A stretch of 64,000 nucleotides of DNA from positions 8,842,001 to 8,906,000 of the forward strand of contig NZ_FPJG01000006.1 in the NCBI RefSeq assembly GCF_900119165.1, in the 5' to 3' direction. Position numbers and translations under genes: made by a program. The notes under the pieces were generated by a model that was not told the DNA's origin, made no database searches, and saw only the letters and a list, made by a program, of their open reading frames with translations. Of the stretch, positions 1-64,000 are shown in pieces (the stretch's first letter is position 1; each line of letters opens with the position of its first letter). The stretch is from Amycolatopsis australiensis. Its GTDB lineage: Bacteria > Actinomycetota > Actinomycetes > Mycobacteriales > Pseudonocardiaceae.

Positions 1-158
1 ACGTTGGACTTCGCGAGCCCGACCCGGCAGCTGAGCTCCCGCAGGCTGATGTCGGCGACCGGCCGCTCCGCCAGCAGCTCCCGCGCGGCGGCGAGGATCG
101 CGGTGCGACGCGCCGCGATCTGCTCCGGCCGCCGGGCACGCTGGAATCCGGCGCTCAT
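1..158 (-). CDS. TetR-family regulator, N-terminal fragment cut by the window edge
   Basis: The reverse strand from the ATG at 158 reads into a typical TetR N-terminus: a basic start (MSAGFQRARRPEQIAARR), then a helix-turn-helix pattern with AAARELLAE and ISLRELSCRVGLAKSNV. Only about 52 codons lie inside the window, so the ligand-binding domain and target cannot be judged. The family normally represses a neighbouring gene as a dimer. The next genes (membrane protein and beta-lactamase pseudogene) run in the same direction upstream of it, but no operator palindrome is obvious in the 18-base gap. Confidence 0.7.
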   Translation of the reverse strand, partial: MSAGFQRARRPEQIAARRTAILAAARELLAERPVADISLRELSCRVGLAKSN

Positions 159-176
159 GGCGCCGACCCTAGCCGG

Positions 177-575
177 TCAGCCGCGCTGGACGGCCGTCCG
201 CCGCGTCCTGACCCGCCGGTAGCTCCAGCCGAGCAGCGCGAACAGGATGACCGACGACAGGATCAGGCTCGACCCGGTGCTCCAGCCGCTGAACGGCAGC
301 GACTTCACCGTGCCCCAGACGATGCCCGCGGCCAGCAGGGCCAGCCCGGCCAGCACCGAGCCGGCGATCCGCAGCGGCGAGGACACGCTGTCCTCGGCCG
401 CCTTCATCGCGCGGTCGCGCACCGGGTCGACGTACCGCTCGAGCGCCGGGAACTCCGAGGCGAGCAGCAGCAGCCCGGCGAGCACCAGCAGCAGCCCGGG
501 GCCGGGCAGCACGAGCAGCAGCACCCCGACCACCAGCAGGACGGCGCCCGCCACGACGATGAGGACGCGCTTCAC
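177..575 (-). CDS. Small integral membrane protein, PGPGW (TIGR02611)-like
   Basis: A 132-residue protein from a GTG whose first bases form a GTGA overlap with the stop of the upstream pseudogene (572-574). It has a hydrophobic N-terminus around the motif LVLPGPGLLLVLAGLLLL, a charged loop (ERYVDPVRDRAMKAAE), and two further hydrophobic segments near residues 65-85 and 100-120, so three or four membrane helices. The PGPG element after a first helix is typical of the TIGR02611/PGPGW membrane family, whose function is unknown. An in-frame GTG six codons earlier (593) is an alternative start. The tight coupling suggests co-transcription with the upstream gene before that gene decayed. Confidence 0.7.
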   Translation of the reverse strand: MKRVLIVVAGAVLLVVGVLLLVLPGPGLLLVLAGLLLLASEFPALERYVDPVRDRAMKAAEDSVSSPLRIAGSVLAGLALLAAGIVWGTVKSLPFSGWSTGSSLILSSVILFALLGWSYRRVRTRRTAVQRG

Positions 576-1704
576 ACGCTTTCCGACTCCCACGCGACCA
601 CTCCCGTCGTTTCGCCCGATTCTTCCCGTCCGGGCCGGTCCCTGCCACTCACGAGGGCCGATACCCGCGTCACGAGCACCACCAACGCGCCGAGCGTGCC
701 GCATCCGAGCGTGCCGGCCAGCCCGGGCCAGACGTACAGCAGCTGCCCGAACGTGCCCTGCCGCCCGGCGAACACGACGCTCATCAGCTCGGGCAGGAAC
801 AGCAGGACCAGGCCGGGGACCAGGTACGGCAGCAGCCGCAGCCCGGCCCGCCACGGACTCGTCCGGCGCGCCGCCCACCGCCGCGCGCGGACGGCACCGA
901 GCACGGCGAGCACCACCGAAAGGAGCAGCAGCGCGGCGAGCACCCGGTCCGCGACCACCCCGGCGGGCAGCGCGGGCTCGGGCGTTTCGCCGCCCACCAG
1001 CGTGGCGAGGCCCTGCGCCAGCGACTCGGCGTCGTTGTCGAGGGCCAGCCCGGTGGTGGCCAGCACCGCGATGCCGTAGCCGCCGGGCAGCAGGGATCTG
1101 CGCGGCGGTGTGGCTGAACCACTCGCCGTTGTGGGACAGCTGTCCCGGCCGCCAGGCCGCCCAGCCCAGCGCGTAGTCGCGGCCGGGTGCGGGGGTGTGC
1201 GCGAGCGCGACCGAGGCCGGGTGAGCACCCCGCCGCCGTCGCGCTGCGCGATCAGCCACCGCGCGAGGTCGCCGGCGGTGCTGAGGACGCCGTGGCTGCC
1301 GCCGGTGAACCAGACGGGCTCGGTCACCGGCACGTCGATCCCGAACGCCCGGACGTACCCCCGCGCGACGTCCGCGGGCGGCTCGTCCACGGTGGTGCTC
1401 GACGTCATCCCGAGCGGGGTGAACAGCCGCGTCCGCAGGTAGCCCGGAAACGGCTGCCCGGCGACGGCCTCGACGATCCGCGCCGCGACCTCGTAGTTCG
1501 GGTTGTGGTGGTGGAACTGCGTCCCGGGCTCGCTCGCCAGCCTCGCGTCCCGCAGCCGCGTGACGGCTTCGGCGAGGGTGTGCGTGCGGCTGCGCCGGCT
1601 TCAGGTCGGGAAACGCGGAATCGGCCATCCCGGACGTCTGGTCCAGCAGCATCCGGACGGTGATCCGGCAGGAGCACGGCGAGCACGAGGAAGAGCCCGG
1701 TCAT
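572..1704 (-). pseudogene. Serine beta-lactamase/PBP-family membrane protein, degraded by frameshifts and an internal deletion
   Basis: Pieces of a class C beta-lactamase-like protein are spread over two frames. From the ATG at 1704 a signal-like stretch (MTGLFLVLAVLLP) runs straight into the family block ITVRMLLDQTSGM in another frame, so the catalytic Ser-x-x-Lys region that normally lies between is missing. A further shift near 1590 leads to the Tyr-x-Asn-like block HHHNPNYEVAARIVEAV and then to MTSSTTVDEPP. A pair of compensating shifts near 1228 and 1098 brackets DYALGWAAW and the His-Asn-Gly block (HNGEWFSHTA). The C-terminus returns to frame with LLPGGYGIAVLATTG and four hydrophobic helices. 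Intact relatives are secreted or membrane-anchored serine hydrolases. Sequencing error could explain single shifts, but not the lost catalytic segment as well. Confidence 0.75.
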
Positions 1705-2075
1705 GAGGCTCGACGTAGAAAGCGGGCGCCCGGTCGCACCGCTGCCGGACGACGGGGACGACCCCCTACTTCCGGCCTTCTTGACGAACGCGTCCGGCCG
1801 CGCCCCGGGCCTCGCGAGTCCTTGTTGCCGCCGAATGCTTCGCGGCTCGGCCGGACGACTCCGCCGCGCCAGTGGTTGGCTCCGCAGGCGAGGCCGAGAT
1901 CCCGCGTGCACCCCGCCGCCGCGGACTACCCGCGGGCACGCCTCGACGCGGTCGGCCACCGGCGCGTCCGGGCCCGGCCGTGCCTGAACCAGCGCCTGCC
2001 GGACGCGTCCGGAATCGACCGCTGCCGGGTTCCCCGGCGCCGGGAAGGCGTGACCCACCTCCGGTACCGGGTGCG
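1705..2075. other. Intergenic stretch without a supported gene
   Basis: This 371-base region lies between the pseudogene start and the FMN reductase stop. Several open frames cross it, but their translations are Arg/Pro/Gly-rich with no domain, plausible start site or ribosome-binding site. It presumably holds the promoter of the pseudogene and the 3' untranslated region of the reductase operon. I see no strong hairpin or repeat. Confidence 0.4.
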
Positions 2076-2672
2076 CTATCCGTCCTGAGTGGACACTTCC
2101 GCCAGCAGCCGGTCGAACGGGACGAAGTCCGGGCCGGCCGGTACGGCGGGCCGTCCCGCGGCCAGTGCGGCCAGCTCGGCGCCCGCCTTGTCGATCCGCC
2201 GCTGCAGCGCACCTTCTCCACTGCCCCAGTCCGACGAAGCCGCGTACACGCCCGTCGCGACCGGGTCCGCCTTGAGGTAGGCGAACAGCGGCCGGAGCTG
2301 GTAGTCGAGCACCAGCGAATGCCGCTCGGTACCGCCCGTCGCGCCCAGCAGCACCGGCTTGCCCACCAGCGAGTCCGCGTCGAGGACGTCGAAGAACGAC
2401 TTGAACAGCCCGCTGTAGCCCGCCGTGAACACCGGCGTCACCGCGACTAGCGCGTCGGCGCCCGTGACCGTCTCGATCGCCGAGCGCAGCGCCGGGGCGG
2501 GGAACCCGGTCAAGAGGTTCTTCGTGACGTCCAGCGCGATGTCACGCAGCTCCACCACGGACACGTCGACCGGCTCGCCTGCCGCGGCGACCGTCGCCGC
2601 GGCCAGCCGGTCGGCCAGCAGCCGGGTCGAGGACGGGACCGAGAGTCCCGCCGTCACCACCGCGAGCTTCAT
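2076..2672 (-). CDS. NADPH-dependent FMN reductase, CE1759-like
   Basis: A 198-residue flavodoxin-fold reductase. It starts MKLAVVTAGLSVPSSTRLLAD, where the Ser/Thr-rich loop after the first strand binds the FMN phosphate, and has the family segments VELRDIA, ADALVAVTPVFTAGYSGLFKSFFD and LLGATGGT. It should supply reduced FMN from NAD(P)H in the cytoplasm. Its ATG overlaps the stop of the luciferase-like gene upstream (ATGA, 2669-2672), so the two are co-translated. That pairing matches the paired CE1758/CE1759 families, in which reductase and flavin-dependent monooxygenase form a two-component system. The substrate is unknown. Confidence 0.85.
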   Translation of the reverse strand: MKLAVVTAGLSVPSSTRLLADRLAAATVAAAGEPVDVSVVELRDIALDVTKNLLTGFPAPALRSAIETVTGADALVAVTPVFTAGYSGLFKSFFDVLDADSLVGKPVLLGATGGTERHSLVLDYQLRPLFAYLKADPVATGVYAASSDWGSGEGALQRRIDKAGAELAALAAGRPAVPAGPDFVPFDRLLAEVSTQDG

Positions 2673-3757
2673 GCCTGGCTCCCCACCAGAGCCGCGGCCT
2701 TCAGCGACTCGTGCGTCGGCGCGTCCGGCACGTTCGCCGGGCGCTTGGCGGCCAGTTCCTTGCGCAGCACCGGGACGACCTCTTCGCCCAGCAGGTCGAG
2801 CTGCTCCAGCACCGTCTTCAGCGGCAGGCCGGCGTGGTCCAGCAGGAACAGCTGGCGCTGGTAGTCGCCGAAGTGCTCGCGGAAGGTCAGCGTCTTGTCG
2901 ATGACCTCCTGCGGGCTGCCGACGGTCAGCGGCGTCTGGTCGGTGAACTCCTCCAGCGACGGCCCGTGCCCGTACACCGGCGCGTTGTCGAAGTAGGGCC
3001 GGAACTCCTTCCACGCGTCCTGCGACTTCGGCCGGATGAACGCCTGCCCGCCGAGGCCGACGATCGCCTGGTCGGCGGTGCCGTGCCCGTAGTGCTCGAA
3101 GCGCTGGCGGTAGAAGCCGATCAGCTGCTGGAAGTGCTCCTTCGGCCAGAAGATGTGGTTGGCGAAGAAGCCGTCGCCGTAGTACGCGGCCTGTTCGGCG
3201 ATCTCCGGGCTGCGGATCGAGCCGTGCCAGACGAACGGCGGGACGCCGTCCAGCGGCCGCGGGGTCGACGTGAAGCCCTGCAGCGGCGTGCGGAACTTGC
3301 CGGACCAGTCGACGACGTCCTCGCGCCACAGCTTGCGCAGCAGCGCGTAGTTCTCGATGGCCAGCGGGATGCCCTGGCGGATGTCCTGGCCGAACCACGG
3401 GTAGACCGGGCCGGTGTTGCCGCGGCCCATCATCAGGTCGACGCGGCCGTCGGCGAGGTGCTGCAGCATCGCGAAGTCCTCGGCGATCTTCACCGGGTCG
3501 TTCGTGGTGATCAGCGTGGTCGACGTGGAGAGGATGATCTTCGACGTCCGCGCCGCGATGTAGCCCAGCATCGTCGTCGGCGACGACGGCACGAAGGGCG
3601 GGTTGTGGTGCTCGCCGGTCGCGAAGACGTCGAGGCCGACCTCTTCGGCCTTGAGCGCGATGCGGACCATCGCCTTGATCCGCTCGTGTTCCGTCGGCGT
3701 GGTGCCGTTCGTGGGATCGGTCGTGACGTCGCCCACCGTGAAGATTCCGAACTGCAT
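2669..3757 (-). CDS. FMN-dependent luciferase-like monooxygenase, CE1758-like
   Basis: A 362-residue LLM-class (bacterial luciferase fold) enzyme. Diagnostic stretches are MQFGIFTVGDVT at the N-terminus, DVFATGEHHNPPF (the EHH motif of flavin-binding LLM proteins), TTLITTNDPVKIAEDFAMLQHLADGRVDLMMGRGN, and PPFVWHGS. The family oxidises small organic substrates with O2 and reduced FMN from a separate reductase, here the product of the overlapping downstream gene. The upstream gap (3758-3864) is shared with a divergent gene of unknown function. Nothing in the sequence defines the substrate. Length and motif order are normal. Confidence 0.85.
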   Translation of the reverse strand: MQFGIFTVGDVTTDPTNGTTPTEHERIKAMVRIALKAEEVGLDVFATGEHHNPPFVPSSPTTMLGYIAARTSKIILSTSTTLITTNDPVKIAEDFAMLQHLADGRVDLMMGRGNTGPVYPWFGQDIRQGIPLAIENYALLRKLWREDVVDWSGKFRTPLQGFTSTPRPLDGVPPFVWHGSIRSPEIAEQAAYYGDGFFANHIFWPKEHFQQLIGFYRQRFEHYGHGTADQAIVGLGGQAFIRPKSQDAWKEFRPYFDNAPVYGHGPSLEEFTDQTPLTVGSPQEVIDKTLTFREHFGDYQRQLFLLDHAGLPLKTVLEQLDLLGEEVVPVLRKELAAKRPANVPDAPTHESLKAAALVGSQA

Positions 3758-3864
3758 GACCTGCTCCCTTCGCGCCCCTCATCTTACATGCGCGTTCAAC
3801 TACTTCCAAGCAAGAGATATTCCGGCCGTCCGGTCCCCGGGAGGCACCCAGTAAGGTCAAGGGC

Positions 3865-5226
3865 ATGGACGCGGAGCTCGCTCGGCTGGGTCTGGCAGAA
3901 CGTTCGGTACGACTCCTCACGGGCCGCGACATCTGGGCCTCGATCACTCCCCTGCTCGCACCGCGCCGGAACCTGGTGGCCGCCTTCGGCCACGTCGGCC
4001 CCGGCGCGGCCGCGCTGCTGCCCCTGGAACCGGGCGACACGCTGATCACGGACGCGAGCCTCGACCTGGTGCTGTCGGGCGCGACGAGCCCGCACGCCCT
4101 GCTGCACTGGGTGAAGGCGGGCGTGATCGTGCACTCGCTGCGCGGGCTCAACGCGAAGCTGGTGATCGCCGAAGACGAGCCGTCGTTCGTCGTCGCCGGC
4201 TCGGCCGACGTCACCGCCGCGGGCCCCCGCCAGCTGTTCGAAGCCGTGACGGTCACCACCGAGCGGGACACCGTCGAGGAGGCCCAGGAGGCCTGGCTCG
4301 AGTGGTGCGACCTGGCGGGCCCGGCCCTGACGGCGGGCGACCTGGAGCCACTGCTGGAGCAGTACGGCGCGGGCAAGCCGGTCACGTCCCGGCCGCCGAC
4401 GGCGCGCCCCGCCGCGGCTCCGGCCCGCCCGGTGGTCACCAGCCGGCCGCCGGCACCGGTCCGCCCCGCGGCCGCGACACCGCCGCCGTCGCCGGTCCGC
4501 CCCGCCACGCCACCGGCGGCTCCTTCCCCGGCCCGTCCGGCGGCCACCTCGCCCGTTGCCCCGCCGCGGCCCGCCGGCGCCACGCCCGGCTCCTCCGACC
4601 GCCCGGATGCGCCGGAGCCCGCTCTCGCCGGGACGGACGGCCTGCAGCCCGCCGCTGCGGAGACAAGCTCTCCGGCCGAGGCCCCGGAACCGGTTGCGGA
4701 CGCCGAGCCCGAAGCCGCCGACGTGCCCCGCCCGGCGTGGCCGCGCCCGGCGGAGCTGTACCTGGTCAGCCTCGTCGAAGGCGGCGAACCTTCGGCCGAA
4801 GCCGAGTACCGCCTCGAAGAGCTGGCGCGCGAGTACACCCACCCCGGCGAGAACGGCGAATCGCCGTTCCGCGTCGAGCTGTTCTGGGCCGACGACGGCC
4901 AGGGCCAGGACCCGCCGCGCACGCTCCGGCCGGGCGTGCACGTGATCCGCGTCTACAGCCAGAAACAGGGCCGCGCCCTGGTCGGGTCGCGGATCGAGGC
5001 CCCCGGTCTCGTGCTGCACGCCTACGCCGACGAGTACGCCTACCCGCGGCGCACGTACTGCTACCTCCTGACGCGGGAGACGACGTCGAAGCCGGTGTTC
5101 GGCGACCTCCGCAAGGGCCTCGCCGCGATCGGCGAGAAGCCGAACTTCCGCAACAGCTTCCAGGTGCCGCGGAAGATCGAAGCGCTGCTCGGGCTGTGGC
5201 CCGACCTGGGCTACGACCCCCGCTAG
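3865..5226 (+). CDS. Protein of unknown function with Pro/Ala-rich linker; N-terminus faintly phospholipase D-like
   Basis: A 453-residue cytoplasmic protein with three parts. Residues 1-165 form a globular domain containing LNAKLVIAEDEPSFVVAGSADVTAAG. This pattern resembles the second half of a PLD-family HKD motif plus GSxN region, but lacks the catalytic histidine, so enzymatic activity is doubtful. Residues 170-290 are a disordered Pro/Ala/Arg then Glu-rich linker. Residues 295-453 form a second globular domain (ELYLVSLVEGGEPSAEAEYRLEELARE to LWPDLGYDPR) that I do not recognise. It ends 134 bases before parE on the same strand; the gap is long enough for parE to have its own promoter. The start is supported by AAGG and GGG upstream of the ATG. 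Confidence 0.75.
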   Translation: MDAELARLGLAERSVRLLTGRDIWASITPLLAPRRNLVAAFGHVGPGAAALLPLEPGDTLITDASLDLVLSGATSPHALLHWVKAGVIVHSLRGLNAKLVIAEDEPSFVVAGSADVTAAGPRQLFEAVTVTTERDTVEEAQEAWLEWCDLAGPALTAGDLEPLLEQYGAGKPVTSRPPTARPAAAPARPVVTSRPPAPVRPAAATPPPSPVRPATPPAAPSPARPAATSPVAPPRPAGATPGSSDRPDAPEPALAGTDGLQPAAAETSSPAEAPEPVADAEPEAADVPRPAWPRPAELYLVSLVEGGEPSAEAEYRLEELAREYTHPGENGESPFRVELFWADDGQGQDPPRTLRPGVHVIRVYSQKQGRALVGSRIEAPGLVLHAYADEYAYPRRTYCYLLTRETTSKPVFGDLRKGLAAIGEKPNFRNSFQVPRKIEALLGLWPDLGYDPR

Positions 5227-5360
5227 GGGCGGCGCGCGCCACTCCCGGGACGGCCGTCGCGCGAAAACTGTCGGGGTGGGCGGATATCCTGCACTACGGT
5301 GCCGGGGAGTCCGCACCACCACCTGCACTTTCGCGAGCCACGATCCGGGAGAACGACCCT

Positions 5361-7412
5361 GTGACTGCCGAGACCTTGTACGGGGCCGACGACCTGACGC
5401 ATCTCGAGGGTCTCGAAGCCGTCCGCAAACGACCCGGGATGTACATCGGCTCCACCGACAGCCGGGGCATCAACCACCTCTTCTCCGAGATCGTGGACAA
5501 CTCCACGGACGAGGGCGTGGCCGGGCACGCGACGAAGATCGTCGTCACCCTGCACGCCGACGGCAGCGTCCAGGTGGAAGACGACGGCCGCGGCATCCCC
5601 ACCGGCACCCACGCCAAGTCCGGTTTGTCCGGCGTCGAGCTGGTGCTGACGCGGCTGCACGCCGGCGGCAAGTTCGGCGGCTCCGGCTACAAGACCTCCG
5701 GCGGCCTGCACGGCGTCGGCGCATCGGCGGTCAACGCGCTGTCGCACCGCTTCGACGTCACGGTGAAGCAGGACGGCAAGGTCCACCAGATGTCGTTCAA
5801 GCACGGCGTCCCGGGCACCTTCGACGGGCCCGGCCCGAAGGCGAAGTTCACCCGCCGCTCCGGGCTGAACCTCGTCGGCAAGATGAAGCGCGGCGAGCGC
5901 TCCGGCACGTCGATCCGCTACTGGTACGACTCGCGCTACTTCGAGTCGGGCGCGGCGCTGGACGTCGAAGGCGTCCGGGCCAAGCTGCGCAACACCGCGT
6001 TCCTCGTCCCGGGCGTCACGTACGTGCTGCGCACCGCGATCGAAGACACGATCAACGAGGAGACGTTCCACTTCCCGAACGGCCTCGTCGACATGGTCGA
6101 CTTCCTGACGCCGTCGGGCGAAAAGCCGGTCTGCGGCACGCTGCTGATCACCGGTGAAGGCACGTACAAGGAGAACGCGGCCGACGCGGCGGGCGTCATG
6201 CAGTCCAATGTGGAGCGTCGCGCCGAGGTCGAGGTGGCGCTGCGCTGGGGCACCGGCTACGAGCGCACGATCGAGTGCTTCACCAACACGATCCGCAACG
6301 TCCACGGCGGCACGCACCGCCGCGGCTTCGACCGCGCGCTGACCAAGGCGCTGCAGGAGGCGATTTCCAAGACCCGCGGGCTGCTCAAGCCCAAGGAGGA
6401 CATGCCGACGACCGAGGACGTCCTGGAGGGCATGACCGCGGTCGTGCACGTGCGGATCCCGGAGCCGCAGTTCACCTCGCAGACGAAGGACGAGCTGTCC
6501 ACCGCCGGCATCACCCGGGTCATCCAGGGCATCGTCGACAAGCACGTGAAGGCCTGGACCGAGGACCGCAAGACGAAGTCCGAGGCCAAGGTCGTGCTGC
6601 AGAAGGTGGTCGACGCCGCCCGCGTCCGGCTCACGCAGAAGCAGCAGAAGGACGCGGCCCGGCGCAAGACGGCCCTCGAAGGCGCGGCGATGCCGCCGAA
6701 GCTGGTCGACTGCCGCACCACCGGCATCTCCCGCAGCGAGCTGTTCCTCGTCGAGGGCGACAGCGCGCTCGGGTCGGCCCGCATGGCGCGCGTCTCGGAG
6801 TACCAGGCGCTGCTGCCGCTGCGCGGCAAGATCCTGAACGTCCAGAAGGCGTCGCTCGGCGACACGTTGAAGAACGCCGAGATCGCGTCGATCGTGCAGG
6901 TGCTCGGCGCGGGCACCGGCCGCACGTTCGACCTGACGACCATGCGCTACGGCCGCGTGATCCTGATGGCCGACGCGGACGTCGACGGCTCGCACATCCG
7001 CACGCTGCTGATCACGTTGTTCGCCCGGTACATGCGCCCGGTGATCGAGGACGGCAGGCTGTACGCGGCGATGCCGCCGCTGCACAAGGTCGTCACGAAG
7101 GGCCGCAACCCGGAGACGCACTTCACCTTCACCCAGCGCGAGATGGAGCAGAAGGTCGCCGAGCTGGAGAAGGCGGGCAAGACGATCGTCAAGCCGGTGC
7201 CGCGGTTCAAGGGCCTCGGCGAGATGGACGCCGACGAGCTGTGGGAGACCACGATGAACCCGGCGACCCGCTCGGTCCGCCGCATCACCCTCGACGACGC
7301 CGAAGCCGCCGAGGCCGCACTGGAACTGCTGATGGGCGAGAAGGTCGAGCCCCGCCGCAACTGGCTGGTCGAATCGTCCGACCGCGTCGACCGCGAAGCC
7401 ATCGACGCCTGA
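5361..7412 (+). CDS. parE: DNA topoisomerase IV subunit B (ATPase subunit)
   Basis: A 683-residue type IIA topoisomerase B subunit starting at GTG. The GHKL ATPase motifs are present: EIVDNSTDEG (N box), DDGRGIPT, and GGLHGVGASAVNALS. The TOPRIM metal-binding motifs EGDSALGSA and DADVDGSHI follow near residues 470 and 540, and the C-terminus is the usual GLGEMDADELWETTMNP block. It hydrolyses ATP to drive strand passage with ParC in decatenation of daughter chromosomes. Adjacency to parC (29-base gap), and the absence of dnaA/recF-type neighbours usually found beside gyrB, favour the second type II enzyme of actinomycetes over gyrase. A GGAGA-like site lies just before the start. Confidence 0.85.
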   Translation: MTAETLYGADDLTHLEGLEAVRKRPGMYIGSTDSRGINHLFSEIVDNSTDEGVAGHATKIVVTLHADGSVQVEDDGRGIPTGTHAKSGLSGVELVLTRLHAGGKFGGSGYKTSGGLHGVGASAVNALSHRFDVTVKQDGKVHQMSFKHGVPGTFDGPGPKAKFTRRSGLNLVGKMKRGERSGTSIRYWYDSRYFESGAALDVEGVRAKLRNTAFLVPGVTYVLRTAIEDTINEETFHFPNGLVDMVDFLTPSGEKPVCGTLLITGEGTYKENAADAAGVMQSNVERRAEVEVALRWGTGYERTIECFTNTIRNVHGGTHRRGFDRALTKALQEAISKTRGLLKPKEDMPTTEDVLEGMTAVVHVRIPEPQFTSQTKDELSTAGITRVIQGIVDKHVKAWTEDRKTKSEAKVVLQKVVDAARVRLTQKQQKDAARRKTALEGAAMPPKLVDCRTTGISRSELFLVEGDSALGSARMARVSEYQALLPLRGKILNVQKASLGDTLKNAEIASIVQVLGAGTGRTFDLTTMRYGRVILMADADVDGSHIRTLLITLFARYMRPVIEDGRLYAAMPPLHKVVTKGRNPETHFTFTQREMEQKVAELEKAGKTIVKPVPRFKGLGEMDADELWETTMNPATRSVRRITLDDAEAAEAALELLMGEKVEPRRNWLVESSDRVDREAIDA

Positions 7413-7441
7413 GTTTTCCGTAGCTACCAAGGAGTTTCGCC

Positions 7442-10400
7442 GTGGCACGCCGTAAGGCCCCCACCACCCGCGTCGACCCGAGCGCGTTCGACTCCGCCGG
7501 CGCGCAGGTCTTCGAGAACCCGCTGAAGACCGAGATCGAGGACTCCTACCTGGAGTACGCGTACTCGGTCATCCACTCGCGCGCCCTGCCGGACGCGCGG
7601 GACGGGCTGAAGCCGGTGCACCGCCGGATCCTGTACTCGATGAACGAGAACGGCTACCGCCCGACGCACGCGTACGTGAAGTCGTCCCGCGTGGTCGGTG
7701 ACGTGATGGGCCGCTACCACCCGCACGGCGACGTGGCGATCTACGACGCGATGGTCCGCATGGCGCAGGACTTCTCGCTGAACGTCCCGCTGATCGACGG
7801 CCACGGCAACTTCGGTTCGCCCGACGACGGCCCGGCGGCCAGCCGCTACTGCCTGGTCGGCGACACCCGGATCCGCCTGGCAGACGGCTCGAGCCCACGC
7901 ATTGCCGATGTCGTCAACCTGCCCGCCGATTCCGAGGCGGACGCCGACTTCGAGGTCCTCGACAAGGACGGCAAGGCCGTCCAGGTCGACAAGGTCTTCA
8001 ACTCGGGCGTGCATCCGACCGTCCGGATCACCACCAAGTCCGGCTTCTCACTCCGGGGCAGCGAGAACCATCCTGTCTTGTGTCTCGAGGCGCCGATGGG
8101 CGTCCCGATGTTCCAGTGGAAGCAGCTGGACGAGATCAAGCCAGGCACGATCGTGTGTGTGGCTCGCAATGCGTGGAGCAACGTCGTACCGACCGCTCGC
8201 GAGTACATGCTGGGCGTGCTGGCCGGCGCCTGGGCGTCCGAAGGCTTCGCGAGCGAGAACCGCGCCGGATTCAACAACGCCGACAAGCACTTCTTCGCCG
8301 AAGTGCTGCATGCTTACGACCAGATCGTCGGCGGTAAGCGGTACGTCTCCGAACGGCAGACCCGCCGGGATCGCAAGCGGATCCAGGAGCTCGACGTTCA
8401 GGAGTACGCCGGCGGCATGGACGCCTTCCGGGCGAGCCCGCTCGGAGAGTTCATCGGGCACCAAGCGGTCGACAAGGTCGTCCCCGAGTTCGTCTGGCGC
8501 AGTGGCCCAGGAGTCAAGCGGACTTTCCTGATGGCAGCGTTCGAAGGTGACGGCGGCTGTCGGATCGCCAAGGACGGCTTCACGATCCAGTACACCAGCT
8601 ACAGCGAGCAACTCGCGTCCGGGCTGCAAGAGCTGCTCGCCGAGTTCGGCGTCATCGCGGTACACCGGCGCTACACCCGCGCCGGCGGGTCGGTCGAGCA
8701 CCGGCTCGTCGTGTCCGGCCTCCGCAACGTCCGTGCCTTCGCCGAGCGGGTCGGCTTCCTCAAGACCAAGCAGGCGAAGCTGCAGGAGCTCGTCCGGCGT
8801 TCGGTGCTCCGCCCGCATCGGCTGAGCTCGGACCACGTGCCGTTCGTCGCCGAGTACGTCCGCGGCGCGCTCGACTTCGATCGCCGGGGCAGCGGGCGCA
8901 AGTGGCTCACCCAGCACAACTTCGACCGGATGGAGCGCTGGGAGACCGAGCGGCTCCGGATCATCGACCGGATCAAGGACACCGAGGTTCTGGCGACGAT
9001 CCTGCCCATCATGGACTCGGGTTACCGGTTCGAAGAGGTCACCGAGGCTGTCGCCGCGGCCCCGGCCGAGGTCTACTCCGTCCGCGTCACGACGGAAGAC
9101 CATTCGTTCCTCGCCGGCGGGTTCGTGAACCACAACACCGAAGCGCGGATGTCGCCCGAGGCGATGCAGCTGGTGGGCGAGCTGGGCGAGGAGACCGTCG
9201 ACTTCCGGCCGAACTACGACGGCTCACTGCAGGAGCCGACCGTGCTGCCCGCCGCGTTCCCGAACCTGCTGGTCAACGGCACGTCCGGGATCGCGGTCGG
9301 GATGGCGACCAACATGATCCCGCACAACCTCGGCGAGGTCATCGCGGCCGCGCGCTGGCTGATCACGCACCCCACCGCGACCCTCGACAAGCTGATGGAG
9401 TTCGTCCCGGGGCCGGACCTGCCGACCGGCGGCAGCCTGCTGGGCCTCGACGAGGTCCGCCGCGCGTACGAAACCGGCCGTGGCGTGGTCCGGATGCGCG
9501 CGAGCGTCGAAACCGGCCCGCTCGAAGGCAGCCGCGGGCGGCAGGCGATCACCGTCACCGAGCTGCCGTACGGCGTCGGGCCGGAGAAGGTGATCGAGAA
9601 GATCACCGACGAGGTCAACAAGTCGAAGCGGCTCACCGGCATCGCCGACGTCAAGGACCTCACCGACCGCGAGAACGGCACGCGGCTGGTGATCGAGTGC
9701 AAGGTCGGCGTCAACCCGCAGGCGCTGCTGGCCGACCTCTACCGGCTCACGCCGCTGGAGCAGTCGTTCGGCATCAACAACCTGGTGCTCGTCGACGGCC
9801 AGCCGCGCACGCTGGGGCTGAAAGAGCTGCTGGAGGTCTTCCTCCGGCACCGCTACGACGTCGTCACCCGGCGGACGCGCTACCGGCGGCGCAAGCGCGA
9901 AGAGCGGCTGCACCTGGTCGACGGCCTGCTGATCGCGCTGCTGAACATCGACAAGGTGATCCGGCTGATCCGCGAGAGCGAGAACGCCCAGGCCGCGAAG
10001 GACGGCCTGATGAAGCGGTTCAAGCTGTCGGAGATCCAGGCGACCTACATCCTCGACACGCCGCTGCGCCGGCTGACCAAGTACGACCGCCTCGAACTGG
10101 AGTCGGAGCAGGACCAGCTGCGCGAGGAGATCGCCGAGCTGACCACGATCCTCGAAGACGAGTCCGTGCTGAAAAAGCTCGTCTCGTCGGAGCTGGCGAA
10201 GATCGCGAAGGACTTCTCGACCGAGCGCCGCACTTCGCTGATCGACGGTGACCTGAAGGAGGTCCTGGCCGCGTCGAAGCCGTCGGGTCCGCTGGAGGTC
10301 GCGGACGACCCGTGCCAGGTGATCCTGTCGGCGACGGGCCTGGTCGCCCGCACGGCGGCCGAGTCCGAGGAGGCCACGGAAACCCGCCGGCGCAACGGCC

Positions 10401-11215
10401 GCGTGAAGCACGACGCGGTGGCGGCGGTGGTCCACACGACCGCGCGCGGCCAGGTGCTGCTGGTGACCAGCCGCGGCCGCGCGTTCAAGACGGACGTGCT
10501 GCCACTGCCGGTGCTGCCGGAGCAAGCGGGCACGGTCTCCCTGCGCGGCGGCATGGCGGCGAAGGAGCTGGTGCCGCTCGAAAAGGGCGAGACCGTCGTC
10601 GGCATCGCGCCGCTGGGCGAGCAGGCGGCGGGCTCCCCGGGCCTGGCGCTGGGCACGCGAGCGGGCGTGGTGAAGGTGTGCGCGCCGGAGTGGCCGGTCC
10701 GGTCGGACGAGTTCGAGGTGATCTCGCTGAAGGACGGCGACGAGGTGGTCGGCGCGACGTGGCTGACGGACGGCACGGAAACGCTGGCGTTCGTGTCGTC
10801 CGAGGCGTCGCTGCTGAAGTACGCGGCCTCGCTGGTCCGCCCGCAGGGCCTGAAGGGCGGCGGCATGGCGGGCATCAACCTGCCGTCCGGCGCGTCGGCG
10901 GTGTTCTTCGGCGCGATCCGCACGGACGACGACGAGCACGGTGAACCGCTGGTGATCACGTCGACCGGCCAGAGCGTGAAGGTGACACCGTTCAGCGAGT
11001 ACCCGGCCAAGGGCCGCGCAACGGGCGGGGTACGGGCACAGCGGTTCCTGAAGGGCGAAACCGCGCTGCGGCTGGCCTGGATCGGCCCACGGCCGGCCGG
11101 AGCGGCAAGGAACGGCGACCCGGTGGAGCTTCCGGAGGTGGACTACCGCCGAGACGGCTCCGGCCACGCCCACCCAGGCCCGGACGTGGTGGGGCACCTC
11201 ATCGAGCGCGACTGA
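7442..11215 (+). CDS. parC: DNA topoisomerase IV subunit A precursor, interrupted by an in-frame intein
   Basis: A 1257-codon precursor that should yield an 828-residue ParC after splicing. The winged-helix/breakage-reunion domain starts with [19 protein letters not shown] and leads to ASRY, where the Tyr at residue 136 is the catalytic residue that forms the DNA phosphotyrosine bond. An intein occupies residues 137-565, and the host protein resumes with [16 protein letters not shown]. The coiled tower and C-terminal beta-pinwheel follow (for example [12 protein letters not shown]). No canonical GyrA box (QRRGGKG-like) is visible in the pinwheel, which supports ParC rather than GyrA. An AAGGAG ribosome-binding site precedes the GTG. 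The splice junction lies on the active site, so the unspliced protein should be inactive. Confidence 0.9.
7850..9136 (+). other. Intein with LAGLIDADG-type homing endonuclease inside parC
   Basis: The insert is 429 codons. It begins with the nucleophile Cys ([13 protein letters not shown], block A) and has a block B variant (RGSENHPV, Ser-x-x-His). Two dodecapeptide-type endonuclease motifs follow: [12 protein letters not shown] near precursor residue 255 and [10 protein letters not shown] near 362. It ends with block F/G ([18 protein letters not shown], then VNHN) before Thr+1 of the host. Penultimate His and terminal Asn are intact, so splicing looks functional. The acidic endonuclease residues (Glu in ASEG, Asp in EGDGG) are present, so cleavage activity is possible. 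The insert uses more A/T-ending codons (CAT, TGT, GCT) than the surrounding parC, consistent with horizontal arrival. Confidence 0.93.
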
Positions 11216-11217
11216 GC

Positions 11218-11261
11218 TCGTGAGCGGGAAACAGGGTGCTAACCCTGTTTCCCGCTCACGA
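11218..11261. terminator. Bidirectional hairpin between parC and the GH1 gene
   Basis: A perfect 20-bp inverted repeat (11218-11237 with 11242-11261) around a GCTA loop starts three bases after the parC stop and ends 14 bases before the stop of the convergent glycosidase gene. Its inner part (AAACAGGGT/ACCCTGTTT) gives A/T-rich shoulders on both strands. It most likely ends transcription from both sides. Confidence 0.85.
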
Positions 11262-11275
11262 CCGGCGTGCGGAGG

Positions 11276-12604
11276 TCAGCCCAGCGGGGCCAGCGGGCCC
11301 GGGTACCGGGCCGGGTTCAGGCAGCTGCTCAAACCATCCACCACCGAGCAGAACCCCGGCGGCCGCACCGGCGTGTACCCGTCCCCGACCCCGTGGTTCG
11401 CGATCAACGCGCGGTACGTCGCCACCGCGTCGGTCGGCCGCCGGGTCAGGGCCGGGTCCGTCAGGGCGTCCACTGTGTACAGTCCGAACCTCGGCTCGTA
11501 GCTGCCCCACTCGTAGTTGTCCGTGAGGCTCCAGTAGTTGTAGCCGATCACGTTCATGCCGTCGGCCTTCGCGCGCTGCACCCAATAGACGTGGTCGCGC
11601 AGGTGGTCGGAGCGCGTGTAGCCGTCCGGGCGCGCGTTGCCGTTGTCGGTCGGCATTCCGTTCTCCACCACGTACAGCGGCAGGCCCGGGAACTTCGTCG
11701 CGTAATAGCGCAACGCGTAGTAGATGCCGTCCGGCTGGGGTGTCACCTTCCAGAACTCGCCGTTGGCCGCGTGCGCCGCGCTCACGTTGTCCAGGCTCGC
11801 GCCGTAGTAGTAGTCGACGCCCGCGAAGTCGAGCTTGTCCTTCACGTGGTCCAGGAACGACGCGTCCAGCACGCCCTGCGCCACCGGGATGAACGCCGTG
11901 TTGCTGGAGACGAGCGCGCCCGGGTCCAGCGCGTGGATCATGTCGTACGCGGCGCGGTGCACCTGGACCAGGCGCGAGAGCATCCAGGGCGCCTTCCACG
12001 CGGCCAGCCCGCCGTTGCCGATCTCGTTCTGCAGGTAGACCGTCGGCTCGTTGATCGTGATCCACAGCGCGCCGAGGCCCTTGTAGCGCTCGACGACGCG
12101 ACGGGCGTTGGCCAGCCAGGCGTCGCGTGTCCGGTCGCTGTCCCAGCCGCCCTGGTCGGCGACCCAGCCCGGGTAGACCCAGTGGTCGAGGGTGATCATC
12201 GGCCGCATGCCGGCGGCCACGACGTGCCGCACGACGTCGTCGTAGTACGCCAGCTCGGTTTCGTCCACCTGGCCGGGACGCGGCTCGATCCGCGCCCACT
12301 CGACGCTGAAGCGGAACACGTTCACGCCCAGCTGCTTCGCCCGGTCGATGTCCTCGGCGTAGTGGTGGCGGAAGTCGGCGGACTCGCGGTAGGAGTCCTT
12401 GATCGACGACGTCTTCGCCTGTTCGTAGCGGCGCCAGTTGCTGTCCGGTGCCGAGCCCTCCGACTGGTACCCCGACGTCGCGACACCCCAGAAGAACGTC
12501 GGCGCGGCGACTGCCGGCCCCACACCGGCGAGCATGCCCGCCAGGAGGGCCAGCACCACGAAGATCGCCCGGTTCCCGCGCACCACGGCACCCTCCTCAG
12601 CCAA
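11276..12604 (-). CDS. Secreted glycoside hydrolase family 1 (beta-glycosidase)
   Basis: A 442-residue protein with a basic N-terminus, a hydrophobic core (AIFVVLALLAGMLAGV) and a likely signal peptidase site after AVAA, so it is exported. The GH1 (beta/alpha)8 barrel shows the acid/base motif TINEP (Glu186) and the nucleophile motif YVVENG (Glu314), as expected for a retaining mechanism. The substrate-binding pattern LDHWVYPGWV replaces the usual LYHWDLP. It should hydrolyse beta-glycosides outside the cell; the sugar specificity is not evident. An internal GTG at Val8 is an alternative start with a more typical short signal peptide. The neighbouring secreted ThuA-like/lectin gene, on the same strand 48 bases upstream, may belong to the same saccharolytic function. 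Confidence 0.88.
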   Translation of the reverse strand: MAEEGAVVRGNRAIFVVLALLAGMLAGVGPAVAAPTFFWGVATSGYQSEGSAPDSNWRRYEQAKTSSIKDSYRESADFRHHYAEDIDRAKQLGVNVFRFSVEWARIEPRPGQVDETELAYYDDVVRHVVAAGMRPMITLDHWVYPGWVADQGGWDSDRTRDAWLANARRVVERYKGLGALWITINEPTVYLQNEIGNGGLAAWKAPWMLSRLVQVHRAAYDMIHALDPGALVSSNTAFIPVAQGVLDASFLDHVKDKLDFAGVDYYYGASLDNVSAAHAANGEFWKVTPQPDGIYYALRYYATKFPGLPLYVVENGMPTDNGNARPDGYTRSDHLRDHVYWVQRAKADGMNVIGYNYWSLTDNYEWGSYEPRFGLYTVDALTDPALTRRPTDAVATYRALIANHGVGDGYTPVRPPGFCSVVDGLSSCLNPARYPGPLAPLG

Positions 12605-12652
12605 CGTGAAGGCAATTCATGTTAGCCGAGGAGGGGCTCGGACGCATCCCCG

Positions 12653-13921
12653 TCAGGCGACCTTGAACGACTGGGCGGCACCGCCGGTGCAGGTGGCCTG
12701 CACCAGCTGGACGCTGTCGGCGGTGGACGCACCCGGCACGGTCAGGCACTTGCCGCTGTGGCGGGCGACGAAGTGGTAGTACCCGCCGCCGTCCGACACC
12801 GGCTGCCATTGCTGGTTGCCCCCACCGCTGTACGACCAGAGCTGCAGCCCGGCGTTGTCCGCGGTGGAGACGCCGGTGACGTCGATGACTTCGCTGGCGT
12901 TGGTGCGGTTGTTGATCCGGTCGAAGCCGCCGCTGGTCGGCGCGAACTGGTACTGCTGCGCGGCGGTGCCGTTGCAGGTGTACTGCTGGATCACCGTGCC
13001 GTTGGTGCTGCCCGCGGCCCGCGCGTCGATGCACTTGCCGTTCGCCTTGTTCACCACGGCGTACCACGCGGCCGGGTCGATCGTGCCGGGATCGGGCGGC
13101 GTGGTGGAGCCGCCGCCAAGCCACTTCAGGCCGTCGAGCACGAGCCGGTTCTGGTCGGCGCTCTCGAACGTCGAAGACAGCGCGGTGTTCGTGTCGTAGT
13201 TCATCGCGTTGTGGCCGAAGTTGGCGTAGAGCATCTTGTAGTTCTTGTTCGTCCACACGATCGGGTAGTACCCGCTGTACCAGGTCTGGTTCGGGTCGGT
13301 GCCGATCGGGAACGTCGAGGCGTCCATCGATGCCAGGATCGTGATGTCCGGGTTCTGGCGCAGGTCGTTCTGCCACGCGTACCACTCGGACGTCGATGAC
13401 CGGATCGTCGACGGCAGGTTCGCCGTCGCGGGATGCGTGCGGTTCTCGATCTTCAACGTCTCCGGGGTCGGACCCCAGGTGTTGGACGTGAACCGGCCGG
13501 TGCCGAGGAAGTCGTTGTGGAACCAGTCGGCGTACGACGGTGTCGAGCTGTCGTTGTAGGCCGTGACGTGGAAGCCGAAGAACGCGCCGCCGGCCTGCAT
13601 GTACCGCTGGAAACCCTGGAACTGCGCCGGCGACTGCGGCTGGTCGTCGAGGAACAGGACGACCTGGTACTGGCTCGGCGTGATGGTCGTCAGCTGGTTC
13701 CAGTCGGTCGTCGCGGTGTAGGTGTAGCCGTTGGCGCTCGCCTGCTGCGGGAACCAGACGTTGGCTTCCTTCTCGAAGCTGATGTGCGCGGCGTCGTAGG
13801 TACCGCTGTAGAAGGCGAGCACCTTGAACGGCGTCGCGGCCTGGACCGCCGGGGCACCCAGGCTCAAGCCGAGGCAGGCGGCGAAGAACGCCAGGATTCT
13901 GAGCAGGGGACGGCGGGGCAT
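12653..13921 (-). CDS. Secreted ThuA-like protein with C-terminal ricin-type beta-trefoil lectin domain
   Basis: A 422-residue protein with a clear signal peptide (basic start, ILAFFAACLGLSLGA, cleavage near VQA-AT). Residues 32-260 match the ThuA-like, glutamine amidotransferase-like fold: FKVLAFYSGTYDAAHISFEKEA, VVLFLDDQPQ, GGAFFGFHVTAYND and LYANFGHNAMNYD. A PPDPG linker leads to a ricin-B/CBM13-type trefoil (residues about 285-422) with the repeated pattern NKANGKCIDARAAGSTNG, QQYTCNGTAAQQYQF and HSGKCLTVPGAST. ThuA-like domains are linked to carbohydrate metabolism, and the lectin would tether the protein to extracellular polysaccharide. Only two of the three trefoil QxW-type repeats are clear. 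Confidence 0.85.
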   Translation of the reverse strand: MPRRPLLRILAFFAACLGLSLGAPAVQAATPFKVLAFYSGTYDAAHISFEKEANVWFPQQASANGYTYTATTDWNQLTTITPSQYQVVLFLDDQPQSPAQFQGFQRYMQAGGAFFGFHVTAYNDSSTPSYADWFHNDFLGTGRFTSNTWGPTPETLKIENRTHPATANLPSTIRSSTSEWYAWQNDLRQNPDITILASMDASTFPIGTDPNQTWYSGYYPIVWTNKNYKMLYANFGHNAMNYDTNTALSSTFESADQNRLVLDGLKWLGGGSTTPPDPGTIDPAAWYAVVNKANGKCIDARAAGSTNGTVIQQYTCNGTAAQQYQFAPTSGGFDRINNRTNASEVIDVTGVSTADNAGLQLWSYSGGGNQQWQPVSDGGGYYHFVARHSGKCLTVPGASTADSVQLVQATCTGGAAQSFKVA

Positions 13922-14204
13922 GGCAGTTCCTTCCGGTGGGGGCCGATCACCAGTGGCACGGACAGCGGAGGCCGACGGGGAACAGCGCCGTCACCGGCAG
14001 CTGCCCGGTCGGGTCGTGGTCGCGCCGACGCCGAGCTCGCGTCCGAGGCGCATCCGGGTCCTCCTCGTCGAGACCGAAATTCACGCCTTGAATTAAGGCA
14101 CAGCGTTGGCGATTTGGTCCAGACCTCTACGGAAACTCGGGTGCCACTGAACGGGACGCGCCTTCCGGTCAGAATCCGGCCTAATTGCGTTCTACGGTCG
14201 CACC

Positions 14205-14696
14205 ATGACTCGCGAACACGAAGACCTCTTGAGCCTGCTGACCGAAGTCCGCTCCCGGCTGCTGATCACGGTCCGCGGCATTTCGGACGGGGAAGCGGCC
14301 AAGCGCACGACGGTCAGCGCACTGACCCTGGGCGGCCTGATCCGCCACCTGGCCACGGGAGAACGCCTGTGGCTGCAGATCCTGCGCACGGCCGACGGAT
14401 CGCTACCGGAGGGGATGCTGGACACGGCGCAGTACACCATGAGCGAGACGTTGTCCCATTGGCTGTCGGCCTACGAAACGGCTGCGGCCGAGACCGACGC
14501 GTACGTGGCTTCGCTGCCTTCCCTGGACGTCGAGGTCCGGCTGCCGACGACACCGTGGTCACCGCCCGAGCCCCAGTTCTGGTCGGCGCGCCGGATCGTC
14601 CTGCACCTGATCCACGAGACGGCCCAGCACGCGGGCCACGCGGACATCATCCGGGAATCCCTCGACGGCGCGAACTCCACGGCTCAGCTGGCTTAG
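14205..14696 (+). CDS. DinB/DUF664-family putative metal-dependent enzyme
   Basis: A 163-residue four-helix-bundle protein. The DinB-superfamily metal ligands are visible as GGLIRHLATGE (His about 48) and LHLIHETAQHAGHADIIRE (His about 138 and 142). Members coordinate a divalent metal; some are thiol-S-transferases acting on mycothiol or bacillithiol, which makes a mycothiol-dependent detoxification role possible but unproven. The gene is monocistronic and convergent with the YbaB gene, and the two stops overlap (TTAG, 14693-14696). The 283-base upstream region, shared divergently with the ThuA gene, presumably carries both promoters; I see no clear operator there. Confidence 0.8.
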   Translation: MTREHEDLLSLLTEVRSRLLITVRGISDGEAAKRTTVSALTLGGLIRHLATGERLWLQILRTADGSLPEGMLDTAQYTMSETLSHWLSAYETAAAETDAYVASLPSLDVEVRLPTTPWSPPEPQFWSARRIVLHLIHETAQHAGHADIIRESLDGANSTAQLA

Positions 14697-15199
14697 CGGT
14701 CCGAACGCAGCGAAGCCGGGTCGAAGGACTCCCAGTACGCGTCCTCGTCCTCGGCACTCGGAACGGCGGAGGCCGCTTCCGGCGCGGCGGCACCCAGCCG
14801 CTCGGCCCGCAGCCGCTGGAACTCCTCGACCGTCATGCCCGGGTCGTCGTCCTCGGCGCGGGCCGGGGCCGGCATGCCCGTCATGCGCTCGATCATCACC
14901 GTCATGTCCTCGCCCAGCAGCAACGCGACCTTGTTGTAGCCGTCCTGGGTCGCTTCGCGCATGGCCGCCTGGGCGATCTCCACGATCAGCGGGCCCAGGC
15001 GGTCGCCGAGGTTCACCGCCGACGGGGCCAGCCAGAGCCGCAGCAGCTTGCCGCGCGCGTCGACGGTCACCTCGACCTGGCCGTCGACGTCGTGGGCCGT
15101 GCCGGACGCCGTGGCCAGCAGCTCGTCCACCTTGGCCATCGCCTCTTCGCGGGCGCGGGCCTGGGCGATCAGCCGGCGGGTCGTGATCACCGCGGTCAC
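14693..15199 (-). CDS. YbaB/EbfC-family nucleoid-associated protein (long form)
   Basis: A 168-residue protein whose first 110 residues follow the YbaB/EbfC pattern: an N-terminal helix (RRLIAQARAREEAMAKVDELLA), strands GQVEVTVDARGKLLRLWL, and a last helix (LGPLIVEIAQAAMREATQDGY). The family binds DNA as a dimer. The last 55 residues are an acidic, probably disordered tail ending ESFDPASLRSDR that typical YbaB proteins lack. It is the last gene of a four-gene operon and overlaps the preceding YbaB-like gene by four bases. Two paralogues next to an ESX-like protein and a peptidoglycan hydrolase suggest a role tied to that module rather than general nucleoid packing. Confidence 0.75.
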   Translation of the reverse strand: MTAVITTRRLIAQARAREEAMAKVDELLATASGTAHDVDGQVEVTVDARGKLLRLWLAPSAVNLGDRLGPLIVEIAQAAMREATQDGYNKVALLLGEDMTVMIERMTGMPAPARAEDDDPGMTVEEFQRLRAERLGAAAPEAASAVPSAEDEDAYWESFDPASLRSDR

Positions 15200-15576
15200 C
15201 TTCCGTACGAGTAGGTCTCGGCGTCCGGGTCGTCGTCCGGGATCGGCTCGTACCCCAGCGTTTCCAGCTGTTCGCGGTCGACGACGGACGCCAGCGCGTG
15301 GTACATCCGGTCGCCCGCGCGCCGGGTCGCGCGCTGGGCCAGCTCCATGATCTGGTCGGCGAGCACCGCCGACCCGTGCCGCAGCGCCGACCGGTGGATG
15401 GTCACGCCGGTGAGCAACCCGCCGGGCGCCACCTGGACCTCGACGGCGCCGTCGCCCGAAGAAGCCTTGCCCACCACGGGGCCTGAGCGCGCGAGGCGGG
15501 CGGCCGCTGCCGAGCCGGCCCGGTCGGCCTGCTCGGCGACGCGTGCCGCCGCCAGCTCCATGTCGAATTCAGCCAC
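15196..15576 (-). CDS. YbaB/EbfC-family protein (short form)
   Basis: A 126-residue protein with the YbaB/EbfC layout: a long first helix (MELAAARVAEQADRAGSAAAARLA), strands GAVEVQVAPGGLLTGVTIH, and a second helix (HGSAVLADQIMELAQRATRRAGDRMYHAL). The C-terminus is short and acidic (PIPDDDPDAETYSYG). The sequence is diverged from its downstream paralogue, which argues against a recent duplication; the two could form a heterodimer. Start and stop couple it to the next gene, and it follows the NlpC/P60 gene by four bases. Confidence 0.7.
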   Translation of the reverse strand: MAEFDMELAAARVAEQADRAGSAAAARLARSGPVVGKASSGDGAVEVQVAPGGLLTGVTIHRSALRHGSAVLADQIMELAQRATRRAGDRMYHALASVVDREQLETLGYEPIPDDDPDAETYSYGR

Positions 15577-15580
15577 GAAG

Positions 15581-16690
15581 TCACCCCGTCGGGCGGTAGA
15601 AGCCGATGAACTGCTGTCCCGCGTTCGTGGTGCGGATCTTGCTGATCTGCACCGGGTCGCCCGCCTCGATCATCTGCCCGTCGCCGATCACCATGGCCAC
15701 GTGCCCCGACCACACGACGAGGTCGCCGGGCAGCAGCTGGTCGATCGAGGGCACCTCGGCCCCGACCGTCTGCTGCGCCGCCGTCCGCGGCAGCTGCAGG
15801 CCCGCGTCCTGGTAGGACGTCATGGTCAGGCCGCTGCAGTCGAGGCCGACGCCGCGCGCGGTGCCGCCCCAGACGTAGGGCACGCCGAGCTGCGAAAGCG
15901 CGGCCCGCACGGCCTTCGCCGCGGTCTCGTTCGGCGCCATGACCTGCTTGCCGCCGGGCAGGTTGATCGCGACACCGCTGCCGGGCTGCGGCGGGATCGC
16001 GACCGGCAGGCGCGGCTTGTGCACCGCACCGCCACCACCGCCGCCTCCCCCACCGCCGGAGTCGCCGCCGCCGGTGTAGCCGCTGTTGCTGTTGAACGAC
16101 GAACCGACCTTCGTCGACGCCGAGGAAGCGGACGTCGCCTGCTCGCCGCCGCCCAGCCGGGTGCCGATGTCGGTGAGCTGGTTGATGGTCTGCTCACTGA
16201 AGGTCGCGGCCTGCCCGGTGAGCTGGCTGATCTTCGTCTGCAGCTTCATCAGGATGTCGCGCGACGCGGCGGCGCGGCTTTCCGGCGGCTGGATGGTCTT
16301 GACCGCTTCCAGTGCCTTCATCGACGCGGCGATCTCTTTGATGATCCGGTCGCGGACCTGGTCGTTCTTGATCTCGCCGACGTGCAGTGTCTCGGCCGCC
16401 TCGGCGACGGCCGATTCGATCTCGGCGCTTTCGTCGAGAAGGTCCTGGACCTCCTTCTCGAGGCTCTGCGACGTCGCGGTGGCGCGGTCGGTCGTCGCTC
16501 CGGAGCTGGCCGAGGTGAGGTTCACGCGCTGCGCGGAGGCGTGGTCGCGGGTGCGGCCGACCGACGTCTGCAGCGCGACGTGCGCGTCGCGCGCGCCGCT
16601 GATCGCGACGGGGTCGTGGCGCAGCTTCTGCGCGAACTGGTTGGTGGTGTCCAGGCCGTGCCGGACCAGCAGCTCGGCGTGTTCGGTCAC
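15581..16690 (-). CDS. NlpC/P60-type peptidoglycan endopeptidase with N-terminal helical domain
   Basis: A 369-residue protein. Residues 1-180 are predicted long helices rich in Ala, Gln and Ser with no signal peptide. Residues 205-222 are a poly-Gly linker. Residues 255-369 are a cysteine peptidase domain with GVPYVWGGTARGVGLDCSGLT (Cys285) and SGHVAMV (His330). The family cleaves D-Glu/diaminopimelate bonds in cell-wall peptides. With no Sec signal and an ESX-like partner encoded just upstream (four-base overlap), export through a type VII-like route is a reasonable inference: a WXG100-like helical head on an NlpC enzyme is a known type VII substrate design. Confidence 0.85.
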   Translation of the reverse strand: MTEHAELLVRHGLDTTNQFAQKLRHDPVAISGARDAHVALQTSVGRTRDHASAQRVNLTSASSGATTDRATATSQSLEKEVQDLLDESAEIESAVAEAAETLHVGEIKNDQVRDRIIKEIAASMKALEAVKTIQPPESRAAASRDILMKLQTKISQLTGQAATFSEQTINQLTDIGTRLGGGEQATSASSASTKVGSSFNSNSGYTGGGDSGGGGGGGGGGAVHKPRLPVAIPPQPGSGVAINLPGGKQVMAPNETAAKAVRAALSQLGVPYVWGGTARGVGLDCSGLTMTSYQDAGLQLPRTAAQQTVGAEVPSIDQLLPGDLVVWSGHVAMVIGDGQMIEAGDPVQISKIRTTNAGQQFIGFYRPTG

Positions 16691-17025
16691 GCGAGGTCCT
16701 GCCCGAGCCGCCGGACGACGTCGCCGTGCTCGGCCTCGACCGCCGCGTAGTTGCGGTCGGTCTGCCGGGCGGCGTCGCCGACCTGCCGCCAGCTGCCGCC
16801 GACGCGGTGCATCTTCTCCTGCAACGCGCGCATCCGGCCGCTGTAGGCGCCGGAGAAGCCGGATTCGCCGCCCATCTCCGAGAAGCCGTGGCCGCCGAGG
16901 GTCACGTGCGGGCCGACGTGCCGGTCGGCGGCACTTTTGACGTCTTCACCGAGCGGGTCGACTTCGCGCGCGTATCGCGCGTACGCGCCGTCATCGACGT
17001 GAAACCCCGAATGCGAACCGTCCAC
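16687..17025 (-). CDS. Small helical protein resembling type VII (ESX/EspC-like) secretion-associated proteins
   Basis: A 112-residue, signal-less, mostly helical protein. It starts MDGSHSGFHVDDGAYARYAREVDPLGED, has a Gly-rich turn (HVTLGGHGFSEMGGESGF), then a second long helix ending in AVEAEHGDVVRRLGQDL. The helix-turn-helix hairpin, a Trp (GGSWRQVGDAAR) and its size resemble EspC/WXG100-type families, though the exact WxG motif is absent. It heads the operon continuing with NlpC/P60 and two YbaB genes, with a four-base overlap to the next gene. Its helices plausibly pair with those of the NlpC protein. I do not recognise the exact family. Confidence 0.6.
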   Translation of the reverse strand: MDGSHSGFHVDDGAYARYAREVDPLGEDVKSAADRHVGPHVTLGGHGFSEMGGESGFSGAYSGRMRALQEKMHRVGGSWRQVGDAARQTDRNYAAVEAEHGDVVRRLGQDLA

Positions 17026-17133
17026 TGGCCCTCCCTGTCACCGGGGATGCGACGTGCGCGCGCCACCCCCGGTTCCCCTGTGCGGGATTCAGCCTAGACC
17101 ACGATCCGTACCCCGGTGGGCGAATTGCCGGAC

Positions 17134-17943
17134 TCAGCCGGTGATCTTCGTGAGCCAGCCGCGGTCCTGCCAGGACACGATCGCGCCGTTCGCGGTCACC
17201 GTCGGCGTGCCGAAGCCGCTCTGCCCGTTGCCGAAGTCCTGCGCCAGCTTCGGATCGTTCTCGATCTGCTGGAACGCGGCGTTCAGCTGCTGGTCGTACG
17301 TCCCGGCGTCGACCGTCCGGGCGAACGCCGGATCGGTGATGCCGACGTCCTGGCCGAGCTTGATCAGCTGCGCCTTGTCGTAGCCCCGCTTGCCCTCCTC
17401 GGGCTGGTTCGCGAACAGCGCGTCGTGGAACTGGAGGAACTTGCCGGCGTCGGCCGCGGCGAGCGCCGCGTTCGCCGAGTCGAGCGAGTAGCCGGGCGGG
17501 TCGGAGCGGTCGTTGAGCAGCGGCACCATGTGGTAGCGCACCTGCAGCTTGCCGTCGTTGATGGCCTGCTCGATCTGGCTCTTGTAGGTCTTCTCGAACT
17601 GGCCGCAGATCGGGCAGAGGAAGTCGGCGTAGACGTCGATCGAGGCCTTCGCGCCCGGCTTGCCGACGGTGACGACGACACCGTCACGCTTCTGCGTGAC
17701 GTCCCCGGCCAGCGAGCTGGTGGTCCGGCCCGGGTCGATGATCTGGCCCTCGGTCTTGTTCCGGTCCGCGATCGTCCAGATCACGCCGCCGATCACGAGC
17801 GCGGCCACGACGACCACGGCGGCGATCCCGATGATCCACTTCCGCCGGTCGGACGACGCGCCCCTGGCCTGGGCCACCGCCCTCGCTCCCCCGGCCGGCG
17901 TGGCCTGACGACGCTTCCGAGCGGTCCGCTCAGCTCCACCCAC
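17134..17943 (-). CDS. Membrane-anchored DsbA-like thioredoxin-fold disulfide oxidoreductase
   Basis: A 269-residue protein with a basic cytoplasmic N-terminus, one membrane helix (IIGIAAVVVVAALVIGGVIW, residues 37-56), and an extracytoplasmic DsbA-type domain with the active site CPIC (Cys110-Cys113) in DVYADFLCPICGQFEK. A cis-Pro region appears near the end as GFGTPTVTANG. It should introduce or shuffle disulfides in exported proteins. It is encoded six bases downstream of a MauE/DoxX-type membrane protein with a Cys-rich loop, a frequent actinobacterial pairing in which the membrane partner probably passes electrons to or from the thioredoxin domain. Confidence 0.85.
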   Translation of the reverse strand: MGGAERTARKRRQATPAGGARAVAQARGASSDRRKWIIGIAAVVVVAALVIGGVIWTIADRNKTEGQIIDPGRTTSSLAGDVTQKRDGVVVTVGKPGAKASIDVYADFLCPICGQFEKTYKSQIEQAINDGKLQVRYHMVPLLNDRSDPPGYSLDSANAALAAADAGKFLQFHDALFANQPEEGKRGYDKAQLIKLGQDVGITDPAFARTVDAGTYDQQLNAAFQQIENDPKLAQDFGNGQSGFGTPTVTANGAIVSWQDRGWLTKITG

Positions 17944-17949
17944 TGTGTA

Positions 17950-18477
17950 TCAGTTCCCTTCCGCGATACCCGAGTAGTCGTGCCCGGGCTCGGCAGAGTT
18001 CCCGCGACCCCGCGCGAGCCAGCCGTCGAGCGACAGCCACGTGCGCGGGCGCGCCAGCAGCCAGACCGCGAGCAGCGCGAACCCGGTGTCGCGGAGGATC
18101 TCCTGCGGGTACTCGGTCTGTCCCGCCGCCACCTGGCCGCCGCCGCCGAAGCACCCGCAGTCGATGCTCAGCCCGCGCGCCCACGACTGGGCGATCCCGG
18201 CGACGAGCAGCACGAGCAGCACCAGCGCGGCGCCGGCGGCCCAGCGGGTCGCCAGGCCGGCGAGCAGGAACAGCCCCAGCACGAGTTCGACGAGGGGCAA
18301 CGCGATGGCCACCACGTTGGCGAGTGCGTCCGGCAGCACGTCGTAGGCCTTCACGGCGATCAGCGTCTGCCCGGGATCCGCCAGCTTCAGCGCACCGGAA
18401 ACCAGCCAGACGGCCGCCAGCCCGAGCCGGGCGAGCGTGCCGACGGCGTCCAGCACGGGTTGGGACGGTCGCACCAC
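17950..18477 (-). CDS. MauE/DoxX-family redox-associated membrane protein
   Basis: A 175-residue protein with four hydrophobic segments (for example ALANVVAIALPLVELVLGLFLLAG and GAALVLLVLLVAGIAQSW) and a loop carrying the cysteine motif DCGCFGG. MauE was named for methylamine dehydrogenase maturation, but relatives occur widely beside DsbA- or thioredoxin-like genes and are thought to move reducing equivalents across the membrane. The start is a GTG doublet at 18475-18477. The gene runs directly into the DsbA-like gene, and the 67-base gap to the divergent lipoprotein gene must hold its promoter. Confidence 0.85.
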   Translation of the reverse strand: MVRPSQPVLDAVGTLARLGLAAVWLVSGALKLADPGQTLIAVKAYDVLPDALANVVAIALPLVELVLGLFLLAGLATRWAAGAALVLLVLLVAGIAQSWARGLSIDCGCFGGGGQVAAGQTEYPQEILRDTGFALLAVWLLARPRTWLSLDGWLARGRGNSAEPGHDYSGIAEGN

Positions 18478-18544
18478 GCGCTTAGGCTAACGGGAGGACC
18501 TGAGAACTTCGTGAGGGCAGGGCAGCGGCGGAGGGAGCGGCTGG

Positions 18545-19375
18545 ATGCGGTGGCGCACGCTCCTCGGCTCGGCGTTGCTGCTGGTCACGGCGTCGGGGTG
18601 CGGTCCGAGCCACGTCTCGCCGACCGACTCGCTGGTGACCCGAGCCAGTGCCACGGATCACCTGACGATCGGCATCCGGTTCGACGCGCCGGGGCTGTCC
18701 GAGCACACCGTCGACGGCCGGTTCGTCGGGTTCGACGTCGACGTCGCGACTTTCGTCGCATCGGAGCTGGGCGTCGCCGCGAAGGACATCACCTGGCGCG
18801 AGACGACGTCGGCGACCCGCGAGACCGACCTCACTTCCGGCGCGGTCGACCTGGTCGTCGCGACCTATTCGATCACCGACAAGCGCAAGCAGGTCGTGTC
18901 GTTCGCCGGGCCGTACTTCACCACCGGGCAGGACCTGCTGGTGCGGCGCACGTCCCCGGACATCACCGGCCCCGAGGCGCTCAACGGGCGGCGGCTGTGC
19001 TCGGTCGCCGGGTCGACGCCCGCGCAGCAGGTGAAGGACAAGTTCGCCCAGGCCGTCCAGCTGGTCGAGTACCCGCGGTACCCGGACTGCGTGACCGCGC
19101 TGCTCGCCGGCCAGATCGACGCGGTGACGACCGACGGGGTGATCCTCGCCGGCTACGTGGCGCGCGACCCGGAGCTGCTGCAGGTCGTCGGGAAGCCGTT
19201 TTCGAAGGAGAATTACGGTGTGGGGCTGCGCAAAGGTGACACGCAGGGCGTGCACGCGGTCGACGACGCCATCCGCAAGATGATCTCCTCCGGGGAATGG
19301 CTGCGCTCGCTCAACGCGAACATCGGGCCGTCCGGATACCAGCTGCCGCCGCCGCCCGAGGTCACCGAGAAGTGA
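18545..19375 (+). CDS. ABC-type glutamate/polar amino acid-binding lipoprotein
   Basis: A 276-residue family 3 solute-binding protein. The N-terminus has a hydrophobic stretch and lipobox (LVTASGC), so the mature protein is anchored through Cys19-Cys20. Family signatures include FVGFDVDVATFVASELG, TDLTSGAVDLVVATYSITDKRKQVVSFAGPYF and YPDCVTALLAGQIDAVTTD. Related proteins (GluB type) bind glutamate, aspartate or glutamine for uptake. No permease or ATPase genes are nearby, so it is an orphan binding protein. Its stop overlaps the hrpB start (GTGA, 19372-19375), a coupling with no obvious functional logic. Confidence 0.85.
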   Translation: MRWRTLLGSALLLVTASGCGPSHVSPTDSLVTRASATDHLTIGIRFDAPGLSEHTVDGRFVGFDVDVATFVASELGVAAKDITWRETTSATRETDLTSGAVDLVVATYSITDKRKQVVSFAGPYFTTGQDLLVRRTSPDITGPEALNGRRLCSVAGSTPAQQVKDKFAQAVQLVEYPRYPDCVTALLAGQIDAVTTDGVILAGYVARDPELLQVVGKPFSKENYGVGLRKGDTQGVHAVDDAIRKMISSGEWLRSLNANIGPSGYQLPPPPEVTEK

Positions 19376-21939
19376 AGCTACCCGACCTGCCCGTCCGCGC
19401 TGTCTTGCCGGACGTCCTCACCGCGCTGGACACGCACGGCACCGCGGTGCTCGTCGCGCCGCCGGGGACCGGGAAGACGACGCTGGTTCCGCTCGCACTG
19501 GCTGATTCCGGCGGCCGGGTCGTCGTCGCCGAGCCCCGGCGGCTGGCAGCGCGGGCCGCGGCGGCGCGGATGGCCGCGTTGCTGGGTGAGCCGGTCGGCG
19601 AGACGGTCGGGTACGCCGTGCGCGGCGACCGGAAGGTGTCGGCGCGGACCCGGATCGAGGTCGTGACGTCCGGGCTGCTGGTGCGGCGCGTGCAGGGCGA
19701 CCCCGAGCTGCCCGGGGTGTCGACCGTGCTGCTCGACGAGTGCCACGAGCGGCACCTGGACGCGGACCTGCTGCTGGCGCTGCTGCTGGACGTCCGGGCG
19801 GGGCTGCGCGAGGACCTCCGGCTGCTGGCGACGTCGGCGACGGTGGCCGCGGGCCGTCTTTCCACACTTCTGGGTGATGCTCCGGTGATCACGGCGACGG
19901 CGCCGAGCTATCCGGTGACGTTCTCGTACGTGCCGCCTGCGCGCGGCGAGCGGATCGAGGCGTGCGTGGCCAGGGCGGTGCGCACCGCCCTGGCGTCCGG
20001 GGAGGGCGACGTCCTGGCGTTCCTGCCGGGCGCGGGCGAGATCGCGCGGACGGCGAAGCTGCTGCCGTCGTCCGATGTGGACGTCCTGCCGCTGCACGGG
20101 CGGCTTTCGGCGGCGCACCAGGACGAGGCGCTGCGGCCGCGTGCGCGCCGGCGGGTCGTGCTGGCGACGGCGGTGGCGGAATCGAGCCTGACCGTCCCGG
20201 GCGTGCGGGCGGTGGTGGACTCCGGGCTGGCGCGCGTGCCGCGGGTCGACCACCGGCGCGGCCTGCCGGGCCTGGCGACGGTCCGTGTGTCGGCGGCGGT
20301 GGCGACGCAGCGGGCGGGCCGCGCGGGCCGCGAGGCGCCGGGCCGGGCGTACCGCTGCTGGGCGGAGAACGAGCAGGCGCTGCTCCCGGCGTACCCGGAG
20401 CCGGAGATCCGCACGGCCGAGCTGGCGCGGCTGGCGCTGGAACTGGCGTGCTGGTCGACCCCGGACGGCAGCGGGCTGGCGTGGTGGGACCCGCCGGGCG
20501 AGGGAGCGCTGGCGGCGGGCCGGGCACTGCTGGCGACACTGGGCGCAACGGATGCCGCGGGAACGGTGACGCCGCGCGGCCGGAAGATGGCGGAGCTGGG
20601 ACTGCACCCGAGGCTGGCCCGGGCACTACTGGACGGCGCGGCGGAGGTGGGCGCGAGGAACGCGGCGGAGGTGGTGGCCCTGCTGGACGCGGGGGCAACG
20701 CTGACGGACGTGGAAGCCGAGCTGAGACGCCTCCGCACAGCGGCCGACGAGGGTTCGCGACGCTGGAAACGCGAGGCGCGGCGGCTGGAGGGCCTGGTGC
20801 CGGACCGCGAAAGCGACCGAGCGACGGAGAGCTGGGCGCCGGACCGCGGAACCTCCCGCCGGCTTGAAGGCTCCACGCCAGGCCGCGAGACCATCCGGCC
20901 GACGGAGCACGCGGCGCCGAGCCGCCGCGGCGGCGACCGGCCGCCCGCCGACCGCGCCGGCGCCGAACCCGGCCGTAGTGGGCGGACCGGCTCCGGAAAG
21001 CCGGATCCCGCGCTGGTCGTCGCCCTCGCGCATCCCGAGCGGCTTGCCCGGCGGCGGCCCGGGACCGCTGCCGTCTACCTCATGGCCGGCGGGACCGCCG
21101 CCGAACTCCCGCCCGGCAGTGGTCTCGACTCCGAATGGCTGGCCGTCGCCGAGGCCACGCGGGATCCCGGGCGCGTCCACGGCACCATCCGGCTCGCCGC
21201 GGCCGCCGACGAAGCACTCGCCCGCCGCGTCACTCCGGTGTCCGAAGTGGACGAAGTCACCTGGGACGGGGACGTTGTCGCCCGGCGCGTGCGGAAGCTC
21301 GGCGCCATCGTCCTGTCCGAGAAGCCCCTCCAGGACGCGGACGTCCGCGACGCCCTCGTCACCGGCCTGCGCGAGAACGGCCTCGGCCTCCTGAAGTGGT
21401 CCGCCGACGCCACCCGGCTCCGCGAACGGATGGCCTTCCTCCACCGCGTTCTCGGCGCGCCGTGGCCGGCCGTCGACGACGCCACCTTGCTGTCCGATGT
21501 GGACAGCTGGCTGGATCTGTCCCGCGCCCGGCGGAAAGCCGACCTCGGCACCATCGACGCCGGCGCCGCGCTGAAGGCCCTGCTCCCGTGGCCGGAAGCC
21601 GCGAAACTCGACGAACTGGCCCCGGACCGGCTCGAAGTCCCCTCCGGGTCGCACATCCGCGTCGACTACCGCGGCGACCAGCCCGTCCTCGCCGTCAAGC
21701 TGCAGGAAACCTTCGGCTGGACCGAAACGCCCAAGCTCGCCGGCGGGCGCGTCCCGGTCCTGCTGCACCTGCTCTCCCCCGCCGGCCGCCCGGCGGCGAT
21801 CACCGCGGACCTCGCGGGCTTCTGGACCACCGGCTATCCGGCCGTGCGCGCGGACCTGCGCGGCCGCTACCCGAAGCACCCGTGGCCCGAGGACCCGGCC
21901 ACCGCCGTCCCGACCCGGCACACCCGCCGCCGCGGCTGA
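19372..21939 (+). CDS. hrpB: ATP-dependent RNA helicase HrpB (DEAH type)
   Basis: An 855-residue superfamily 2 helicase. Motifs are APPGTGKTTLVPLAL (Walker A), DECHERHLDADLLLALL (DEAH-like motif II, here DECH), TSATVA (motif III), and ATQRAGRAGREAPGRAYR (motif VI). The C-terminal HrpB-specific region ends with GYPAVRADLRGRYPKHPWPEDP. Around residues 475-543 there is a charged, repetitive insertion (RRLEGLVPDRES, then RRLEGSTPGRET) interrupting the usual junction between helicase core and C-terminal domain. HrpB is widespread and conserved, but its RNA substrate is not established. The start is a GTG overlapping the lipoprotein stop. Confidence 0.9.
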   Translation: MKLPDLPVRAVLPDVLTALDTHGTAVLVAPPGTGKTTLVPLALADSGGRVVVAEPRRLAARAAAARMAALLGEPVGETVGYAVRGDRKVSARTRIEVVTSGLLVRRVQGDPELPGVSTVLLDECHERHLDADLLLALLLDVRAGLREDLRLLATSATVAAGRLSTLLGDAPVITATAPSYPVTFSYVPPARGERIEACVARAVRTALASGEGDVLAFLPGAGEIARTAKLLPSSDVDVLPLHGRLSAAHQDEALRPRARRRVVLATAVAESSLTVPGVRAVVDSGLARVPRVDHRRGLPGLATVRVSAAVATQRAGRAGREAPGRAYRCWAENEQALLPAYPEPEIRTAELARLALELACWSTPDGSGLAWWDPPGEGALAAGRALLATLGATDAAGTVTPRGRKMAELGLHPRLARALLDGAAEVGARNAAEVVALLDAGATLTDVEAELRRLRTAADEGSRRWKREARRLEGLVPDRESDRATESWAPDRGTSRRLEGSTPGRETIRPTEHAAPSRRGGDRPPADRAGAEPGRSGRTGSGKPDPALVVALAHPERLARRRPGTAAVYLMAGGTAAELPPGSGLDSEWLAVAEATRDPGRVHGTIRLAAAADEALARRVTPVSEVDEVTWDGDVVARRVRKLGAIVLSEKPLQDADVRDALVTGLRENGLGLLKWSADATRLRERMAFLHRVLGAPWPAVDDATLLSDVDSWLDLSRARRKADLGTIDAGAALKALLPWPEAAKLDELAPDRLEVPSGSHIRVDYRGDQPVLAVKLQETFGWTETPKLAGGRVPVLLHLLSPAGRPAAITADLAGFWTTGYPAVRADLRGRYPKHPWPEDPATAVPTRHTRRRG

Positions 21940-21959
21940 CCCCCGCCGAAAGTCGGGGG
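21940..21959 (+). terminator. Possible weak terminator after hrpB
   Basis: A 6-bp CCCCCG/CGGGGG stem (21940-21945 with 21954-21959) with an 8-base loop follows immediately after the hrpB stop. There is no T-run, so its strength is doubtful. It lies 76 bases before the ABC ATPase start. Confidence 0.35.
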
Positions 21960-22034
21960 CGGGCCGCGACCGTCGTCCGATGCCCGCGCACCGCCGCGGA
22001 CCGCAGACTTCCGGAGAACGAACCGGGAGGCATC

Positions 22035-22949
22035 GTGATCACCCTCAGAGGACTGACCAAACGCTACGGGGAAAAGACCGTCGTCGACGCGCTCACCTGC
22101 GACGTCGCCCCGGGCCAGGTGACCGGCTTCCTCGGCCCGAACGGCGCCGGGAAGTCGACGACCATGCGGATGACCGTCGGGCTCGACCACCCGCAGGCCG
22201 GCGAAGCGCTGGTCGGCGGGAAGCGCTACGCCGGGTTGCGGCACCCGCTGCGCGAGGTCGGCGCGCTGCTCGACGCCAAGGCGCTGCACCCGGGCCGCAG
22301 CGCCGGGAAGCACCTCAGGGCGATGGCGCGCAGCAACGGGATCCCGGTGAGCCGGGTCGAAGAGGTTCTCGCGACGGTCGGGCTTTCGGACGTCGCCGGC
22401 AAACGGGCCGGGCAGTTCTCGCTCGGCATGGGCCAGCGGCTCGGCATCGCGGGCGCGCTGCTCGGCGACCCCGGCATCCTGATGTTCGACGAGCCGGTCA
22501 ACGGCCTCGACCCGGACGGCGTCCGCTGGGTCCGGCAGCTGATGCGCTCGCTCGCGGCCGAGGGCCGGACGGTGTTCGTCTCCAGCCACCTGATGAGCGA
22601 GATGCAGCTGACGGCCGACCACCTCGTCGTCATCGGCAAAGGCAGGCTGCTGGCCGACGCGCCGGTCGCGGAGTTCATCGCGGGCCACTCCCGCACGACG
22701 GTCTCGGTCCGCGTCCCGGCGGACGCCGAGCGCGCCGCGCTGGATCGGCGGCTGCGCGCGGAAGGCGGCGTGACGCACGCGGGCGAGCCGGGCGAGCTGG
22801 TGGTGGAAAACCTGGCCGTCCCTCGCGTCGGCGACCTCGTGCACGAGCTCGGCATCCGGGTGCACGGGCTCACCGAGCGGACGGCGTCGCTGGAGCAGGC
22901 GTACATGGAACTGACCGCTTCTTCGGTGGAATACGGGGTGTCGGCATGA
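22035..22949 (+). CDS. ABC transporter ATP-binding protein
   Basis: A 304-residue ATPase starting at GTG behind a strong GGGAGG site. Motifs are GPNGAGKSTTMRM (Walker A), QFSLGMGQRLGIAGALLGDP (a signature variant, FSLGMGQ), ILMFDEPVNGLDPDGVRW (Walker B) and SSHLMSEMQ (H-loop). The C-terminal extension after residue 215 is typical of DrrA/CcmA-type exporters. With the permease gene overlapping by four bases (ATGA) it forms a two-component ABC-2 type exporter at the membrane. The substrate is unknown; small hydrophobic compounds or antibiotics are common for the class. Confidence 0.88.
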   Translation: MITLRGLTKRYGEKTVVDALTCDVAPGQVTGFLGPNGAGKSTTMRMTVGLDHPQAGEALVGGKRYAGLRHPLREVGALLDAKALHPGRSAGKHLRAMARSNGIPVSRVEEVLATVGLSDVAGKRAGQFSLGMGQRLGIAGALLGDPGILMFDEPVNGLDPDGVRWVRQLMRSLAAEGRTVFVSSHLMSEMQLTADHLVVIGKGRLLADAPVAEFIAGHSRTTVSVRVPADAERAALDRRLRAEGGVTHAGEPGELVVENLAVPRVGDLVHELGIRVHGLTERTASLEQAYMELTASSVEYGVSA

Positions 22950-23725
22950 CGGACGTACGCAGCGGCGGCCTGCCCGGCGCGGTGGCCGCGGAGTGGACGA
23001 AGTTCTGGTCGGTCTGGGCGACGTGGTGGTGCCTGGCGGGCGCGACGGCGCTGATGCTGGGCTACAGCACGCTGTCGGCGATCGCCCAGCGCTACGACGG
23101 CGACCAGCCGATGGCCGCGCCCACGATCGCCATCGGCGGTGGCTTCTACCTGGCGCAGTTCGCGGTGATCGCGGTGGCGACACTGTTCGTGACGAGCGAG
23201 TACACCGGCGGCGGCATCCGTTCGACGCTGCTGTGGACACCGGTGCGCCCGCACGTCGCCGTCGCGAAGGCCGTGGTGCTGCTGCCGGTGCTGTTCGCGT
23301 CGGGAGTCGTTCTGTCTTCCGCCGCAACGGTGCTGGCGGGCGCGGTGAAGGACGGCCACGGCCTGCCGTCGAGTTTTTCCGCGGCCGTCACGGCGGCGGT
23401 GGGCACGGGCGGGTATTTTGCGCTGCTGGGCGTGTTGTGCACGGGTCTGGGCTGGACGCTGCGGAGCGCGGCGGGCACGCTGGTGTCGGTGATCGTGCTG
23501 CTGGTGCCGGTGCCGCTGATCGTGGGCTCGCTGGGACTGCCGGAGCTGGTGCCGTACTTCCCGGGCATCGCGGGCGTGAACGCGATGGTGGAGTCCGGGC
23601 AGCCCAATCCGGTGACGCAGGCGGTGGCGCCGTACGCGCCGTGGGCGGCCCTGCTGATCTGCGCGGTGTGGGCGGCAGCGGCGCTGCTGGCGGGCGGAAC
23701 GGTGTTGCGCCGCCGCGACGCCTGA
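22946..23725 (+). CDS. ABC-2 type transporter permease
   Basis: A 259-residue membrane protein with about six hydrophobic segments, including WWCLAGATALMLGYSTL, FYLAQFAVIAVATLFVTSEY, VVLLPVLFASGVVLSSAATVLAG and LLICAVWAAAALLAGGTVLRRR. The cytoplasmic start AAEWTKFWSVWATWW and the TSEYTGGGIRSTL block are characteristic of ABC-2 permeases encoded with DrrA-like ATPases in actinomycetes. It overlaps the ATPase gene by four bases. After it comes a long non-coding stretch, so this gene ends the operon. Confidence 0.85.
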   Translation: MTDVRSGGLPGAVAAEWTKFWSVWATWWCLAGATALMLGYSTLSAIAQRYDGDQPMAAPTIAIGGGFYLAQFAVIAVATLFVTSEYTGGGIRSTLLWTPVRPHVAVAKAVVLLPVLFASGVVLSSAATVLAGAVKDGHGLPSSFSAAVTAAVGTGGYFALLGVLCTGLGWTLRSAAGTLVSVIVLLVPVPLIVGSLGLPELVPYFPGIAGVNAMVESGQPNPVTQAVAPYAPWAALLICAVWAAAALLAGGTVLRRRDA

Positions 23726-24095
23726 CCCGGTCCGCGGGCCGCAGCGCCTTGGGTCCGAACCGGGCCCCGTGGTCGACCACGGCTTCCAGCCGCTGCGTGC
23801 TGGGCGAAGCGCACATCGAGCAGGCCGCAGTCGCAAGCCGCCAAGCCCATCCGGCCCGCGAGCGAGCCTCGCGGCCCGGCCGCAGCCGCGATCACGGGCC
23901 ACCAAGCACCCGACTCCCGCGAGCGGGCAACACCCGCGCCCACACCGAGACCCGAAGGCCACCAAGGCGCCTTTGACGCGGTCCGCCGGTTCGGGTGGCA
24001 GGGGGTTGGCGGTGGCCGGGGCGAAGCGGGAGGCCGGGTCGCCGACGGTCGGGAAAGCCGCGGTCAGCGCCCCACCCGGCCTCGCGAGCGGGCCG
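23726..24095. other. Intergenic stretch with short repeat-like words but no supported gene
   Basis: These 370 bases separate the permease stop from the convergent TetR stop. Open frames exist, but their translations are compositionally biased and unlike any family. The segment near 23964-23992 (GGCCACCAAGGCGCCTTTGACGC) shares the core ACCAAGGCG-CCTT with the tandem palindromic element at 41786-41872, so it may be a decayed or single-unit copy. Several short GC-rich inverted repeats (such as CGCGAGCG/CCTCGCG near 23860) could end transcription from both sides. Confidence 0.4.
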
Positions 24096-24635
24096 CTAAC
24101 CCACGCCGATGCCCGCGAGGATCTCCCGTGCACTGGCCACCAGCGACTCCCGTGGAGGCATCCGGGACGCCCCGGCCAGCGCGCCGAAGATCGTGCCTTC
24201 CATCCAATCGACCAGCAGCGTCGCGTGCCGCACCGGATCCGCCGAGCCCGCCGCCGCCAGGACCTCCGCCGCGCGGCTGCGGATCGCCGCTCCGCCCTCG
24301 TCGTACGCTGGCCGCAGCTCCGGGCGGCGGGTGGCCTCCAGCGCGAACTCGTACCGTGCCAGCATCCGCGTGCGGCCCGGGCCCAGCGCCTCGGCCACGT
24401 ATCCCGCGACGAACTCCGCCAAGCCGCCCGGCGGTGGCGCGATCGCCACCCCGTCCAGTGCGGTGATCCGGTTGATCGTCAGCTCCAGCAGCGCCGCCCG
24501 GGTGCGCGCGTAGTAAGACGTCGAGCCCACCGGCAGGCCCGCCGCACGGTCGACCGCCCGGTGCGTCAGCCCGCGCATGCCCTCCGCCGCGATCACCGCG
24601 ATCGCCGCGTCGCCGATCCGGTCGATCCGTTCCAC
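24096..24635 (-). CDS. TetR-family transcriptional regulator
   Basis: A 179-residue regulator. The N-terminal helix-turn-helix reads GDAAIAVIAAEGMRGLTHRAVDRAAGLPVGSTSYYARTRAALLEL; the GSTSYYARTR recognition region is typical of TetR. The rest is an all-helical ligand domain. It is transcribed divergently from a FAD monooxygenase gene 49 bases away. The gap holds a perfect 8-bp inverted repeat (24642-24659), so it probably represses itself and the monooxygenase until a ligand binds; this is the standard layout for such pairs. Confidence 0.88.
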   Translation of the reverse strand: MERIDRIGDAAIAVIAAEGMRGLTHRAVDRAAGLPVGSTSYYARTRAALLELTINRITALDGVAIAPPPGGLAEFVAGYVAEALGPGRTRMLARYEFALEATRRPELRPAYDEGGAAIRSRAAEVLAAAGSADPVRHATLLVDWMEGTIFGALAGASRMPPRESLVASAREILAGIGVG

Positions 24636-24641
24636 ACGGGC

Positions 24642-24659
24642 ACTCTACAGGTGTAGAGT
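24642..24659. promoter_or_regulatory. Candidate TetR operator between regulator and monooxygenase
   Basis: ACTCTACA and TGTAGAGT form a perfect inverted repeat separated by GG, centred between the two divergent starts (24635 and 24685). Size and symmetry fit a TetR dimer site. The right arm includes TAGAGT, which could double as part of a -10 element for the monooxygenase, so binding would block RNA polymerase. Confidence 0.7.
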
Positions 24660-24684
24660 CCGCTGCGGATGTAGCGGAGGAGTC

Positions 24685-25830
24685 ATGCACGCAGTGGTGG
24701 CCGGCGGCGGCATCGGCGGCCTGAGCGCGGCCGCGGGACTGCACCGGATCGGCTGGGACGTCACCGTCCTCGAACGGGCACCCGAGTTCGGCGACGTCGG
24801 CGCCGGGATCTCCCTCTGGCCGAACGCCCTGCGCTGCCTCGACGAACTCGGCGTCGACCTCGGCGGCCACCTCGCCGCCCAGCACGACGGCGGGTTCCGG
24901 GACCGGCGCGGGCGGCGGGTCACCCGCTTCGACGCCGCCGCCTTCGAACGCCTGCACGGCCGCCCGCTCGGCACCATCCACCGGAAGGACCTCATCGCCG
25001 CGCTGATGGACGCCGTCCCGGCCGCGAGCCTCCGGACCGGCGCCGAAGTCACCGAAGTCCGCGAAGACGGCCTCGTCCGCTTCACCGGCGGAGAGCTGCA
25101 CGCCGACGTCGTCGTCGCCGCCGACGGCATCCGCAGCCCGATCCGCCGCGCCCTCTTCCCGCGGCACCCGGAACCCGTCTACACCGGCAGCACGGCGTTC
25201 CGCGGCATCACGAAGTACCCCGGAACCCGGCTGAGCACGAGCTTCGACCGCGGCACGGAGGTCGGCGTCATCCCGCTCAGCGGCGACGACGTCTACTGGT
25301 TCGTCTCCTACCTCACGCCGCCCGGCATCCGCCCCGGAGACCCGAAGCGGTATCTGCGCGAGAACTTCGGCGGCTGGCACGACCCCATCCCGGCCCTGAT
25401 CGACGCCACCCCGCCGGAAGCCGTGGTCCAGCACGACCTCTACTACCTGGCCACGCCGCTCGAGACGTACGTCCGCGGCCGCGTCGCGCTGCTCGGGGAC
25501 GCCGCCCACGCCATGCCGCCGTTCCTCGGCCAGGGCGGCTGCCAAGCCATCGAGGACGCGGTCGTCCTGGCCCACGAACTGTCCGAAAAGGACACGCTGA
25601 GCGCGCTTCGCAGCTACGACGCGAACCGGCGTCCGCGCAGCCAGAAGGTCGTCCGCGAGTCCGTCCGGATGGGCAAGCTCGCCGCGCAGCTGGCCAACCC
25701 GGTGGCGATAGCGCTGCGCACCGCGCTGCTGAAGGCGCTCCCGGCGAAGGTGACCGTCCAGGTGGGCCGGGGCATCACGGGGTGGCGGCCGCCGCGTCTG
25801 GCCCGGCCAGCCCCGCCTCGTACGCCGTGA
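24685..25830 (+). CDS. FAD-dependent aromatic-type monooxygenase
   Basis: A 381-residue flavoprotein of the PHBH/UbiH class. The Rossmann dinucleotide-binding motif opens the protein (GGGIGGLSAAAGL), the ADGIRSPIRR (DG-type) motif lies near residue 150, and the second FAD motif RVALLGDAAHAMPPFLGQGG follows near 270. It likely hydroxylates an aromatic or related substrate with NAD(P)H and O2. The start is set by CGGAGG seven bases upstream; a longer frame from 24577 would run through the operator and the divergent regulator start and is rejected. Its 3' end overlaps the convergent response-regulator gene by 56 bases. Confidence 0.87.
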   Translation: MHAVVAGGGIGGLSAAAGLHRIGWDVTVLERAPEFGDVGAGISLWPNALRCLDELGVDLGGHLAAQHDGGFRDRRGRRVTRFDAAAFERLHGRPLGTIHRKDLIAALMDAVPAASLRTGAEVTEVREDGLVRFTGGELHADVVVAADGIRSPIRRALFPRHPEPVYTGSTAFRGITKYPGTRLSTSFDRGTEVGVIPLSGDDVYWFVSYLTPPGIRPGDPKRYLRENFGGWHDPIPALIDATPPEAVVQHDLYYLATPLETYVRGRVALLGDAAHAMPPFLGQGGCQAIEDAVVLAHELSEKDTLSALRSYDANRRPRSQKVVRESVRMGKLAAQLANPVAIALRTALLKALPAKVTVQVGRGITGWRPPRLARPAPPRTP

Positions 25831-26449
25831 TCGCCGCCTGCACCCGGTTCTTCGCGCCGAGCCGGGTCAGGATCGTGCTCACGTGCGCCTTCACCGTGCC
25901 CTCGACGACGAACATCTTCGCCGCGATGTCCGCATTGGACAGTCCGGCGCCCAGCAGGGACAGCACTTCCCGCTCACGCGGAGTCAGCAGCGCCACCTTC
26001 GCACGCGCGTCGGCCGCCCGCGAGAGCCGGCCGCCGGAGAGCCGCGAGATCACCCGGTGCGCCACCTTCGGCGAAAGGAACGCGGCCCCGTCGGCGACGG
26101 CGTGGACGCCGGCCAGCAGCTCCCGCGGATCGCCGGACTTCAGCAGGAACCCGCCCGCGCCGAGGCCCAGCGCACGCTCGATGTACTCGTCTTCGCCGAA
26201 CGTGGTCAGCATGACGACGCCGGCCGACGGCAGCAGCCGCCGGATCTCGGCGGCCGCGCCCAGGCCGTCCAGCCCGGGCATCCGGATGTCGAGCAGCACG
26301 ACGTCCGGGTGCGTGGCGAGGGCCTGCGAGACCGCCGACCGGCCGTCGGCGGCCTCGGCGACGACCTCGATCCCCGGGTCCGCGCCGAGGATCGCCGCGA
26401 CCCCCGCCCGCATCATCGCCTCGTCGTCGGCGAGCACGACCCTGATCAC
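25775..26449 (-). CDS. NarL/FixJ-type two-component response regulator
   Basis: A 224-residue regulator from GTG. The receiver domain has acidic residues in VVLADDEAM, phospho-acceptor Asp54 in VVLLDIRMPG, and the conserved Thr and Lys in MLTTFGEDEYIE and FLLKSGDP. The LuxR-type output helix-turn-helix is LTPREREVLSLLGAGLSNADIAAKMFVVEGTVKAHVSTILTRLGAKNRVQA. The start overlaps the sensor kinase stop (GTGA), so both are made together. The pair is a cognate system; the regulated genes are not evident from the sequence. Confidence 0.9.
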   Translation of the reverse strand: MIRVVLADDEAMMRAGVAAILGADPGIEVVAEAADGRSAVSQALATHPDVVLLDIRMPGLDGLGAAAEIRRLLPSAGVVMLTTFGEDEYIERALGLGAGGFLLKSGDPRELLAGVHAVADGAAFLSPKVAHRVISRLSGGRLSRAADARAKVALLTPREREVLSLLGAGLSNADIAAKMFVVEGTVKAHVSTILTRLGAKNRVQAAITAYEAGLAGPDAAAATP

Positions 26450-28014
26450 TTTCCCCCCTCGGCGAACCAGTCCTTCGCCACCAGCTTCCCTTCGGCGAAA
26501 CACAGCCGATAGGCGGCGTAGTCGTCGTTCAGCCACGATCTTCCGGCACCGTAGTACTCGCACCCGGCACCGGGCGGCGCGGGCGGCTCGCCCCGCGCCG
26601 GGCGCGCGGCGCGCTGGCGTTCCGGCAGGGCCAGCTCGGCCCGCGGCTGCCCGAGCCGCATCCGCTCGTAGTCCGCGCCGGGCAGCTCCGAGCTGTTCCA
26701 CTGGTAGAGGAACGCGATGCCGCCGATCGCGAGGACCAGCCCGAACAACGCGACCGGCACGGCGACCGCGAGGATCAGGCTCCGGCGGACGTCGCGCCGC
26801 GCCAGCTCCAGCGCCCGTGCGGACGTCGACTGCCCGACGGCGTCGTCGGCGGCCTCCCGCCGCTCCGGGGTCTCCTCGACCGGCGCGGCGTCGTGCGGCA
26901 GCGTCGCGGTGACGGCGAAGCCGCCTTCGTGCGGCCCGGCCCGCAGCGTCCCGCCGACGAGCCGGACGCGTTCGCGCAGGCCGATCAGCCCGCGTCGCCC
27001 CGACGCGGCCCCGGGCAGCGGCCCGGCGGGCGGCGGCGCGTTGACCACGTTCACCACCGTCCGCGCGCCGTCGCTGGTCACGCGGACGGTCACGGCGGCA
27101 CCCGGCGCGTGCTTCGCCACGTTCGTCAGCGACTCCTGCACCACGCGGTAGGCGGCGCGGGCGACCATCGGCGGCGCCGGCGAAACGTCGGCTTCCGCGT
27201 CGATGAGCAGCCCGGACGCCCGCGCCCTGGCGACCAGCTCGCCGAGGTCGCCCTGCACCGGCTCGACGGGCGCGGCGTCCTCGCGCAGCACGCCGATGAT
27301 CTCGCGCAGCCGTTCGGTCGCCGCCGCGGCGCTGGTCCGCAGCTGTGCGGCCGCGTCGCGCTGGACGTCGCCGAGCCCGCCCGCGACTTCCAGCGCCGCC
27401 GCGCGGACGGCGATCAGGCTCAGCTCGTGCCCCAGCGAGTCGTGCATGTCGCTGGCGATCCGCGCGCGTTCGCGCAGCCGGGCCTGGTCGGCGACGAGCC
27501 GCTGCCTGCTCTCCATCTCCTCGGCGCGCCGCCAGCCCGTGCGGGCCAGCTCGGCGCGCAGCCGGACGTACCGGCCCAGCAGCCACGGCGAAAGCCCGGC
27601 GAACACGAGGATGGCGACCATCGCGGCCCAGTCGCCGAGGCCGTCCGGCGCGACGAACAGCGCCGGCGGCAGGCCGAGGACCACCACGACCGCGGCGATC
27701 AGCACGCCCGGGCGGGCCCGGTCCATCCGCAACGCGGCCTGGTAGCACATCGCGACCAGCACGAACACCACCCAGACGGGCACGTGGTCGCCGTACGGGA
27801 ACGGCACCGCGAGCACCCCGGCCAGCGCGATGCCCAGCGAGACGACCGGGTACCGCCGCGCCGTCGCGACCGATCCGGCGACGACGGCGAGCCCGGCCGC
27901 CAGCTCCCCGTACGACCGGCTGCCCACGGTGTCCGAGGCGACGATGAACGCCAGGAACAGCCCGAGGAGCACGTCGAGCACCACGCGCCACCTGCGCTTC
28001 GCCACCTCCCGCAC
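26446..28014 (-). CDS. NarL-family sensor histidine kinase with an unusual extracytoplasmic C-terminal tail
   Basis: A 522-residue kinase. Four to six N-terminal membrane helices (residues 10-150) are followed by a HisKA_3 dimerisation domain with His191 in RIASDMHDSLGHELSL, and a HATPase domain (QESLTNVAKHAPGA; GLIGLRERVRLVGGTL). The family normally stops there. Here a linker leads to another membrane helix (RRSLILAVAVPVALFGLVLAIGG) and an outside domain of about 90 residues with two cysteines (GCEYYGAG and YRLCFAEGKL). That tail resembles small secreted modules that read G-C-x-Y-Y and RLCF and may sense an external signal. It is translationally coupled to the regulator. Confidence 0.88.
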   Translation of the reverse strand: MREVAKRRWRVVLDVLLGLFLAFIVASDTVGSRSYGELAAGLAVVAGSVATARRYPVVSLGIALAGVLAVPFPYGDHVPVWVVFVLVAMCYQAALRMDRARPGVLIAAVVVVLGLPPALFVAPDGLGDWAAMVAILVFAGLSPWLLGRYVRLRAELARTGWRRAEEMESRQRLVADQARLRERARIASDMHDSLGHELSLIAVRAAALEVAGGLGDVQRDAAAQLRTSAAAATERLREIIGVLREDAAPVEPVQGDLGELVARARASGLLIDAEADVSPAPPMVARAAYRVVQESLTNVAKHAPGAAVTVRVTSDGARTVVNVVNAPPPAGPLPGAASGRRGLIGLRERVRLVGGTLRAGPHEGGFAVTATLPHDAAPVEETPERREAADDAVGQSTSARALELARRDVRRSLILAVAVPVALFGLVLAIGGIAFLYQWNSSELPGADYERMRLGQPRAELALPERQRAARPARGEPPAPPGAGCEYYGAGRSWLNDDYAAYRLCFAEGKLVAKDWFAEGGK

Positions 28015-28060
28015 GAAGTCGAAGCTACAAGCCGGGCCCGGCGCCGGCCACAGCCGAAAG

Positions 28061-28768
28061 TCAACCTTTCAGCGTGTCCAGGAAGGCGAGGGTCTGCGGC
28101 CAGGACAGCGCGAACGCGTCGGCGTTGACGGCCGTCCCGTGCCGCGACGAGTCGCTGAAACCGTGCTCGGCACCCGGGAAGTGCTGGGTGAAGGTGGCAC
28201 CGCGCGGCCGGGACTGCAACGTCGTCTGCAGGCGCGCGAACGTCTCGTGCGAGACGACGGCGTCGGCTTCCGGGTAGGCGACGAGCACCGGCGCCGTGAT
28301 GCGGGCCGACAAGGCGACCGCGTCGAGCTCGTGGTTCGGCGGCGCGGGATCGCGGACCGTCGGGTGGTAGGCGACGACGCCGGAAAGCCGCTGGTCACGG
28401 GCGGCGAGCAGGAGCGCGAAGCGGCCGCCGAGGCACCAGCCCAGCACCCCCGCCGACGTGCAGCCGAGGTCGCCGAGGAGGTGGTCGAGCAACGCCGTCT
28501 GCTCGGCGAGCGCGGGTTCGTCACGCAGCTCGCCCAGCTTCGCGCCGAGGTCCTCCCGGGAGGTGTTATCGGTGCTCGCGCCGTGGAAGACGTCCCAGAC
28601 CAGCGCCGTGATCCCGCGTCCGGCCAGTTCCCCGGCCCAGGCCCGGACCTGTTCGCCGATGCCGGTGATCATCGGCAGGAGCAGCACGCCGGACGCCGAC
28701 CCGCCGGCCGGGCGGGCCAGGTACGCGGAGAGGTCGCCGACACCGACCGTGGACGTCTCGATGCTCAT
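28061..28768 (-). CDS. Dienelactone hydrolase family protein
   Basis: A 235-residue alpha/beta hydrolase. The nucleophile elbow is GWCLGGR (Cys112), the acidic residue lies in VAYPEADAVV, and the histidine is in AEHGFS (His202): the Cys-Asp-His triad of dienelactone hydrolases. Members open the lactone of 4-carboxymethylenebutenolide in chlorocatechol and protocatechuate-type routes, but many have other substrates. The ATG at 28768 fits the start of the first strand (MSIETSTVGVGDLSAYLARP); an upstream ATG at 28825 would add an unlikely extension overlapping the divergent gene start. It begins 41 bases from that gene. Confidence 0.85.
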   Translation of the reverse strand: MSIETSTVGVGDLSAYLARPAGGSASGVLLLPMITGIGEQVRAWAGELAGRGITALVWDVFHGASTDNTSREDLGAKLGELRDEPALAEQTALLDHLLGDLGCTSAGVLGWCLGGRFALLLAARDQRLSGVVAYHPTVRDPAPPNHELDAVALSARITAPVLVAYPEADAVVSHETFARLQTTLQSRPRGATFTQHFPGAEHGFSDSSRHGTAVNADAFALSWPQTLAFLDTLKG

Positions 28769-28809
28769 ATCCGCACGGTAGCGCCCGCGGTGTTGCATGA
28801 TGATCCACC

Positions 28810-29019
28810 ATGGCCGAGCGCACACTCGCCGAACAGCTGGGCGGCACCCTCCCCGAAGGCATCGAGGCCCTCGAAGAGCACGAGCGGCAGGACCTCGCGG
28901 ACGCGCTGCGCGACGCGCGCAGGCGGCAGGCGAAAGCGCTCGCCGAAGCGGGCGAGGAAGGCCTCCGGTACGTCCCCGCGCTGCTGCGGGGCGCGGTCCG
29001 CAAGGCGGTGGGACTGTGA
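28810..29019 (+). CDS. Small charged helical protein of unknown function
   Basis: A 69-residue protein, mostly one or two amphipathic helices rich in Glu, Arg and Ala (EALEEHERQDLADALRDARRRQAKALAEAG), with no signal peptide. It shares a GTGA overlap with the next gene, so the two are translationally coupled and probably work together. I do not recognise the family. Confidence 0.6.
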   Translation: MAERTLAEQLGGTLPEGIEALEEHERQDLADALRDARRRQAKALAEAGEEGLRYVPALLRGAVRKAVGL

Positions 29020-29765
29020 CCGGCGAGAACTACGCGGCCGAGGCGGAGATCCTGAAGCTCGCCCGCGTCCTCGGCGTCGAGCCGGCGCGGCTCGGGTACC
29101 TCGCCCGCGTCGACCCCGGTGACCTGCGGGCTTTCCGCGAGCAGGTCACCGACACGCTGTTCGACGCGAACATCGCCGTGCTGCAGCGAATGGCACTCGC
29201 CGCGCGGCTGCTGCCCGGCGGGGTGCTCGCGAAGATCGCCGAGAAGGTGTTCGGCCCGCTGTTGTGCGCCCGCATCGCCGGGGTGGTCGACGTCGCGCGC
29301 GGGGTCGACGTCGCCAAGCGGCTGTCCCCGCGGTTCCTCGCGGAGGTCGCCGCCGAGCTCGACCCGCGGCGCGCGAGCGCGATCATCTCCCGCATTCCGC
29401 TGGACACCGTGCTGGCCGTGGCGAACGAGCTGACGCGCAAGGAGGACTGGATCACGCTGGGCCGGTTCGTCGGGCACCTGCCGGACCCGACCGTCCGGCG
29501 GGCGCTGGCGGAGATCGACGACCCGGGCCTGCTGCGGATCGCGTTCGTGCTCGACGACAAGAGCCGGATCGACCACGTCGTCGGCCTGCTGCCCGCCGAC
29601 CGGCTCGGCCGGGTGATCACCGCGGCCGGGTCCGCCGAAGACCTGTGGATCCCGGCGCTGGACCTGCTGAACCACCTGGGCGACGCCCGCCGCGCGACGC
29701 TGAAGCCGCTGCTCGGCTCGCTCCCGGACGGGTTCCGCGAGCGCGCTCAGGCGACGATCAGGTAG
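29016..29765 (+). CDS. Helical-repeat protein of unknown function
   Basis: A 249-residue, largely alpha-helical protein from GTG. Segments such as LDPRRASAIISRIPLDTVLAVANELTRKEDW, VGHLPDPTVRRALAEIDDPGLLRIAFVLDD and GLLPADRLGRVITAAGSAEDLW look like tandem two-helix repeats, similar to the MgtE N-terminal domain or HEAT-like repeats. There is a weak hydrophobic stretch (AALAARLLPGGVLAKIAE) but no clear transmembrane helix. It is coupled to the small charged protein before it, and its 3' end overlaps the convergent membrane gene by 19 bases. Function unknown. Confidence 0.65.
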   Translation: MTGENYAAEAEILKLARVLGVEPARLGYLARVDPGDLRAFREQVTDTLFDANIAVLQRMALAARLLPGGVLAKIAEKVFGPLLCARIAGVVDVARGVDVAKRLSPRFLAEVAAELDPRRASAIISRIPLDTVLAVANELTRKEDWITLGRFVGHLPDPTVRRALAEIDDPGLLRIAFVLDDKSRIDHVVGLLPADRLGRVITAAGSAEDLWIPALDLLNHLGDARRATLKPLLGSLPDGFRERAQATIR

Positions 29766-29968
29766 ATCCCGTAACCGATGATCGCCGCGCAGAGCGTGAA
29801 GCAGAGGACCGCACCGGCCAGCTGACCACCGCCGGAGCCGCCCGCCTCGCGGGCCGCGTCGCGCTGGGAAAGCCCGACCACCCCGAAGGAGAACAGGCTC
29901 GTCAGCACGGCGACCGAAGCCAGGGCGACGACGAAGACGAGACCGAGGGAACCCCAATCGATGTGCAC
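29747..29968 (-). CDS. Two-helix membrane protein downstream of the phosphate transporter
   Basis: A 73-residue protein from GTG: VHIDWGSLGLVFVVALASVAVLTSLFSFGVVGL, a short polar Gly/Ser-rich loop (REAGGSGGGQ), and AVLCFTLCAAIIGYGIYLIV, hence two membrane helices. It follows the pit gene by eight bases on the same strand. The placement suggests an accessory to phosphate transport, but no domain shows this. Confidence 0.7.
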   Translation of the reverse strand: MHIDWGSLGLVFVVALASVAVLTSLFSFGVVGLSQRDAAREAGGSGGGQLAGAVLCFTLCAAIIGYGIYLIVA

Positions 29969-29976
29969 GGCGCTCC

Positions 29977-31095
29977 TCAGGCGTTGACCGGCTGCACGCC
30001 GGGTTCGGTGACGGAGTGGGCGTTGACCGGGTTCCGCTTCGACACGAGGTAGATGGCCAGCGCGACGACGACCCCGGCCAGGCCGACCAGCACCGTGCCC
30101 CAGGTGCCGAGCGTCGAGACCTCGGCGGCGACCGCGCCGACGAGCGCGGCGGCGGGCAGCGTCAGCGCCCAGGCGAGCACCATCCGGCCGGCGACACCCC
30201 AGCGGACCTCGGCGAGCTTGCGGCCGAGCCCGGACCCGATGATGCCGCCCGAGCAGACGTGCGTGGTGGACAGCGCGAACCCGAGGTGCGCCGAGGTGAG
30301 GATGACCGCCGCGGCGCTGGTCTCGGCCGCGAAGCCCTGCGGCGTCTGGATCTCCGTGAGCTTCTTGCCCATCGTCTGGATGATCCGCCAGCCGCCCAGG
30401 TAGGTGCCGAGCGCGATGGCCGTGCCCGCGGTCAGGATCACCCACAGCGGCGGGCCGGAGTTCGGCGCCAGGGAGCCGGACGCGATCAGCGTCAGCGTGA
30501 TGACGCCCATGGTCTTCTGCGCGTCGTTCGTGCCGTGCGCGAGCGACACCAGCGACGCCGACGCGATCTGGCCGGCCTTGAAGGTGCGGCCCACCGTGTC
30601 CTGCTTCGCCCGTGCGGTGATCCGGTAGACGAGGAAGGTGCCCAGTGTCGCGACGATGCCGGCGACGACCGGCGAGGCGAGCGCGGGGATGAGGACCTTC
30701 TCGACGACCTTCCCGAAGTGGACGGCGTCCGCGCCCGAAGCGATCCAGGTGGCGCCGATCAAGCCGCCGAACAGCGCGTGCGACGAGCTCGACGGCAGGC
30801 CGATCAGCCAGGTCAGCAGGTTCCACACGATCGCGCCGACCAGGCCGGCGAAGATGATCACCGGGGTCACCTTCGTGTCGTCGACGATGCCGCCCGAGAT
30901 CGTCTTCGCGACCTCCACCGAGAGGAACGCGCCGACGAGGTTCAGCACCGCCGAGACGGCGACCGCGACCCGCGGCTTGAGCGCCCCGGTCGCGATGGAG
31001 GTGGCCATCGCGTTGGCCGTGTCGTGGAAGCCGTTGGTGAAGTCGAAGGCCAGCGCCGCGACGATCACCACCAGCACGATGAGTGAGAAGTCCAT
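29977..31095 (-). CDS. pit: Low-affinity inorganic phosphate transporter, PitA family
   Basis: A 372-residue PiT-family membrane protein with about ten hydrophobic segments. The two internally repeated family signatures are FDFTNGFHDTANAMATSIATGAL near the N-terminus and SLAHGTNDAQKTMGVI near residue 190. The conserved GLPSSSSHALFGGLIG and ALSTTHVCSGGIIG blocks are also present. It imports metal-phosphate complexes with protons. A run of three 11-base direct repeats resembling a PHO box lies about 70 bases upstream (31165-31197), so PhoP control in phosphate limitation is likely. The small two-helix gene follows in the same operon. Confidence 0.92.
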   Translation of the reverse strand: MDFSLIVLVVIVAALAFDFTNGFHDTANAMATSIATGALKPRVAVAVSAVLNLVGAFLSVEVAKTISGGIVDDTKVTPVIIFAGLVGAIVWNLLTWLIGLPSSSSHALFGGLIGATWIASGADAVHFGKVVEKVLIPALASPVVAGIVATLGTFLVYRITARAKQDTVGRTFKAGQIASASLVSLAHGTNDAQKTMGVITLTLIASGSLAPNSGPPLWVILTAGTAIALGTYLGGWRIIQTMGKKLTEIQTPQGFAAETSAAAVILTSAHLGFALSTTHVCSGGIIGSGLGRKLAEVRWGVAGRMVLAWALTLPAAALVGAVAAEVSTLGTWGTVLVGLAGVVVALAIYLVSKRNPVNAHSVTEPGVQPVNA

Positions 31096-31164
31096 GGGTG
31101 GCTCTCTCTTCCGTTGCTGTCCGTCGGCAACGCTACTGACCGACGGGACGGAGTCCGATCCCGC

Positions 31165-31197
31165 GCGCGTGACAGCTGACTGAACTCTCGATGAACC
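31165..31197 (-). promoter_or_regulatory. Candidate PHO box (PhoP direct-repeat site) upstream of pit
   Basis: On the reverse strand three contiguous 11-base units read GGTTCATCGAG, AGTTCAGTCAG and CTGTCACGCGC. The Streptomyces PhoP site is built from 11-base direct repeats with a GTTCA(C/T)C core. The first unit fits well, the second moderately and the third weakly. It points toward pit, starting about 70 bases before its ATG. Confidence 0.6.
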
Positions 31198-31291
31198 GGG
31201 GTGGGGCCGGCCCCACCGGGAACCGGGTGGTCTGGCCCAGTGCGTGCGCCGCGCGGGCCTGCGAACGTCGACGCGAACGAGAGGGGCAGCG

Positions 31292-32710
31292 ATGAGCAAG
31301 CCGGTCCGGGCGGTCGTGGCGACGGTGACGTCGGCGGTGGTGTTCTTCTTCGGCACGGGCCTGGATCCCGTGCCCGAACTGGCGTGGGTGGCCCCGCTGC
31401 CGATCCTGCTGCTGGCGCCCAGGGTGTCCGGAGCAAGCGCTTTCGCCTGCGCGTTCGTGGCGTATCTGGCGGGCAGTTGCGGGTCCTGGAGCTACTTCTG
31501 GCATTCGCTGGCCGTCCCGCGGCCCGCCGCGATCGCGATCCTCGGCGGCAGCGCACTGCTGTTCGCGCTGTCGGCCGTGCTGTTCCGGCTGCTCGTGCGG
31601 CGTGGTCACGGCTTGCTGGCCGCCTTCGCCGCGCCCGCGTTGTGGACCTTCGTGCTCTACGTCGTTTCGCTGGTCAACTCGACCGGTCTCATGGGCACCC
31701 TGATGACCACGCAGGCCGACCGGCCGGCCGTGCTGCGGCCGGCCGCGGTCACCGGCGGCTGGGGCGTGGAGTTCCTGGTGCTGTTCGTCCCGGCCGCCGT
31801 CGCGGCGGCGCTCGCCCCGCGGGTCCACGGCGTCGCACGCGTCACCGGGCTGGCCGCCGTCGCCGGCGCGCTGGGGGCGCTGGTCTTCTGGAGCACCCCG
31901 CCGCTCACCGGCCCATCGACGCGCGTCGCGGTGGTCGCGCCGGGCGAGAGCCGCTGGGCGGCGGACGTCGCCACCCCAGGCGGCCAGGCGCTGCTCGAGT
32001 CCTATGTGGACCAGATCGGCCGCCTGCCGGACGGCGTCCGGGCCGTCGTGCTGCCGGAGGCCGCCTTCGCGGTGGACGAGAGCAGCCGTCCGCGTCTCGT
32101 CGAGGCGTTCACGCGGGTGGCTCGCGCCCGCAACCTGGACGTCGTCACGGGAGTCCTCGACACGACTCCGGCCGGCCGGTTCAACGCGGCTCTCGCCGTT
32201 CCGCCGTCGGGCGCGCCGGTCGAGTACCACAAGTGGCACGTGGGAGCGGCGAAGAACACCGCGGCCGGCACCGGCGTCGCCCACCTGGCCGGGATCGGGC
32301 TGATGGTGTGCATGGACGTCAACTTCGCCGACCCCAGCGGCGAATACGGCAAGGCGGGCACGGGCCTGGTGCTGATCCCGGCATCGGACGAGGACGCAGA
32401 CGGCTGGGAGCACAGCCGCACGGCCCTGATCCACGGCGTGGAGAACGGCTTTTCGGTGGCCTGGAGCGCGGCCCGCGGCACCCCGATGCTGGCGGACGCC
32501 CACGGCCACGTCCTGGCGGAGACCCGCACGGGCGGCCACCCGTTCTCGGTCGCGGTCGCGGACGTCCCGGCCGGCACGGGCAAGACACCGTACGCCCGCT
32601 TCGGCGACTGGTTCGCGTGGCTGTGCGGGCTGATCGCCGCAGCCGGGGTCGTCGTGGGGGCCCGCACACCGTCGTTGTCACGTGTCACAACGGATGCGTC
32701 CCAAGTCTGA
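31292..32710 (+). CDS. lnt: Apolipoprotein N-acyltransferase-like protein (nitrilase superfamily)
   Basis: A 472-residue protein with six or seven N-terminal membrane helices and an extracytoplasmic carbon-nitrogen hydrolase domain. The catalytic triad is visible: Glu256 in VVLPEAAFA, Lys314 in EYHKWHVG and Cys340 in LMVCMDVNF. A last membrane helix follows (DWFAWLCGLIAAAGVVVGA). Lnt N-acylates the N-terminal cysteine of lipoproteins. The domain is shorter and more diverged than in E. coli Lnt, as usual in actinomycetes, so it could be a paralogue with a different acceptor. A GAGGGGC site sets the start at 31292; an in-frame ATG at 31244 is less likely. Confidence 0.82.
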   Translation: MSKPVRAVVATVTSAVVFFFGTGLDPVPELAWVAPLPILLLAPRVSGASAFACAFVAYLAGSCGSWSYFWHSLAVPRPAAIAILGGSALLFALSAVLFRLLVRRGHGLLAAFAAPALWTFVLYVVSLVNSTGLMGTLMTTQADRPAVLRPAAVTGGWGVEFLVLFVPAAVAAALAPRVHGVARVTGLAAVAGALGALVFWSTPPLTGPSTRVAVVAPGESRWAADVATPGGQALLESYVDQIGRLPDGVRAVVLPEAAFAVDESSRPRLVEAFTRVARARNLDVVTGVLDTTPAGRFNAALAVPPSGAPVEYHKWHVGAAKNTAAGTGVAHLAGIGLMVCMDVNFADPSGEYGKAGTGLVLIPASDEDADGWEHSRTALIHGVENGFSVAWSAARGTPMLADAHGHVLAETRTGGHPFSVAVADVPAGTGKTPYARFGDWFAWLCGLIAAAGVVVGARTPSLSRVTTDASQV

Positions 32711-32791
32711 GTGTTGTCTCAGCTCGCCTCCGCCGTGCTGTGACCGATCATGAGCCGTGTCACGTACTGACCAGTAACGGGAGGCGACGGA

Positions 32792-33658
32792 ATGCGGGTC
32801 ACCAACGGCGGTGTCAAGCGAACCCTGGCCGTGCTCACCGCGGCGCTCAGCTTCGGCGTCGCCGCTCCGGCGGTCGCCGAAGCGGCGCCGAGCAGCGGCT
32901 GGAACGACTGGGACTGCCGCCCGGCGACGGCGCATCCGGAACCCGTCGTCCTCGTGCACGGGCTCGGCGCGAACGACACCGTGAACTGGTCCTTCCACGC
33001 GCCGAAGATCGCCGCCCGCGGCTACTGCGTGTTTTCCCTGACCTACGGCACCGGCGTCCTCGGCCCGGCGGTCGGCGGCCTGGCGTCCATGCGGGACAGC
33101 GCCGCGGAGCTGGGCCGGTTCGTCGACCGCGTGCGGTCCGTCACCGGCGCGGCGAAGGTGGACATCGTCGGCCACTCCGAGGGCAGCACGATGCCGGCGT
33201 ACTACCTGAAGTACGCCGGCGGCGCGGCGAAGGTCGCGCACTTCGTCGGGTTCGGCGCGAACTACCGCGGCACCACGCTCGGCGGCCTCGACGCACTCGC
33301 CAAGGCCCTCCTGACGTCCGTGCCCGGCCTCGGCGCGATCGTGACGACGGCGTGCGGCGCGTGCACGGAATACCTGGCACCCTCGGCGTTCCTGGACGAC
33401 CTCGCCCGCGGCGGCGTCCACGTTCCCGGTCCGGCGTACACCAGCATCGTGAGCAAGTACGACGAAGTCGTGACACCGTACACGAGCGGGATCCTGAACG
33501 AGCCCGGCACGACGGACACGGTACTGCAGGACTTCTGCCCGTCCGACGCTTCGGGCCACCTGAGCCAGGCGGTGGACCCGAACGTGACCGGCCTGATCCT
33601 GCACGCCCTCGACGCGAGCTACACGCCGGCCTGCACACCGTTCACACTTCCGCTGTGA
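32792..33658 (+). CDS. Secreted alpha/beta-hydrolase lipase
   Basis: A 288-residue exported lipase. The signal peptide (TLAVLTAALSFGVAAPAVAEAA) is followed by a mature domain with the oxyanion motif VVLVHGLGAND and the nucleophile elbow GHSEG (Ser129). The acid and base are probably in VSKYDEVVTPY and DASGHLSQAVD. Cysteines at ATTACGACTEY and DFCPSD probably form disulfides. The fold matches class 2 (EstA/LipA-type) actinomycete lipases that hydrolyse triglycerides or esters outside the cell. A GGGAGG site precedes the ATG by about 8 bases. The 3' end overlaps the convergent monooxygenase gene by 17 bases. Confidence 0.87.
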   Translation: MRVTNGGVKRTLAVLTAALSFGVAAPAVAEAAPSSGWNDWDCRPATAHPEPVVLVHGLGANDTVNWSFHAPKIAARGYCVFSLTYGTGVLGPAVGGLASMRDSAAELGRFVDRVRSVTGAAKVDIVGHSEGSTMPAYYLKYAGGAAKVAHFVGFGANYRGTTLGGLDALAKALLTSVPGLGAIVTTACGACTEYLAPSAFLDDLARGGVHVPGPAYTSIVSKYDEVVTPYTSGILNEPGTTDTVLQDFCPSDASGHLSQAVDPNVTGLILHALDASYTPACTPFTLPL

Positions 33659-34799
33659 GCGGGTTCTGGCCGAGGAACCGGCGTCCGTTCCCGGCGGATT
33701 CCCGCACCGCGGCGAACCCGTAGTCGGCCATCGCGGACTCGTAGGCGGCGACGGCTTCGAGCGGTGGGGCCCCGGCCAGCGCGGAGGCCAGCACCGCACC
33801 GTCGCGCAACGCGGTGTTGGCGCCCGCGCCGCCGGCTGGGCTCATCGCGTGGATCGCGTCGCCGGCCAGCGTCACCCGCGACGGTTCCCACGGGCCGATC
33901 GGCACGCTCGTGCGGATGGGCTGCGGGAACGTCACCGGGACGTCCCAGTGCCCGACCAGCGCCGTGGCCAGCGGGTGCCAGCCCGCGAGCAGGCCGAGCG
34001 CCACCTTCTGCAGTTCACCCGGGGTCATCGCGGCGAGCTCGGCTTCGGAGTGGCCGACGACTTCCCAGCGGGCGCCGACCGAACAGGTCAGGTACGGCTC
34101 GTTGTCGCGCAGCCGCAGGTCCGGCATCAGCCGGGCGCACGCGCGGGCCACCGGCTCCGGGTAGTCGACGGGCGCGAACCCGGCCATCGTGCGGTCCGGC
34201 CCGAGCATCATGTTGAACACCGCGAACATCTCCGGGGCGAGCAGCCGCCGCGTGTCCGGGGTGAGCGGGATGCGGCCGTAGAGGTGCACGAGCCCGGCGT
34301 CGACGACCCGGGCGTGCGGCAGGCGCTGCCGCCGCACCGGGGAGTTGACCCCGTCGGCGCCCACGAGCAGGCTGCCCCGGGCGGCGGTTCCGTCGGCGAA
34401 ATGCGCTGTCACGCCGTCGTCGCCGGTTTCGTAGTGCGTGAATCGCTTGCCGTAGCGGACTTCCTGGCCGTGCAGCAGGATCTGGCGCAGGGTGAAGCGG
34501 TTGACGTTGAGGTGGACGCCCTCGTCTTCCAGCCGCGTGACCAGTCGCAGCTGATCGTCGTAGACGTTCGTGTGCGGCAGCGCCCGGCCCGCGGTGGCGC
34601 GGAACAGCTCGTGCAGCTCCGGGGTCAGCACCTCGCGCAGCGCCGAATCGCCGACGCCGCCGATGTGCAGGCGGTAGCCCTGCAGCCGGGCCTCCGGCGA
34701 CGGGTCCCGTTCGTAGACCTGGCAAGGAATTCCGGCCCGCCGCAGCCCCTGTGCCAGGCTCAGGCCACCCAGACCGGCACCGATGATGATCACAGACAC
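33642..34799 (-). CDS. FAD-dependent monooxygenase (PHBH/UbiH class)
   Basis: A 385-residue flavoprotein from GTG (VSVIIIGAGLGGLSLAQGL). It has the GxGxxG dinucleotide motif, the DG motif (VGADGVNSPVRRQRL) and the second FAD motif (RVTLAGDAIHAMSPAGGAGAN). Such enzymes hydroxylate aromatic or polyketide substrates, or modify antibiotics as in Rox-type enzymes; nothing here picks one. The ribosome-binding site GAAGGGAC sits inside a perfect 8-bp stem (34804-34831), so translation may be gated. It lies 107 bases after hutI on the same strand but is unlikely to belong to the hut pathway. Confidence 0.85.
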   Translation of the reverse strand: MSVIIIGAGLGGLSLAQGLRRAGIPCQVYERDPSPEARLQGYRLHIGGVGDSALREVLTPELHELFRATAGRALPHTNVYDDQLRLVTRLEDEGVHLNVNRFTLRQILLHGQEVRYGKRFTHYETGDDGVTAHFADGTAARGSLLVGADGVNSPVRRQRLPHARVVDAGLVHLYGRIPLTPDTRRLLAPEMFAVFNMMLGPDRTMAGFAPVDYPEPVARACARLMPDLRLRDNEPYLTCSVGARWEVVGHSEAELAAMTPGELQKVALGLLAGWHPLATALVGHWDVPVTFPQPIRTSVPIGPWEPSRVTLAGDAIHAMSPAGGAGANTALRDGAVLASALAGAPPLEAVAAYESAMADYGFAAVRESAGNGRRFLGQNPLTAEV

Positions 34800-34803
34800 A
34801 GCT

Positions 34804-34831
34804 GTCCCTTCGTCACGAGTGAGGAAGGGAC
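34804..34831 (-). promoter_or_regulatory. Hairpin sequestering the monooxygenase ribosome-binding site
   Basis: On the reverse strand GTCCCTTC (34831-34824) pairs perfectly with GAAGGGAC (34811-34804) across a 12-base loop, and the second arm is the Shine-Dalgarno sequence five bases before the GTG start. Further upstream the word AGTCCGG occurs twice as a direct repeat near 34857-34879, a possible activator or repressor site. Confidence 0.45.
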
Positions 34832-34906
34832 GCACAGGTAGGCCCGCGTGCGCTGCCCGGACTAACCCATACCGGACTGTGTCTTCGCGCGTCCTCGCTT
34901 CCGACG

Positions 34907-36052
34907 TCAGCGCAAGCGCTCGCCGGCGCGCCACACCGAATTCGTCAGCGGCACCCCCGGCCGGTAAGCCAGGTGCGTCACCGAAGGCGCGTCGAGCACG
35001 TGGACGTCCGCCCGCGCGCCCGGTCGCAGCACGCCCACGTCGTCGCGGCGCAACGCCTTCGCGCCGCCCGCCGTGGCCGACCAGACCGCCTCCTCGATCG
35101 TCATGCGCATCTGCAGCACTGCCGTCGCGACGCAGAACGCCATCGACGTCGTGTACGAGCTGCCCGGGTTCGCGTTGCTGGCCAACGCGACCGTCGCACC
35201 CGCGTCGAGCAGCCGCCGGGCCGGGGCCAGTGGCTGGCGGGTCGACAGATCGCACGCCGGCAGCAGGGTCGCCACCGTGTCCGACGCCGCCAGGGCCTCG
35301 ACGTCGGCGTCCGACAGGTACGTGCAGTGGTCGACGCTCGCGGCGCCCAGTTCGACCGCCAGCCGCACGCCGGGCCCCTCGCCGAGCTGGTTGCCGTGCA
35401 CGCGCAGGCCCAGCCCGCGCCCGGCCGCGGCCTTCAGCACCCGCGCCGACTGGGCTTCGTCGAACGCCCCGGTTTCGCAGAAGACGTCCGCCCACCGCAC
35501 GCTTCCCGCGACGGCGTCGAGCATCTCGCCACACACCAGGTCCACATAGGACTCTGCGTCCGCGCCGGGCGGGACCAGGTGCGCGCCGAGGAACGTGACC
35601 TCGTCGGCGACCGCGCCGGCGATCCGCGCCGAACGTGCTTCGTCCGCCACCGTCAGCCCGTAGCCCGTCTTGGTTTCCAGGCACGTCGTGCCCTGCCGGG
35701 CCGCTTCGCCGACGTGGCGCCGCAGGTTCGCGGCCAGCTGCTCGTCGGACGCCTCGCGCGTCGCGCCGACGGTGGTCGCGATCCCGCCCGCGGTGTAGGG
35801 CTTCCCGGCCATCCGCGCCTCGAACTCCGCCGTGCGGTCGCCGGCGAAGACCAGGTGCGTGTGGCTGTCGACCCAGCCGGGCAGCACCGCGCGGCCTTCG
35901 ACGTCGACGCGTTCGTCGGCGTCCGGTGCATCGGCCGCCGGGCCCACCCAGGCCACTTTCCCGCCGTCGAGGACCAGGGCCGCGCCGGTCAGCCGGCCCA
36001 GTCCGGGGTCGTTGGTCGTGAGTTCGCCGATGCCCGTGATCAGGACTGCCAC
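34907..36052 (-). CDS. hutI: Imidazolonepropionase
   Basis: A 381-residue amidohydrolase from GTG. Metal-binding His-x-His lies in [27 protein letters not shown], a block diagnostic for HutI. Further signatures are [50 protein letters not shown] and [16 protein letters not shown]. It hydrolyses 4-imidazolone-5-propanoate to N-formimino-L-glutamate, the third step of histidine degradation, in the cytoplasm. It is the last hut gene, and its start overlaps the hutF stop by 13 bases. Length and motif order are normal. Confidence 0.93.
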
Positions 36053-37323
36053 AGTGCCTCGATCTCCTTCGCCAGCAGGGTTTCCGGACGTTCCACCAGC
36101 TGGTGCACGCCGTCCCGGACGACCTCGCGGCCCGCCACGACGACGTGCCGGACGTCGGCGCCGGACGCGGCGAACACCACGCCGGACGGCTCGATCCCGG
36201 CCGTGCGCACCGAGTCCAGCGCGACCGTCACGAAGTCCGCGCCCGCCCCCTCGGCGAGCACGCCGACCTCCGGCCAGCCGACGGCGGCATGGCCGGTCCC
36301 GGCGGCGAGCAGCTCCTCGGCGGTGAACCGGCCGCGTTCCTCGCTGGCCAGCCGGTCGTCCAGCTCCAGCGCCCGGGTCTCTTCGAACGCGTCGACGACG
36401 GCGTTGCTGTCACTGCCGACGCTCAGCCGGACCCCCGCGTCCAGCAGGGCGCGCGCCGGGCCGATCCCGTCGCCGAGGTCGCGTTCGGTGGTCGGGCAGA
36501 AGCACGCCCGCGCGCCGCTCAGCCGCTCGATGTCCGACGCCGTGAGGTGCGTGGCGTGCACGGCGACCAGCCGGTCGGTCAGCACCCCGCGTTCGTCCAG
36601 CAGCTCGGTCGGCGTGCGGCCGTAGGCGGCCTGGCACTGCTCGTTCTCGGCCCGCTGTTCCGAGAGGTGGACGTGCACGACGCGCGCACTGTCCACAAGA
36701 GACAGCTGGTCGGCCGGGACCGCGCGCACGGAATGGATCGCCGCGCCGACGCGGAACAGCTCGTCTTCCTTCAGGGCGGCCACCCGCGACGTCCACGCCG
36801 ACGCCGAACCGTCGGAGAACCGCCGCTGCACCTCGTCCGGCTCGGCCCCGATGCCGCCCGCCAGGTAGCAGGTGTCCAGCAGGGTCAGCCGGATCCCGGC
36901 GTCCGCGGCGGCCTGCCGCAGCGCCTCACCCATCGCGTTCGGGTCCGCGTACGGCTTCCCGCCGGGCGCGTGGTGCAGGTAGTGGAACTCCCCGACGCTC
37001 GTGTACCCGCCGAGGACCATCTCGGCGTAGACCCCGCGCGCCAGCCGGTAGTACGTGCCGGGGTCGAGCCGGGACGCGAGCGCGTACATCCGCTCGCGCC
37101 ACGTCCAGAACGTCCCGCGCTCGTGGTGCGTACGGCCTCGCAGCGCCCGGTGGAAGGCGTGCGAGTGCCCGTTCGCGAACCCGGGCAGCGTCAGTCCGCC
37201 GAGCACCGTGCCCGCGCGCGGCGCGTCGGCCGTCACCGAGACGATCCGGCCGCCGTCGACGTCGATCCGGACGCCGGACGCGATCCCGTCCGGTAGCCAA
37301 GCCTGTTCGCACCAGAAGATCAT
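36040..37323 (-). CDS. hutF: Formimidoylglutamate deiminase
   Basis: A 427-residue amidohydrolase. The metal-binding motif is [19 protein letters not shown], followed by the HutF-like segment [18 protein letters not shown], then [28 protein letters not shown] and [21 protein letters not shown]. HutF converts N-formimino-L-glutamate to N-formyl-L-glutamate and ammonia. Its presence, rather than a HutG-type formiminoglutamase, fixes the five-step route. The ATG overlaps the M20 gene stop by four bases (37320-37323), so it is translationally coupled on both sides. Confidence 0.92.
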
Positions 37324-38516
37324 CGCGCCAGCCGTTCCAGCACCGTCGCCAGCGCCGCCGCACCGGCCTCGACGTCGTCGGCCTCGGCGAACTCCTCCGG
37401 CGAGTGGCTGATCCCGGTCGGGTTGCGCACGTACAGCATCCCGGCCGGGACGAACCCGGCGAGGATCGCGGCGTCGTGGCCCGCGCCGGTCGGCAGCTCC
37501 GGCGGCCCGCCGAGCCAGCCGCCCAGGTCGCGACGCAACGCGTCGTCGAACACGACGTCGTCCGAATAGGACTCCCGGGTCACCGTGACGCGGCAGCCTT
37601 CCTCCGCCGCGGCGGCTTCCGCGGCACGCGCGATCTCCTCGACCAGCTCCGGGGTCGCCGTGCCGGGCACCCGCGCGTCGAGCCACAGGTCCACAGTGGA
37701 CGCGATGACGTTGGTGCCGCCCGGCGTCGGCACGAGCCGTCCGACGGTCGCGCGCGCGTCCGCCACCCGCGCGGCCAGCCGCCGGACGGCGGTGACCGTC
37801 GCGGCGGCGGGCAGCATCGGGTCGGCCCGGTCGGCCAGCAGCGTCGCCCCGGCGTGGTTTCCCTGGCCGGTGAAGGAGAACCGCCAGCGTCCGTGGGCGA
37901 TCACCGTGCTGCCGACGGCGACCGGCGAGCCGAGGTCGATCAGCCCGCGCCCCTGCTCGACGTGCAGCTCCAGGAACTTCCCGATCCGCCCGAGCCGCTC
38001 GGGATCGGCACCGAGCCGCTCGGGGTCGAACCCGGACTTGGCGGCGGCCTCGGCGAACGTCACGCCGTCGGCGTCCCGCAGCCCGCGTGCCTTGCCGGCG
38101 TCGATCGTGCCGGTGAGCAGCCGCGAGCCGAGGCACGGGACGCCGAACCGGCCGCCCTCCTCCTCGGTGAACACGACGACGGCGAACGGCTTGCCCGGCC
38201 GGAATCCCCGAGCCCGCAACGCTTCCACGGCGGCGAGCGCGCTGGCCACGCCGAGCGGGCCGTCGAAGGCGCCGCCGCCGGGTACCGAGTCGAGATGGCT
38301 GCCGGTGACGACGGCGTCCGGGCCCGGCGGCCCCCACCAGGCCCAGATGTTGCCGTTGTGGTCGGTGTCGACGTCCAGCCCGAGACCCAGCGCGCGCTCG
38401 GCGAACCACGCGCGCAGGTCGTGCTCGGGCGCGTCGAACGCGTGCCGCGAGTAGCCGCCGCGTTTCGGGTCGCGCCCGACGTCGCCGATCTCGGCCAGCA
38501 GCCCGGAGGCGCTCAC
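37320..38516 (-). CDS. M20-family amidohydrolase, allantoate amidohydrolase-like; probable N-formylglutamate deformylase
   Basis: A 398-residue Zn-dependent amidase of the M20/hydantoinase-carbamoylase type. Metal ligands are seen in [30 protein letters not shown] and [10 protein letters not shown]; the dimerisation domain carries [15 protein letters not shown]; the last His is in [12 protein letters not shown]. Database annotation would probably say allantoate or N-carbamoyl amino acid amidohydrolase. Its position between hutU and hutF, coupled at both ends, and the lack of any HutG-type deformylase, indicate that it hydrolyses N-formylglutamate to glutamate and formate. The GTG start overlaps the hutU stop. 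Confidence 0.85.
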
Positions 38517-40165
38517 GCGCCCTCCCGCATCGGCACCCGCACCCCACGTTCGTCGGCTACCTCGGCCGCGCGGTCGTAGCCGGCGTCGACGTGCCGGATG
38601 ACGCCCATGCCCGGGTCGTTGGTCAGCACGCGCTCCAGCTTCTGCGCGGCCAGCTCGGTTCCGTCGGCGACGCTGACCTGCCCGGCGTGGATGGACCGGC
38701 CCATGCCGACGCCGCCGCCGTGGTGGATCGACACCCAGCTGGCGCCGGACGACGTGTTGACCAGCGCGTTGAGCAGCGGCCAGTCGGCGATCGCGTCGGA
38801 GCCGTCGGCCATGCCCTCGGTCTCCCGGTACGGCGAGGCGACGCTGCCGGAGTCGAGGTGGTCGCGGCCGATGACGACCGGGGCCTTCAGCTCGCCACTG
38901 GCCACCATCTCGTTGAACCGCAGGCCCGCGAGGTGCCGCTCGCCGTAGCCGAGCCAGCAGATCCGCGCGGGCAAGCCCTGGAACGCCACGCGCTCCCCTG
39001 CCATCCGGATCCAGCGGGCCAGGGATTCGTTCTCCGGGAACAGCTCCAGCATCGCGCGGTCGGTGGCGGCGATGTCCTCGGGGTCACCGGAGAGCGCGGC
39101 CCACCGGAACGGGCCGTTGCCCTCGCAGAACAGCGGGCGGATGTAGGCGGGCACGAAACCGGGGAAGTCGAACGCGCGCTCGCAGCCGCCGAGCTTGGCC
39201 TCGCCGCGCAGGGAGTTGCCGTAGTCGAACACCTCGGCGCCCTTGTCCAGGAAGCCGAGCATGGCGTCGACGTGGTCGGCCATCGACTCGCGCGAACGGT
39301 CGGTGAACTCGTCGGGTTTCTTGGCCGCGTAGTCGTGCCAGTCGTCGACGCTGACGCCCTTGGGCAGGTACGAAAGCGGGTCGTGTGCGGACGTCTGGTC
39401 GGTGACGATGTCGACCTCGACGCCGCGGCGCAGCAGTTCCGGAAGCACCTCGGCGGCGTTGCCGACGACACCGACCGACAGCGGCCGCTTCTCCTGCTTC
39501 GCCTTGGTGACGCGGGCGATGGCATCGTCGAGATCGTCGGCCACCTCGTCGAGGTAGCGGGTCTCGACGCGGCGGTGCGCGCGCTGCGGGTCGCACTCGA
39601 TCACCAGGGCGACGCCGTCGTTCATGGTCACCGCGAGAGGCTGCGCGCCCCCCATGCCGCCGAGGCCCGCGGTGACGGTGAGGGTCCCGCGCAGGGTCCC
39701 GCCGAACTTCTTCTTCGCGACCGCGGCGAACGTCTCGTACGTGCCCTGCAGGATGCCCTGGGTGCCGATGTAGATCCACGACCCGGCGGTCATCTGCCCG
39801 TACATCGTCAGGCCCTGCTGCTCGAGCCGGCGGAACTCCGGCCAGGTCGCCCAGTCGCCGACCAGGTTCGAGTTGGCGATGAGCACGCGCGGCGCCCACT
39901 CGTGCGTGCGGAACACGCCGACCGGCTTGCCGGACTGGACGAGCAGCGTCTCGTCGGTGTCCAAAGTGGTCAGTTCGCGGGTGATGGCGTCGAAGCTGGC
40001 CCAGTTGCGGGCGGCCTTGCCGGTGCCACCGTAGACGACGAGGTCCTCGGGCCGCTCGGCGACCTCGGGGTCGAGGTTGTTGTGGAACATCCGCAGCGCG
40101 GCTTCGGTCTGCCACGACTTGGCGGTGAGCTGGGTGCCACGGGCGGCACGGACGACACGGGACAT
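38513..40165 (-). CDS. hutU: Urocanate hydratase
   Basis: A 550-residue enzyme of full length. Family blocks include [74 protein letters not shown], the Rossmann-type [17 protein letters not shown] that binds the catalytic NAD, and [35 protein letters not shown]. It hydrates urocanate to imidazolone propionate in the cytoplasm. It lies two bases downstream of hutH and overlaps the M20 gene start by four bases. Confidence 0.96.
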
Positions 40166-40167
40166 GC

Positions 40168-41694
40168 TCAGACCTCCAGACGGGCGGCGTCGAGGACGGC
40201 GCCGGAGCGGACGAGTTCTTCGGCGGCCGCGATCTCGGGCGCCAGGTGGCGGTCGGGGCCGGGACCCGCGACCTTCGTGCGGAGCAGGTCCCGGACCCGG
40301 CCGGTGACCGGCGACGGCTCCAGCGGCGCGCGGAAGTCCAGCGCACGGGCCGCGGTCAGCAGCTCGACGGCCAGGACCGTGGTCAGGCCGTCGACGGCCT
40401 TGCGCAGCTTCCGCGCGGCCGACCAGCCCATGGAGACGTGGTCCTCCTGCATGGCGCTGCTCGGGATGGAGTCGACGGACGCGGGCACGGCGAGCCGTTT
40501 CAGCTCGCTGACCACGGCGGCCTGCGTGTACTGGGCGATCATGTGGCCGGAGTCGACACCGGGGTCGTCGGCGAGGAACGGCGGCAGGCCGTGCGAGCGC
40601 GCCTTGTCGAGCATCCGGTCGGTCCGCCGCTCGGCGATGCTGGCGACGTCGGCGATCGGGATGGCCAGGAAGTCGAGGACGTACGCGACCGGCGCGCCGT
40701 GGAAGTTGCCGTTCGACTCGACGCGGCCGTCGGCGAGGACGACCGGATTGTCCACAGCGGACATCAGCTCCCGCTCGCCGACCAGCTCCGCGTGGGTGAG
40801 GCTGTCACGTGCGGCGCCGTGCACTTGCGGGGCGCAGCGCAGCGAGTAGGCGTCCTGGACGCGGTTGCAGTCCGGGCCGCGGTGGCTCTCGACGATCTTC
40901 GAGCCCTGCAGCGCCTGCCACATCCGGGCGGCGCTCAGCGCCTGGCCGGGGTGCGGGCGCAGGGCCTGCAGGTCGGCGGCGAACGCCCGGTCGGTGCCGA
41001 GCAGCGCCTCGACGCTCATCGCGGCGGTGATGTCGGCGACGTCGAAGAGCCGGTGCAGGTCGGCGGCGGCGAGCAGGAGCATGCCGAGCATGCCGTCGGT
41101 GCCGTTGGTGAGCGCGAGGCCCTCCTTTTCGGCGAGGACGACCGGCTCGATCCCGGCGTGCTTCAGCGCTTCTTCCGCTTTCATCACATCGCCGCGGTAC
41201 GTCACTTCGCCCTCGCCCATGAGCGCGAGCGCGACGGCGGCCAGGGGTGCGAGGTCGCCGGAGCAGCCGAGCGAGCCGTACTCGTGGACGATCGGCGTGA
41301 TGTCGGCGTTGAGCAGGGCCGCAAGCGTTTGCGCGGTGCCCGGGCGGACGCCGGTGTAGCCGCTGGCGAGGGTCCGCAGCCGCAGCAGCATGAGCGCGCG
41401 GACGACCTCGGCCTCGACGGCGGGCCCGGCCCCGGCGGCGTGCGAGCGGATGAGGCTGCGCTGCAGCGCGGTCCGGCTCTCGACGGGGATGTGACGGGTG
41501 GCGAGCGCGCCGAAGCCGGTGGAGACACCGTAGGTGGGCGTGACGGCGTGGGCGAGGTTCTCGATGTGCTGGCGGGTGGCGGCGAGGTTCTTCTCGGCGG
41601 CATCCGTGAGCCCGACGGGCGCGTGCCCACGGACGACGTCGACGACCTGGGCGGCGGTCAGCGGTTCGGAGCCCAGGAGCACAGTTTCCGGCAT
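40168..41694 (-). CDS. hutH: Histidine ammonia-lyase
   Basis: A 508-residue lyase. The MIO cofactor tripeptide is Cys-Ser-Gly in [13 protein letters not shown], the variant of Ala-Ser-Gly found in actinobacterial HutH. Other signatures are [51 protein letters not shown] and [15 protein letters not shown]. It converts L-histidine to trans-urocanate and ammonia and commits the pathway. The ATG at 41694 gives the usual HutH N-terminus; an upstream ATG at 41766 would add residues through the control region and is rejected. It is the first gene of the hut operon. Confidence 0.95.
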
Positions 41695-41724
41695 GGGCCC
41701 ATTGGACAACGTCCTTCCCGCTGG

Positions 41725-41763
41725 TGGGATGCCCCGTGGAGTGGTTCCGTCTGGCATCCCAGA
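41725..41763. promoter_or_regulatory. Inverted repeats in the hutH-iclR intergenic region (candidate operator)
   Basis: TGGGATGCC (41725-41733) and GGCATCCCA (41753-41761) form a perfect 9-bp inverted repeat 19 bases apart, 31 bases upstream of the hutH start. The right half also lies in a compact palindrome, GTCTGG-CATC-CCAGAC (41749-41764). IclR-family regulators bind palindromes of this size, so this is the best candidate site for the divergent regulator. Confidence 0.5.
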
Positions 41764-41785
41764 CACACGAGCTACCCTGACCCCA

Positions 41786-41872
41786 AGCGCCCCAATGTGG
41801 CCTTCGGTGCGTCAGACGCAACCAAGGCGGCCTTCGGTGCGCCAGACGCAACCAAGGCCGCCTTGGGGCGCT
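41786..41872. repeat. Nested palindromic tandem repeat before the IclR-type gene
   Basis: Two adjacent 30-base units (41799-41828 and 41829-41858) differ at one base. Each unit is an imperfect palindrome: GCCTT and AAGGC ends around GCGTC-A-GACGC. The pair is flanked by a perfect 10-bp inverted repeat, AGCGCCCCAA (41786-41795) and TTGGGGCGCT (41863-41872), so the 87 bases can fold as a stem with two hairpins. It ends 18 bases before the regulator ATG, just upstream of its ribosome-binding site. A related core word occurs near 23970. Confidence 0.85.
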
Positions 41873-41890
41873 CGGGCCGGGAGGTGAGCC

Positions 41891-42673
41891 ATGGGTGAGA
41901 GCAGCGAAGTTCCGGCGCTGCGGCGCGGCCTGGCCGTGCTCCGCCTGCTCGCCACTCGGCCGGGTCCGGTGACCGCCGCGGCGATCGCGCGCGAAGCCGG
42001 GCTCCCCCGCTCGACCACCTACCACCTGCTCAACGAGCTGGCCGCCGCCGGTTTCGTCGTCCACCTGCCCGCCGAACGCCGCTACGGCCTCGGCATCGCC
42101 GCCTTCGAGCTGGGCTCGGCCTACCTGCGCCACGACCCCCTCGAACGCCTCGCCGGCCCGCTGCTGCGCAAGCTCGTCGACCGCGTCGGGCACACCGCGC
42201 ACCTGGGCGTCCTGCACGGCAATGAGTCGCTCTACCTCATCAAGGAACGCCCGGCCCGCCCGGAAACCCTCGTGACGGAGGTCGGCGTCCGGCTGCCCGC
42301 CCAGCTCACCGCGTCCGGCCGCGCCATCCTCCGGCACCTGCCCGCGCCGCACGTGCGGGCACTGTTCCCGTCGGCGGCCGCGTTCGTCCTCCGCACCGGA
42401 CGCGGCCCGCGCACGCTCGCCGAGCTGCGCCGGACGCTCACCGCCGAGCGCCGGCTCGGCTGGTCGGTCGAGGACGGCCACGTGACGGCGGGCTTCGCGT
42501 CGGTGGCGGCCGCGGTGTTCGACCACGGCGCACGTCCGATGGCGGCGATCAGCGTGACCCTGCGCCACCACTGCGCGGCCGAGCCGTGCGAGGAGACGTG
42601 GCCGGAGCTGGCCGCCGAGGTGGCCGCGACGGCGGCCGAGCTGACCAGCCGGATCGGCGGCCACCCGGGCTGA
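41891..42673 (+). CDS. IclR-family transcriptional regulator, probably of the hut operon
   Basis: A 260-residue regulator. The winged helix-turn-helix is ALRRGLAVLRLLATRPGPVTAAAIAREAGLPRSTTYHLLNELAAAGFV, and the effector domain contains GHTAHLGVLHGNESLYLIKE and LPAQLTASGRAILRHLP. IclR proteins bind palindromic operators as dimers or tetramers and respond to small acids. Being divergent from hutH with a shared 196-base region, it most likely controls histidine use with urocanate or a later intermediate as inducer. The GGAGGTGAGCC site supports the ATG. Confidence 0.88.
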   Translation: MGESSEVPALRRGLAVLRLLATRPGPVTAAAIAREAGLPRSTTYHLLNELAAAGFVVHLPAERRYGLGIAAFELGSAYLRHDPLERLAGPLLRKLVDRVGHTAHLGVLHGNESLYLIKERPARPETLVTEVGVRLPAQLTASGRAILRHLPAPHVRALFPSAAAFVLRTGRGPRTLAELRRTLTAERRLGWSVEDGHVTAGFASVAAAVFDHGARPMAAISVTLRHHCAAEPCEETWPELAAEVAATAAELTSRIGGHPG

Positions 42674-42799
42674 CGGACTGGTGCGATCGGGGCAACTGTC
42701 ACCGAACGGCTCGATTCCGCTGCGCTGGGTTATTACCGTGACTGAACAGCGGTTCGAGGGGCACCGGCGAGTGGGGGCGCGAGGGGAAGGCGCCGGCGG

Positions 42800-44017
42800 A
42801 TGGACGACGCACAGGTGACGAGGGTCGGTTTCGGCGCGGTCCTGGCCGTGCCCGAGTTCCGGGCGATGTGGCTGGCCGAGCTGCTGTCCATCTGCGGTGA
42901 CCAGCTCGCCCGCGTGGCGCTCGCGGTCCTCGTCTACCAGCGCACTTCGTCGGCAGCCCTGACCGGCCTGACCTACGCCCTGACGTACGTGCCGTCACTG
43001 CTCGGCGGGATCCTGCTGGCCGGCGCGGGCGACCGGTGGCCGCGGCGGGACGTGATGGTCGCCGCCGACGTGGCCCGGGCGGCGCTGGTGGCCGTCATCG
43101 CGATCCCCGGCGTCCCGCTGTGGGTGCTGTGCGTGCTGGTCGCGGTGATGACGGCGCTGGGCGGGCCGTTCAAGGCGGCGCAGCAGGCGCTGCTGCCGAC
43201 GGTCCTCGAAGGCGAGCAGTACCTGGTCGGGATGGCTCTGCGCAACGTGACCATCCAGGCGGCGCAGCTGGCCGGGTTCGCCGGCGGCGGCCTGCTGATC
43301 GCGGCGCTGGCACCGTCCGCGGCACTGGCGCTGGACGCGGCGACGTTCGTGCTCTCGGCGGTGCTGCTGGTCGCCGGGGTCCGGCGGCGCGCGGCGGTCG
43401 CGCAGGCGGTGCGTCCCGCCTGGCTGTCGACGACCGGCGCGGGCATCCGGTTGATCTGGCGCGATCCGGCGTTGCGGACGTTGGTGGCGCTCAACTGGCT
43501 GGCCGGCTTCTACGTCGTGCCGGAGGCGCTGGCCGCGCCGTACGCGGCGGGGATCGGCGCGGGCGCGACGCTGGTGGGATTGCTGATGGCGGCCGACCCG
43601 GCGGGCAGCGTGCTCGGCGGCGTCGTGTTCGGCAAGTGGATCCCGGAGGACGCGCAGGTGCGCGTGCTCGGGCTGCTCGGGATCGCGGCGGGGCTGCCGC
43701 TGGTGGTGTTCGTGGTCCGGCCGGGGCTGGTGCCGTCGGTGCTGCTGCTGGCGGCGTCCGGGCTGCTGGCCACGGGGTACAACATCACTGGCACGGTGTC
43801 GTTCATGCGCCGGGTGCCGGACGAGCACCGCGCGCAGTGCGCGGGCGTGAACTCGGCGGGGCTGATCACGGTGCAGGGCATCGGGGCGGCCGCGGCGGGC
43901 GCGCTGGCCGACGTGGTGAGCCCGGCGCACGCCATCGCCGTGGCCGGAGCGGCGGGTGCCGCGGTGGCCGTGCCGATCGCGAGGGCGTGGCGCCGGGTCG
44001 GTTTGGAGGAACGATGA
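42800..44017 (+). CDS. Major facilitator superfamily transporter
   Basis: A 405-residue protein with about twelve hydrophobic segments and the MFS loop motif between helices 2 and 3 (AGAGDRWPRRDVMVAAD). The N-terminal pattern FRAMWLAELLSICGDQLARVALAVLVYQRT belongs to the MFS_3/enterobactin exporter-like (EntS) subgroup, which usually exports small molecules. It has no neighbouring biosynthetic genes. The 126-base upstream gap follows the IclR stop, so it may be independently expressed. Substrate unknown. Confidence 0.85.
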   Translation: MDDAQVTRVGFGAVLAVPEFRAMWLAELLSICGDQLARVALAVLVYQRTSSAALTGLTYALTYVPSLLGGILLAGAGDRWPRRDVMVAADVARAALVAVIAIPGVPLWVLCVLVAVMTALGGPFKAAQQALLPTVLEGEQYLVGMALRNVTIQAAQLAGFAGGGLLIAALAPSAALALDAATFVLSAVLLVAGVRRRAAVAQAVRPAWLSTTGAGIRLIWRDPALRTLVALNWLAGFYVVPEALAAPYAAGIGAGATLVGLLMAADPAGSVLGGVVFGKWIPEDAQVRVLGLLGIAAGLPLVVFVVRPGLVPSVLLLAASGLLATGYNITGTVSFMRRVPDEHRAQCAGVNSAGLITVQGIGAAAAGALADVVSPAHAIAVAGAAGAAVAVPIARAWRRVGLEER

Positions 44018-44096
44018 CCTCAGTTGTCGCGTCCGCACATGGCGCGCCTCCCTTCACGGCCTCGGGCCGGACCGGCTCCGTCACCGGCCGGACACC

Positions 44097-45395
44097 ATGA
44101 GTATGCGGACCGGTGCCGCCGATCCGCGCGGTGTGCCACGCTTTCGTGACGTCCTCGTGGCTCCACGGCGCTGGGCGCTGTGGCACCAGGGTCCGCGGGT
44201 GATTGTGTACTGCCTCCTGAGCGAGGCGGCCGCGGTGGTCTTCACGCTGCGCCCGTACCCGGTCGCGGTGGACCGGCGGACGGCGGTGACCCTGGTGGTG
44301 CTGCTGGTTCTCGGCGTCGTCCAGTCGGAGACGGGCCGCCGGGTGGAGCGGATCCGCCGCCGGGTCTCGGGAACGCCGCACATCAACATGACGTCGGTCT
44401 GGACGTTCGCGGGAGTGTTGTTGCTGCCGCCGGTGCTGCTGGCGGTGCTGGTGGGCGGCCTGTACGGGCACCTGGCGGTCCGCAGCTGGTACCGCCTGCA
44501 GCGCGTGCCGGCGTCGCGGACGGTCAGCAACGCGGCGATCATCCTGCTTTCGTGTTACGCGGCCCAGGCGGTCCTGCGCGTTTCGGGCGCTGCGGACGTC
44601 CGCTCGGCACTGACCCGCGGCTGGGCCGGGACGTTCGCGATCACGGCGGCGGGAGCGACGTTCTTCGTGGTGAACGCCCTGCTCGTGTTGCCGGCCCGCC
44701 GCGAGATCGGCCGGACGGCCGAGGCGTTGTTCGGCACCTGGTCGGACAACGGCCTGGAGGTGGCGACGCTCTGCCTGGGCGCGTTCAACGCGGTGGCCAT
44801 GGCGACGTTGCCGGGCCTGGTGGTGCTGGTGTTGCCGCCGTTGCTGTTGCTGCACCGGACGGTGCTGGTGAAGCAGCTGGAGGTGGCGGCGCACCGCGAC
44901 GAGAAGACTGGCCTGTACAACACGAGCGGCTGGCACGCGGTGGCGGAGCGGACGCTGGCGGCCGCGGCGCGCCAGCGTTCGACGTTCGGGTTGCTGATGC
45001 TGGACCTGGACCACTTCAAGCAGGTGAACGACACGTACGGCCACCTGGCGGGTGACGCGGTGCTGCGCGCGGTGGCGGAGTCGATCATCGGAGCGGTCCG
45101 CGGCCGGGGCGACGCGGTGGGCCGGTTCGGCGGCGAGGAGTTCGTGGTGCTGCTGCCGGGCATCGCGCACCCGGACATCGGCGCGGTGGCGGAGCGCATC
45201 CGCCGGGCGATCAGCGCGTTGACGGTCCAGGCGGGGCAGTTGTCGATCACGGGCCTGTCGACGTCGATCGGCATGGCGGTGTATCCGCAGGCGGGAACGA
45301 CGTTGCAGCGCTTACTGGACGCGGCGGATACGGCGCTGTATCACGCGAAGGCGACCGGCCGGAACAAGGTGGTCCACGTGGCGGACGTGGGCTGA
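44097..45395 (+). CDS. Membrane-bound GGDEF diguanylate cyclase; contains a TTA codon
   Basis: A 432-residue protein. The N-terminal half has about six membrane helices and a short linker; residues 265-432 are a GGDEF domain with the active-site motif GRFGGEEFVVLLPG, metal Asp in LLMLDLDHFKQVNDTYGHLAGD, and the terminal ADTALYHAKATGRNKV. The catalytic residues are intact, so it should make c-di-GMP from GTP. The RxxD inhibitory site is not canonical (RGRGD). The leucine codon at 45312-45314 is TTA, which in actinomycetes needs the rare bldA tRNA. The start at 44097 (MSMRTGA) is preferred over longer frames that overlap the MFS gene. Confidence 0.85.
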   Translation: MSMRTGAADPRGVPRFRDVLVAPRRWALWHQGPRVIVYCLLSEAAAVVFTLRPYPVAVDRRTAVTLVVLLVLGVVQSETGRRVERIRRRVSGTPHINMTSVWTFAGVLLLPPVLLAVLVGGLYGHLAVRSWYRLQRVPASRTVSNAAIILLSCYAAQAVLRVSGAADVRSALTRGWAGTFAITAAGATFFVVNALLVLPARREIGRTAEALFGTWSDNGLEVATLCLGAFNAVAMATLPGLVVLVLPPLLLLHRTVLVKQLEVAAHRDEKTGLYNTSGWHAVAERTLAAAARQRSTFGLLMLDLDHFKQVNDTYGHLAGDAVLRAVAESIIGAVRGRGDAVGRFGGEEFVVLLPGIAHPDIGAVAERIRRAISALTVQAGQLSITGLSTSIGMAVYPQAGTTLQRLLDAADTALYHAKATGRNKVVHVADVG

Positions 45396-45605
45396 TCAGG
45401 CGGTCTTGTGCCGCCGCCCGGCATCGAGCCCGAGCATGGCCAGCAGCTCGGCGCACTCGCGCCCGTCGATGGAGTGACCGGCAACGGTGATGACGGCCCG
45501 ATCGTTCTGTTCGGCGAGCCGAACGGCCTCTTCGGCCCGGATGACCCCCATCCGGCTGTCTTCGTCGTTGGCGGTGGAGCTGCCGTTGTGCCGGGCCCAG
45601 GTCAT
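45396..45605 (-). CDS. Small protein of unknown function
   Basis: A 69-residue protein if started at the ATG at 45605 (MTWARHNGSSTANDEDSRMG), or 89 residues from 45665. The conserved-looking part is VIRAEEAVRLAEQNDRAVITVAGHSIDGRECAELLAMLGLDAG, a possible helix-strand-helix unit. It is convergent with the GGDEF gene, and the stops abut. No domain is recognised. Confidence 0.5.
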   Translation of the reverse strand: MTWARHNGSSTANDEDSRMGVIRAEEAVRLAEQNDRAVITVAGHSIDGRECAELLAMLGLDAGRRHKTA

Positions 45606-45922
45606 CTGGCCACCTGCTTCCGACCCCACGGGTGCGGGGCCATGGTCGGGCCTCAAGCATGACACTCACGAAAACTTCACCCACAAGTGGGGGCGTTGTG
45701 GCGCGGTCGAGATGCCGGTTTGGTGGCTTTCGGGTCCGTCGGCTCCGCTGGGACAGCGGTCACGCGAGGCCGGGAGCGGCCCCGAGGAGAGCGGCGCGAT
45801 GCCGGGGGGCGGCGAAGCCCGCGAGGGTGGTCCCCGAGGCGAGGCCCGTGGGGGCAGGCCTCGGGTGCGAGCCCGCAGGGCAAGTCCCCGAGCCCCCAAA
45901 ACACCCAATAACGAAGAGAAGA
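45606..45922. other. Intergenic stretch with a GC-rich dispersed repeat
   Basis: No coding frame here looks real; translations are Arg/Gly/Pro-rich. The part 45780-45900 is dense in G-runs and short inverted repeats and contains GGGGCGGCGAAGCCC (45806-45820), which recurs exactly at 56286-56300 between the two tRNA genes. It may be a dispersed hairpin element. Confidence 0.45.
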
Positions 45923-45944
45923 CCCATGCCCGAAGGGGCATGGG
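45923..45944 (-). terminator. Rho-independent terminator of ssrA
   Basis: CCCATGCCC (45923-45931) pairs perfectly with GGGCATGGG (45936-45944) around a GAAG loop, beginning 12 bases beyond the tmRNA 3' end on the reverse strand. It is followed by TCTTCTCTTCGTTATT, rich in T. Confidence 0.8.
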
Positions 45945-45955
45945 CCTTCTCGAAG

Positions 45956-46321
45956 TGGAGGTGCCGGGAATTGAACCCGGGTCCTCTGGCGCCTCGACAG
46001 GGCTTCTCCGTGCGCAGTCCGCTACGTCTCTACTCGGCTCCCTCAGTCACGCGAACAAGCTGAGGTGACGAGCCCAGCCACTGTTTGCTTCACGGCTGTT
46101 CCCCGTGGCCGGGACAACCGCTGAGCCTCCTAGCTGATGCCGGTACCCGGGCCGGAGGCGAACCCGGGCCGACAGAGACGCACTCGCTCAGGCGGCGAGG
46201 GCGTACTCGCGCTGACTGGAGTCGGCGCTTATTTGGTTGCGATGACGCTTAACGGTGGTCTCTCGCCTGCACCGGCACGCTTCCCCTGACTCAACGTCCA
46301 AAGTCGAAACCGTTCACCCCC
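45956..46321 (-). ncRNA. ssrA: Transfer-messenger RNA (tmRNA)
   Basis: The reverse strand from 46321 starts GGGGGTGAACGGTTTCGAC and ends with a T-arm (GGTTCAATTCCCGGC) and CACCTCC plus a discriminator A. The 5' GGGGGTG and 3' CACCTCC form the 7-bp acceptor stem with one G-U pair; CCA is not encoded. The tag reading frame (46226-46188) gives ADSSQREYALAA followed by TGA, an actinobacterial-type degradation tag. tmRNA rescues stalled ribosomes with SmpB, whose gene is 5 kb away. A TATGAT element at 46344-46349 on the reverse strand may be the -10 of a slightly longer precursor. Confidence 0.95.
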
Positions 46322-46471
46322 TTGGTGGGACTACAACCTGTCCATCATAACGCGCCGCGCGACTGCTTTAGTCCCCTGGTAGGGCCAGCCCTACCGCCGG
46401 GATGCCCGTGCGCACCATGTCCGGCGCGCCGCCGGGCGACGATCCTGGACTCCGGCAGAAGGGAGCCGGTC

Positions 46472-47146
46472 ATGGTGCGCGAGAGGCGGGATCCGCCGTT
46501 CGGTGGTTCGGTGGTGTTCCTGCTGATGAACCTGCCGCTGGGGGTGGTGGCGTTCGGGTTGCTGACGGCGTTCACGGCGGCCGGGGTGGGGACCGCGGTC
46601 GTCTGGGTGGGGGTGGGCCTGCTCGCCGTCGTCGTCCTCGCGGTGCGCGGGGGCGCCCGGCTGGAGCGCGCCCGCGTCTACGCGCTGCTGGACCGGTACA
46701 TCGATCTGCCGTACCTGCCGTTGCCGGCCGGGCCTCAGTCGCTCCGGTGGAAGGGACGGCTGAAGGATCCGTCGACGTGGCGGGACCTCGCCTACTTCTT
46801 CCTCCTGTTCCCGCTGGGCCTGGTGGAGTTCGTCCTGGTGACGGTGTTCTGGTCGACGAGCCTGGCGCTGGCCGGGCTGCCGATCTACTTCCGGTGGCTG
46901 CCGGACGGCGCGTACTACTTCCCGGCGGAGGACCTGCGGTGGCTGACCGTGGATTCGACGGTGGAAGCGCTACCGTGGGCAGCGCTGGGGGTGCTGTTCA
47001 TCGCGTTGTCGGTGGCGTTGACGAAGGCGCTCGCGGGGATGCACGCCCGGCTGGCGAACGCGCTGCTGGGGACGACGGTGGCCCAGCGCCGTCGGATGGA
47101 GCGCTGGTGGGAAGACGCGGAAGAGAAGAACCTGGTGGCGGGATGA
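46472..47146 (+). CDS. Stand-alone membrane Sensor-domain protein (PF13796-like)
   Basis: A 224-residue protein with four membrane helices (VVFLLMNLPLGVVAFGLLTAFTAAGVGTAVVWV near the start; YFFLLFPLGLVEFVLVTVF and LPWAALGVLFIALSVALTKAL later). The segment LKDPSTWRDLAYFFLLFPLGLVEF matches LSDPTTWRDLAYFMAAFPLACAEL in the kinase encoded next. It therefore has the same Sensor-type domain without a kinase. It ends with ALLGTTVAQRRRMERWWEDA, a short coiled tail. It overlaps the kinase gene by four bases and probably modulates or pairs with it. A GAAGGGAG site supports the start. Confidence 0.8.
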   Translation: MVRERRDPPFGGSVVFLLMNLPLGVVAFGLLTAFTAAGVGTAVVWVGVGLLAVVVLAVRGGARLERARVYALLDRYIDLPYLPLPAGPQSLRWKGRLKDPSTWRDLAYFFLLFPLGLVEFVLVTVFWSTSLALAGLPIYFRWLPDGAYYFPAEDLRWLTVDSTVEALPWAALGVLFIALSVALTKALAGMHARLANALLGTTVAQRRRMERWWEDAEEKNLVAG

Positions 47147-48273
47147 CGGAGGCGCAGCAGCCGGAGCACCCGCGGCCGCATCCGGCTCGCACGATCGTGT
47201 ACATGATCACCGGGTTCGTCTTCCGGCTCGTGCAGTTCGTGCTGATCGTGGTCGGGATCGCGGCCGGGGTCGGCACGGCGGTGGTGTGGGTCGGGTTCCC
47301 GATCCTGCTGGCGACGACGAGCTTCGTCCGCTGGTCGGGTGACCGCGAGCGGAAGTGGCTGGGGACGATGCTGCGGGTGCCGCTGCCGCCGGTGGAGCGG
47401 CGCCCGTACGACGGCGAGCCGCTGCTGCGCCGCTGGCTGGTGCGGCTGAGCGACCCGACGACGTGGCGGGACCTGGCGTACTTCATGGCGGCGTTCCCGC
47501 TGGCGTGCGCGGAGCTCGGCATCGCGATCGCGTCGATCGTGCTGCTGCCGATGGCGATCTGGGTGACGCCGTGGCTGGGCTGGCTGCACGGCGAGCTGGG
47601 CATCGCCCTGCTGGGCCCGAACCGCACGAAGCGGCTGGAGCAGAAGGCCGAGCGGCTGCAGGCTTCGCGGGCTCGCGGCGTCGACGCGGCGGAGGCGGAA
47701 CGGCGCCGCATCGAGCGTGACCTGCACGACGGCGCGCAGCAGCGGCTGGTGGCCGTCGCGATGAGCCTCGGGCGGGCGAAGTCGAAGTTCGACCAGGACC
47801 CGGACATGGTGCGGGAGCTGATCGACGAGGCGCACTCGGACGCGAAGCTCGCCGTGTCGGAGCTGCGTGACCTGGCACGCGGCATCTACCCCGCGGTGCT
47901 CGGCGACCGCGGGCTGGACGCGGCGCTCTCGGCGCAGGCGGCGAAGTCGCCGATCCCGGTGGACGTGCAGGTCGACGTCGAACCGCGCCCACCGGCGGCG
48001 GTGGAGACGACGGCGTACTTCATCGTCGGCGAGACGCTGACGAACATCGCGAAGCACTCCGGAGCGACCGAAGCGGGCGTGAAGGTGTGGCGGACCGACG
48101 ACCACGTCGTCGTCGAGATCACCGACAACGGCCACGGCGGCGCCGAGGTGCGCCCCGGCGGTGGGCTGGCCGGCCTGGCCGACCGCGCCGCGACGATCGA
48201 CGGCGTCATCACGGTGGTCAGCCCGGTGGGCGGACCGACGGTGATCCGGGCTGACCTGCCCTGCCAGTGGTGA
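47143..48273 (+). CDS. NarL-family sensor histidine kinase with Sensor domain
   Basis: A 376-residue kinase. The four-helix Sensor domain (residues 15-160) is followed by a coiled stretch, a HisKA_3 domain with His195 in RRRIERDLHDGAQQRLVAVAMSLGRAK, and an HATPase domain (VGETLTNIAKHSGATEAGVKV; VVVEITDNGHGGA; GGGLAGLADRAATIDG). It autophosphorylates and passes phosphate to the response regulator encoded 39 bases downstream. Its membrane part is homologous to the product of the preceding gene, so the three genes form one signalling unit. The external signal is unknown. Confidence 0.9.
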   Translation: MTEAQQPEHPRPHPARTIVYMITGFVFRLVQFVLIVVGIAAGVGTAVVWVGFPILLATTSFVRWSGDRERKWLGTMLRVPLPPVERRPYDGEPLLRRWLVRLSDPTTWRDLAYFMAAFPLACAELGIAIASIVLLPMAIWVTPWLGWLHGELGIALLGPNRTKRLEQKAERLQASRARGVDAAEAERRRIERDLHDGAQQRLVAVAMSLGRAKSKFDQDPDMVRELIDEAHSDAKLAVSELRDLARGIYPAVLGDRGLDAALSAQAAKSPIPVDVQVDVEPRPPAAVETTAYFIVGETLTNIAKHSGATEAGVKVWRTDDHVVVEITDNGHGGAEVRPGGGLAGLADRAATIDGVITVVSPVGGPTVIRADLPCQW

Positions 48274-48312
48274 ATAGGCTGGACCCCGTTCAGCTGAGAA
48301 CCTGGGGGCCGG

Positions 48313-48954
48313 ATGCGGGTAGTCATCGCCGAGGACGCCGTGCTGCTGCGGGCCGGGGTGACCCGCCTGCTCGCCGACGAGGGCATCGAGACGGTCGCGG
48401 CCGTCGACAACGGCGACGACCTGCTGGGCGCGGTCAAGGAACATCGCCCGGACCTGGCGATCGTCGACGTCCGGATGCCACCGACGTTCACCGACGAAGG
48501 CCTGCGCGCGGCGCTGGCGGCACGCAAGGAAGTGACGGGGCTGCCGGTGCTGGTGCTGTCGCAGTACGTCGAGGAGTCGTACGCGGTGGAGCTGCTGTCG
48601 GGCGGCGCGGGCGGGGTCGGCTACCTGCTGAAGGAGCGCGTGGCGGACGTCGACGAGTTCCTGGACGCGGTCCGCCGGGTGGCCAACGGCGGCACGGCGA
48701 TCGACCCGGACGTGATCGCCCAGCTGATGGCCCGCGGCCGGCGCAACCCGCTGGACGCGCTGACCGCCCGCGAGTCGGAGGTGCTGGGGCTGATGGCCCA
48801 GGGCCTGTCGAACACGGCGATCGCGAACTCCCTGGTCGTCTCGCACGGCGCGGTGGAGAAGCACATCGGCAACATCTTCTCGAAGCTCGGGCTCGAGGCC
48901 AGCGCGGAGGAACACCGCCGGGTGCGCGCGGTGCTGACCTACCTCGGCCGTTAG
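48313..48954 (+). CDS. NarL/FixJ-type response regulator
   Basis: A 213-residue regulator. The receiver has VVIAEDAVLLRAG, phospho-acceptor Asp52 in LAIVDVRMPP, and the Ser/Lys switch residues in LVLSQYVEESYAVELL and YLLKERVADV. The LuxR-type helix-turn-helix is LTARESEVLGLMAQGLSNTAIANSLVVSHGAVEKHIGNIFSKLGLEAS. It belongs with the preceding kinase. The targets are not evident. Confidence 0.9.
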   Translation: MRVVIAEDAVLLRAGVTRLLADEGIETVAAVDNGDDLLGAVKEHRPDLAIVDVRMPPTFTDEGLRAALAARKEVTGLPVLVLSQYVEESYAVELLSGGAGGVGYLLKERVADVDEFLDAVRRVANGGTAIDPDVIAQLMARGRRNPLDALTARESEVLGLMAQGLSNTAIANSLVVSHGAVEKHIGNIFSKLGLEASAEEHRRVRAVLTYLGR

Positions 48955-49072
48955 CGAGAACGGACGGTCACCGGAAGTCCCGTAAGGTGGACATAGGGTC
49001 ACCCGTTCCGCGGGCGGCACCCCGTGCACCGCTCACCTACCATGAGCGGACCCGTCGGAGAGGAGCGCGCAG

Positions 49073-49297
49073 ATGACCGACGAGACCCGCTGCGTCCGCT
49101 TCTTCGGTGGCCCGCTCGACGGCCGCGTCCAGGAACTCGGGGACGCCGAGCCCGTGCCCGGCACCGTCATCCGGCACATCCACCTGCACGGCGGCCCGAA
49201 GATCGAGACCCGCTACGAGCTCGGGCTCACCGAGCACGGCTGGGAGTACCGGGTCGCCGCGGCGCAGCACGAACCCGAGCCGGACGGGCTGAGGTAG
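49073..49297 (+). CDS. Small conserved-looking protein of unknown function
   Basis: A 74-residue soluble protein: RCVRFFGGPLDGRVQELGD, then HIHLHGGPKIETRYELGLTEHGWEYRV, a compact all-beta pattern. It has a strong GGAGAGGAG site and a hairpin terminator just after the stop (49303-49323), so it is a real single-gene unit. I recall similar short FFGGPLDG-type proteins in other actinomycetes, without assigned function. Confidence 0.7.
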   Translation: MTDETRCVRFFGGPLDGRVQELGDAEPVPGTVIRHIHLHGGPKIETRYELGLTEHGWEYRVAAAQHEPEPDGLR

Positions 49298-49302
49298 GGA
49301 GA

Positions 49303-49323
49303 ACCCCCGCATCCGGCGGGGGT
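49303..49323 (+). terminator. Hairpin terminator
   Basis: A perfect 8-bp stem (ACCCCCGC with GCGGGGGT) with a 5-base loop begins six bases after the stop of the 74-residue gene. There is no T-run, as is common in actinomycetes. Confidence 0.65.
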
Positions 49324-49391
49324 GAACAGGACCCCGAAGACGCCGGTCAGCACCGCTGTTCCGGCCGCTCGAAGCGGCCAAGCTCGACAGC

Positions 49392-50693
49392 ATGCAAACG
49401 AGCCGGGACCGCTTCCTCGACGTCGTCCGGGCGGGGGCCATCCTCGCCGTCATCGCCCAGCACTGGGTCATGCCGGTGCTGTCCTATTCCGACGGTCACC
49501 TCGCCACCGGCAACGCCCTCGCGACCCCGGGCTGGTGGGTCGTCACCTGGCTGTCCCAGGTCATGCCGCTGGTCTTCTTCGCCGGCGGCGCCGCCAACCT
49601 GATCTCCTTCCGTCGCGCGGAATCCCCGCAGCGGTGGCTCGGCGCGCGCCTCAAGCGGCTCATGCTGCCCGTGCTGCCGCTGCTGGCCGTCTGGCTCGTC
49701 ATCCCGGACTTCCTGCGCGGCCTCGGCGTGCCGCCGCAGCCGCTACAGGTCGGCAGCGCGATCGCCGCGCAGCTGCTGTGGTTCCTGGCGGTGTACGTCC
49801 TGGTCGTGCTGCTCACGCCGCTGATGGTCGCCGCGCACCGGCGCTGGGGCCTGAAGGTGCCGCTGGTCATGGCCGCGGCGGGCGTGCTCGTCGACGTCGC
49901 CCGCTTCAACGACTTCGGCTACATCGGATACGCCAACGCGATCTTCGTCTGGGTCGCCGTCCACCAGCTCGGCTTCCACTACGTCGAAGGCCGGCTCGGC
50001 GCGCTCACCCGCCGCGGCGCGCTCACGTTGTCGGCCGCCGGTTTCGGCGTAACGGCGTCGCTGGTCGCGTTCGGCCCGTACCCGGCCAGCATGATCGGCA
50101 TGCCGGGTGCGCCGGTGTCGAACATGAGCCCGCCGACCGTGCTGCTGGCCTTCCTCGCCGTCGGCCAGATCGGCCTGCTGCTCGCCTTCCGCCCACAGCT
50201 GAACGCGCTCGCCGAGCGTCCCGGCGCCGGCCGCGTCCTGAGCTGGCTGGGCGCGCGGTTCATGAGCGTCTACCTGTGGCACATGCCGGCGCTGATCGTG
50301 GTCGCGGGCGTGACGGTCTACGGCCTCGGCTACGAGACGCCCGAGCCGGGCACGCTGCTCTGGCTGGTCATGGCGCCCGCGTGGTTCGCGGTGTGCGGGC
50401 TGGTGCTGCTGGGCCTGCTGCGGCTGTTCGCGCAGTTCGAGATGCAGCGGGACGCGGGTGTCGTGACGGCGAAGGTCCCGCAGCTGGTCGTGGCGGCCCT
50501 GATGATCTCGGGTGGCCTGCTCGGCCTGGCCGCGCACGGGTTCGCGCCGCTGTCGGACGGCATCGGGCACGGCCCGGTGCCGTGGATCGTCCTCGCGACG
50601 GCCGGGTTCCTGCTGGCGGGCAAGCCGGTCCCGGTGGTCGACCTGCTGGGCCGCGCGGTGGTCGTGAGCGAACGGGCCGCGCTCAAGCGCTGA
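49392..50693 (+). CDS. Acyltransferase 3-family membrane protein
   Basis: A 433-residue protein with about ten membrane helices. The N-terminus RDRFLDVVRAGAILAVIAQHWVMPVL has the arginines and histidine typical of acyltransferase 3 (OafA/WecH-like) proteins, followed by MPLVFFAGGAANLISF and RRLM-type loops, and late on FMSVYLWHMPALIVVAG. The family transfers acyl groups to extracytoplasmic sugars, lipids or peptides. No associated glycan genes are nearby. The 3' end overlaps the convergent amidohydrolase gene by 11 bases. Confidence 0.85.
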   Translation: MQTSRDRFLDVVRAGAILAVIAQHWVMPVLSYSDGHLATGNALATPGWWVVTWLSQVMPLVFFAGGAANLISFRRAESPQRWLGARLKRLMLPVLPLLAVWLVIPDFLRGLGVPPQPLQVGSAIAAQLLWFLAVYVLVVLLTPLMVAAHRRWGLKVPLVMAAAGVLVDVARFNDFGYIGYANAIFVWVAVHQLGFHYVEGRLGALTRRGALTLSAAGFGVTASLVAFGPYPASMIGMPGAPVSNMSPPTVLLAFLAVGQIGLLLAFRPQLNALAERPGAGRVLSWLGARFMSVYLWHMPALIVVAGVTVYGLGYETPEPGTLLWLVMAPAWFAVCGLVLLGLLRLFAQFEMQRDAGVVTAKVPQLVVAALMISGGLLGLAAHGFAPLSDGIGHGPVPWIVLATAGFLLAGKPVPVVDLLGRAVVVSERAALKR

Positions 50694-51579
50694 GCAGCCG
50701 CAGCGGGGTGTCGTGCAGGACGGCCCGCAGGAACGGCTCCCCCAGGCGATCGTCGGCCGCCCAGCCGGCGATCGCCTGCAGCTGCGTCGCGTAGGAGTAC
50801 GGGATGTTGGGGAAGTCCGTGCCCAGCACCACCCGGTCGGCGAACGCGGCCAGCCGCGCCGTCCAGTCCGGCGGCAGCGGCGACATCTTCTCCGCGAACG
50901 GGACGCCGACCATCGTCGTGTCCAGGTGCACCCGGGGGTACTTCGCCAGCAGGTCGAACGCGGCGCCGAACTCGGGCATCGCGGCGTGCGCGAGCACGGC
51001 CGTCAGGTCCGGGTATCGCGCCAGCACCTCTTCGAACACCGACAACCCGGTGAAGTCGCCCCGCAACGGACCGTGTCCACAGTGGACGACGACCGGCACG
51101 CCGGCGTCGGCCAGCGCGCCCCACACCGGCTTCAGCAGCTCGTCCCGCGGGTCGTACGCGCCGACCTGCACGTGCGCCTTGAACACCCGGGCGCCCGCCC
51201 GCAGCGCACCGTCCACAGCGGACCCGGCGCCCGGTTCGGGGTAGAACGTCCCGGTCGGGACGGCGTCCGGAACCCGCGAAGCGAACTCGAGCGCCCAGTC
51301 CGTCAGCCACTGCGCCATGCCTGGCTTGTGCGGGTAGACCAGCGGCGCGAAGCGCGTCACACCCAGCGCCCGCAGTGTCTCCAGACGCTCCTCTTCGGAC
51401 GTCCGGTAGTGCACCGGCCACTCGGTGCCGTAGTGCGTCGACGCCTGGTCGAAGTACGCCCAGACCTTGTCCATCACCGGTTTCGGCAGGAAGTGGACGT
51501 GCAGGTCGACCAGGCCGGGGAGGCCGAGCGACGCGGTCCAGCGCGCGACGTCGCTGTCGGAGGCCGGACCGTGGCTCAC
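50683..51579 (-). CDS. Amidohydrolase-2 family metal-dependent hydrolase
   Basis: A 298-residue TIM-barrel protein. The metal motif HxH appears as [18 protein letters not shown]; further ligands are His in [14 protein letters not shown], His in [13 protein letters not shown], and Asp in [11 protein letters not shown]. This order matches the ACMS-decarboxylase-like amidohydrolase-2 family, which includes decarboxylases and hydrolases. The substrate is unknown. The GTG start overlaps the smpB stop (GTGA), which places an unrelated enzyme in the smpB transcript. Confidence 0.85.
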
Positions 51580-52058
51580 TCCGTGAACCGGCCTTTCAGC
51601 GCCCGGCCCATCGCCTTGCTGATGTCGCGCTGCGCGTCCCGCTTGGCCAGCGCCTGCCGCTTGTCGTAGGCCTTCTTACCGCGGGCGAGCGCGATCTCGA
51701 CCTTGACCTTGCCGTCCTTGAAGTACATCGACAGCGGCACCAGGGAGAGCCCGCTCTCCTTGGTCTTGCCGATGAGCTTCTCGATCTCCCGCCGGTGCAG
51801 CAGCAGCTTCCGGGTGCGCCGCGGCATGTGGTTGGTCCACGTGCCCTGCGTGTACTCCGGGATGTGCACGTTGCGCAGCCACACTTCACCGTCGTCGACC
51901 GTCGCGAACGCGTCCGCCAGGGACGCCTTGCCCTCGCGCAGGCTCTTGACCTCGGTGCCGACGAGCACGAGACCGCACTCGTAGGTGTCGAGGATGGCGT
52001 AGTCGTGCCGCGCCTTGCGGTTCGACACGATCACCTTCTGGCCACGTTCCTTGGGCAT
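51576..52058 (-). CDS. smpB: SsrA-binding protein SmpB
   Basis: A 160-residue protein with the full SmpB sequence: [75 protein letters not shown] and the C-terminal basic tail [27 protein letters not shown] that enters the mRNA channel. It binds the tRNA-like part of tmRNA and starts trans-translation. It follows ftsX by 47 bases on the same strand. The usual tmRNA neighbour is not adjacent but 5.2 kb further on. Confidence 0.97.
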
Positions 52059-52105
52059 ACGACCACTCTACGTGATTCTCGAAACGGCGAGCAGCTGATT
52101 AAACG

Positions 52106-52999
52106 CTAGTGCCGGACGTACAGGCGCAGCGTGACGTACCCGGTGATGGCGGAGATCACCACGGACACCGCCAGCAGGATCGGCGCGACCGGGAACAGCA
52201 GCTCCAGCATGGTGATCTTCGGGAACACGTCCCCGGTGAACACCGAGTCGAGGAAGCCGGCCTTCGTGACGATCAGCATGATGATCCCGAGGACCGCACC
52301 GACCACGCCGGCGACCACCGCCTCCAGGAGGAACGGCAGCTGCGTGTACCACCGCGTGGCGCCGACCAGCCGCATGATGCCGACCTCGGTGCGCCGGGTG
52401 AACGCCGACACCTGGATCGTGTTCGCGATCAGCAGCAGCGCGGCGATGGCCATGATGAGCGCGGCGCCGAAGGCCATGTTGCGGACACCGTTGAAGGCGT
52501 TGAACACGCGGTCGAGGAACTTCTTCTGGTCGTCGACCTTCCGCACGCCGGGTTTGGTCGCGTACTCCTGCACGATCGCGTCGCTGCGGTCCGGGTCCTT
52601 CAGCTTCACGTGCAGCGACGCGGGCAGCGATTCCGGCCCGGTCAGCTGGATGAGCTCCGGCTGGCTCTCGAAGATCTTCTTGAACCGCTCGAAGGCCTGG
52701 TCGCGGTTCTCGAACACGACCGACTCGACACCGTTGTTGCTCTGCAGCGAGGTCCGCAGCGACTGGCACAGCGACTGCGTGCAGTTCTTGTCGGTCGCGC
52801 TGATGTCGTCGGTGAGGTAGACCGAAACCTCGACGTCGGCGAGGAAGTTGGCCTTCATCTTGTCGATCGTCCGCACGGCGAGGAGGCCGCCGCCGAGCAT
52901 GGCGAGCGACACGGCCGTGGTCAGCATCATCGCGATGGTCATCGTGACGTTCCGGCGCAGGCCGGTGACTACCTCACTGAAGACGAAACTGGCGCGCAT
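52106..52999 (-). CDS. ftsX: Cell division protein FtsX
   Basis: A 297-residue permease-like protein: an N-terminal membrane helix (MTIAMMLTTAVSLAMLGGGLLAV), a large extracytoplasmic loop (residues 45-165, ADVEVSVYLTDD to KKFLDRVFNA), then three more helices (NMAFGAALIMAIAALLLIANT; LEAVVAGVVGAVLGIIMLIVT; ILLAVSVVISAITGYVTL). FtsX with FtsE controls peptidoglycan hydrolases at division. It lies 48 bases after ftsE in the conserved order prfB-ftsE-ftsX-smpB. Confidence 0.95.
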   Translation of the reverse strand: MRASFVFSEVVTGLRRNVTMTIAMMLTTAVSLAMLGGGLLAVRTIDKMKANFLADVEVSVYLTDDISATDKNCTQSLCQSLRTSLQSNNGVESVVFENRDQAFERFKKIFESQPELIQLTGPESLPASLHVKLKDPDRSDAIVQEYATKPGVRKVDDQKKFLDRVFNAFNGVRNMAFGAALIMAIAALLLIANTIQVSAFTRRTEVGIMRLVGATRWYTQLPFLLEAVVAGVVGAVLGIIMLIVTKAGFLDSVFTGDVFPKITMLELLFPVAPILLAVSVVISAITGYVTLRLYVRH

Positions 53000-53047
53000 G
53001 TCGGGGTCGAGTCCTTGGGGTCGGGGTGGTCGTGCGGGGCGGGGAGG

Positions 53048-53737
53048 TCAGCGACCGATGCCGTAGACGCCGCGGGCGTCGTCGCGGATCACCCGGCCGA
53101 GCTGCAGCTCGACGACTCGGCGCCGCATGGAGTCCACGATGGAGTGATCGTGGGTGGCCATCAGGACGGTCGTACCGGTGCGGTTGATCCGCTCCAGCAG
53201 CAGCATGATGTCCTGGCTCGTGTCGGGGTCCAGGTTCCCGGTCGGCTCGTCGGCCAGCAGGACCAGCGGGCGGTTCACGAACGCGCGCGCGATCGCGACG
53301 CGCTGCTGCTCACCACCGGAGAGCTCGTTGGGCAGCCGGTCGGCCTTGCCTTCGAGGCCGACGAGCTCCAGCACCTCGGGGACGACCTTCTTGATCGTCT
53401 GGCTGGGCTTGCCGATGACCTCGAGGGCGAACGCGACGTTCTCCGCGACCGTCTTGTTGGCCAGCAGCCGGAAGTCCTGGAACACGCAGCCGATGGTCTG
53501 CCGCAGGCGGGGGACCCGGCGGCGGGCCAGCTTGGCGACGTCGAAGTTGGACACCATCACGCGGCCCTTGGTCGGCGTCTCTTCGCGCAGCAGGAGCCGG
53601 AGGAAGGTCGACTTCCCCGATCCCGAGGGACCGATGAGGAAGACGAACTCACCCTTTTCGATGTCGACGGACACCCGCTCGAGCGCGGGCCGCGTCGAGG
53701 TCTTGTAGACCTTGGAAACCTCTTCGAGCCGGATCAC
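53048..53737 (-). CDS. ftsE: Cell division ATP-binding protein FtsE
   Basis: A 229-residue ABC ATPase from [18 protein letters not shown] (Walker A), [19 protein letters not shown] (signature), [17 protein letters not shown] (Walker B) and ATHDHSIVD (H-loop). [12 protein letters not shown] and VFQDFRLL are typical of FtsE. It hydrolyses ATP to signal through FtsX to cell-wall hydrolases. The first base lies 164 bases downstream of prfB. Operon order is conserved in actinobacteria. Confidence 0.96.
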
Positions 53738-53901
53738 GATTCGGCATACTACCCACCGGTCTCGTGAAGCCCCGGTTGCCCGTGCCACCCGGGTGGAGCA
53801 AGGGGCGTTTGCGCACGGTGAGCGGTCGCCCGAGCACCCCGCGCCAGCGGGCCCCCGTCCGCCCGCGCCCGGAAGCCGCCGCGAGCGGTCCCTCGACCGG
53901 C

Positions 53902-55005
53902 CTAAGCGGCGGTCGCCTGCTTCCGCCAGCGGATGCCGGCGTCGAGGAAGCCGTCGATCTCGCCGTCGAGCACCGCGGTCGGGTTGCCGACCTCGTACTC
54001 GGTCCGGAGGTCCTTGACCATCTGGTACGGGTGCAGCACGTAGGAGCGCATCTGGTTGCCCCAGCTGGAGCCGCCGTCCTTGAGCGCGTCCATCTCCTTG
54101 CGCTCTTCTTCCTTCTTGCGCTGCAGCAGCCGGGCCTGGAGGACCTTCATCGCGGCCGCCTTGTTCTGCAGCTGCGACTTCTCGTTCTGGCAGGAGACGA
54201 CGATGCCGGTGGGCAGGTGCGTGATGCGCACCGCGGAGTCGGTCGTGTTGACGCTCTGGCCGCCGGGGCCCGACGAGCGGTAGACGTCGACCCGGATGTC
54301 CTTCTCCGGGATGTCGACGTGGTCGACCTCTTCGACCTCGGGCAGCACCTCGACGTGCGCGAACGACGTCTGGCGGCGGCTCTGGTTGTCGAACGGCGAG
54401 ATCCGGACGAGCCGGTGGGTGCCCTGCTCGACCGACAGCGTCCCGTAGACGTAGGGGGCGCTCACCTTGAACGTCGCCGACTTGATGCCCGCCTCTTCGG
54501 CGTACGAGATGTCGTAGACGTCGGTCGGGTAGCCGTGGCGCTCCGCCCAGCGCAGGTACATGCGCAGCAGCATCTCGGCGAAGTCGGCCGCGTCGACGCC
54601 GCCGGCCTCGGAGCGGATGGTGACGACGGCGTTGCGGTCGTCGTACTCGCCCGAGAGCAGAGTGCGGACCTCGAGGCCGTCGATGTCCTTGCCGAGGGCG
54701 GCTAGCTCGGTCTCGGCCTCGGTCATGCTGCCGGAGTCACCCTCCGCCTCGGCGAGCTCGTAGAGCACGCCCAGGTCGTCGAGCCGCTGGCGCAGGTCCG
54801 AGACGCGCCGCAGCTCGCTCTGCCGGTGGGACAGCTGGCTGGTGACCTTCTGCGCCGCCTCCGGGTCGTCCCAGAGGTTCGGGCTCGAGGCCTGCTGCTC
54901 CAGGTCGGCCACCTGGGCACGCAGCGCATCCAGGTCCATCACCGACTCGATCTGCGTCAGCTTGCCGGCCAGGTCCTTCAGTGCCGCGTCGAACTCATCA
55001 CTCAC
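53902..55005 (-). CDS. prfB: Peptide chain release factor 2
   Basis: A 367-residue class I release factor. The stop-codon recognition tripeptide SPF appears in [17 protein letters not shown], and the GGQ peptidyl hydrolysis motif in [21 protein letters not shown]. It recognises UGA and UAA. The gene is one continuous frame, so the programmed +1 frameshift of many bacteria is absent. The GTG at 55005 is chosen over an upstream ATG at 55032, because the latter lies in the preceding gene's terminator hairpin. A TTGACA lies six bases before the GTG, so the message may have a very short leader or depend on readthrough. Confidence 0.95.
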
Positions 55006-55026
55006 GTTTGTCAAGGTTACGGCAAA

Positions 55027-55059
55027 ACCCACGACCGGTTGCGAGGACCGGTCGTGGGT
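55027..55059 (-). terminator. Rho-independent terminator after the PadR gene, just before prfB
   Basis: ACCCACGACCGGT (55027-55039) and ACCGGTCGTGGGT (55047-55059) form a perfect 13-bp stem with a 7-base loop; on the reverse strand it is followed by TTTTG. It starts nine bases beyond the PadR stop and ends 21 bases before the prfB GTG. Confidence 0.85.
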
Positions 55060-55068
55060 GCGCGAACC

Positions 55069-55569
55069 TCAGGCCGCGGGGATGGCGTCGAGCAGCTTCA
55101 GCGCGGCCTTGGCCTGGGCCTGAGCGAACTCGGCGACGGCCTTTTCGTACGGCCCGTCGGCCGCCTTGGTGGCTGCCTTCGCGTCGTCGAGCTGCTGGCT
55201 GTAGCTGGCCCGGGCGGACTCGAGCAGCGCCTGGCGCTGCTTGGCCGTCAGCGACCCGGCGTGCACGAGCCGCAGGATGAGCGGGCTGCGCAGGTGATCG
55301 GGGCCGGCTTCGGACGTCAGCCAGGCCTTGAAGGCCTTCTTGCCGGCGGCGGTGATGACGTACTGCTGGCTGGAGCGCGGGCCCTGCTTGCCGAGCCGGA
55401 CGAGGCCTTCCTTGGACAGCGCCGGGAGCTCCCGGTACACCTGGCTGCGGGTGACGCTGAAGAAGGCGCCGAAACGCTCACCCGCTCCCGCGACGAGCTG
55501 CCCGCCGGTGGCGGGACCGTCGTGGAGCAGACCGAGCAGGGCGGCGGCTGTTGCATTCAATTCGGACAC
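55069..55569 (-). CDS. PadR-family transcriptional regulator
   Basis: A 166-residue regulator from GTG. The winged helix has NATAAALLGLLHDGPATGGQLVAGAGERFGAFFSVTRSQVYRELPALSKEGLVR and RSSQQYVITAAGKKAFKAWL. A C-terminal helical domain (LILRLVHAGSLTAKQRQALLESARASY) mediates dimerisation, as in VirR/PadR subfamily 2. PadR proteins usually repress themselves or a neighbour in response to phenolic or other compounds. No target gene is adjacent, but several 9-15 base palindromes lie directly upstream (55603-55710). Confidence 0.85.
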   Translation of the reverse strand: MSELNATAAALLGLLHDGPATGGQLVAGAGERFGAFFSVTRSQVYRELPALSKEGLVRLGKQGPRSSQQYVITAAGKKAFKAWLTSEAGPDHLRSPLILRLVHAGSLTAKQRQALLESARASYSQQLDDAKAATKAADGPYEKAVAEFAQAQAKAALKLLDAIPAA

Positions 55570-55909
55570 GCCCCCTAGATTCCCACTTATCGGCCGCTGT
55601 GTCCACAGTGGTCAGCGGATCTGTCCATTGTGGCTAGTGAGATCCCCTCGTTCGGCCCAATGCGAGCTGGTCCACTGTGGACCCCGGACACGCTGTGCAA
55701 CCACCGTGGTCACGCTTTGGTCCAACCAGCCGCACGCGGGCCGCCCCGGCAACCACCAGGCAGGTGAGTTCGCCGGGCGGATCTCCCCGGCTTGGCGGAC
55801 ACCGGACACGCACTGCGACCAATCGGAAACAGCGTCCACATGGTGGGATCCGCAGTGTTTCGACGGTTTCGCGGAAGAGTCGGCAGCGCAGGGCGCGCGG
55901 ACATGACAA
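55570..55909. other. Intergenic region between the PadR gene and the tRNA terminator
   Basis: Apart from the palindrome array in its first half, this 340-base stretch has no gene I can support. Long open frames on the reverse strand run through the neighbouring tRNA gene and give the tRNA-derived peptide pattern seen in many false annotations. Confidence 0.5.
55603..55710. promoter_or_regulatory. Array of CCAC-N-GTGG palindromes upstream of the PadR gene
   Basis: Four related inverted repeats lie in 108 bases: CCACAGTGG (55603-55611), CCATTGTGG (55625-55633), GGTCCACTGTGGACC (55669-55683, perfect 15-mer) and ACCACCGTGGT (55700-55710). Centres are 22, 47 and 29 bases apart. The first begins 34 bases upstream of the regulator start, where autoregulation would be expected. 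A weaker relative (GTCCACATGGTGGGA) lies near 55836. Confidence 0.6.
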
Positions 55910-55947
55910 AAGAGGCGCGTTCCCGGATTTCCGGGAACGCGCCTCTT
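55910..55947 (-). terminator. Rho-independent terminator of the first initiator tRNA
   Basis: AAGAGGCGCGTTCCCGG and CCGGGAACGCGCCTCTT form a perfect 17-bp stem (55910-55926 with 55931-55947) with an ATTT loop, three bases beyond the tRNA 3' end on the reverse strand. It is followed by TTGTCATG, giving a T-run across the stem end. Confidence 0.9.
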
Positions 55948-55949
55948 GG

Positions 55950-56026
55950 TGGTAGCGGGGACAGGATTTGAACCTGCGACCTCTGGGTTATGAGCCCAGC
56001 GAGCTACCGAGCTGCTCCACCCCGCG
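55950..56026 (-). tRNA. Initiator tRNA-fMet (CAT), CCA encoded
   Basis: The reverse strand folds as a 77-base tRNA: acceptor CGCGGGG/CCCCGCT, D-arm with AGCTCGGTAGCTC, anticodon arm GGG-CTCATAA-CCC with anticodon CAT, and T-arm GGTTCAAATCC. The unpaired 1-72 position (C with U) and three consecutive G-C pairs in the anticodon stem are initiator hallmarks. The 3' CCA is encoded. A second identical gene lies 441 bases upstream on the same strand. Confidence 0.96.
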
Positions 56027-56346
56027 CCGTTGTGGTACTTGAATAGATTACACGGCGTCGCGACCCACCCGACACGGGGGTACCAAAACCCCCTGACCAG
56101 CCATTTCGGCTCAACCCCACCACTGAGGACCATGCCCCCGCGACGGCCTGCCACGGCGGACCCGGCTTCACCTCCCGGAGCCGACACCCCATTCCACAGT
56201 GGAAGGTCGATCCGACTGCCAAAAGAGCAGGAAGCCCCCGAACGGACGGCGAAGACCAGAACGAAACCAGGCGCAGGGGGGTCCAGGGGCGGCGAAGCCC
56301 CCCTGGCGGGGGTCTGGGGGTTCGACCCCCCAGGGCTGAAATGCGA
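56027..56346. other. Spacer between the two initiator tRNAs, with a GC-rich double hairpin
   Basis: No gene is supported. Two adjacent hairpins are clear: CCAGGGG/CCCCTGG (56283-56289 with 56300-56306) and CTGGGGG/CCCCCAG (56314-56320 with 56327-56333, loop TTCGAC). The first contains GGGGCGGCGAAGCCC, identical to 45806-45820, so this looks like a copy of a dispersed hairpin element. A palindrome TTCCACAGTGGAA lies at about 56194. Confidence 0.55.
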
Positions 56347-56386
56347 AGGAGGCGCGGCTCACGCAATCCGTGAGCACACGCCTCCT
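56347..56386 (-). terminator. Terminator of the second initiator tRNA
   Basis: AGGAGGCG (56347-56354) pairs with CGCCTCCT (56379-56386), and inside it GCTCACG (56357-56363) pairs with CGTGAGC (56369-56375) with a small internal loop. It begins eight bases after the tRNA 3' end. Confidence 0.75.
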
Positions 56387-56393
56387 ACCTCTG

Positions 56394-56467
56394 TAGCGGG
56401 GACAGGATTTGAACCTGCGACCTCTGGGTTATGAGCCCAGCGAGCTACCGAGCTGCTCCACCCCGCG
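56394..56467 (-). tRNA. Initiator tRNA-fMet (CAT), second copy, CCA not encoded
   Basis: The same 74 bases as the first copy, including CAT anticodon, C1-U72 mismatch and G-C rich anticodon stem. After the discriminator A the next bases are CAG, so CCA must be added after transcription. It has its own terminator, indicating a separate transcription unit. Confidence 0.95.
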
Positions 56468-56534
56468 TCGTGACACCTACCTTACGCCCTTGTTTCGCGG
56501 GGGTGCAAAGCAGGTGCCGTCAGGGTTACCGAGG

Positions 56535-59534
56535 TCACCCTCCTGGCTGGGTGGTGGGTGGTGGGGTGCTGGTGCCGGGTGCCGCGGTCTTGGCGGCTTC
56601 GTACTCCTTGGCGGCGGCGTCGAGCGCGGCGAGGGCGGCGCCTTGGTCGGTGAAGTTGCCGGACTGCTGGGCGGCGCGGAGTTTGGCGATGGCGGACTGG
56701 ATGTCGGCGACCGCCTTGTCGAGGGCCGCGTTGCCGCCGCCGCTGTTGGGTGGCGCGGTCGGCGTGGTGGTCGGGGGCGGGGTTGTCGGCGAGGTCGTCG
56801 GCTGGCCTGCCTGGGGTGGCGTGGTGGTGGCCTCGCCGGTGCCGGCGCCGAAGATCTGGTCGAGGGCTTCCTGCAGCGTGGCGCCGTAGCCGACCTTGGG
56901 CCCGTAGGAGACGAGGACGCGGGCCAGCTGCGGGTAGCTGTTCTGGTTGCGTTGCCGGATGTACACGGGCTCGACGTACAGGAAGCCTTGGGCGACCGGC
57001 AGCGTGATCAGGTTGCCGTAGATCGGGATGACGTTGGGGTTGTTGAACAGGGTCCGGTCCTGCGCGACGCGTGGGTCGCTCTGGAACCGGTTCTGCACCT
57101 GGACCGGGCCGTCCACCTGCGTGGCCCCGGTGGCCGCGCTGGGTAACTGGAGGACGCGGATCTTCCCGTAGTCGGCCGGGTCGGAGGACACCGACATCCA
57201 GGACGCGAGGTACTGCCGCTGGAGACCGGTCAGCGAACTGGTCAGCTGGAACGTCGGCTTGCTCTGGCCGGGCGTGTCGGCGAGGACGTAGTAGCCGGGC
57301 TGGTTGGCGGCGCCGGCCGCGGCCGGGTTGGAGCCGCCTTCGGCCGTCGGGTCCTGCGGGACGCTCCAGAACGCCTGCTGGGAGTAGAACTCCTGCGGGT
57401 TGCTGACGTGGTAGCGGGACAGCAGCTCGCGCTGGACCTTGAAGAGGTCCTCGGGGTAGCGGAAGTGGGACCGCAGGTCCGGGGAGATCTCGGAGCTCGG
57501 CTTCACGAGCCCGGGGAAGACCTTCTCCCAGGCGTTGAGGACGGGTTCCTTGTCGTCGATCGAGTACAGCGTCACGGTGCCGTTGAAGGCGTCGACGGTG
57601 GCCTTGACCGAGTTGCGGATGTAGTTGATCGAGCTGTTGGCCTGGCGGGCGACGCCGTTGAGCGAGTCGTTGGTGGCCGCGCCGAGCTGGGTCTGCTGGG
57701 AGTACGGGAAGTTGTTGATCGTGGTGTAGCCGTCGATGATCCACTGGATCTTGCCGTCGACGACCGCGGGGTACGGGTCGCCGTCGAGGGTCAGCCACGG
57801 CGCGACCTTGCTGACGCGCTCGCGCGGGTCGCGGTTGTACATGATCTTCGAGTTGTCGCCGATGGCGTCGGAGAACAGGATGTTGCGTTCGCCGTACTCG
57901 GCCGCGAAGGCGAGGCGGTTGAACCAGTTGTCGATCGGGACGCCGCCGATGCCCTTGTAGTTGTAGCGGTCGGTGGCGGTGTCGTACTCGCCGGGCGCGC
58001 CGTTGCCGCCGACGATGGCGTAGTCGGAGTCCGCGGCGGACAGCTCGCCGTAGTAGATCCGCGGTTCCTTGACCTCGATGCCCGGCTGGTTCGGGCCGGG
58101 CGAGGCGGCACCGGTCGGGTTCTGGGTGTCGCTCGTGGTGGCGACCGGGTAGCCGCCGTCGGAGTTGGCGTCCTTGACCGCGCGGTCGATCGTGTTGGCC
58201 GGCGCGGCGACGAAGCCGTTGCCGTGGGTGTAGACGAGGTGCTTGTTGATCCAGCTGGTCTGGTTGCCGGTCAGGCCCTCGGTCTTGATCTCCTTCGCGG
58301 CGACGATGTAGTCCTGCGTGACGCCGCCGACGGTGTAGCGGTCGATGTCGAGCTTGGCCGGGAAGCCGTAGAAGTTCTCGCGGCCGACGCGCTGGGTGAA
58401 GGTGTCGGAGAGGACGTTCGGGTCGAGCAGCCGGATGTTCGACATCGTGCCGGCGTCGGCCTTCAGCTGGTCCTGGGTCGCGGTGGAGTTGCCGGTGTAG
58501 GGCTGGTACTGGACGTCGGTGAGGCCGAAGGCGCGGCGGGTGGCGTCCATGTTGCGCTGGATGGACGTCGCTTCCTTCTCGTTCGCGTTGGGCTTCACCG
58601 AGAACTGGTCGAGGATGGCCGGCCAGGCGACCCCGACGAGGATGCCCGAAAGGATGAGCAGCACGAGGGAGATCGCCGGCAGCTGCAGGTTCCGCAGGAA
58701 CGCGCCGGCGAAGAACGCGATCGCGCAGATCACCGAGATGCACAGCAGGATCAGCTTGGCCGGCAGCACCGCGTTGAGGTCGGTGTAGGTCGCGCCGATG
58801 AACAGCGGGAAGGCGCGGTCGGACAGCAGCAGGTTGTACCGGTCGAAGAAGTACTCGACCGCCTTCAGCAGCACGAAGATGCCGACGGTGATGGCCAGCT
58901 GCGCGCGGGTCGGGCCGGCGAGCTGGCCGCCCTTGCCGGCCAGCCGGATGCCGCCGAAGACGTAGTGCGAGATCAGGGCGCCGAAGAAGGAGATGACGAC
59001 CGTGATGAACAGCCAGCCGAGCAGCCAGTTGAAGAACGGCAGGTCGAAGGCGTAGAAGCCGACGTCGTTGCCGAACTCGGGGTCGGTCTGGCCGAACGAG
59101 GTGCCGTTGAGGAACAGCTGCACGACCTGCCAGTCGCCCTGGGCGGACAGGCCGGCGATGAGGCCGGTGAGCACCGGGATGCCGACGCCGAAGAGGCGGA
59201 TGCGGGCGACGATCGCGGACCGGTAGCGGGCCAGCGGGTCGTCGGCGCCGGAGATCGGCACGAACACCGGGCGCGTGCGGTAGGCGATCATCAGGCTGAT
59301 CGCCAGTGCCCCGCCGACGAGCAGCCCGACGGCGAAGAAGAGCACGATGCGAGTGACCACCTGCGTGGTGAACACCGACCGCGCGCCGACTTCGCCGAAC
59401 CACAGCCAGTCGACGTACGTGTCGAGGAGGCGGGCCCCGAGCAGCAGCGCCAGCACGATGATCGCGGCGATGATGAGGAGGATCCGGCTCCGCCGGGACA
59501 GCTTCGGCAGGCTCACCGGGGGCCGAGTCGCCAC
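56535..59534 (-). CDS. UPF0182-family large membrane protein
   Basis: A 999-residue protein from GTG with an AGGAGCG site. It has seven N-terminal membrane helices (for example RILLIIAAIIVLALLLGARLL, FFAVGLLVGGALAISLMIAY) up to residue 320, then a very large extracytoplasmic domain with family blocks GLTDVQYQPYTGNSTAT, VYTHGNGFVAAPAN, RIYYGELS, PFSYSQQ-like NNFPYSQQTQ and YVEPVYIRQRNQNSYPQL. It ends in a Pro/Thr-rich linker and a helical tail. UPF0182 proteins are conserved in actinobacteria; the function is unknown. The tail after residue 900 (TTPPPTTTPTAPP) is low complexity. Confidence 0.9.
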   Translation of the reverse strand: MATRPPVSLPKLSRRSRILLIIAAIIVLALLLGARLLDTYVDWLWFGEVGARSVFTTQVVTRIVLFFAVGLLVGGALAISLMIAYRTRPVFVPISGADDPLARYRSAIVARIRLFGVGIPVLTGLIAGLSAQGDWQVVQLFLNGTSFGQTDPEFGNDVGFYAFDLPFFNWLLGWLFITVVISFFGALISHYVFGGIRLAGKGGQLAGPTRAQLAITVGIFVLLKAVEYFFDRYNLLLSDRAFPLFIGATYTDLNAVLPAKLILLCISVICAIAFFAGAFLRNLQLPAISLVLLILSGILVGVAWPAILDQFSVKPNANEKEATSIQRNMDATRRAFGLTDVQYQPYTGNSTATQDQLKADAGTMSNIRLLDPNVLSDTFTQRVGRENFYGFPAKLDIDRYTVGGVTQDYIVAAKEIKTEGLTGNQTSWINKHLVYTHGNGFVAAPANTIDRAVKDANSDGGYPVATTSDTQNPTGAASPGPNQPGIEVKEPRIYYGELSAADSDYAIVGGNGAPGEYDTATDRYNYKGIGGVPIDNWFNRLAFAAEYGERNILFSDAIGDNSKIMYNRDPRERVSKVAPWLTLDGDPYPAVVDGKIQWIIDGYTTINNFPYSQQTQLGAATNDSLNGVARQANSSINYIRNSVKATVDAFNGTVTLYSIDDKEPVLNAWEKVFPGLVKPSSEISPDLRSHFRYPEDLFKVQRELLSRYHVSNPQEFYSQQAFWSVPQDPTAEGGSNPAAAGAANQPGYYVLADTPGQSKPTFQLTSSLTGLQRQYLASWMSVSSDPADYGKIRVLQLPSAATGATQVDGPVQVQNRFQSDPRVAQDRTLFNNPNVIPIYGNLITLPVAQGFLYVEPVYIRQRNQNSYPQLARVLVSYGPKVGYGATLQEALDQIFGAGTGEATTTPPQAGQPTTSPTTPPPTTTPTAPPNSGGGNAALDKAVADIQSAIAKLRAAQQSGNFTDQGAALAALDAAAKEYEAAKTAAPGTSTPPPTTQPGG

Positions 59535-59677
59535 GCCACACGCTCCTGTCTTCGTCAACACTTGAGCAGGGGCGCGTGCGCCCCCTGATTCCCTAACTCT
59601 ACGGATGCCCGGTGAAGTTCCCGGGACCCGCCCAAACCGGACTCGCGGCGCCGGCGCGCGGACCGGCCTGACACCAT

Positions 59678-60214
59678 GTGCGCATGGAATCGCAGCAGGC
59701 CGGCGTGGCCGCTCTCGCCCGCGAGATCGAGGAGTTCATGGCCGCGGGTGGCTGGGACCAGCCGCCGCAGCTGTTCGCCCTGGTGCCGACGGCGGCGCTG
59801 CTGGACGAGCAGCCCGAGCTGGCCGGGCAGCTGGACCGGGCGAACCCGCTGACGCCGGTGGCGCAGGAGGCGCTGCCCGAGGGCGACCTCGCCGAGGCGC
59901 TGGGCCGGATCGCGTGGCCCGATCTGGTGATCGGGTGCGCGCTGGCCCAGGAGATCATCGTGCTCCCGCCGGGCTCGGAGTCGGAGCTGCCGGACGTCGC
60001 GGAGGCCGACGCGGAGAGCCTGCGGCGCGCGGCCGCCGACCACCCGCAGCGGACGGAGGCCCGGCTGGTGGCCGCGGTCCTGCGCGAGGGCGACGGCGCG
60101 TGCGTGATGCGGCTGCGCGGGATGGGCACCGACGAGTCGGTCGACGAGATCGTCGAGAGCCCGGACCTGGCGCCGAACCTGGTCGAGGCGCTCAAGGCGA
60201 CGCTGCTGCCCTAG
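59678..60214 (+). CDS. PPA1309-family conserved protein
   Basis: A 178-residue soluble protein: LAREIEEFMAAGGWDQPPQLFALVPTAALLDEQPELA, then GDLAEALGRIAWPDLVIGCALAQEIIVLPP, and AARLVAAVLREGDGACVMRLRGMGTDESVDEIVESPDLAPNLVEALKATL. This matches the actinobacterial PPA1309 family of unknown function, usually encoded beside the YlbL-like protease. The start is GTG at 59678 or ATG at 59684. Its stop and that of the convergent protease gene share the sequence CTAG. Confidence 0.8.
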   Translation: MRMESQQAGVAALAREIEEFMAAGGWDQPPQLFALVPTAALLDEQPELAGQLDRANPLTPVAQEALPEGDLAEALGRIAWPDLVIGCALAQEIIVLPPGSESELPDVAEADAESLRRAAADHPQRTEARLVAAVLREGDGACVMRLRGMGTDESVDEIVESPDLAPNLVEALKATLLP

Positions 60215-61317
60215 CAGGACGCCGTCGGCCGGCCCGCCTTCAGGTTGGCCAGCTGGGCGAGCGCGTCGTCCAGTGTGGACACCTTGATGAGGTTGAGCCC
60301 GTCGGGCGCGCTCGACTTGGCCTCGGCGCAGTTGTGCTCGGGCACCAGGAAGTCGGTGGCGCCGGCCTCGCGGGCGCCGACGACCTTGAACGAGATCCCG
60401 CCGATCGGGTCGACCTCGCCGGTCTCGGTGATTTCGCCGGTGCCGGCGATGTGCCTGCCGCCCGCGAGGTCGCCGGGCTGCAGCCGGTCGATGATGGCGA
60501 GGGTGAACATCAGCCCGGCGGACGGGCCGCCGACGTCCTGCAGCGAGATGTTGACGTTGAAGGGCGCGTCGGCGCGGTCGACCGCGGTCAGGCCGATGAA
60601 GCCTTCCTTGCGGTCCGGGCGCGAGGCGAGCGTGAGCGGCACGGTGCGCTCGGGCTGGCCGTCGGACTGGAAGGTGATCTGGACGGTCTGGCCGGGCAGC
60701 GTGCCGGCCAGCGCGTTGCGCACGTCGGCGGCTTCGGCGATCTTCTTGCCGTTGACGGTGATCAGCCGGTCGCCGGGCGAGAGCACGTGGTCGGCCGGGC
60801 TGCCGGAGACGATCTGCTTGGCCAGCACCTTGATCGGGTAGCCGAGCTTGCGCAGGGCGGCGACCTGCGCGTTCGTCTGCGAGTCCTGCAGCTGCTGGAT
60901 GTTCTCCTGCTTGACCTGCTCGTTCGTCTCGCCCGGCTTGAAGTACTCCTCGCGTGGCGCGAGCGCGTAGCGGCCGCTGGCCCAGAAGCCGAGGCCCTGG
61001 AAGAGCGTGACGCCGTCGTGCAGGGAGACGGTGGTCATCCGCAGCTCGCCGGTCGTCGGGAAGGTCTCGTGCCCGGTGACCTGGATGACCGGGTTGCCCG
61101 CGGCGTCGCGACCCAGCGTGTCGTAGGTCGGGCCGGGGCTGATCGCCACGAACGGCACCGGCACGACGAGGCCGAGCACCACGAAGACGACGAACAGCGA
61201 GCCGCTGACCACCAGCGTCCAGCCGCGGCGGGTCATCTGCCTGGCCTCGCCGGCCGGCTCGGCGCCGGGTTCCGTGGGGGTCTTCTCGGGCGCGGTCTGC
61301 TCGGAGGACTTGGTCAC
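60211..61317 (-). CDS. YlbL-family PDZ/Lon-like serine protease
   Basis: A 368-residue protein with one N-terminal membrane helix (WTLVVSGSLFVVFVVLGLVV), then an extracytoplasmic part, a PDZ domain (VSGSPADHVLSPGDRLITVNGKKIAEAADVRNAL, residues 170-205) and a Lon-type proteolytic domain with Ser266 in GGPSAGLMF and Lys311 in GGISFKVVGA. That Ser-Lys dyad is intact. YlbL-like proteins probably cleave membrane or secreted substrates in quality control. The start is GTG. It is divergent from the DUF2342 gene with about 100 bases between. Confidence 0.9.
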   Translation of the reverse strand: MTKSSEQTAPEKTPTEPGAEPAGEARQMTRRGWTLVVSGSLFVVFVVLGLVVPVPFVAISPGPTYDTLGRDAAGNPVIQVTGHETFPTTGELRMTTVSLHDGVTLFQGLGFWASGRYALAPREEYFKPGETNEQVKQENIQQLQDSQTNAQVAALRKLGYPIKVLAKQIVSGSPADHVLSPGDRLITVNGKKIAEAADVRNALAGTLPGQTVQITFQSDGQPERTVPLTLASRPDRKEGFIGLTAVDRADAPFNVNISLQDVGGPSAGLMFTLAIIDRLQPGDLAGGRHIAGTGEITETGEVDPIGGISFKVVGAREAGATDFLVPEHNCAEAKSSAPDGLNLIKVSTLDDALAQLANLKAGRPTASC

Positions 61318-61418
61318 GCCCGACAGCGTACGGTGACCGTGTTCGCTTCTCGGTGAAGGCCACGCACATGGGTCCGGTTGACGCGCTCAGGGGTGCCCGG
61401 GCCGCGTACGGTGGACAC

Positions 61419-62771
61419 ATGAGCAAACCCCCGTTCGGCTTCGGACCGTCCGATCCCGACAAACGAGGTGAGAACGATCCCTCGGAAGGCGGGCAGCCGT
61501 CCGGTGCCGAGGCCTTCAACCAGCTCGGGCAGATGCTGAGCCAGCTGGGCCAGATGCTCAGCCAGGCCGGCAGCTCCAGCGGGCCGGTGAACTACGACCT
61601 CGCCAAGCAGATCGCGCTGCAGACCCTGGGCAGCTCCGGCAACACCGGCGAGAGCCGCCTCGGCTTCCGGGGCGGCGACGACGCGAACGCAGCGGTGCGC
61701 GACGCGGCCCACCTCGCCGAGCTGTGGCTGGACGCGGCGACGGTGTACCCGGCCGGCGCGACGTCGACAGTCGCCTGGTCGCCGCGTACCTGGGTGGAGA
61801 AGACGCTGCCGACGTGGCAGCGGCTGTGCGACCCGGTGGCCCAGCAGATCTCGGGTGCCTGGATGCAGGCGCTGCCGGAGGAGGCCAAGCAGGCCGCCGG
61901 TCCCCTGCTGCAGATGATGGGCCAGATGGGCGGCATGGCGTTCGGCTCCCAGCTCGGCAACGCGCTGGCGCAGCTGGCGTCGGAGATGCTGACGTCCACG
62001 GAGATCGGCCTGCCGCTGGCCCCGGCGGGCACGTCGGCGCTGCTGCCGGCGAACATCGAGAAGTTCGCCGAGGGCCTGGAGCTGCCGAACAGCGAGATCC
62101 TGGTGTTCCTGGCCGCCCGTGAGGCGGCGCACCAGCGGCTGTTCACGCACGTGCCGTGGCTGCGGCAGCGCCTGCTGGCGACGGTCGAGGAGTTCGCGCA
62201 CGGCATCACGGTGGACACGTCGGCGCTGGAGTCACTGGCCGGCCGCATCGACCCGGCGAACCCGGCGAGCATCGAAGAGGCGATGTCGTCCGGGCTGCTG
62301 GAGCCCCAGACGACGGAGGAGCAGAAGGCGGCGCTGACCCGCCTGGAGACGCTGCTGGCGCTGGTCGAGGGCTGGGTCGACGTGGTGGTGGCGGAGGCGG
62401 TGGGAGATCGCCTGCCGGGAGCGGACGCACTGCGCGAGACGCTGCGCCGCCGCCGCGCGACGGGCGGTCCAGCGGAGCAGACGTTCGCCACGCTGGTCGG
62501 CCTGGAGCTGCGCCCCCGCCGGATGAGGGCGGCCTCGGCGCTGTGGAAGCTGGTGGGCGACCGCCACGGCGTGGAGAAGCGCGACGGCTTGTGGTCCCAC
62601 CCGGACCTGATGCCGACGACGGAGGACCTGGACGAGCCGATCGACTTCGCAGAGCGGGCGGGATCGACGGATTCGCTGGACGACCTGGACCCGATCGCAG
62701 AGCTGGAGCGAACGGAGAAGTCGGAGCGCGAGGAGAAGGACAAGCCGGAGGAGGGCGAGAACCCGGCGTAG
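61419..62771 (+). CDS. Zinc-dependent metalloprotease-like protein, DUF2342/TIGR03624
   Basis: A 450-residue protein. The N-terminus is Gly/Gln-rich (GQMLSQLGQMLSQAG), followed by a helical core with VFLAAREAAHQRLFTHVPWLRQRLLATVEEFAHGI; the EAAHQ segment with a second distant histidine corresponds to the metal-binding region of this actinobacterial family. Later blocks are VVVAEAVGDRLPGADALRETLRRRRATGG and LRPRRMRAASALWKLVGDRHGVEKRDGLWSHPDLMPT. The C-terminal 60 residues are acidic and disordered. Proteolysis by the family is inferred from its fold. A terminator hairpin follows at 62796. Confidence 0.85.
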   Translation: MSKPPFGFGPSDPDKRGENDPSEGGQPSGAEAFNQLGQMLSQLGQMLSQAGSSSGPVNYDLAKQIALQTLGSSGNTGESRLGFRGGDDANAAVRDAAHLAELWLDAATVYPAGATSTVAWSPRTWVEKTLPTWQRLCDPVAQQISGAWMQALPEEAKQAAGPLLQMMGQMGGMAFGSQLGNALAQLASEMLTSTEIGLPLAPAGTSALLPANIEKFAEGLELPNSEILVFLAAREAAHQRLFTHVPWLRQRLLATVEEFAHGITVDTSALESLAGRIDPANPASIEEAMSSGLLEPQTTEEQKAALTRLETLLALVEGWVDVVVAEAVGDRLPGADALRETLRRRRATGGPAEQTFATLVGLELRPRRMRAASALWKLVGDRHGVEKRDGLWSHPDLMPTTEDLDEPIDFAERAGSTDSLDDLDPIAELERTEKSEREEKDKPEEGENPA

Positions 62772-62795
62772 GCCCGGGAGGCTCGGAAGATCGTC

Positions 62796-62833
62796 GGAGG
62801 CCGGCGATCCGCGGAAGCGGGTCGCCGGCCTCC
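62796..62833 (+). terminator. Hairpin terminator after the DUF2342 gene
   Basis: GGAGGCCGGCGA (62796-62807) pairs perfectly with TCGCCGGCCTCC (62822-62833), 25 bases after the stop. The rest of the gap to 63053 is C/A-rich with short direct repeats (CAGCCGCCCGACCACC twice) but has no supported gene. Confidence 0.75.
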
Positions 62834-63053
62834 TGCGTATCACCCGGCCCCGACCACGGTCACGCCACCGCCCTGCAGCCGCCCGACCACCCGCAGCTGC
62901 GCAACCACCGACCAGCCGCCCGACCACCGCGCACCCGCCAGCCCGCCCGCCGGGTCACCAACCCCCTCCCGGCCAACCCAGCACTCCCCTCCCCTCGGCG
63001 GGAGCAACCAGGGCGACCCACCGAAGCAGGCCGCCCCAGCCACCATCACCCGA

Positions 63054-63644
63054 TCAATCGTCCTCGGAGATCCCCCACCCGGCGGCGGCGGACAACCCCT
63101 CGAGGTACCCCATCGCCCGCTCGGTCTTCGGGTACCGCCGCACCAACGCCCAGAAGGCGGCGTCGTGCCCGGGCTCGCGCAGATGCGCCAGCTCGTGCAC
63201 CAGCACGTAGTCCAGCACCCAGGGCGGCACCTTCCGCAGCCGGTCGCTGACCCGGATGGTCGCGTCGACCGGCGTGCAGGACGCCCACCGCGTGCGCATC
63301 GGCGGCACCCAGCGGACGCTGGACGGCACCGCGGTGCCGTCCAGGTACTTGCCCGCCAGCAACGTGCAGCGGGCCAGCAGGACTTCGTCCGACGACTTCG
63401 GCGCCGCCGGCCGGCGTGGCTCGGAGCGCTGCAGCTTGCGCTCCATCTCGGCAACCCAGTGTTTTTCCTCCGCCCTGGTCATCCGCGCCGGGATGAGCAC
63501 GACGAGCGTGTCGTCGTTCCAGTACGCGGTGACCGTCCGGTGCCGGCGCTGGCTGCGCCGCACTTCGACCTTGTGTCCCGGTGTGTCCGACGAGGGGTTC
63601 GTCTCCCCCCGGCCTCTCAGCGAGGGCGTGCGTGCTTCGACCAC
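63054..63644 (-). CDS. YgjP/M48-type metal-dependent hydrolase
   Basis: A 196-residue protein starting at a GTG doublet. The zinc motif HELAH lies in LDYVLVHELAHLREPGHDAAFWALVRRYP, with the third His or Glu following; earlier blocks are DDTLVVLIPARMTRAEEKHWVAEMERKL and WASCTPVDATIRVSDRLRKVPPWVLDYVL. This is the YgjP-like metallopeptidase family (DUF45), whose substrates are unknown. A longer frame to 63821 would run across the DnaA-box palindrome and is rejected. Confidence 0.85.
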   Translation of the reverse strand: MVEARTPSLRGRGETNPSSDTPGHKVEVRRSQRRHRTVTAYWNDDTLVVLIPARMTRAEEKHWVAEMERKLQRSEPRRPAAPKSSDEVLLARCTLLAGKYLDGTAVPSSVRWVPPMRTRWASCTPVDATIRVSDRLRKVPPWVLDYVLVHELAHLREPGHDAAFWALVRRYPKTERAMGYLEGLSAAAGWGISEDD

Positions 63645-63699
63645 CCGACAACGGTAAGGCCAGGCACCGACAACTCCGAACCCATTGCGGTCACAGACC

Positions 63700-63737
63700 C
63701 GAGTTGTCCACAGGCTGCTCCAGTTGTGGACAACTCG
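63700..63737. promoter_or_regulatory. Perfect inverted repeat containing two DnaA boxes
   Basis: CGAGTTGTCCACA (63700-63712) and TGTGGACAACTCG (63725-63737) are a perfect 13-bp inverted repeat with 12 bases between. Each arm contains TTGTCCACA, the actinomycete DnaA-box consensus. It lies between two divergent starts (63644 and 63794), where binding could regulate both genes. Confidence 0.65.
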
Positions 63738-63793
63738 GCCGTTCCGGCGGCTTCCCGGGCTCCGCGGACGCCGCCGGGTGCCATCCTGCGGAC

Positions 63794-64000
63794 ATGATCC
63801 TCTCGACCGCGGACATGCCACCGGTGCTCCTGCCGGCCCACCCCGCCCTGCTCCCGGGCCTCACCGTGCTCGAACGCGGCTCGCGCGAGATCCAGATCGG
63901 GCTCGACCCGCGCCACGGCGTGATCGTCGAAAACCTGCCACCCGCGTTGGCCGCGCGAGTACGCGCGCTCGACGGCAGCAAGCCCGTCGAGCGGCTCCTG
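63794..64000 (+). CDS. N-terminal part of a protein, possibly ThiF/TOMM leader-binding-like, cut by the window edge
   Basis: Sixty-nine codons are visible. The stretch LLPGLTVLERGSREIQIGLDPRHGVIVENLPPALAARVRALDG resembles the opening strand-rich domain of actinobacterial ThiF-like or cyclodehydratase-associated proteins, where a VLxRGxxxVQxGLDPxxAV pattern is common. Without the rest no function can be set. Confidence 0.5.
   Translation, partial: MILSTADMPPVLLPAHPALLPGLTVLERGSREIQIGLDPRHGVIVENLPPALAARVRALDGSKPVERLL

Follow-up and report, generated by a model that had tools for sequence, protein, structure and literature searches.

The parC locus and its insert

The window, i.e. the whole analysed stretch of 64,000 nucleotides from Amycolatopsis australiensis, contains a parC gene directly downstream of parE that forms one open precursor frame and encloses an intein (Table 1). 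The insert measures exactly 1287 nt (429 codons; codons 137-565) and is positioned between Tyr136, the catalytic tyrosine of the GyrA/ParC motif, and Thr566, in the extein context ...DDGPAASRY/intein/TEARMSPE...; a full-length intein directly behind the ParC tyrosine, starting with Cys and ending with VNHN before Thr, had been claimed in the preliminary description of this DNA and was found with the same boundaries. The exteins sum up to 828 aa (136 + 692, equal to 1257 minus 429); an allele of the same genus without the intein, L088, also has 828 aa.

Table 1. Positions of the genes, intein regions and insertion sites in the window
Feature	Position	Strand	Remark
parE, topoisomerase IV B subunit, no intein	5226..7412 (5' end not a fixed start codon)	+	Pfam DNA_gyraseB, DNA_gyraseB_C, Toprim, HATPase_c
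parC precursor, one open frame	7442..11215	+	1257 aa
ParC N-extein, 136 aa, last residue Tyr136 (codon 7847-7849)	7442..7849	+	best NCBIfam match PRK05561
Site "a", empty in the window, D87/V88 of RVVGD/VMG (junction 7702/7703)	7700..7705	+	relatives carry a different, second ParC intein there
Intein, 429 aa, Cys1 ... Val-Asn-His-Asn429	7850..9136	+	profile and structure matches
N-terminal splicing region, Cys1 and block B GSENHPVL (S71, N73, H74)	7850..8080	+	TIGR01445 match, residues 1-77
First LAGLIDADG-type motif, acid E131	8204..8248	+	E131 kept in 44/50 full-length ParC inteins
LAGLIDADG_3 domain match with second motif, acid D234 (codon 8549-8551)	8513..8755	+	D234 kept in 50/50 full-length ParC inteins
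C-terminal splicing region (D417, H418, N427, H428, N429)	9071..9136	+	all five residues identical in 62/62 ParC inteins
ParC C-extein, 692 aa, first residue Thr+1 (TEAR), and stop	9137..11215	+	

The host was taken as the A subunit of topoisomerase IV (ParC), as had been proposed beforehand; the name follows from the adjoining parE and from the exclusion of GyrA. The host fails the cut-off of the gyrA equivalog (its intein-less ortholog L088 scores 746 versus a cut-off of 902, and 718 versus 877); both proteins also remain below the cut-offs of the ParC equivalogs TIGR01061 and TIGR01062 and pass only that of the broader PRK05561 subfamily. The true GyrA is encoded elsewhere in the genome, just downstream of a gyrB-like reading frame (read by eye); it passes the gyrA equivalog (1228 versus a cut-off of 902) and is uninterrupted, without intein, at the corresponding AMRYTESR site. 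No second ParC was found when the own genome (99.8% complete) was searched with the whole ParC.

Identity and intactness of the intein

Class 1 inteins are characterised by a Cys or Ser nucleophile at the N-terminus, a block B His, a penultimate His, a C-terminal Asn and a Cys, Ser or Thr at position +1. The splicing residues of the window intein are all present (C1, N73-H74, H428, N429 and T+1). The insert matched TIGR01445 (intein_Nterm) with 37.9 bits (cut-off 24.5) and Pfam LAGLIDADG_3 with 60 bits (cut-off 22.5), the Pfam Intein_splicing match being slightly below its cut-off (32.5 versus 35.8); the NCBIfam match NF038098 (GyrA_w_intein) spans residues 1-429, and the GyrA intein of Mycobacterium xenopi (PDB 1am2) matched with an E value of 9.5e-29. 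The predicted fold (pLDDT 93) consists of a HINT splicing domain and a LAGLIDADG endonuclease, the latter with fold matches to PI-PfuI, PI-SceI and I-DmoI. As both acids, E131 and D234, are present, in agreement with the two intact endonuclease motifs noted before, the window endonuclease looks intact at the level of sequence. These matches confirm the insert as a real and complete class 1 intein of the kind known from the Tyr/Thr site of GyrA, here in a paralogous host, predicted to be intact and ordinary-looking in an unusual protein; it is called polymorphic because intein-less alleles abound (see below).

Elsewhere in the own genome, two further intein_Nterm (HINT-type) matches lie slightly above the cut-off (G000:C6:7395485-7395709 and G000:C6:6615326-6615553); no LAGLIDADG_3 match was present at these two loci.

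Distribution of the ParC inteins

Among the matches listed for 297 genomes of the family, the ParC-type intein at the site of the window intein (site b) was present in 39 genomes (28 full-length at ≥75% identity, 11 in pieces), a GyrA-type intein (about 39-49% identity) in 42, the ParC intein of site a in 55 (1e-20), and either site a or site b in 82. The host was checked by means of the extein in 29 of the 39 site-b genomes (the 28 full-length ones and G234), the other 10 being classed by identity; likewise, it was checked in 21 of the 42 GyrA-type genomes and the other 21 were classed by identity, while the 55 site-a genomes were counted by match to the site-a intein and not by host gene. 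Any match at 1e-20, GyrA-hosted ones included, occurred in 72/397 of the order sample and 19/396 of the phylum sample. Fifty-three matching loci comprised 48 ParC-hosted and 5 GyrA-hosted cases, many independently assembled genomes having the ParC insert at an identical codon. Site-b ParC carriers belong to Amycolatopsis, Lentzea, Kutzneria, Saccharothrix, Umezawaea and Prauserella, and furthermore to Actinokineospora, Micromonospora, Actinoplanes, Spirilliplanes, Nocardioides and Quadrisphaera.

Within the genus, 80 genomes yielded 79 readable ParC loci including that of the window (G339 was dropped for its broken parC frame): 57 were empty, 14 contained an intein at site a only, 7 at site b only and 1 at both, corresponding to 15/79 for site a and 8/79 for site b. 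The search for inteins at this ParC site in related genomes, as suggested in the preliminary description, was thus positive with a patchy result; in 71 of 79 alleles of the genus the site is empty. The finding that had been named as refuting the proposal, an insert in all relatives and no intein-less allele, was thus not obtained. Two of the 8 same-genus site-b carriers have a shortened intein. A quick tree of the hosts, built from extein DNA outside the region of the site, gave at least 7 changes for site b and 12 for site a; the shortest path from the window leads to an empty allele. In the dropped genome (locus L141, G339:C1:9517000-9520000), the apparent shift of the parC frame lies near query codon 887 and was seen in this one genome of the genus.

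A second ParC intein at site a

Site a is situated 49 codons upstream of site b (measured in four double carriers). Its carriers read RVVGD-C...HN-CMGKYHPHGD, i.e. the +1 residue is Cys in place of Val. Judged by its weak NCBIfam matches and a best PDB match of E 0.065, the site-a intein is a different intein from that of site b; an example at RVVGD/CMG, only distantly related to the site-b intein, is L070:710-2014.

Among the 62 site-b ParC hosts, 13 also contain an intein at site a (the double-intein precursors L067, L147, L151, L155 and nine more), 46 lack one there and 3 were unreadable. In the matches listed for the 297 family genomes, which are related to each other, sites a and b occurred together 12 times versus 7.2 expected (Fisher p 0.046), site b and the GyrA-type intein 9 times versus 5.5 (p 0.13), and site a and the GyrA-type intein 16 times versus 7.8 (p 0.001); since the genomes are related and only 1/79 of the genus combines a and b, no association of the sites is claimed. 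Among the very long frames (up to 2083 aa) that gave the appearance of triple inteins, this reading was dismissed for L155, where the coordinates place the excess upstream of ParC.

Conservation and decay

The ParC set comprised 62 unique site-b inteins (50 full-length, 12 shortened); L223 was left out for its tied host scores (ParC 358 versus GyrA 356), and L229 and L230, matches without N-terminal part whose boundaries were not found, were left out of the intein counts. C1, N73, H74, D417, H418, N427, H428 and N429 were invariant in 62/62, while E131 was lost in 6/50 and D234 in 0/50 full-length inteins. The shortened inteins (12/62, 188-381 aa) lacked one or both endonuclease acids in 11 of 12 cases. 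Thus, the endonucleases of ParC inteins decay and the splicing residues stay invariant. In GyrA-hosted inteins, E131 was kept in 46/48, a set chosen by similarity and not a fair sample. Mini-inteins at the ParC site were observed with 188 aa (L194:4001-4564) and 273 aa (L192:4001-4819) in Labedaea rhizosphaerae and Amycolatopsis bartoniae; neither retains either of the endonuclease acids.

Codon usage and the age of the insertion

A higher share of A/T-ending codons in the insert had been noted before and read as a sign of fairly recent transfer. The compositional part is correct: GC3 is 0.888 in the intein versus 0.971 in the N-extein and 0.952 in the C-extein (0.954 over the exteins used for comparison; Fisher p 4e-5). 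The inference to recent transfer was rejected, however, because the deficit is general to these inteins (49/52 ParC and 45/46 GyrA carriers) and the difference at fourfold sites was lower in intein than extein in 0/49 pairs of the window with all other full-length carriers. The GC3 gap of the window (0.066) is below the median of 0.083 and the 20th smallest of 52; intein GC3 tracks host GC3 (Spearman 0.49). Across all pairs of full-length carriers, a lower fourfold-site difference in the intein was found in 23/1225, and dS was larger in the intein in all 40 listed of the 49 window comparisons (A. iheyensis: 0.57 versus 0.38). The silent divergence of the intein being above that of the host, a recent spread into the window lineage is not visible; as this is usually so among the carriers, recent homing between the sampled species was not seen either. 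The inteins nearest to that of the window are those of same-genus carriers, and the patchy distribution may mostly reflect loss.

Probable movement between GyrA and ParC

The junctions RY/C and HN/TE were found in 148/150 ParC- and GyrA-hosted loci (the script sought this pattern; L229 and L230 failed), and the GyrA inteins of the same order were seen at the same Tyr/Thr junction, which the preliminary description had stated for those of mycobacteria. Three actinobacterial MAGs have GyrA-hosted inteins with 68-71% identity to the window intein, although their C-exteins share only 38-40% with the window ParC; in the quick intein tree these three are placed inside the ParC-type part. GyrA-hosted inteins with the ParC-type ending VNHN were observed in actinobacterial and Dormiibacterota MAGs (L177, L178, L179, L184, L185).

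The quick intein tree contained 72 rows, 39 of 111 having been removed as short, similar or thinned out by hand; its free topology requires 4 host changes, or 3 when L223 is left out. Several separate ParC gains from GyrA, as suggested by the free tree, are not forced by the AU test, in which the ParC-hosted inteins as one clade were not rejected (p 0.419); hence, number and direction of the paralog moves are not fixed by the tree. The proposed comparison of host and intein trees for 45 carriers (five divergent and 12 shortened ones left out) showed that each tree rejects the other, although both have weak branches. In 279/1225 pairs (129 of them involving one of four divergent carriers; 4/49 window pairs), the amino acid identity of the inteins exceeded that of the exteins. 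The Nocardioides intein L186 exceeds its extein in identity to all 46 other-lineage carriers (58-64% versus 53-58%), and the intein of L181 is closer than its extein to 40/46 of them. An older movement of the intein between hosts or paralogs is, by these comparisons, likely.

No relatives of the intein were found in the viral contigs or plasmids searched. Phage records matching the intein numbered 24/50,697, with 22-26% identity among the 20 listed; several of the matches are GyrA inteins of Staphylococcus phages. With no closer carrier in the viral contig, plasmid and phage collections searched, a phage or plasmid vector was discarded. Around the junction, the own gyrA and parC sites share 28/40 identical bases, and the 78 other same-genus parC sites differ from that of the window by 1-13/40 bases.

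Interpretation

With a probability of about 0.9, the insert represents a mobile element: a cis-splicing class 1 intein that encloses a LAGLIDADG homing endonuclease, belongs to the GyrA Tyr/Thr lineage, resides at the paralogous site of ParC and undergoes a cycle of homing, decay and loss. By the mechanism of the intein family, Cys1 would form a thioester with Tyr136, Thr+1 would accept the N-extein, and Asn429 would cyclise with the help of His428, whereby the 828-residue ParC would be released; the precursor is expected to be without a proper Tyr-centred active site. In parC genes without the intein, the endonuclease would presumably make a cut at the junction, and repair would then copy the intein in. 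Homing may keep the element in place, together with the fact that an insert at a catalytic codon is hard to lose precisely; it shows the usual cycle of gain, decay and loss, and no special host function need be assumed. The intein has probably been long resident in parC of Pseudonocardiaceae and Micromonosporaceae, and its lineage has made one or more moves between GyrA and ParC.

The interpretation given beforehand was partly supported by these results. Its view that unspliced ParC is inactive and that splicing acts as a control point is plausible; regulation by splicing as such is possible but unsupported. A conditional switch, in which the splicing rate (e.g. by redox via Cys1, or by DNA state) sets the level of active decatenase, would agree with the insertion directly at the catalytic Tyr, the single ParC gene found, the persistence of forms lacking an endonuclease acid or most of the endonuclease, and the finding that topoisomerase IV of Streptomyces coelicolor is dispensable for the linear chromosome and needed for circular replicons (reported in the consulted part of PMC3905888). 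The invariance of the splicing residues in all 62 ParC inteins is, however, equally expected since ParC must be made, and close relatives do without the intein in a genus where its occurrence is patchy (8/79); a switch is considered very unlikely. A recent horizontal acquisition by this genome from a donor of lower GC would account for the low GC3 of the intein and the patchiness, but the same deficit in nearly all carriers, the below-median gap of the window, the correlation of intein and host GC3, the nearest inteins in same-genus carriers and the absence of any window pair with lower fourfold difference in the intein make it quite unlikely, a gain from a relative outside the sample being still conceivable.

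Nothing was found in favour of an assembly artefact or of an inert in-frame insertion that does not splice: the recurrence of this insert at one codon across many separate assemblies, the open frame with conserved splicing residues and the one ParC copy in a nearly complete genome reduce its probability to a negligible level. In the most far-reaching proposal, the Tyr-centred ParC active site of Pseudonocardiales and Micromonosporaceae would be a hot spot for inteins, with two sites that lie 49 codons apart, can be occupied together and receive inteins by exchange with the paralogous GyrA site; the endonuclease-dead and mini forms (as short as 188 aa) kept by some hosts would suit an additional benefit, e.g. 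a decatenase held in reserve until splicing. We regard this as unlikely and prefer the intein with its ordinary cycle of homing, decay and loss.

Comparison with known intein systems

The intein of the window extends the well-studied GyrA intein to topoisomerase IV: one intein lineage occupies the same codon in two paralogs. In addition, a single actinomycete family offers a natural series of empty, site-a, site-b, double, endonuclease-dead and mini forms that allows a direct comparison of homing, decay and the cost or use of an active-site intein. By phrase search of a library of open-access papers, and among the titles and abstracts listed in wider literature searches, no report of a ParC intein was found, subscription papers, intein databases and GenBank annotation being outside the scope; the consulted parts of PMC10886550, PMC8529194 and PMC5050341 do not mention one, and the table passage of a 2018 review names DNA gyrase A and B as intein hosts without ParC (PMC5874633).

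Relationship is evident to the GyrA inteins of the Tyr/Thr site (M. xenopi, 1am2; NF038098), with which the window intein shares the junction codon and full-length homology, the host in contrast being ParC and not GyrA. Mycobacterial GyrA inteins sit at this Tyr/Thr junction. The full-length GyrA-type inteins of the order scan are 38-49% identical to the window intein; the two kinds further differ in the ending (VNHN in 62/62 ParC inteins versus S for the first N in 43/48 GyrA-hosted ones) and in block B (Ser in 60/62 versus Thr in 44/48). The GyrA inteins of Staphylococcus phages likewise interrupt the A subunit of a type II topoisomerase, but are distant (22-26% identity in 20 listed of 24 phage records, only some annotated as gyrase). 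The closest printed case found, as far as the consulted part of PMC10643990 describes it, are the neighbouring MCM-a and MCM-d inteins of haloarchaea, likewise two independent, close and patchily distributed inteins in one DNA-replication gene; their host is an archaeal helicase and homing was tested in vivo, whereas sites a and b of ParC are bacterial, 49 codons apart and known from sequence alone.
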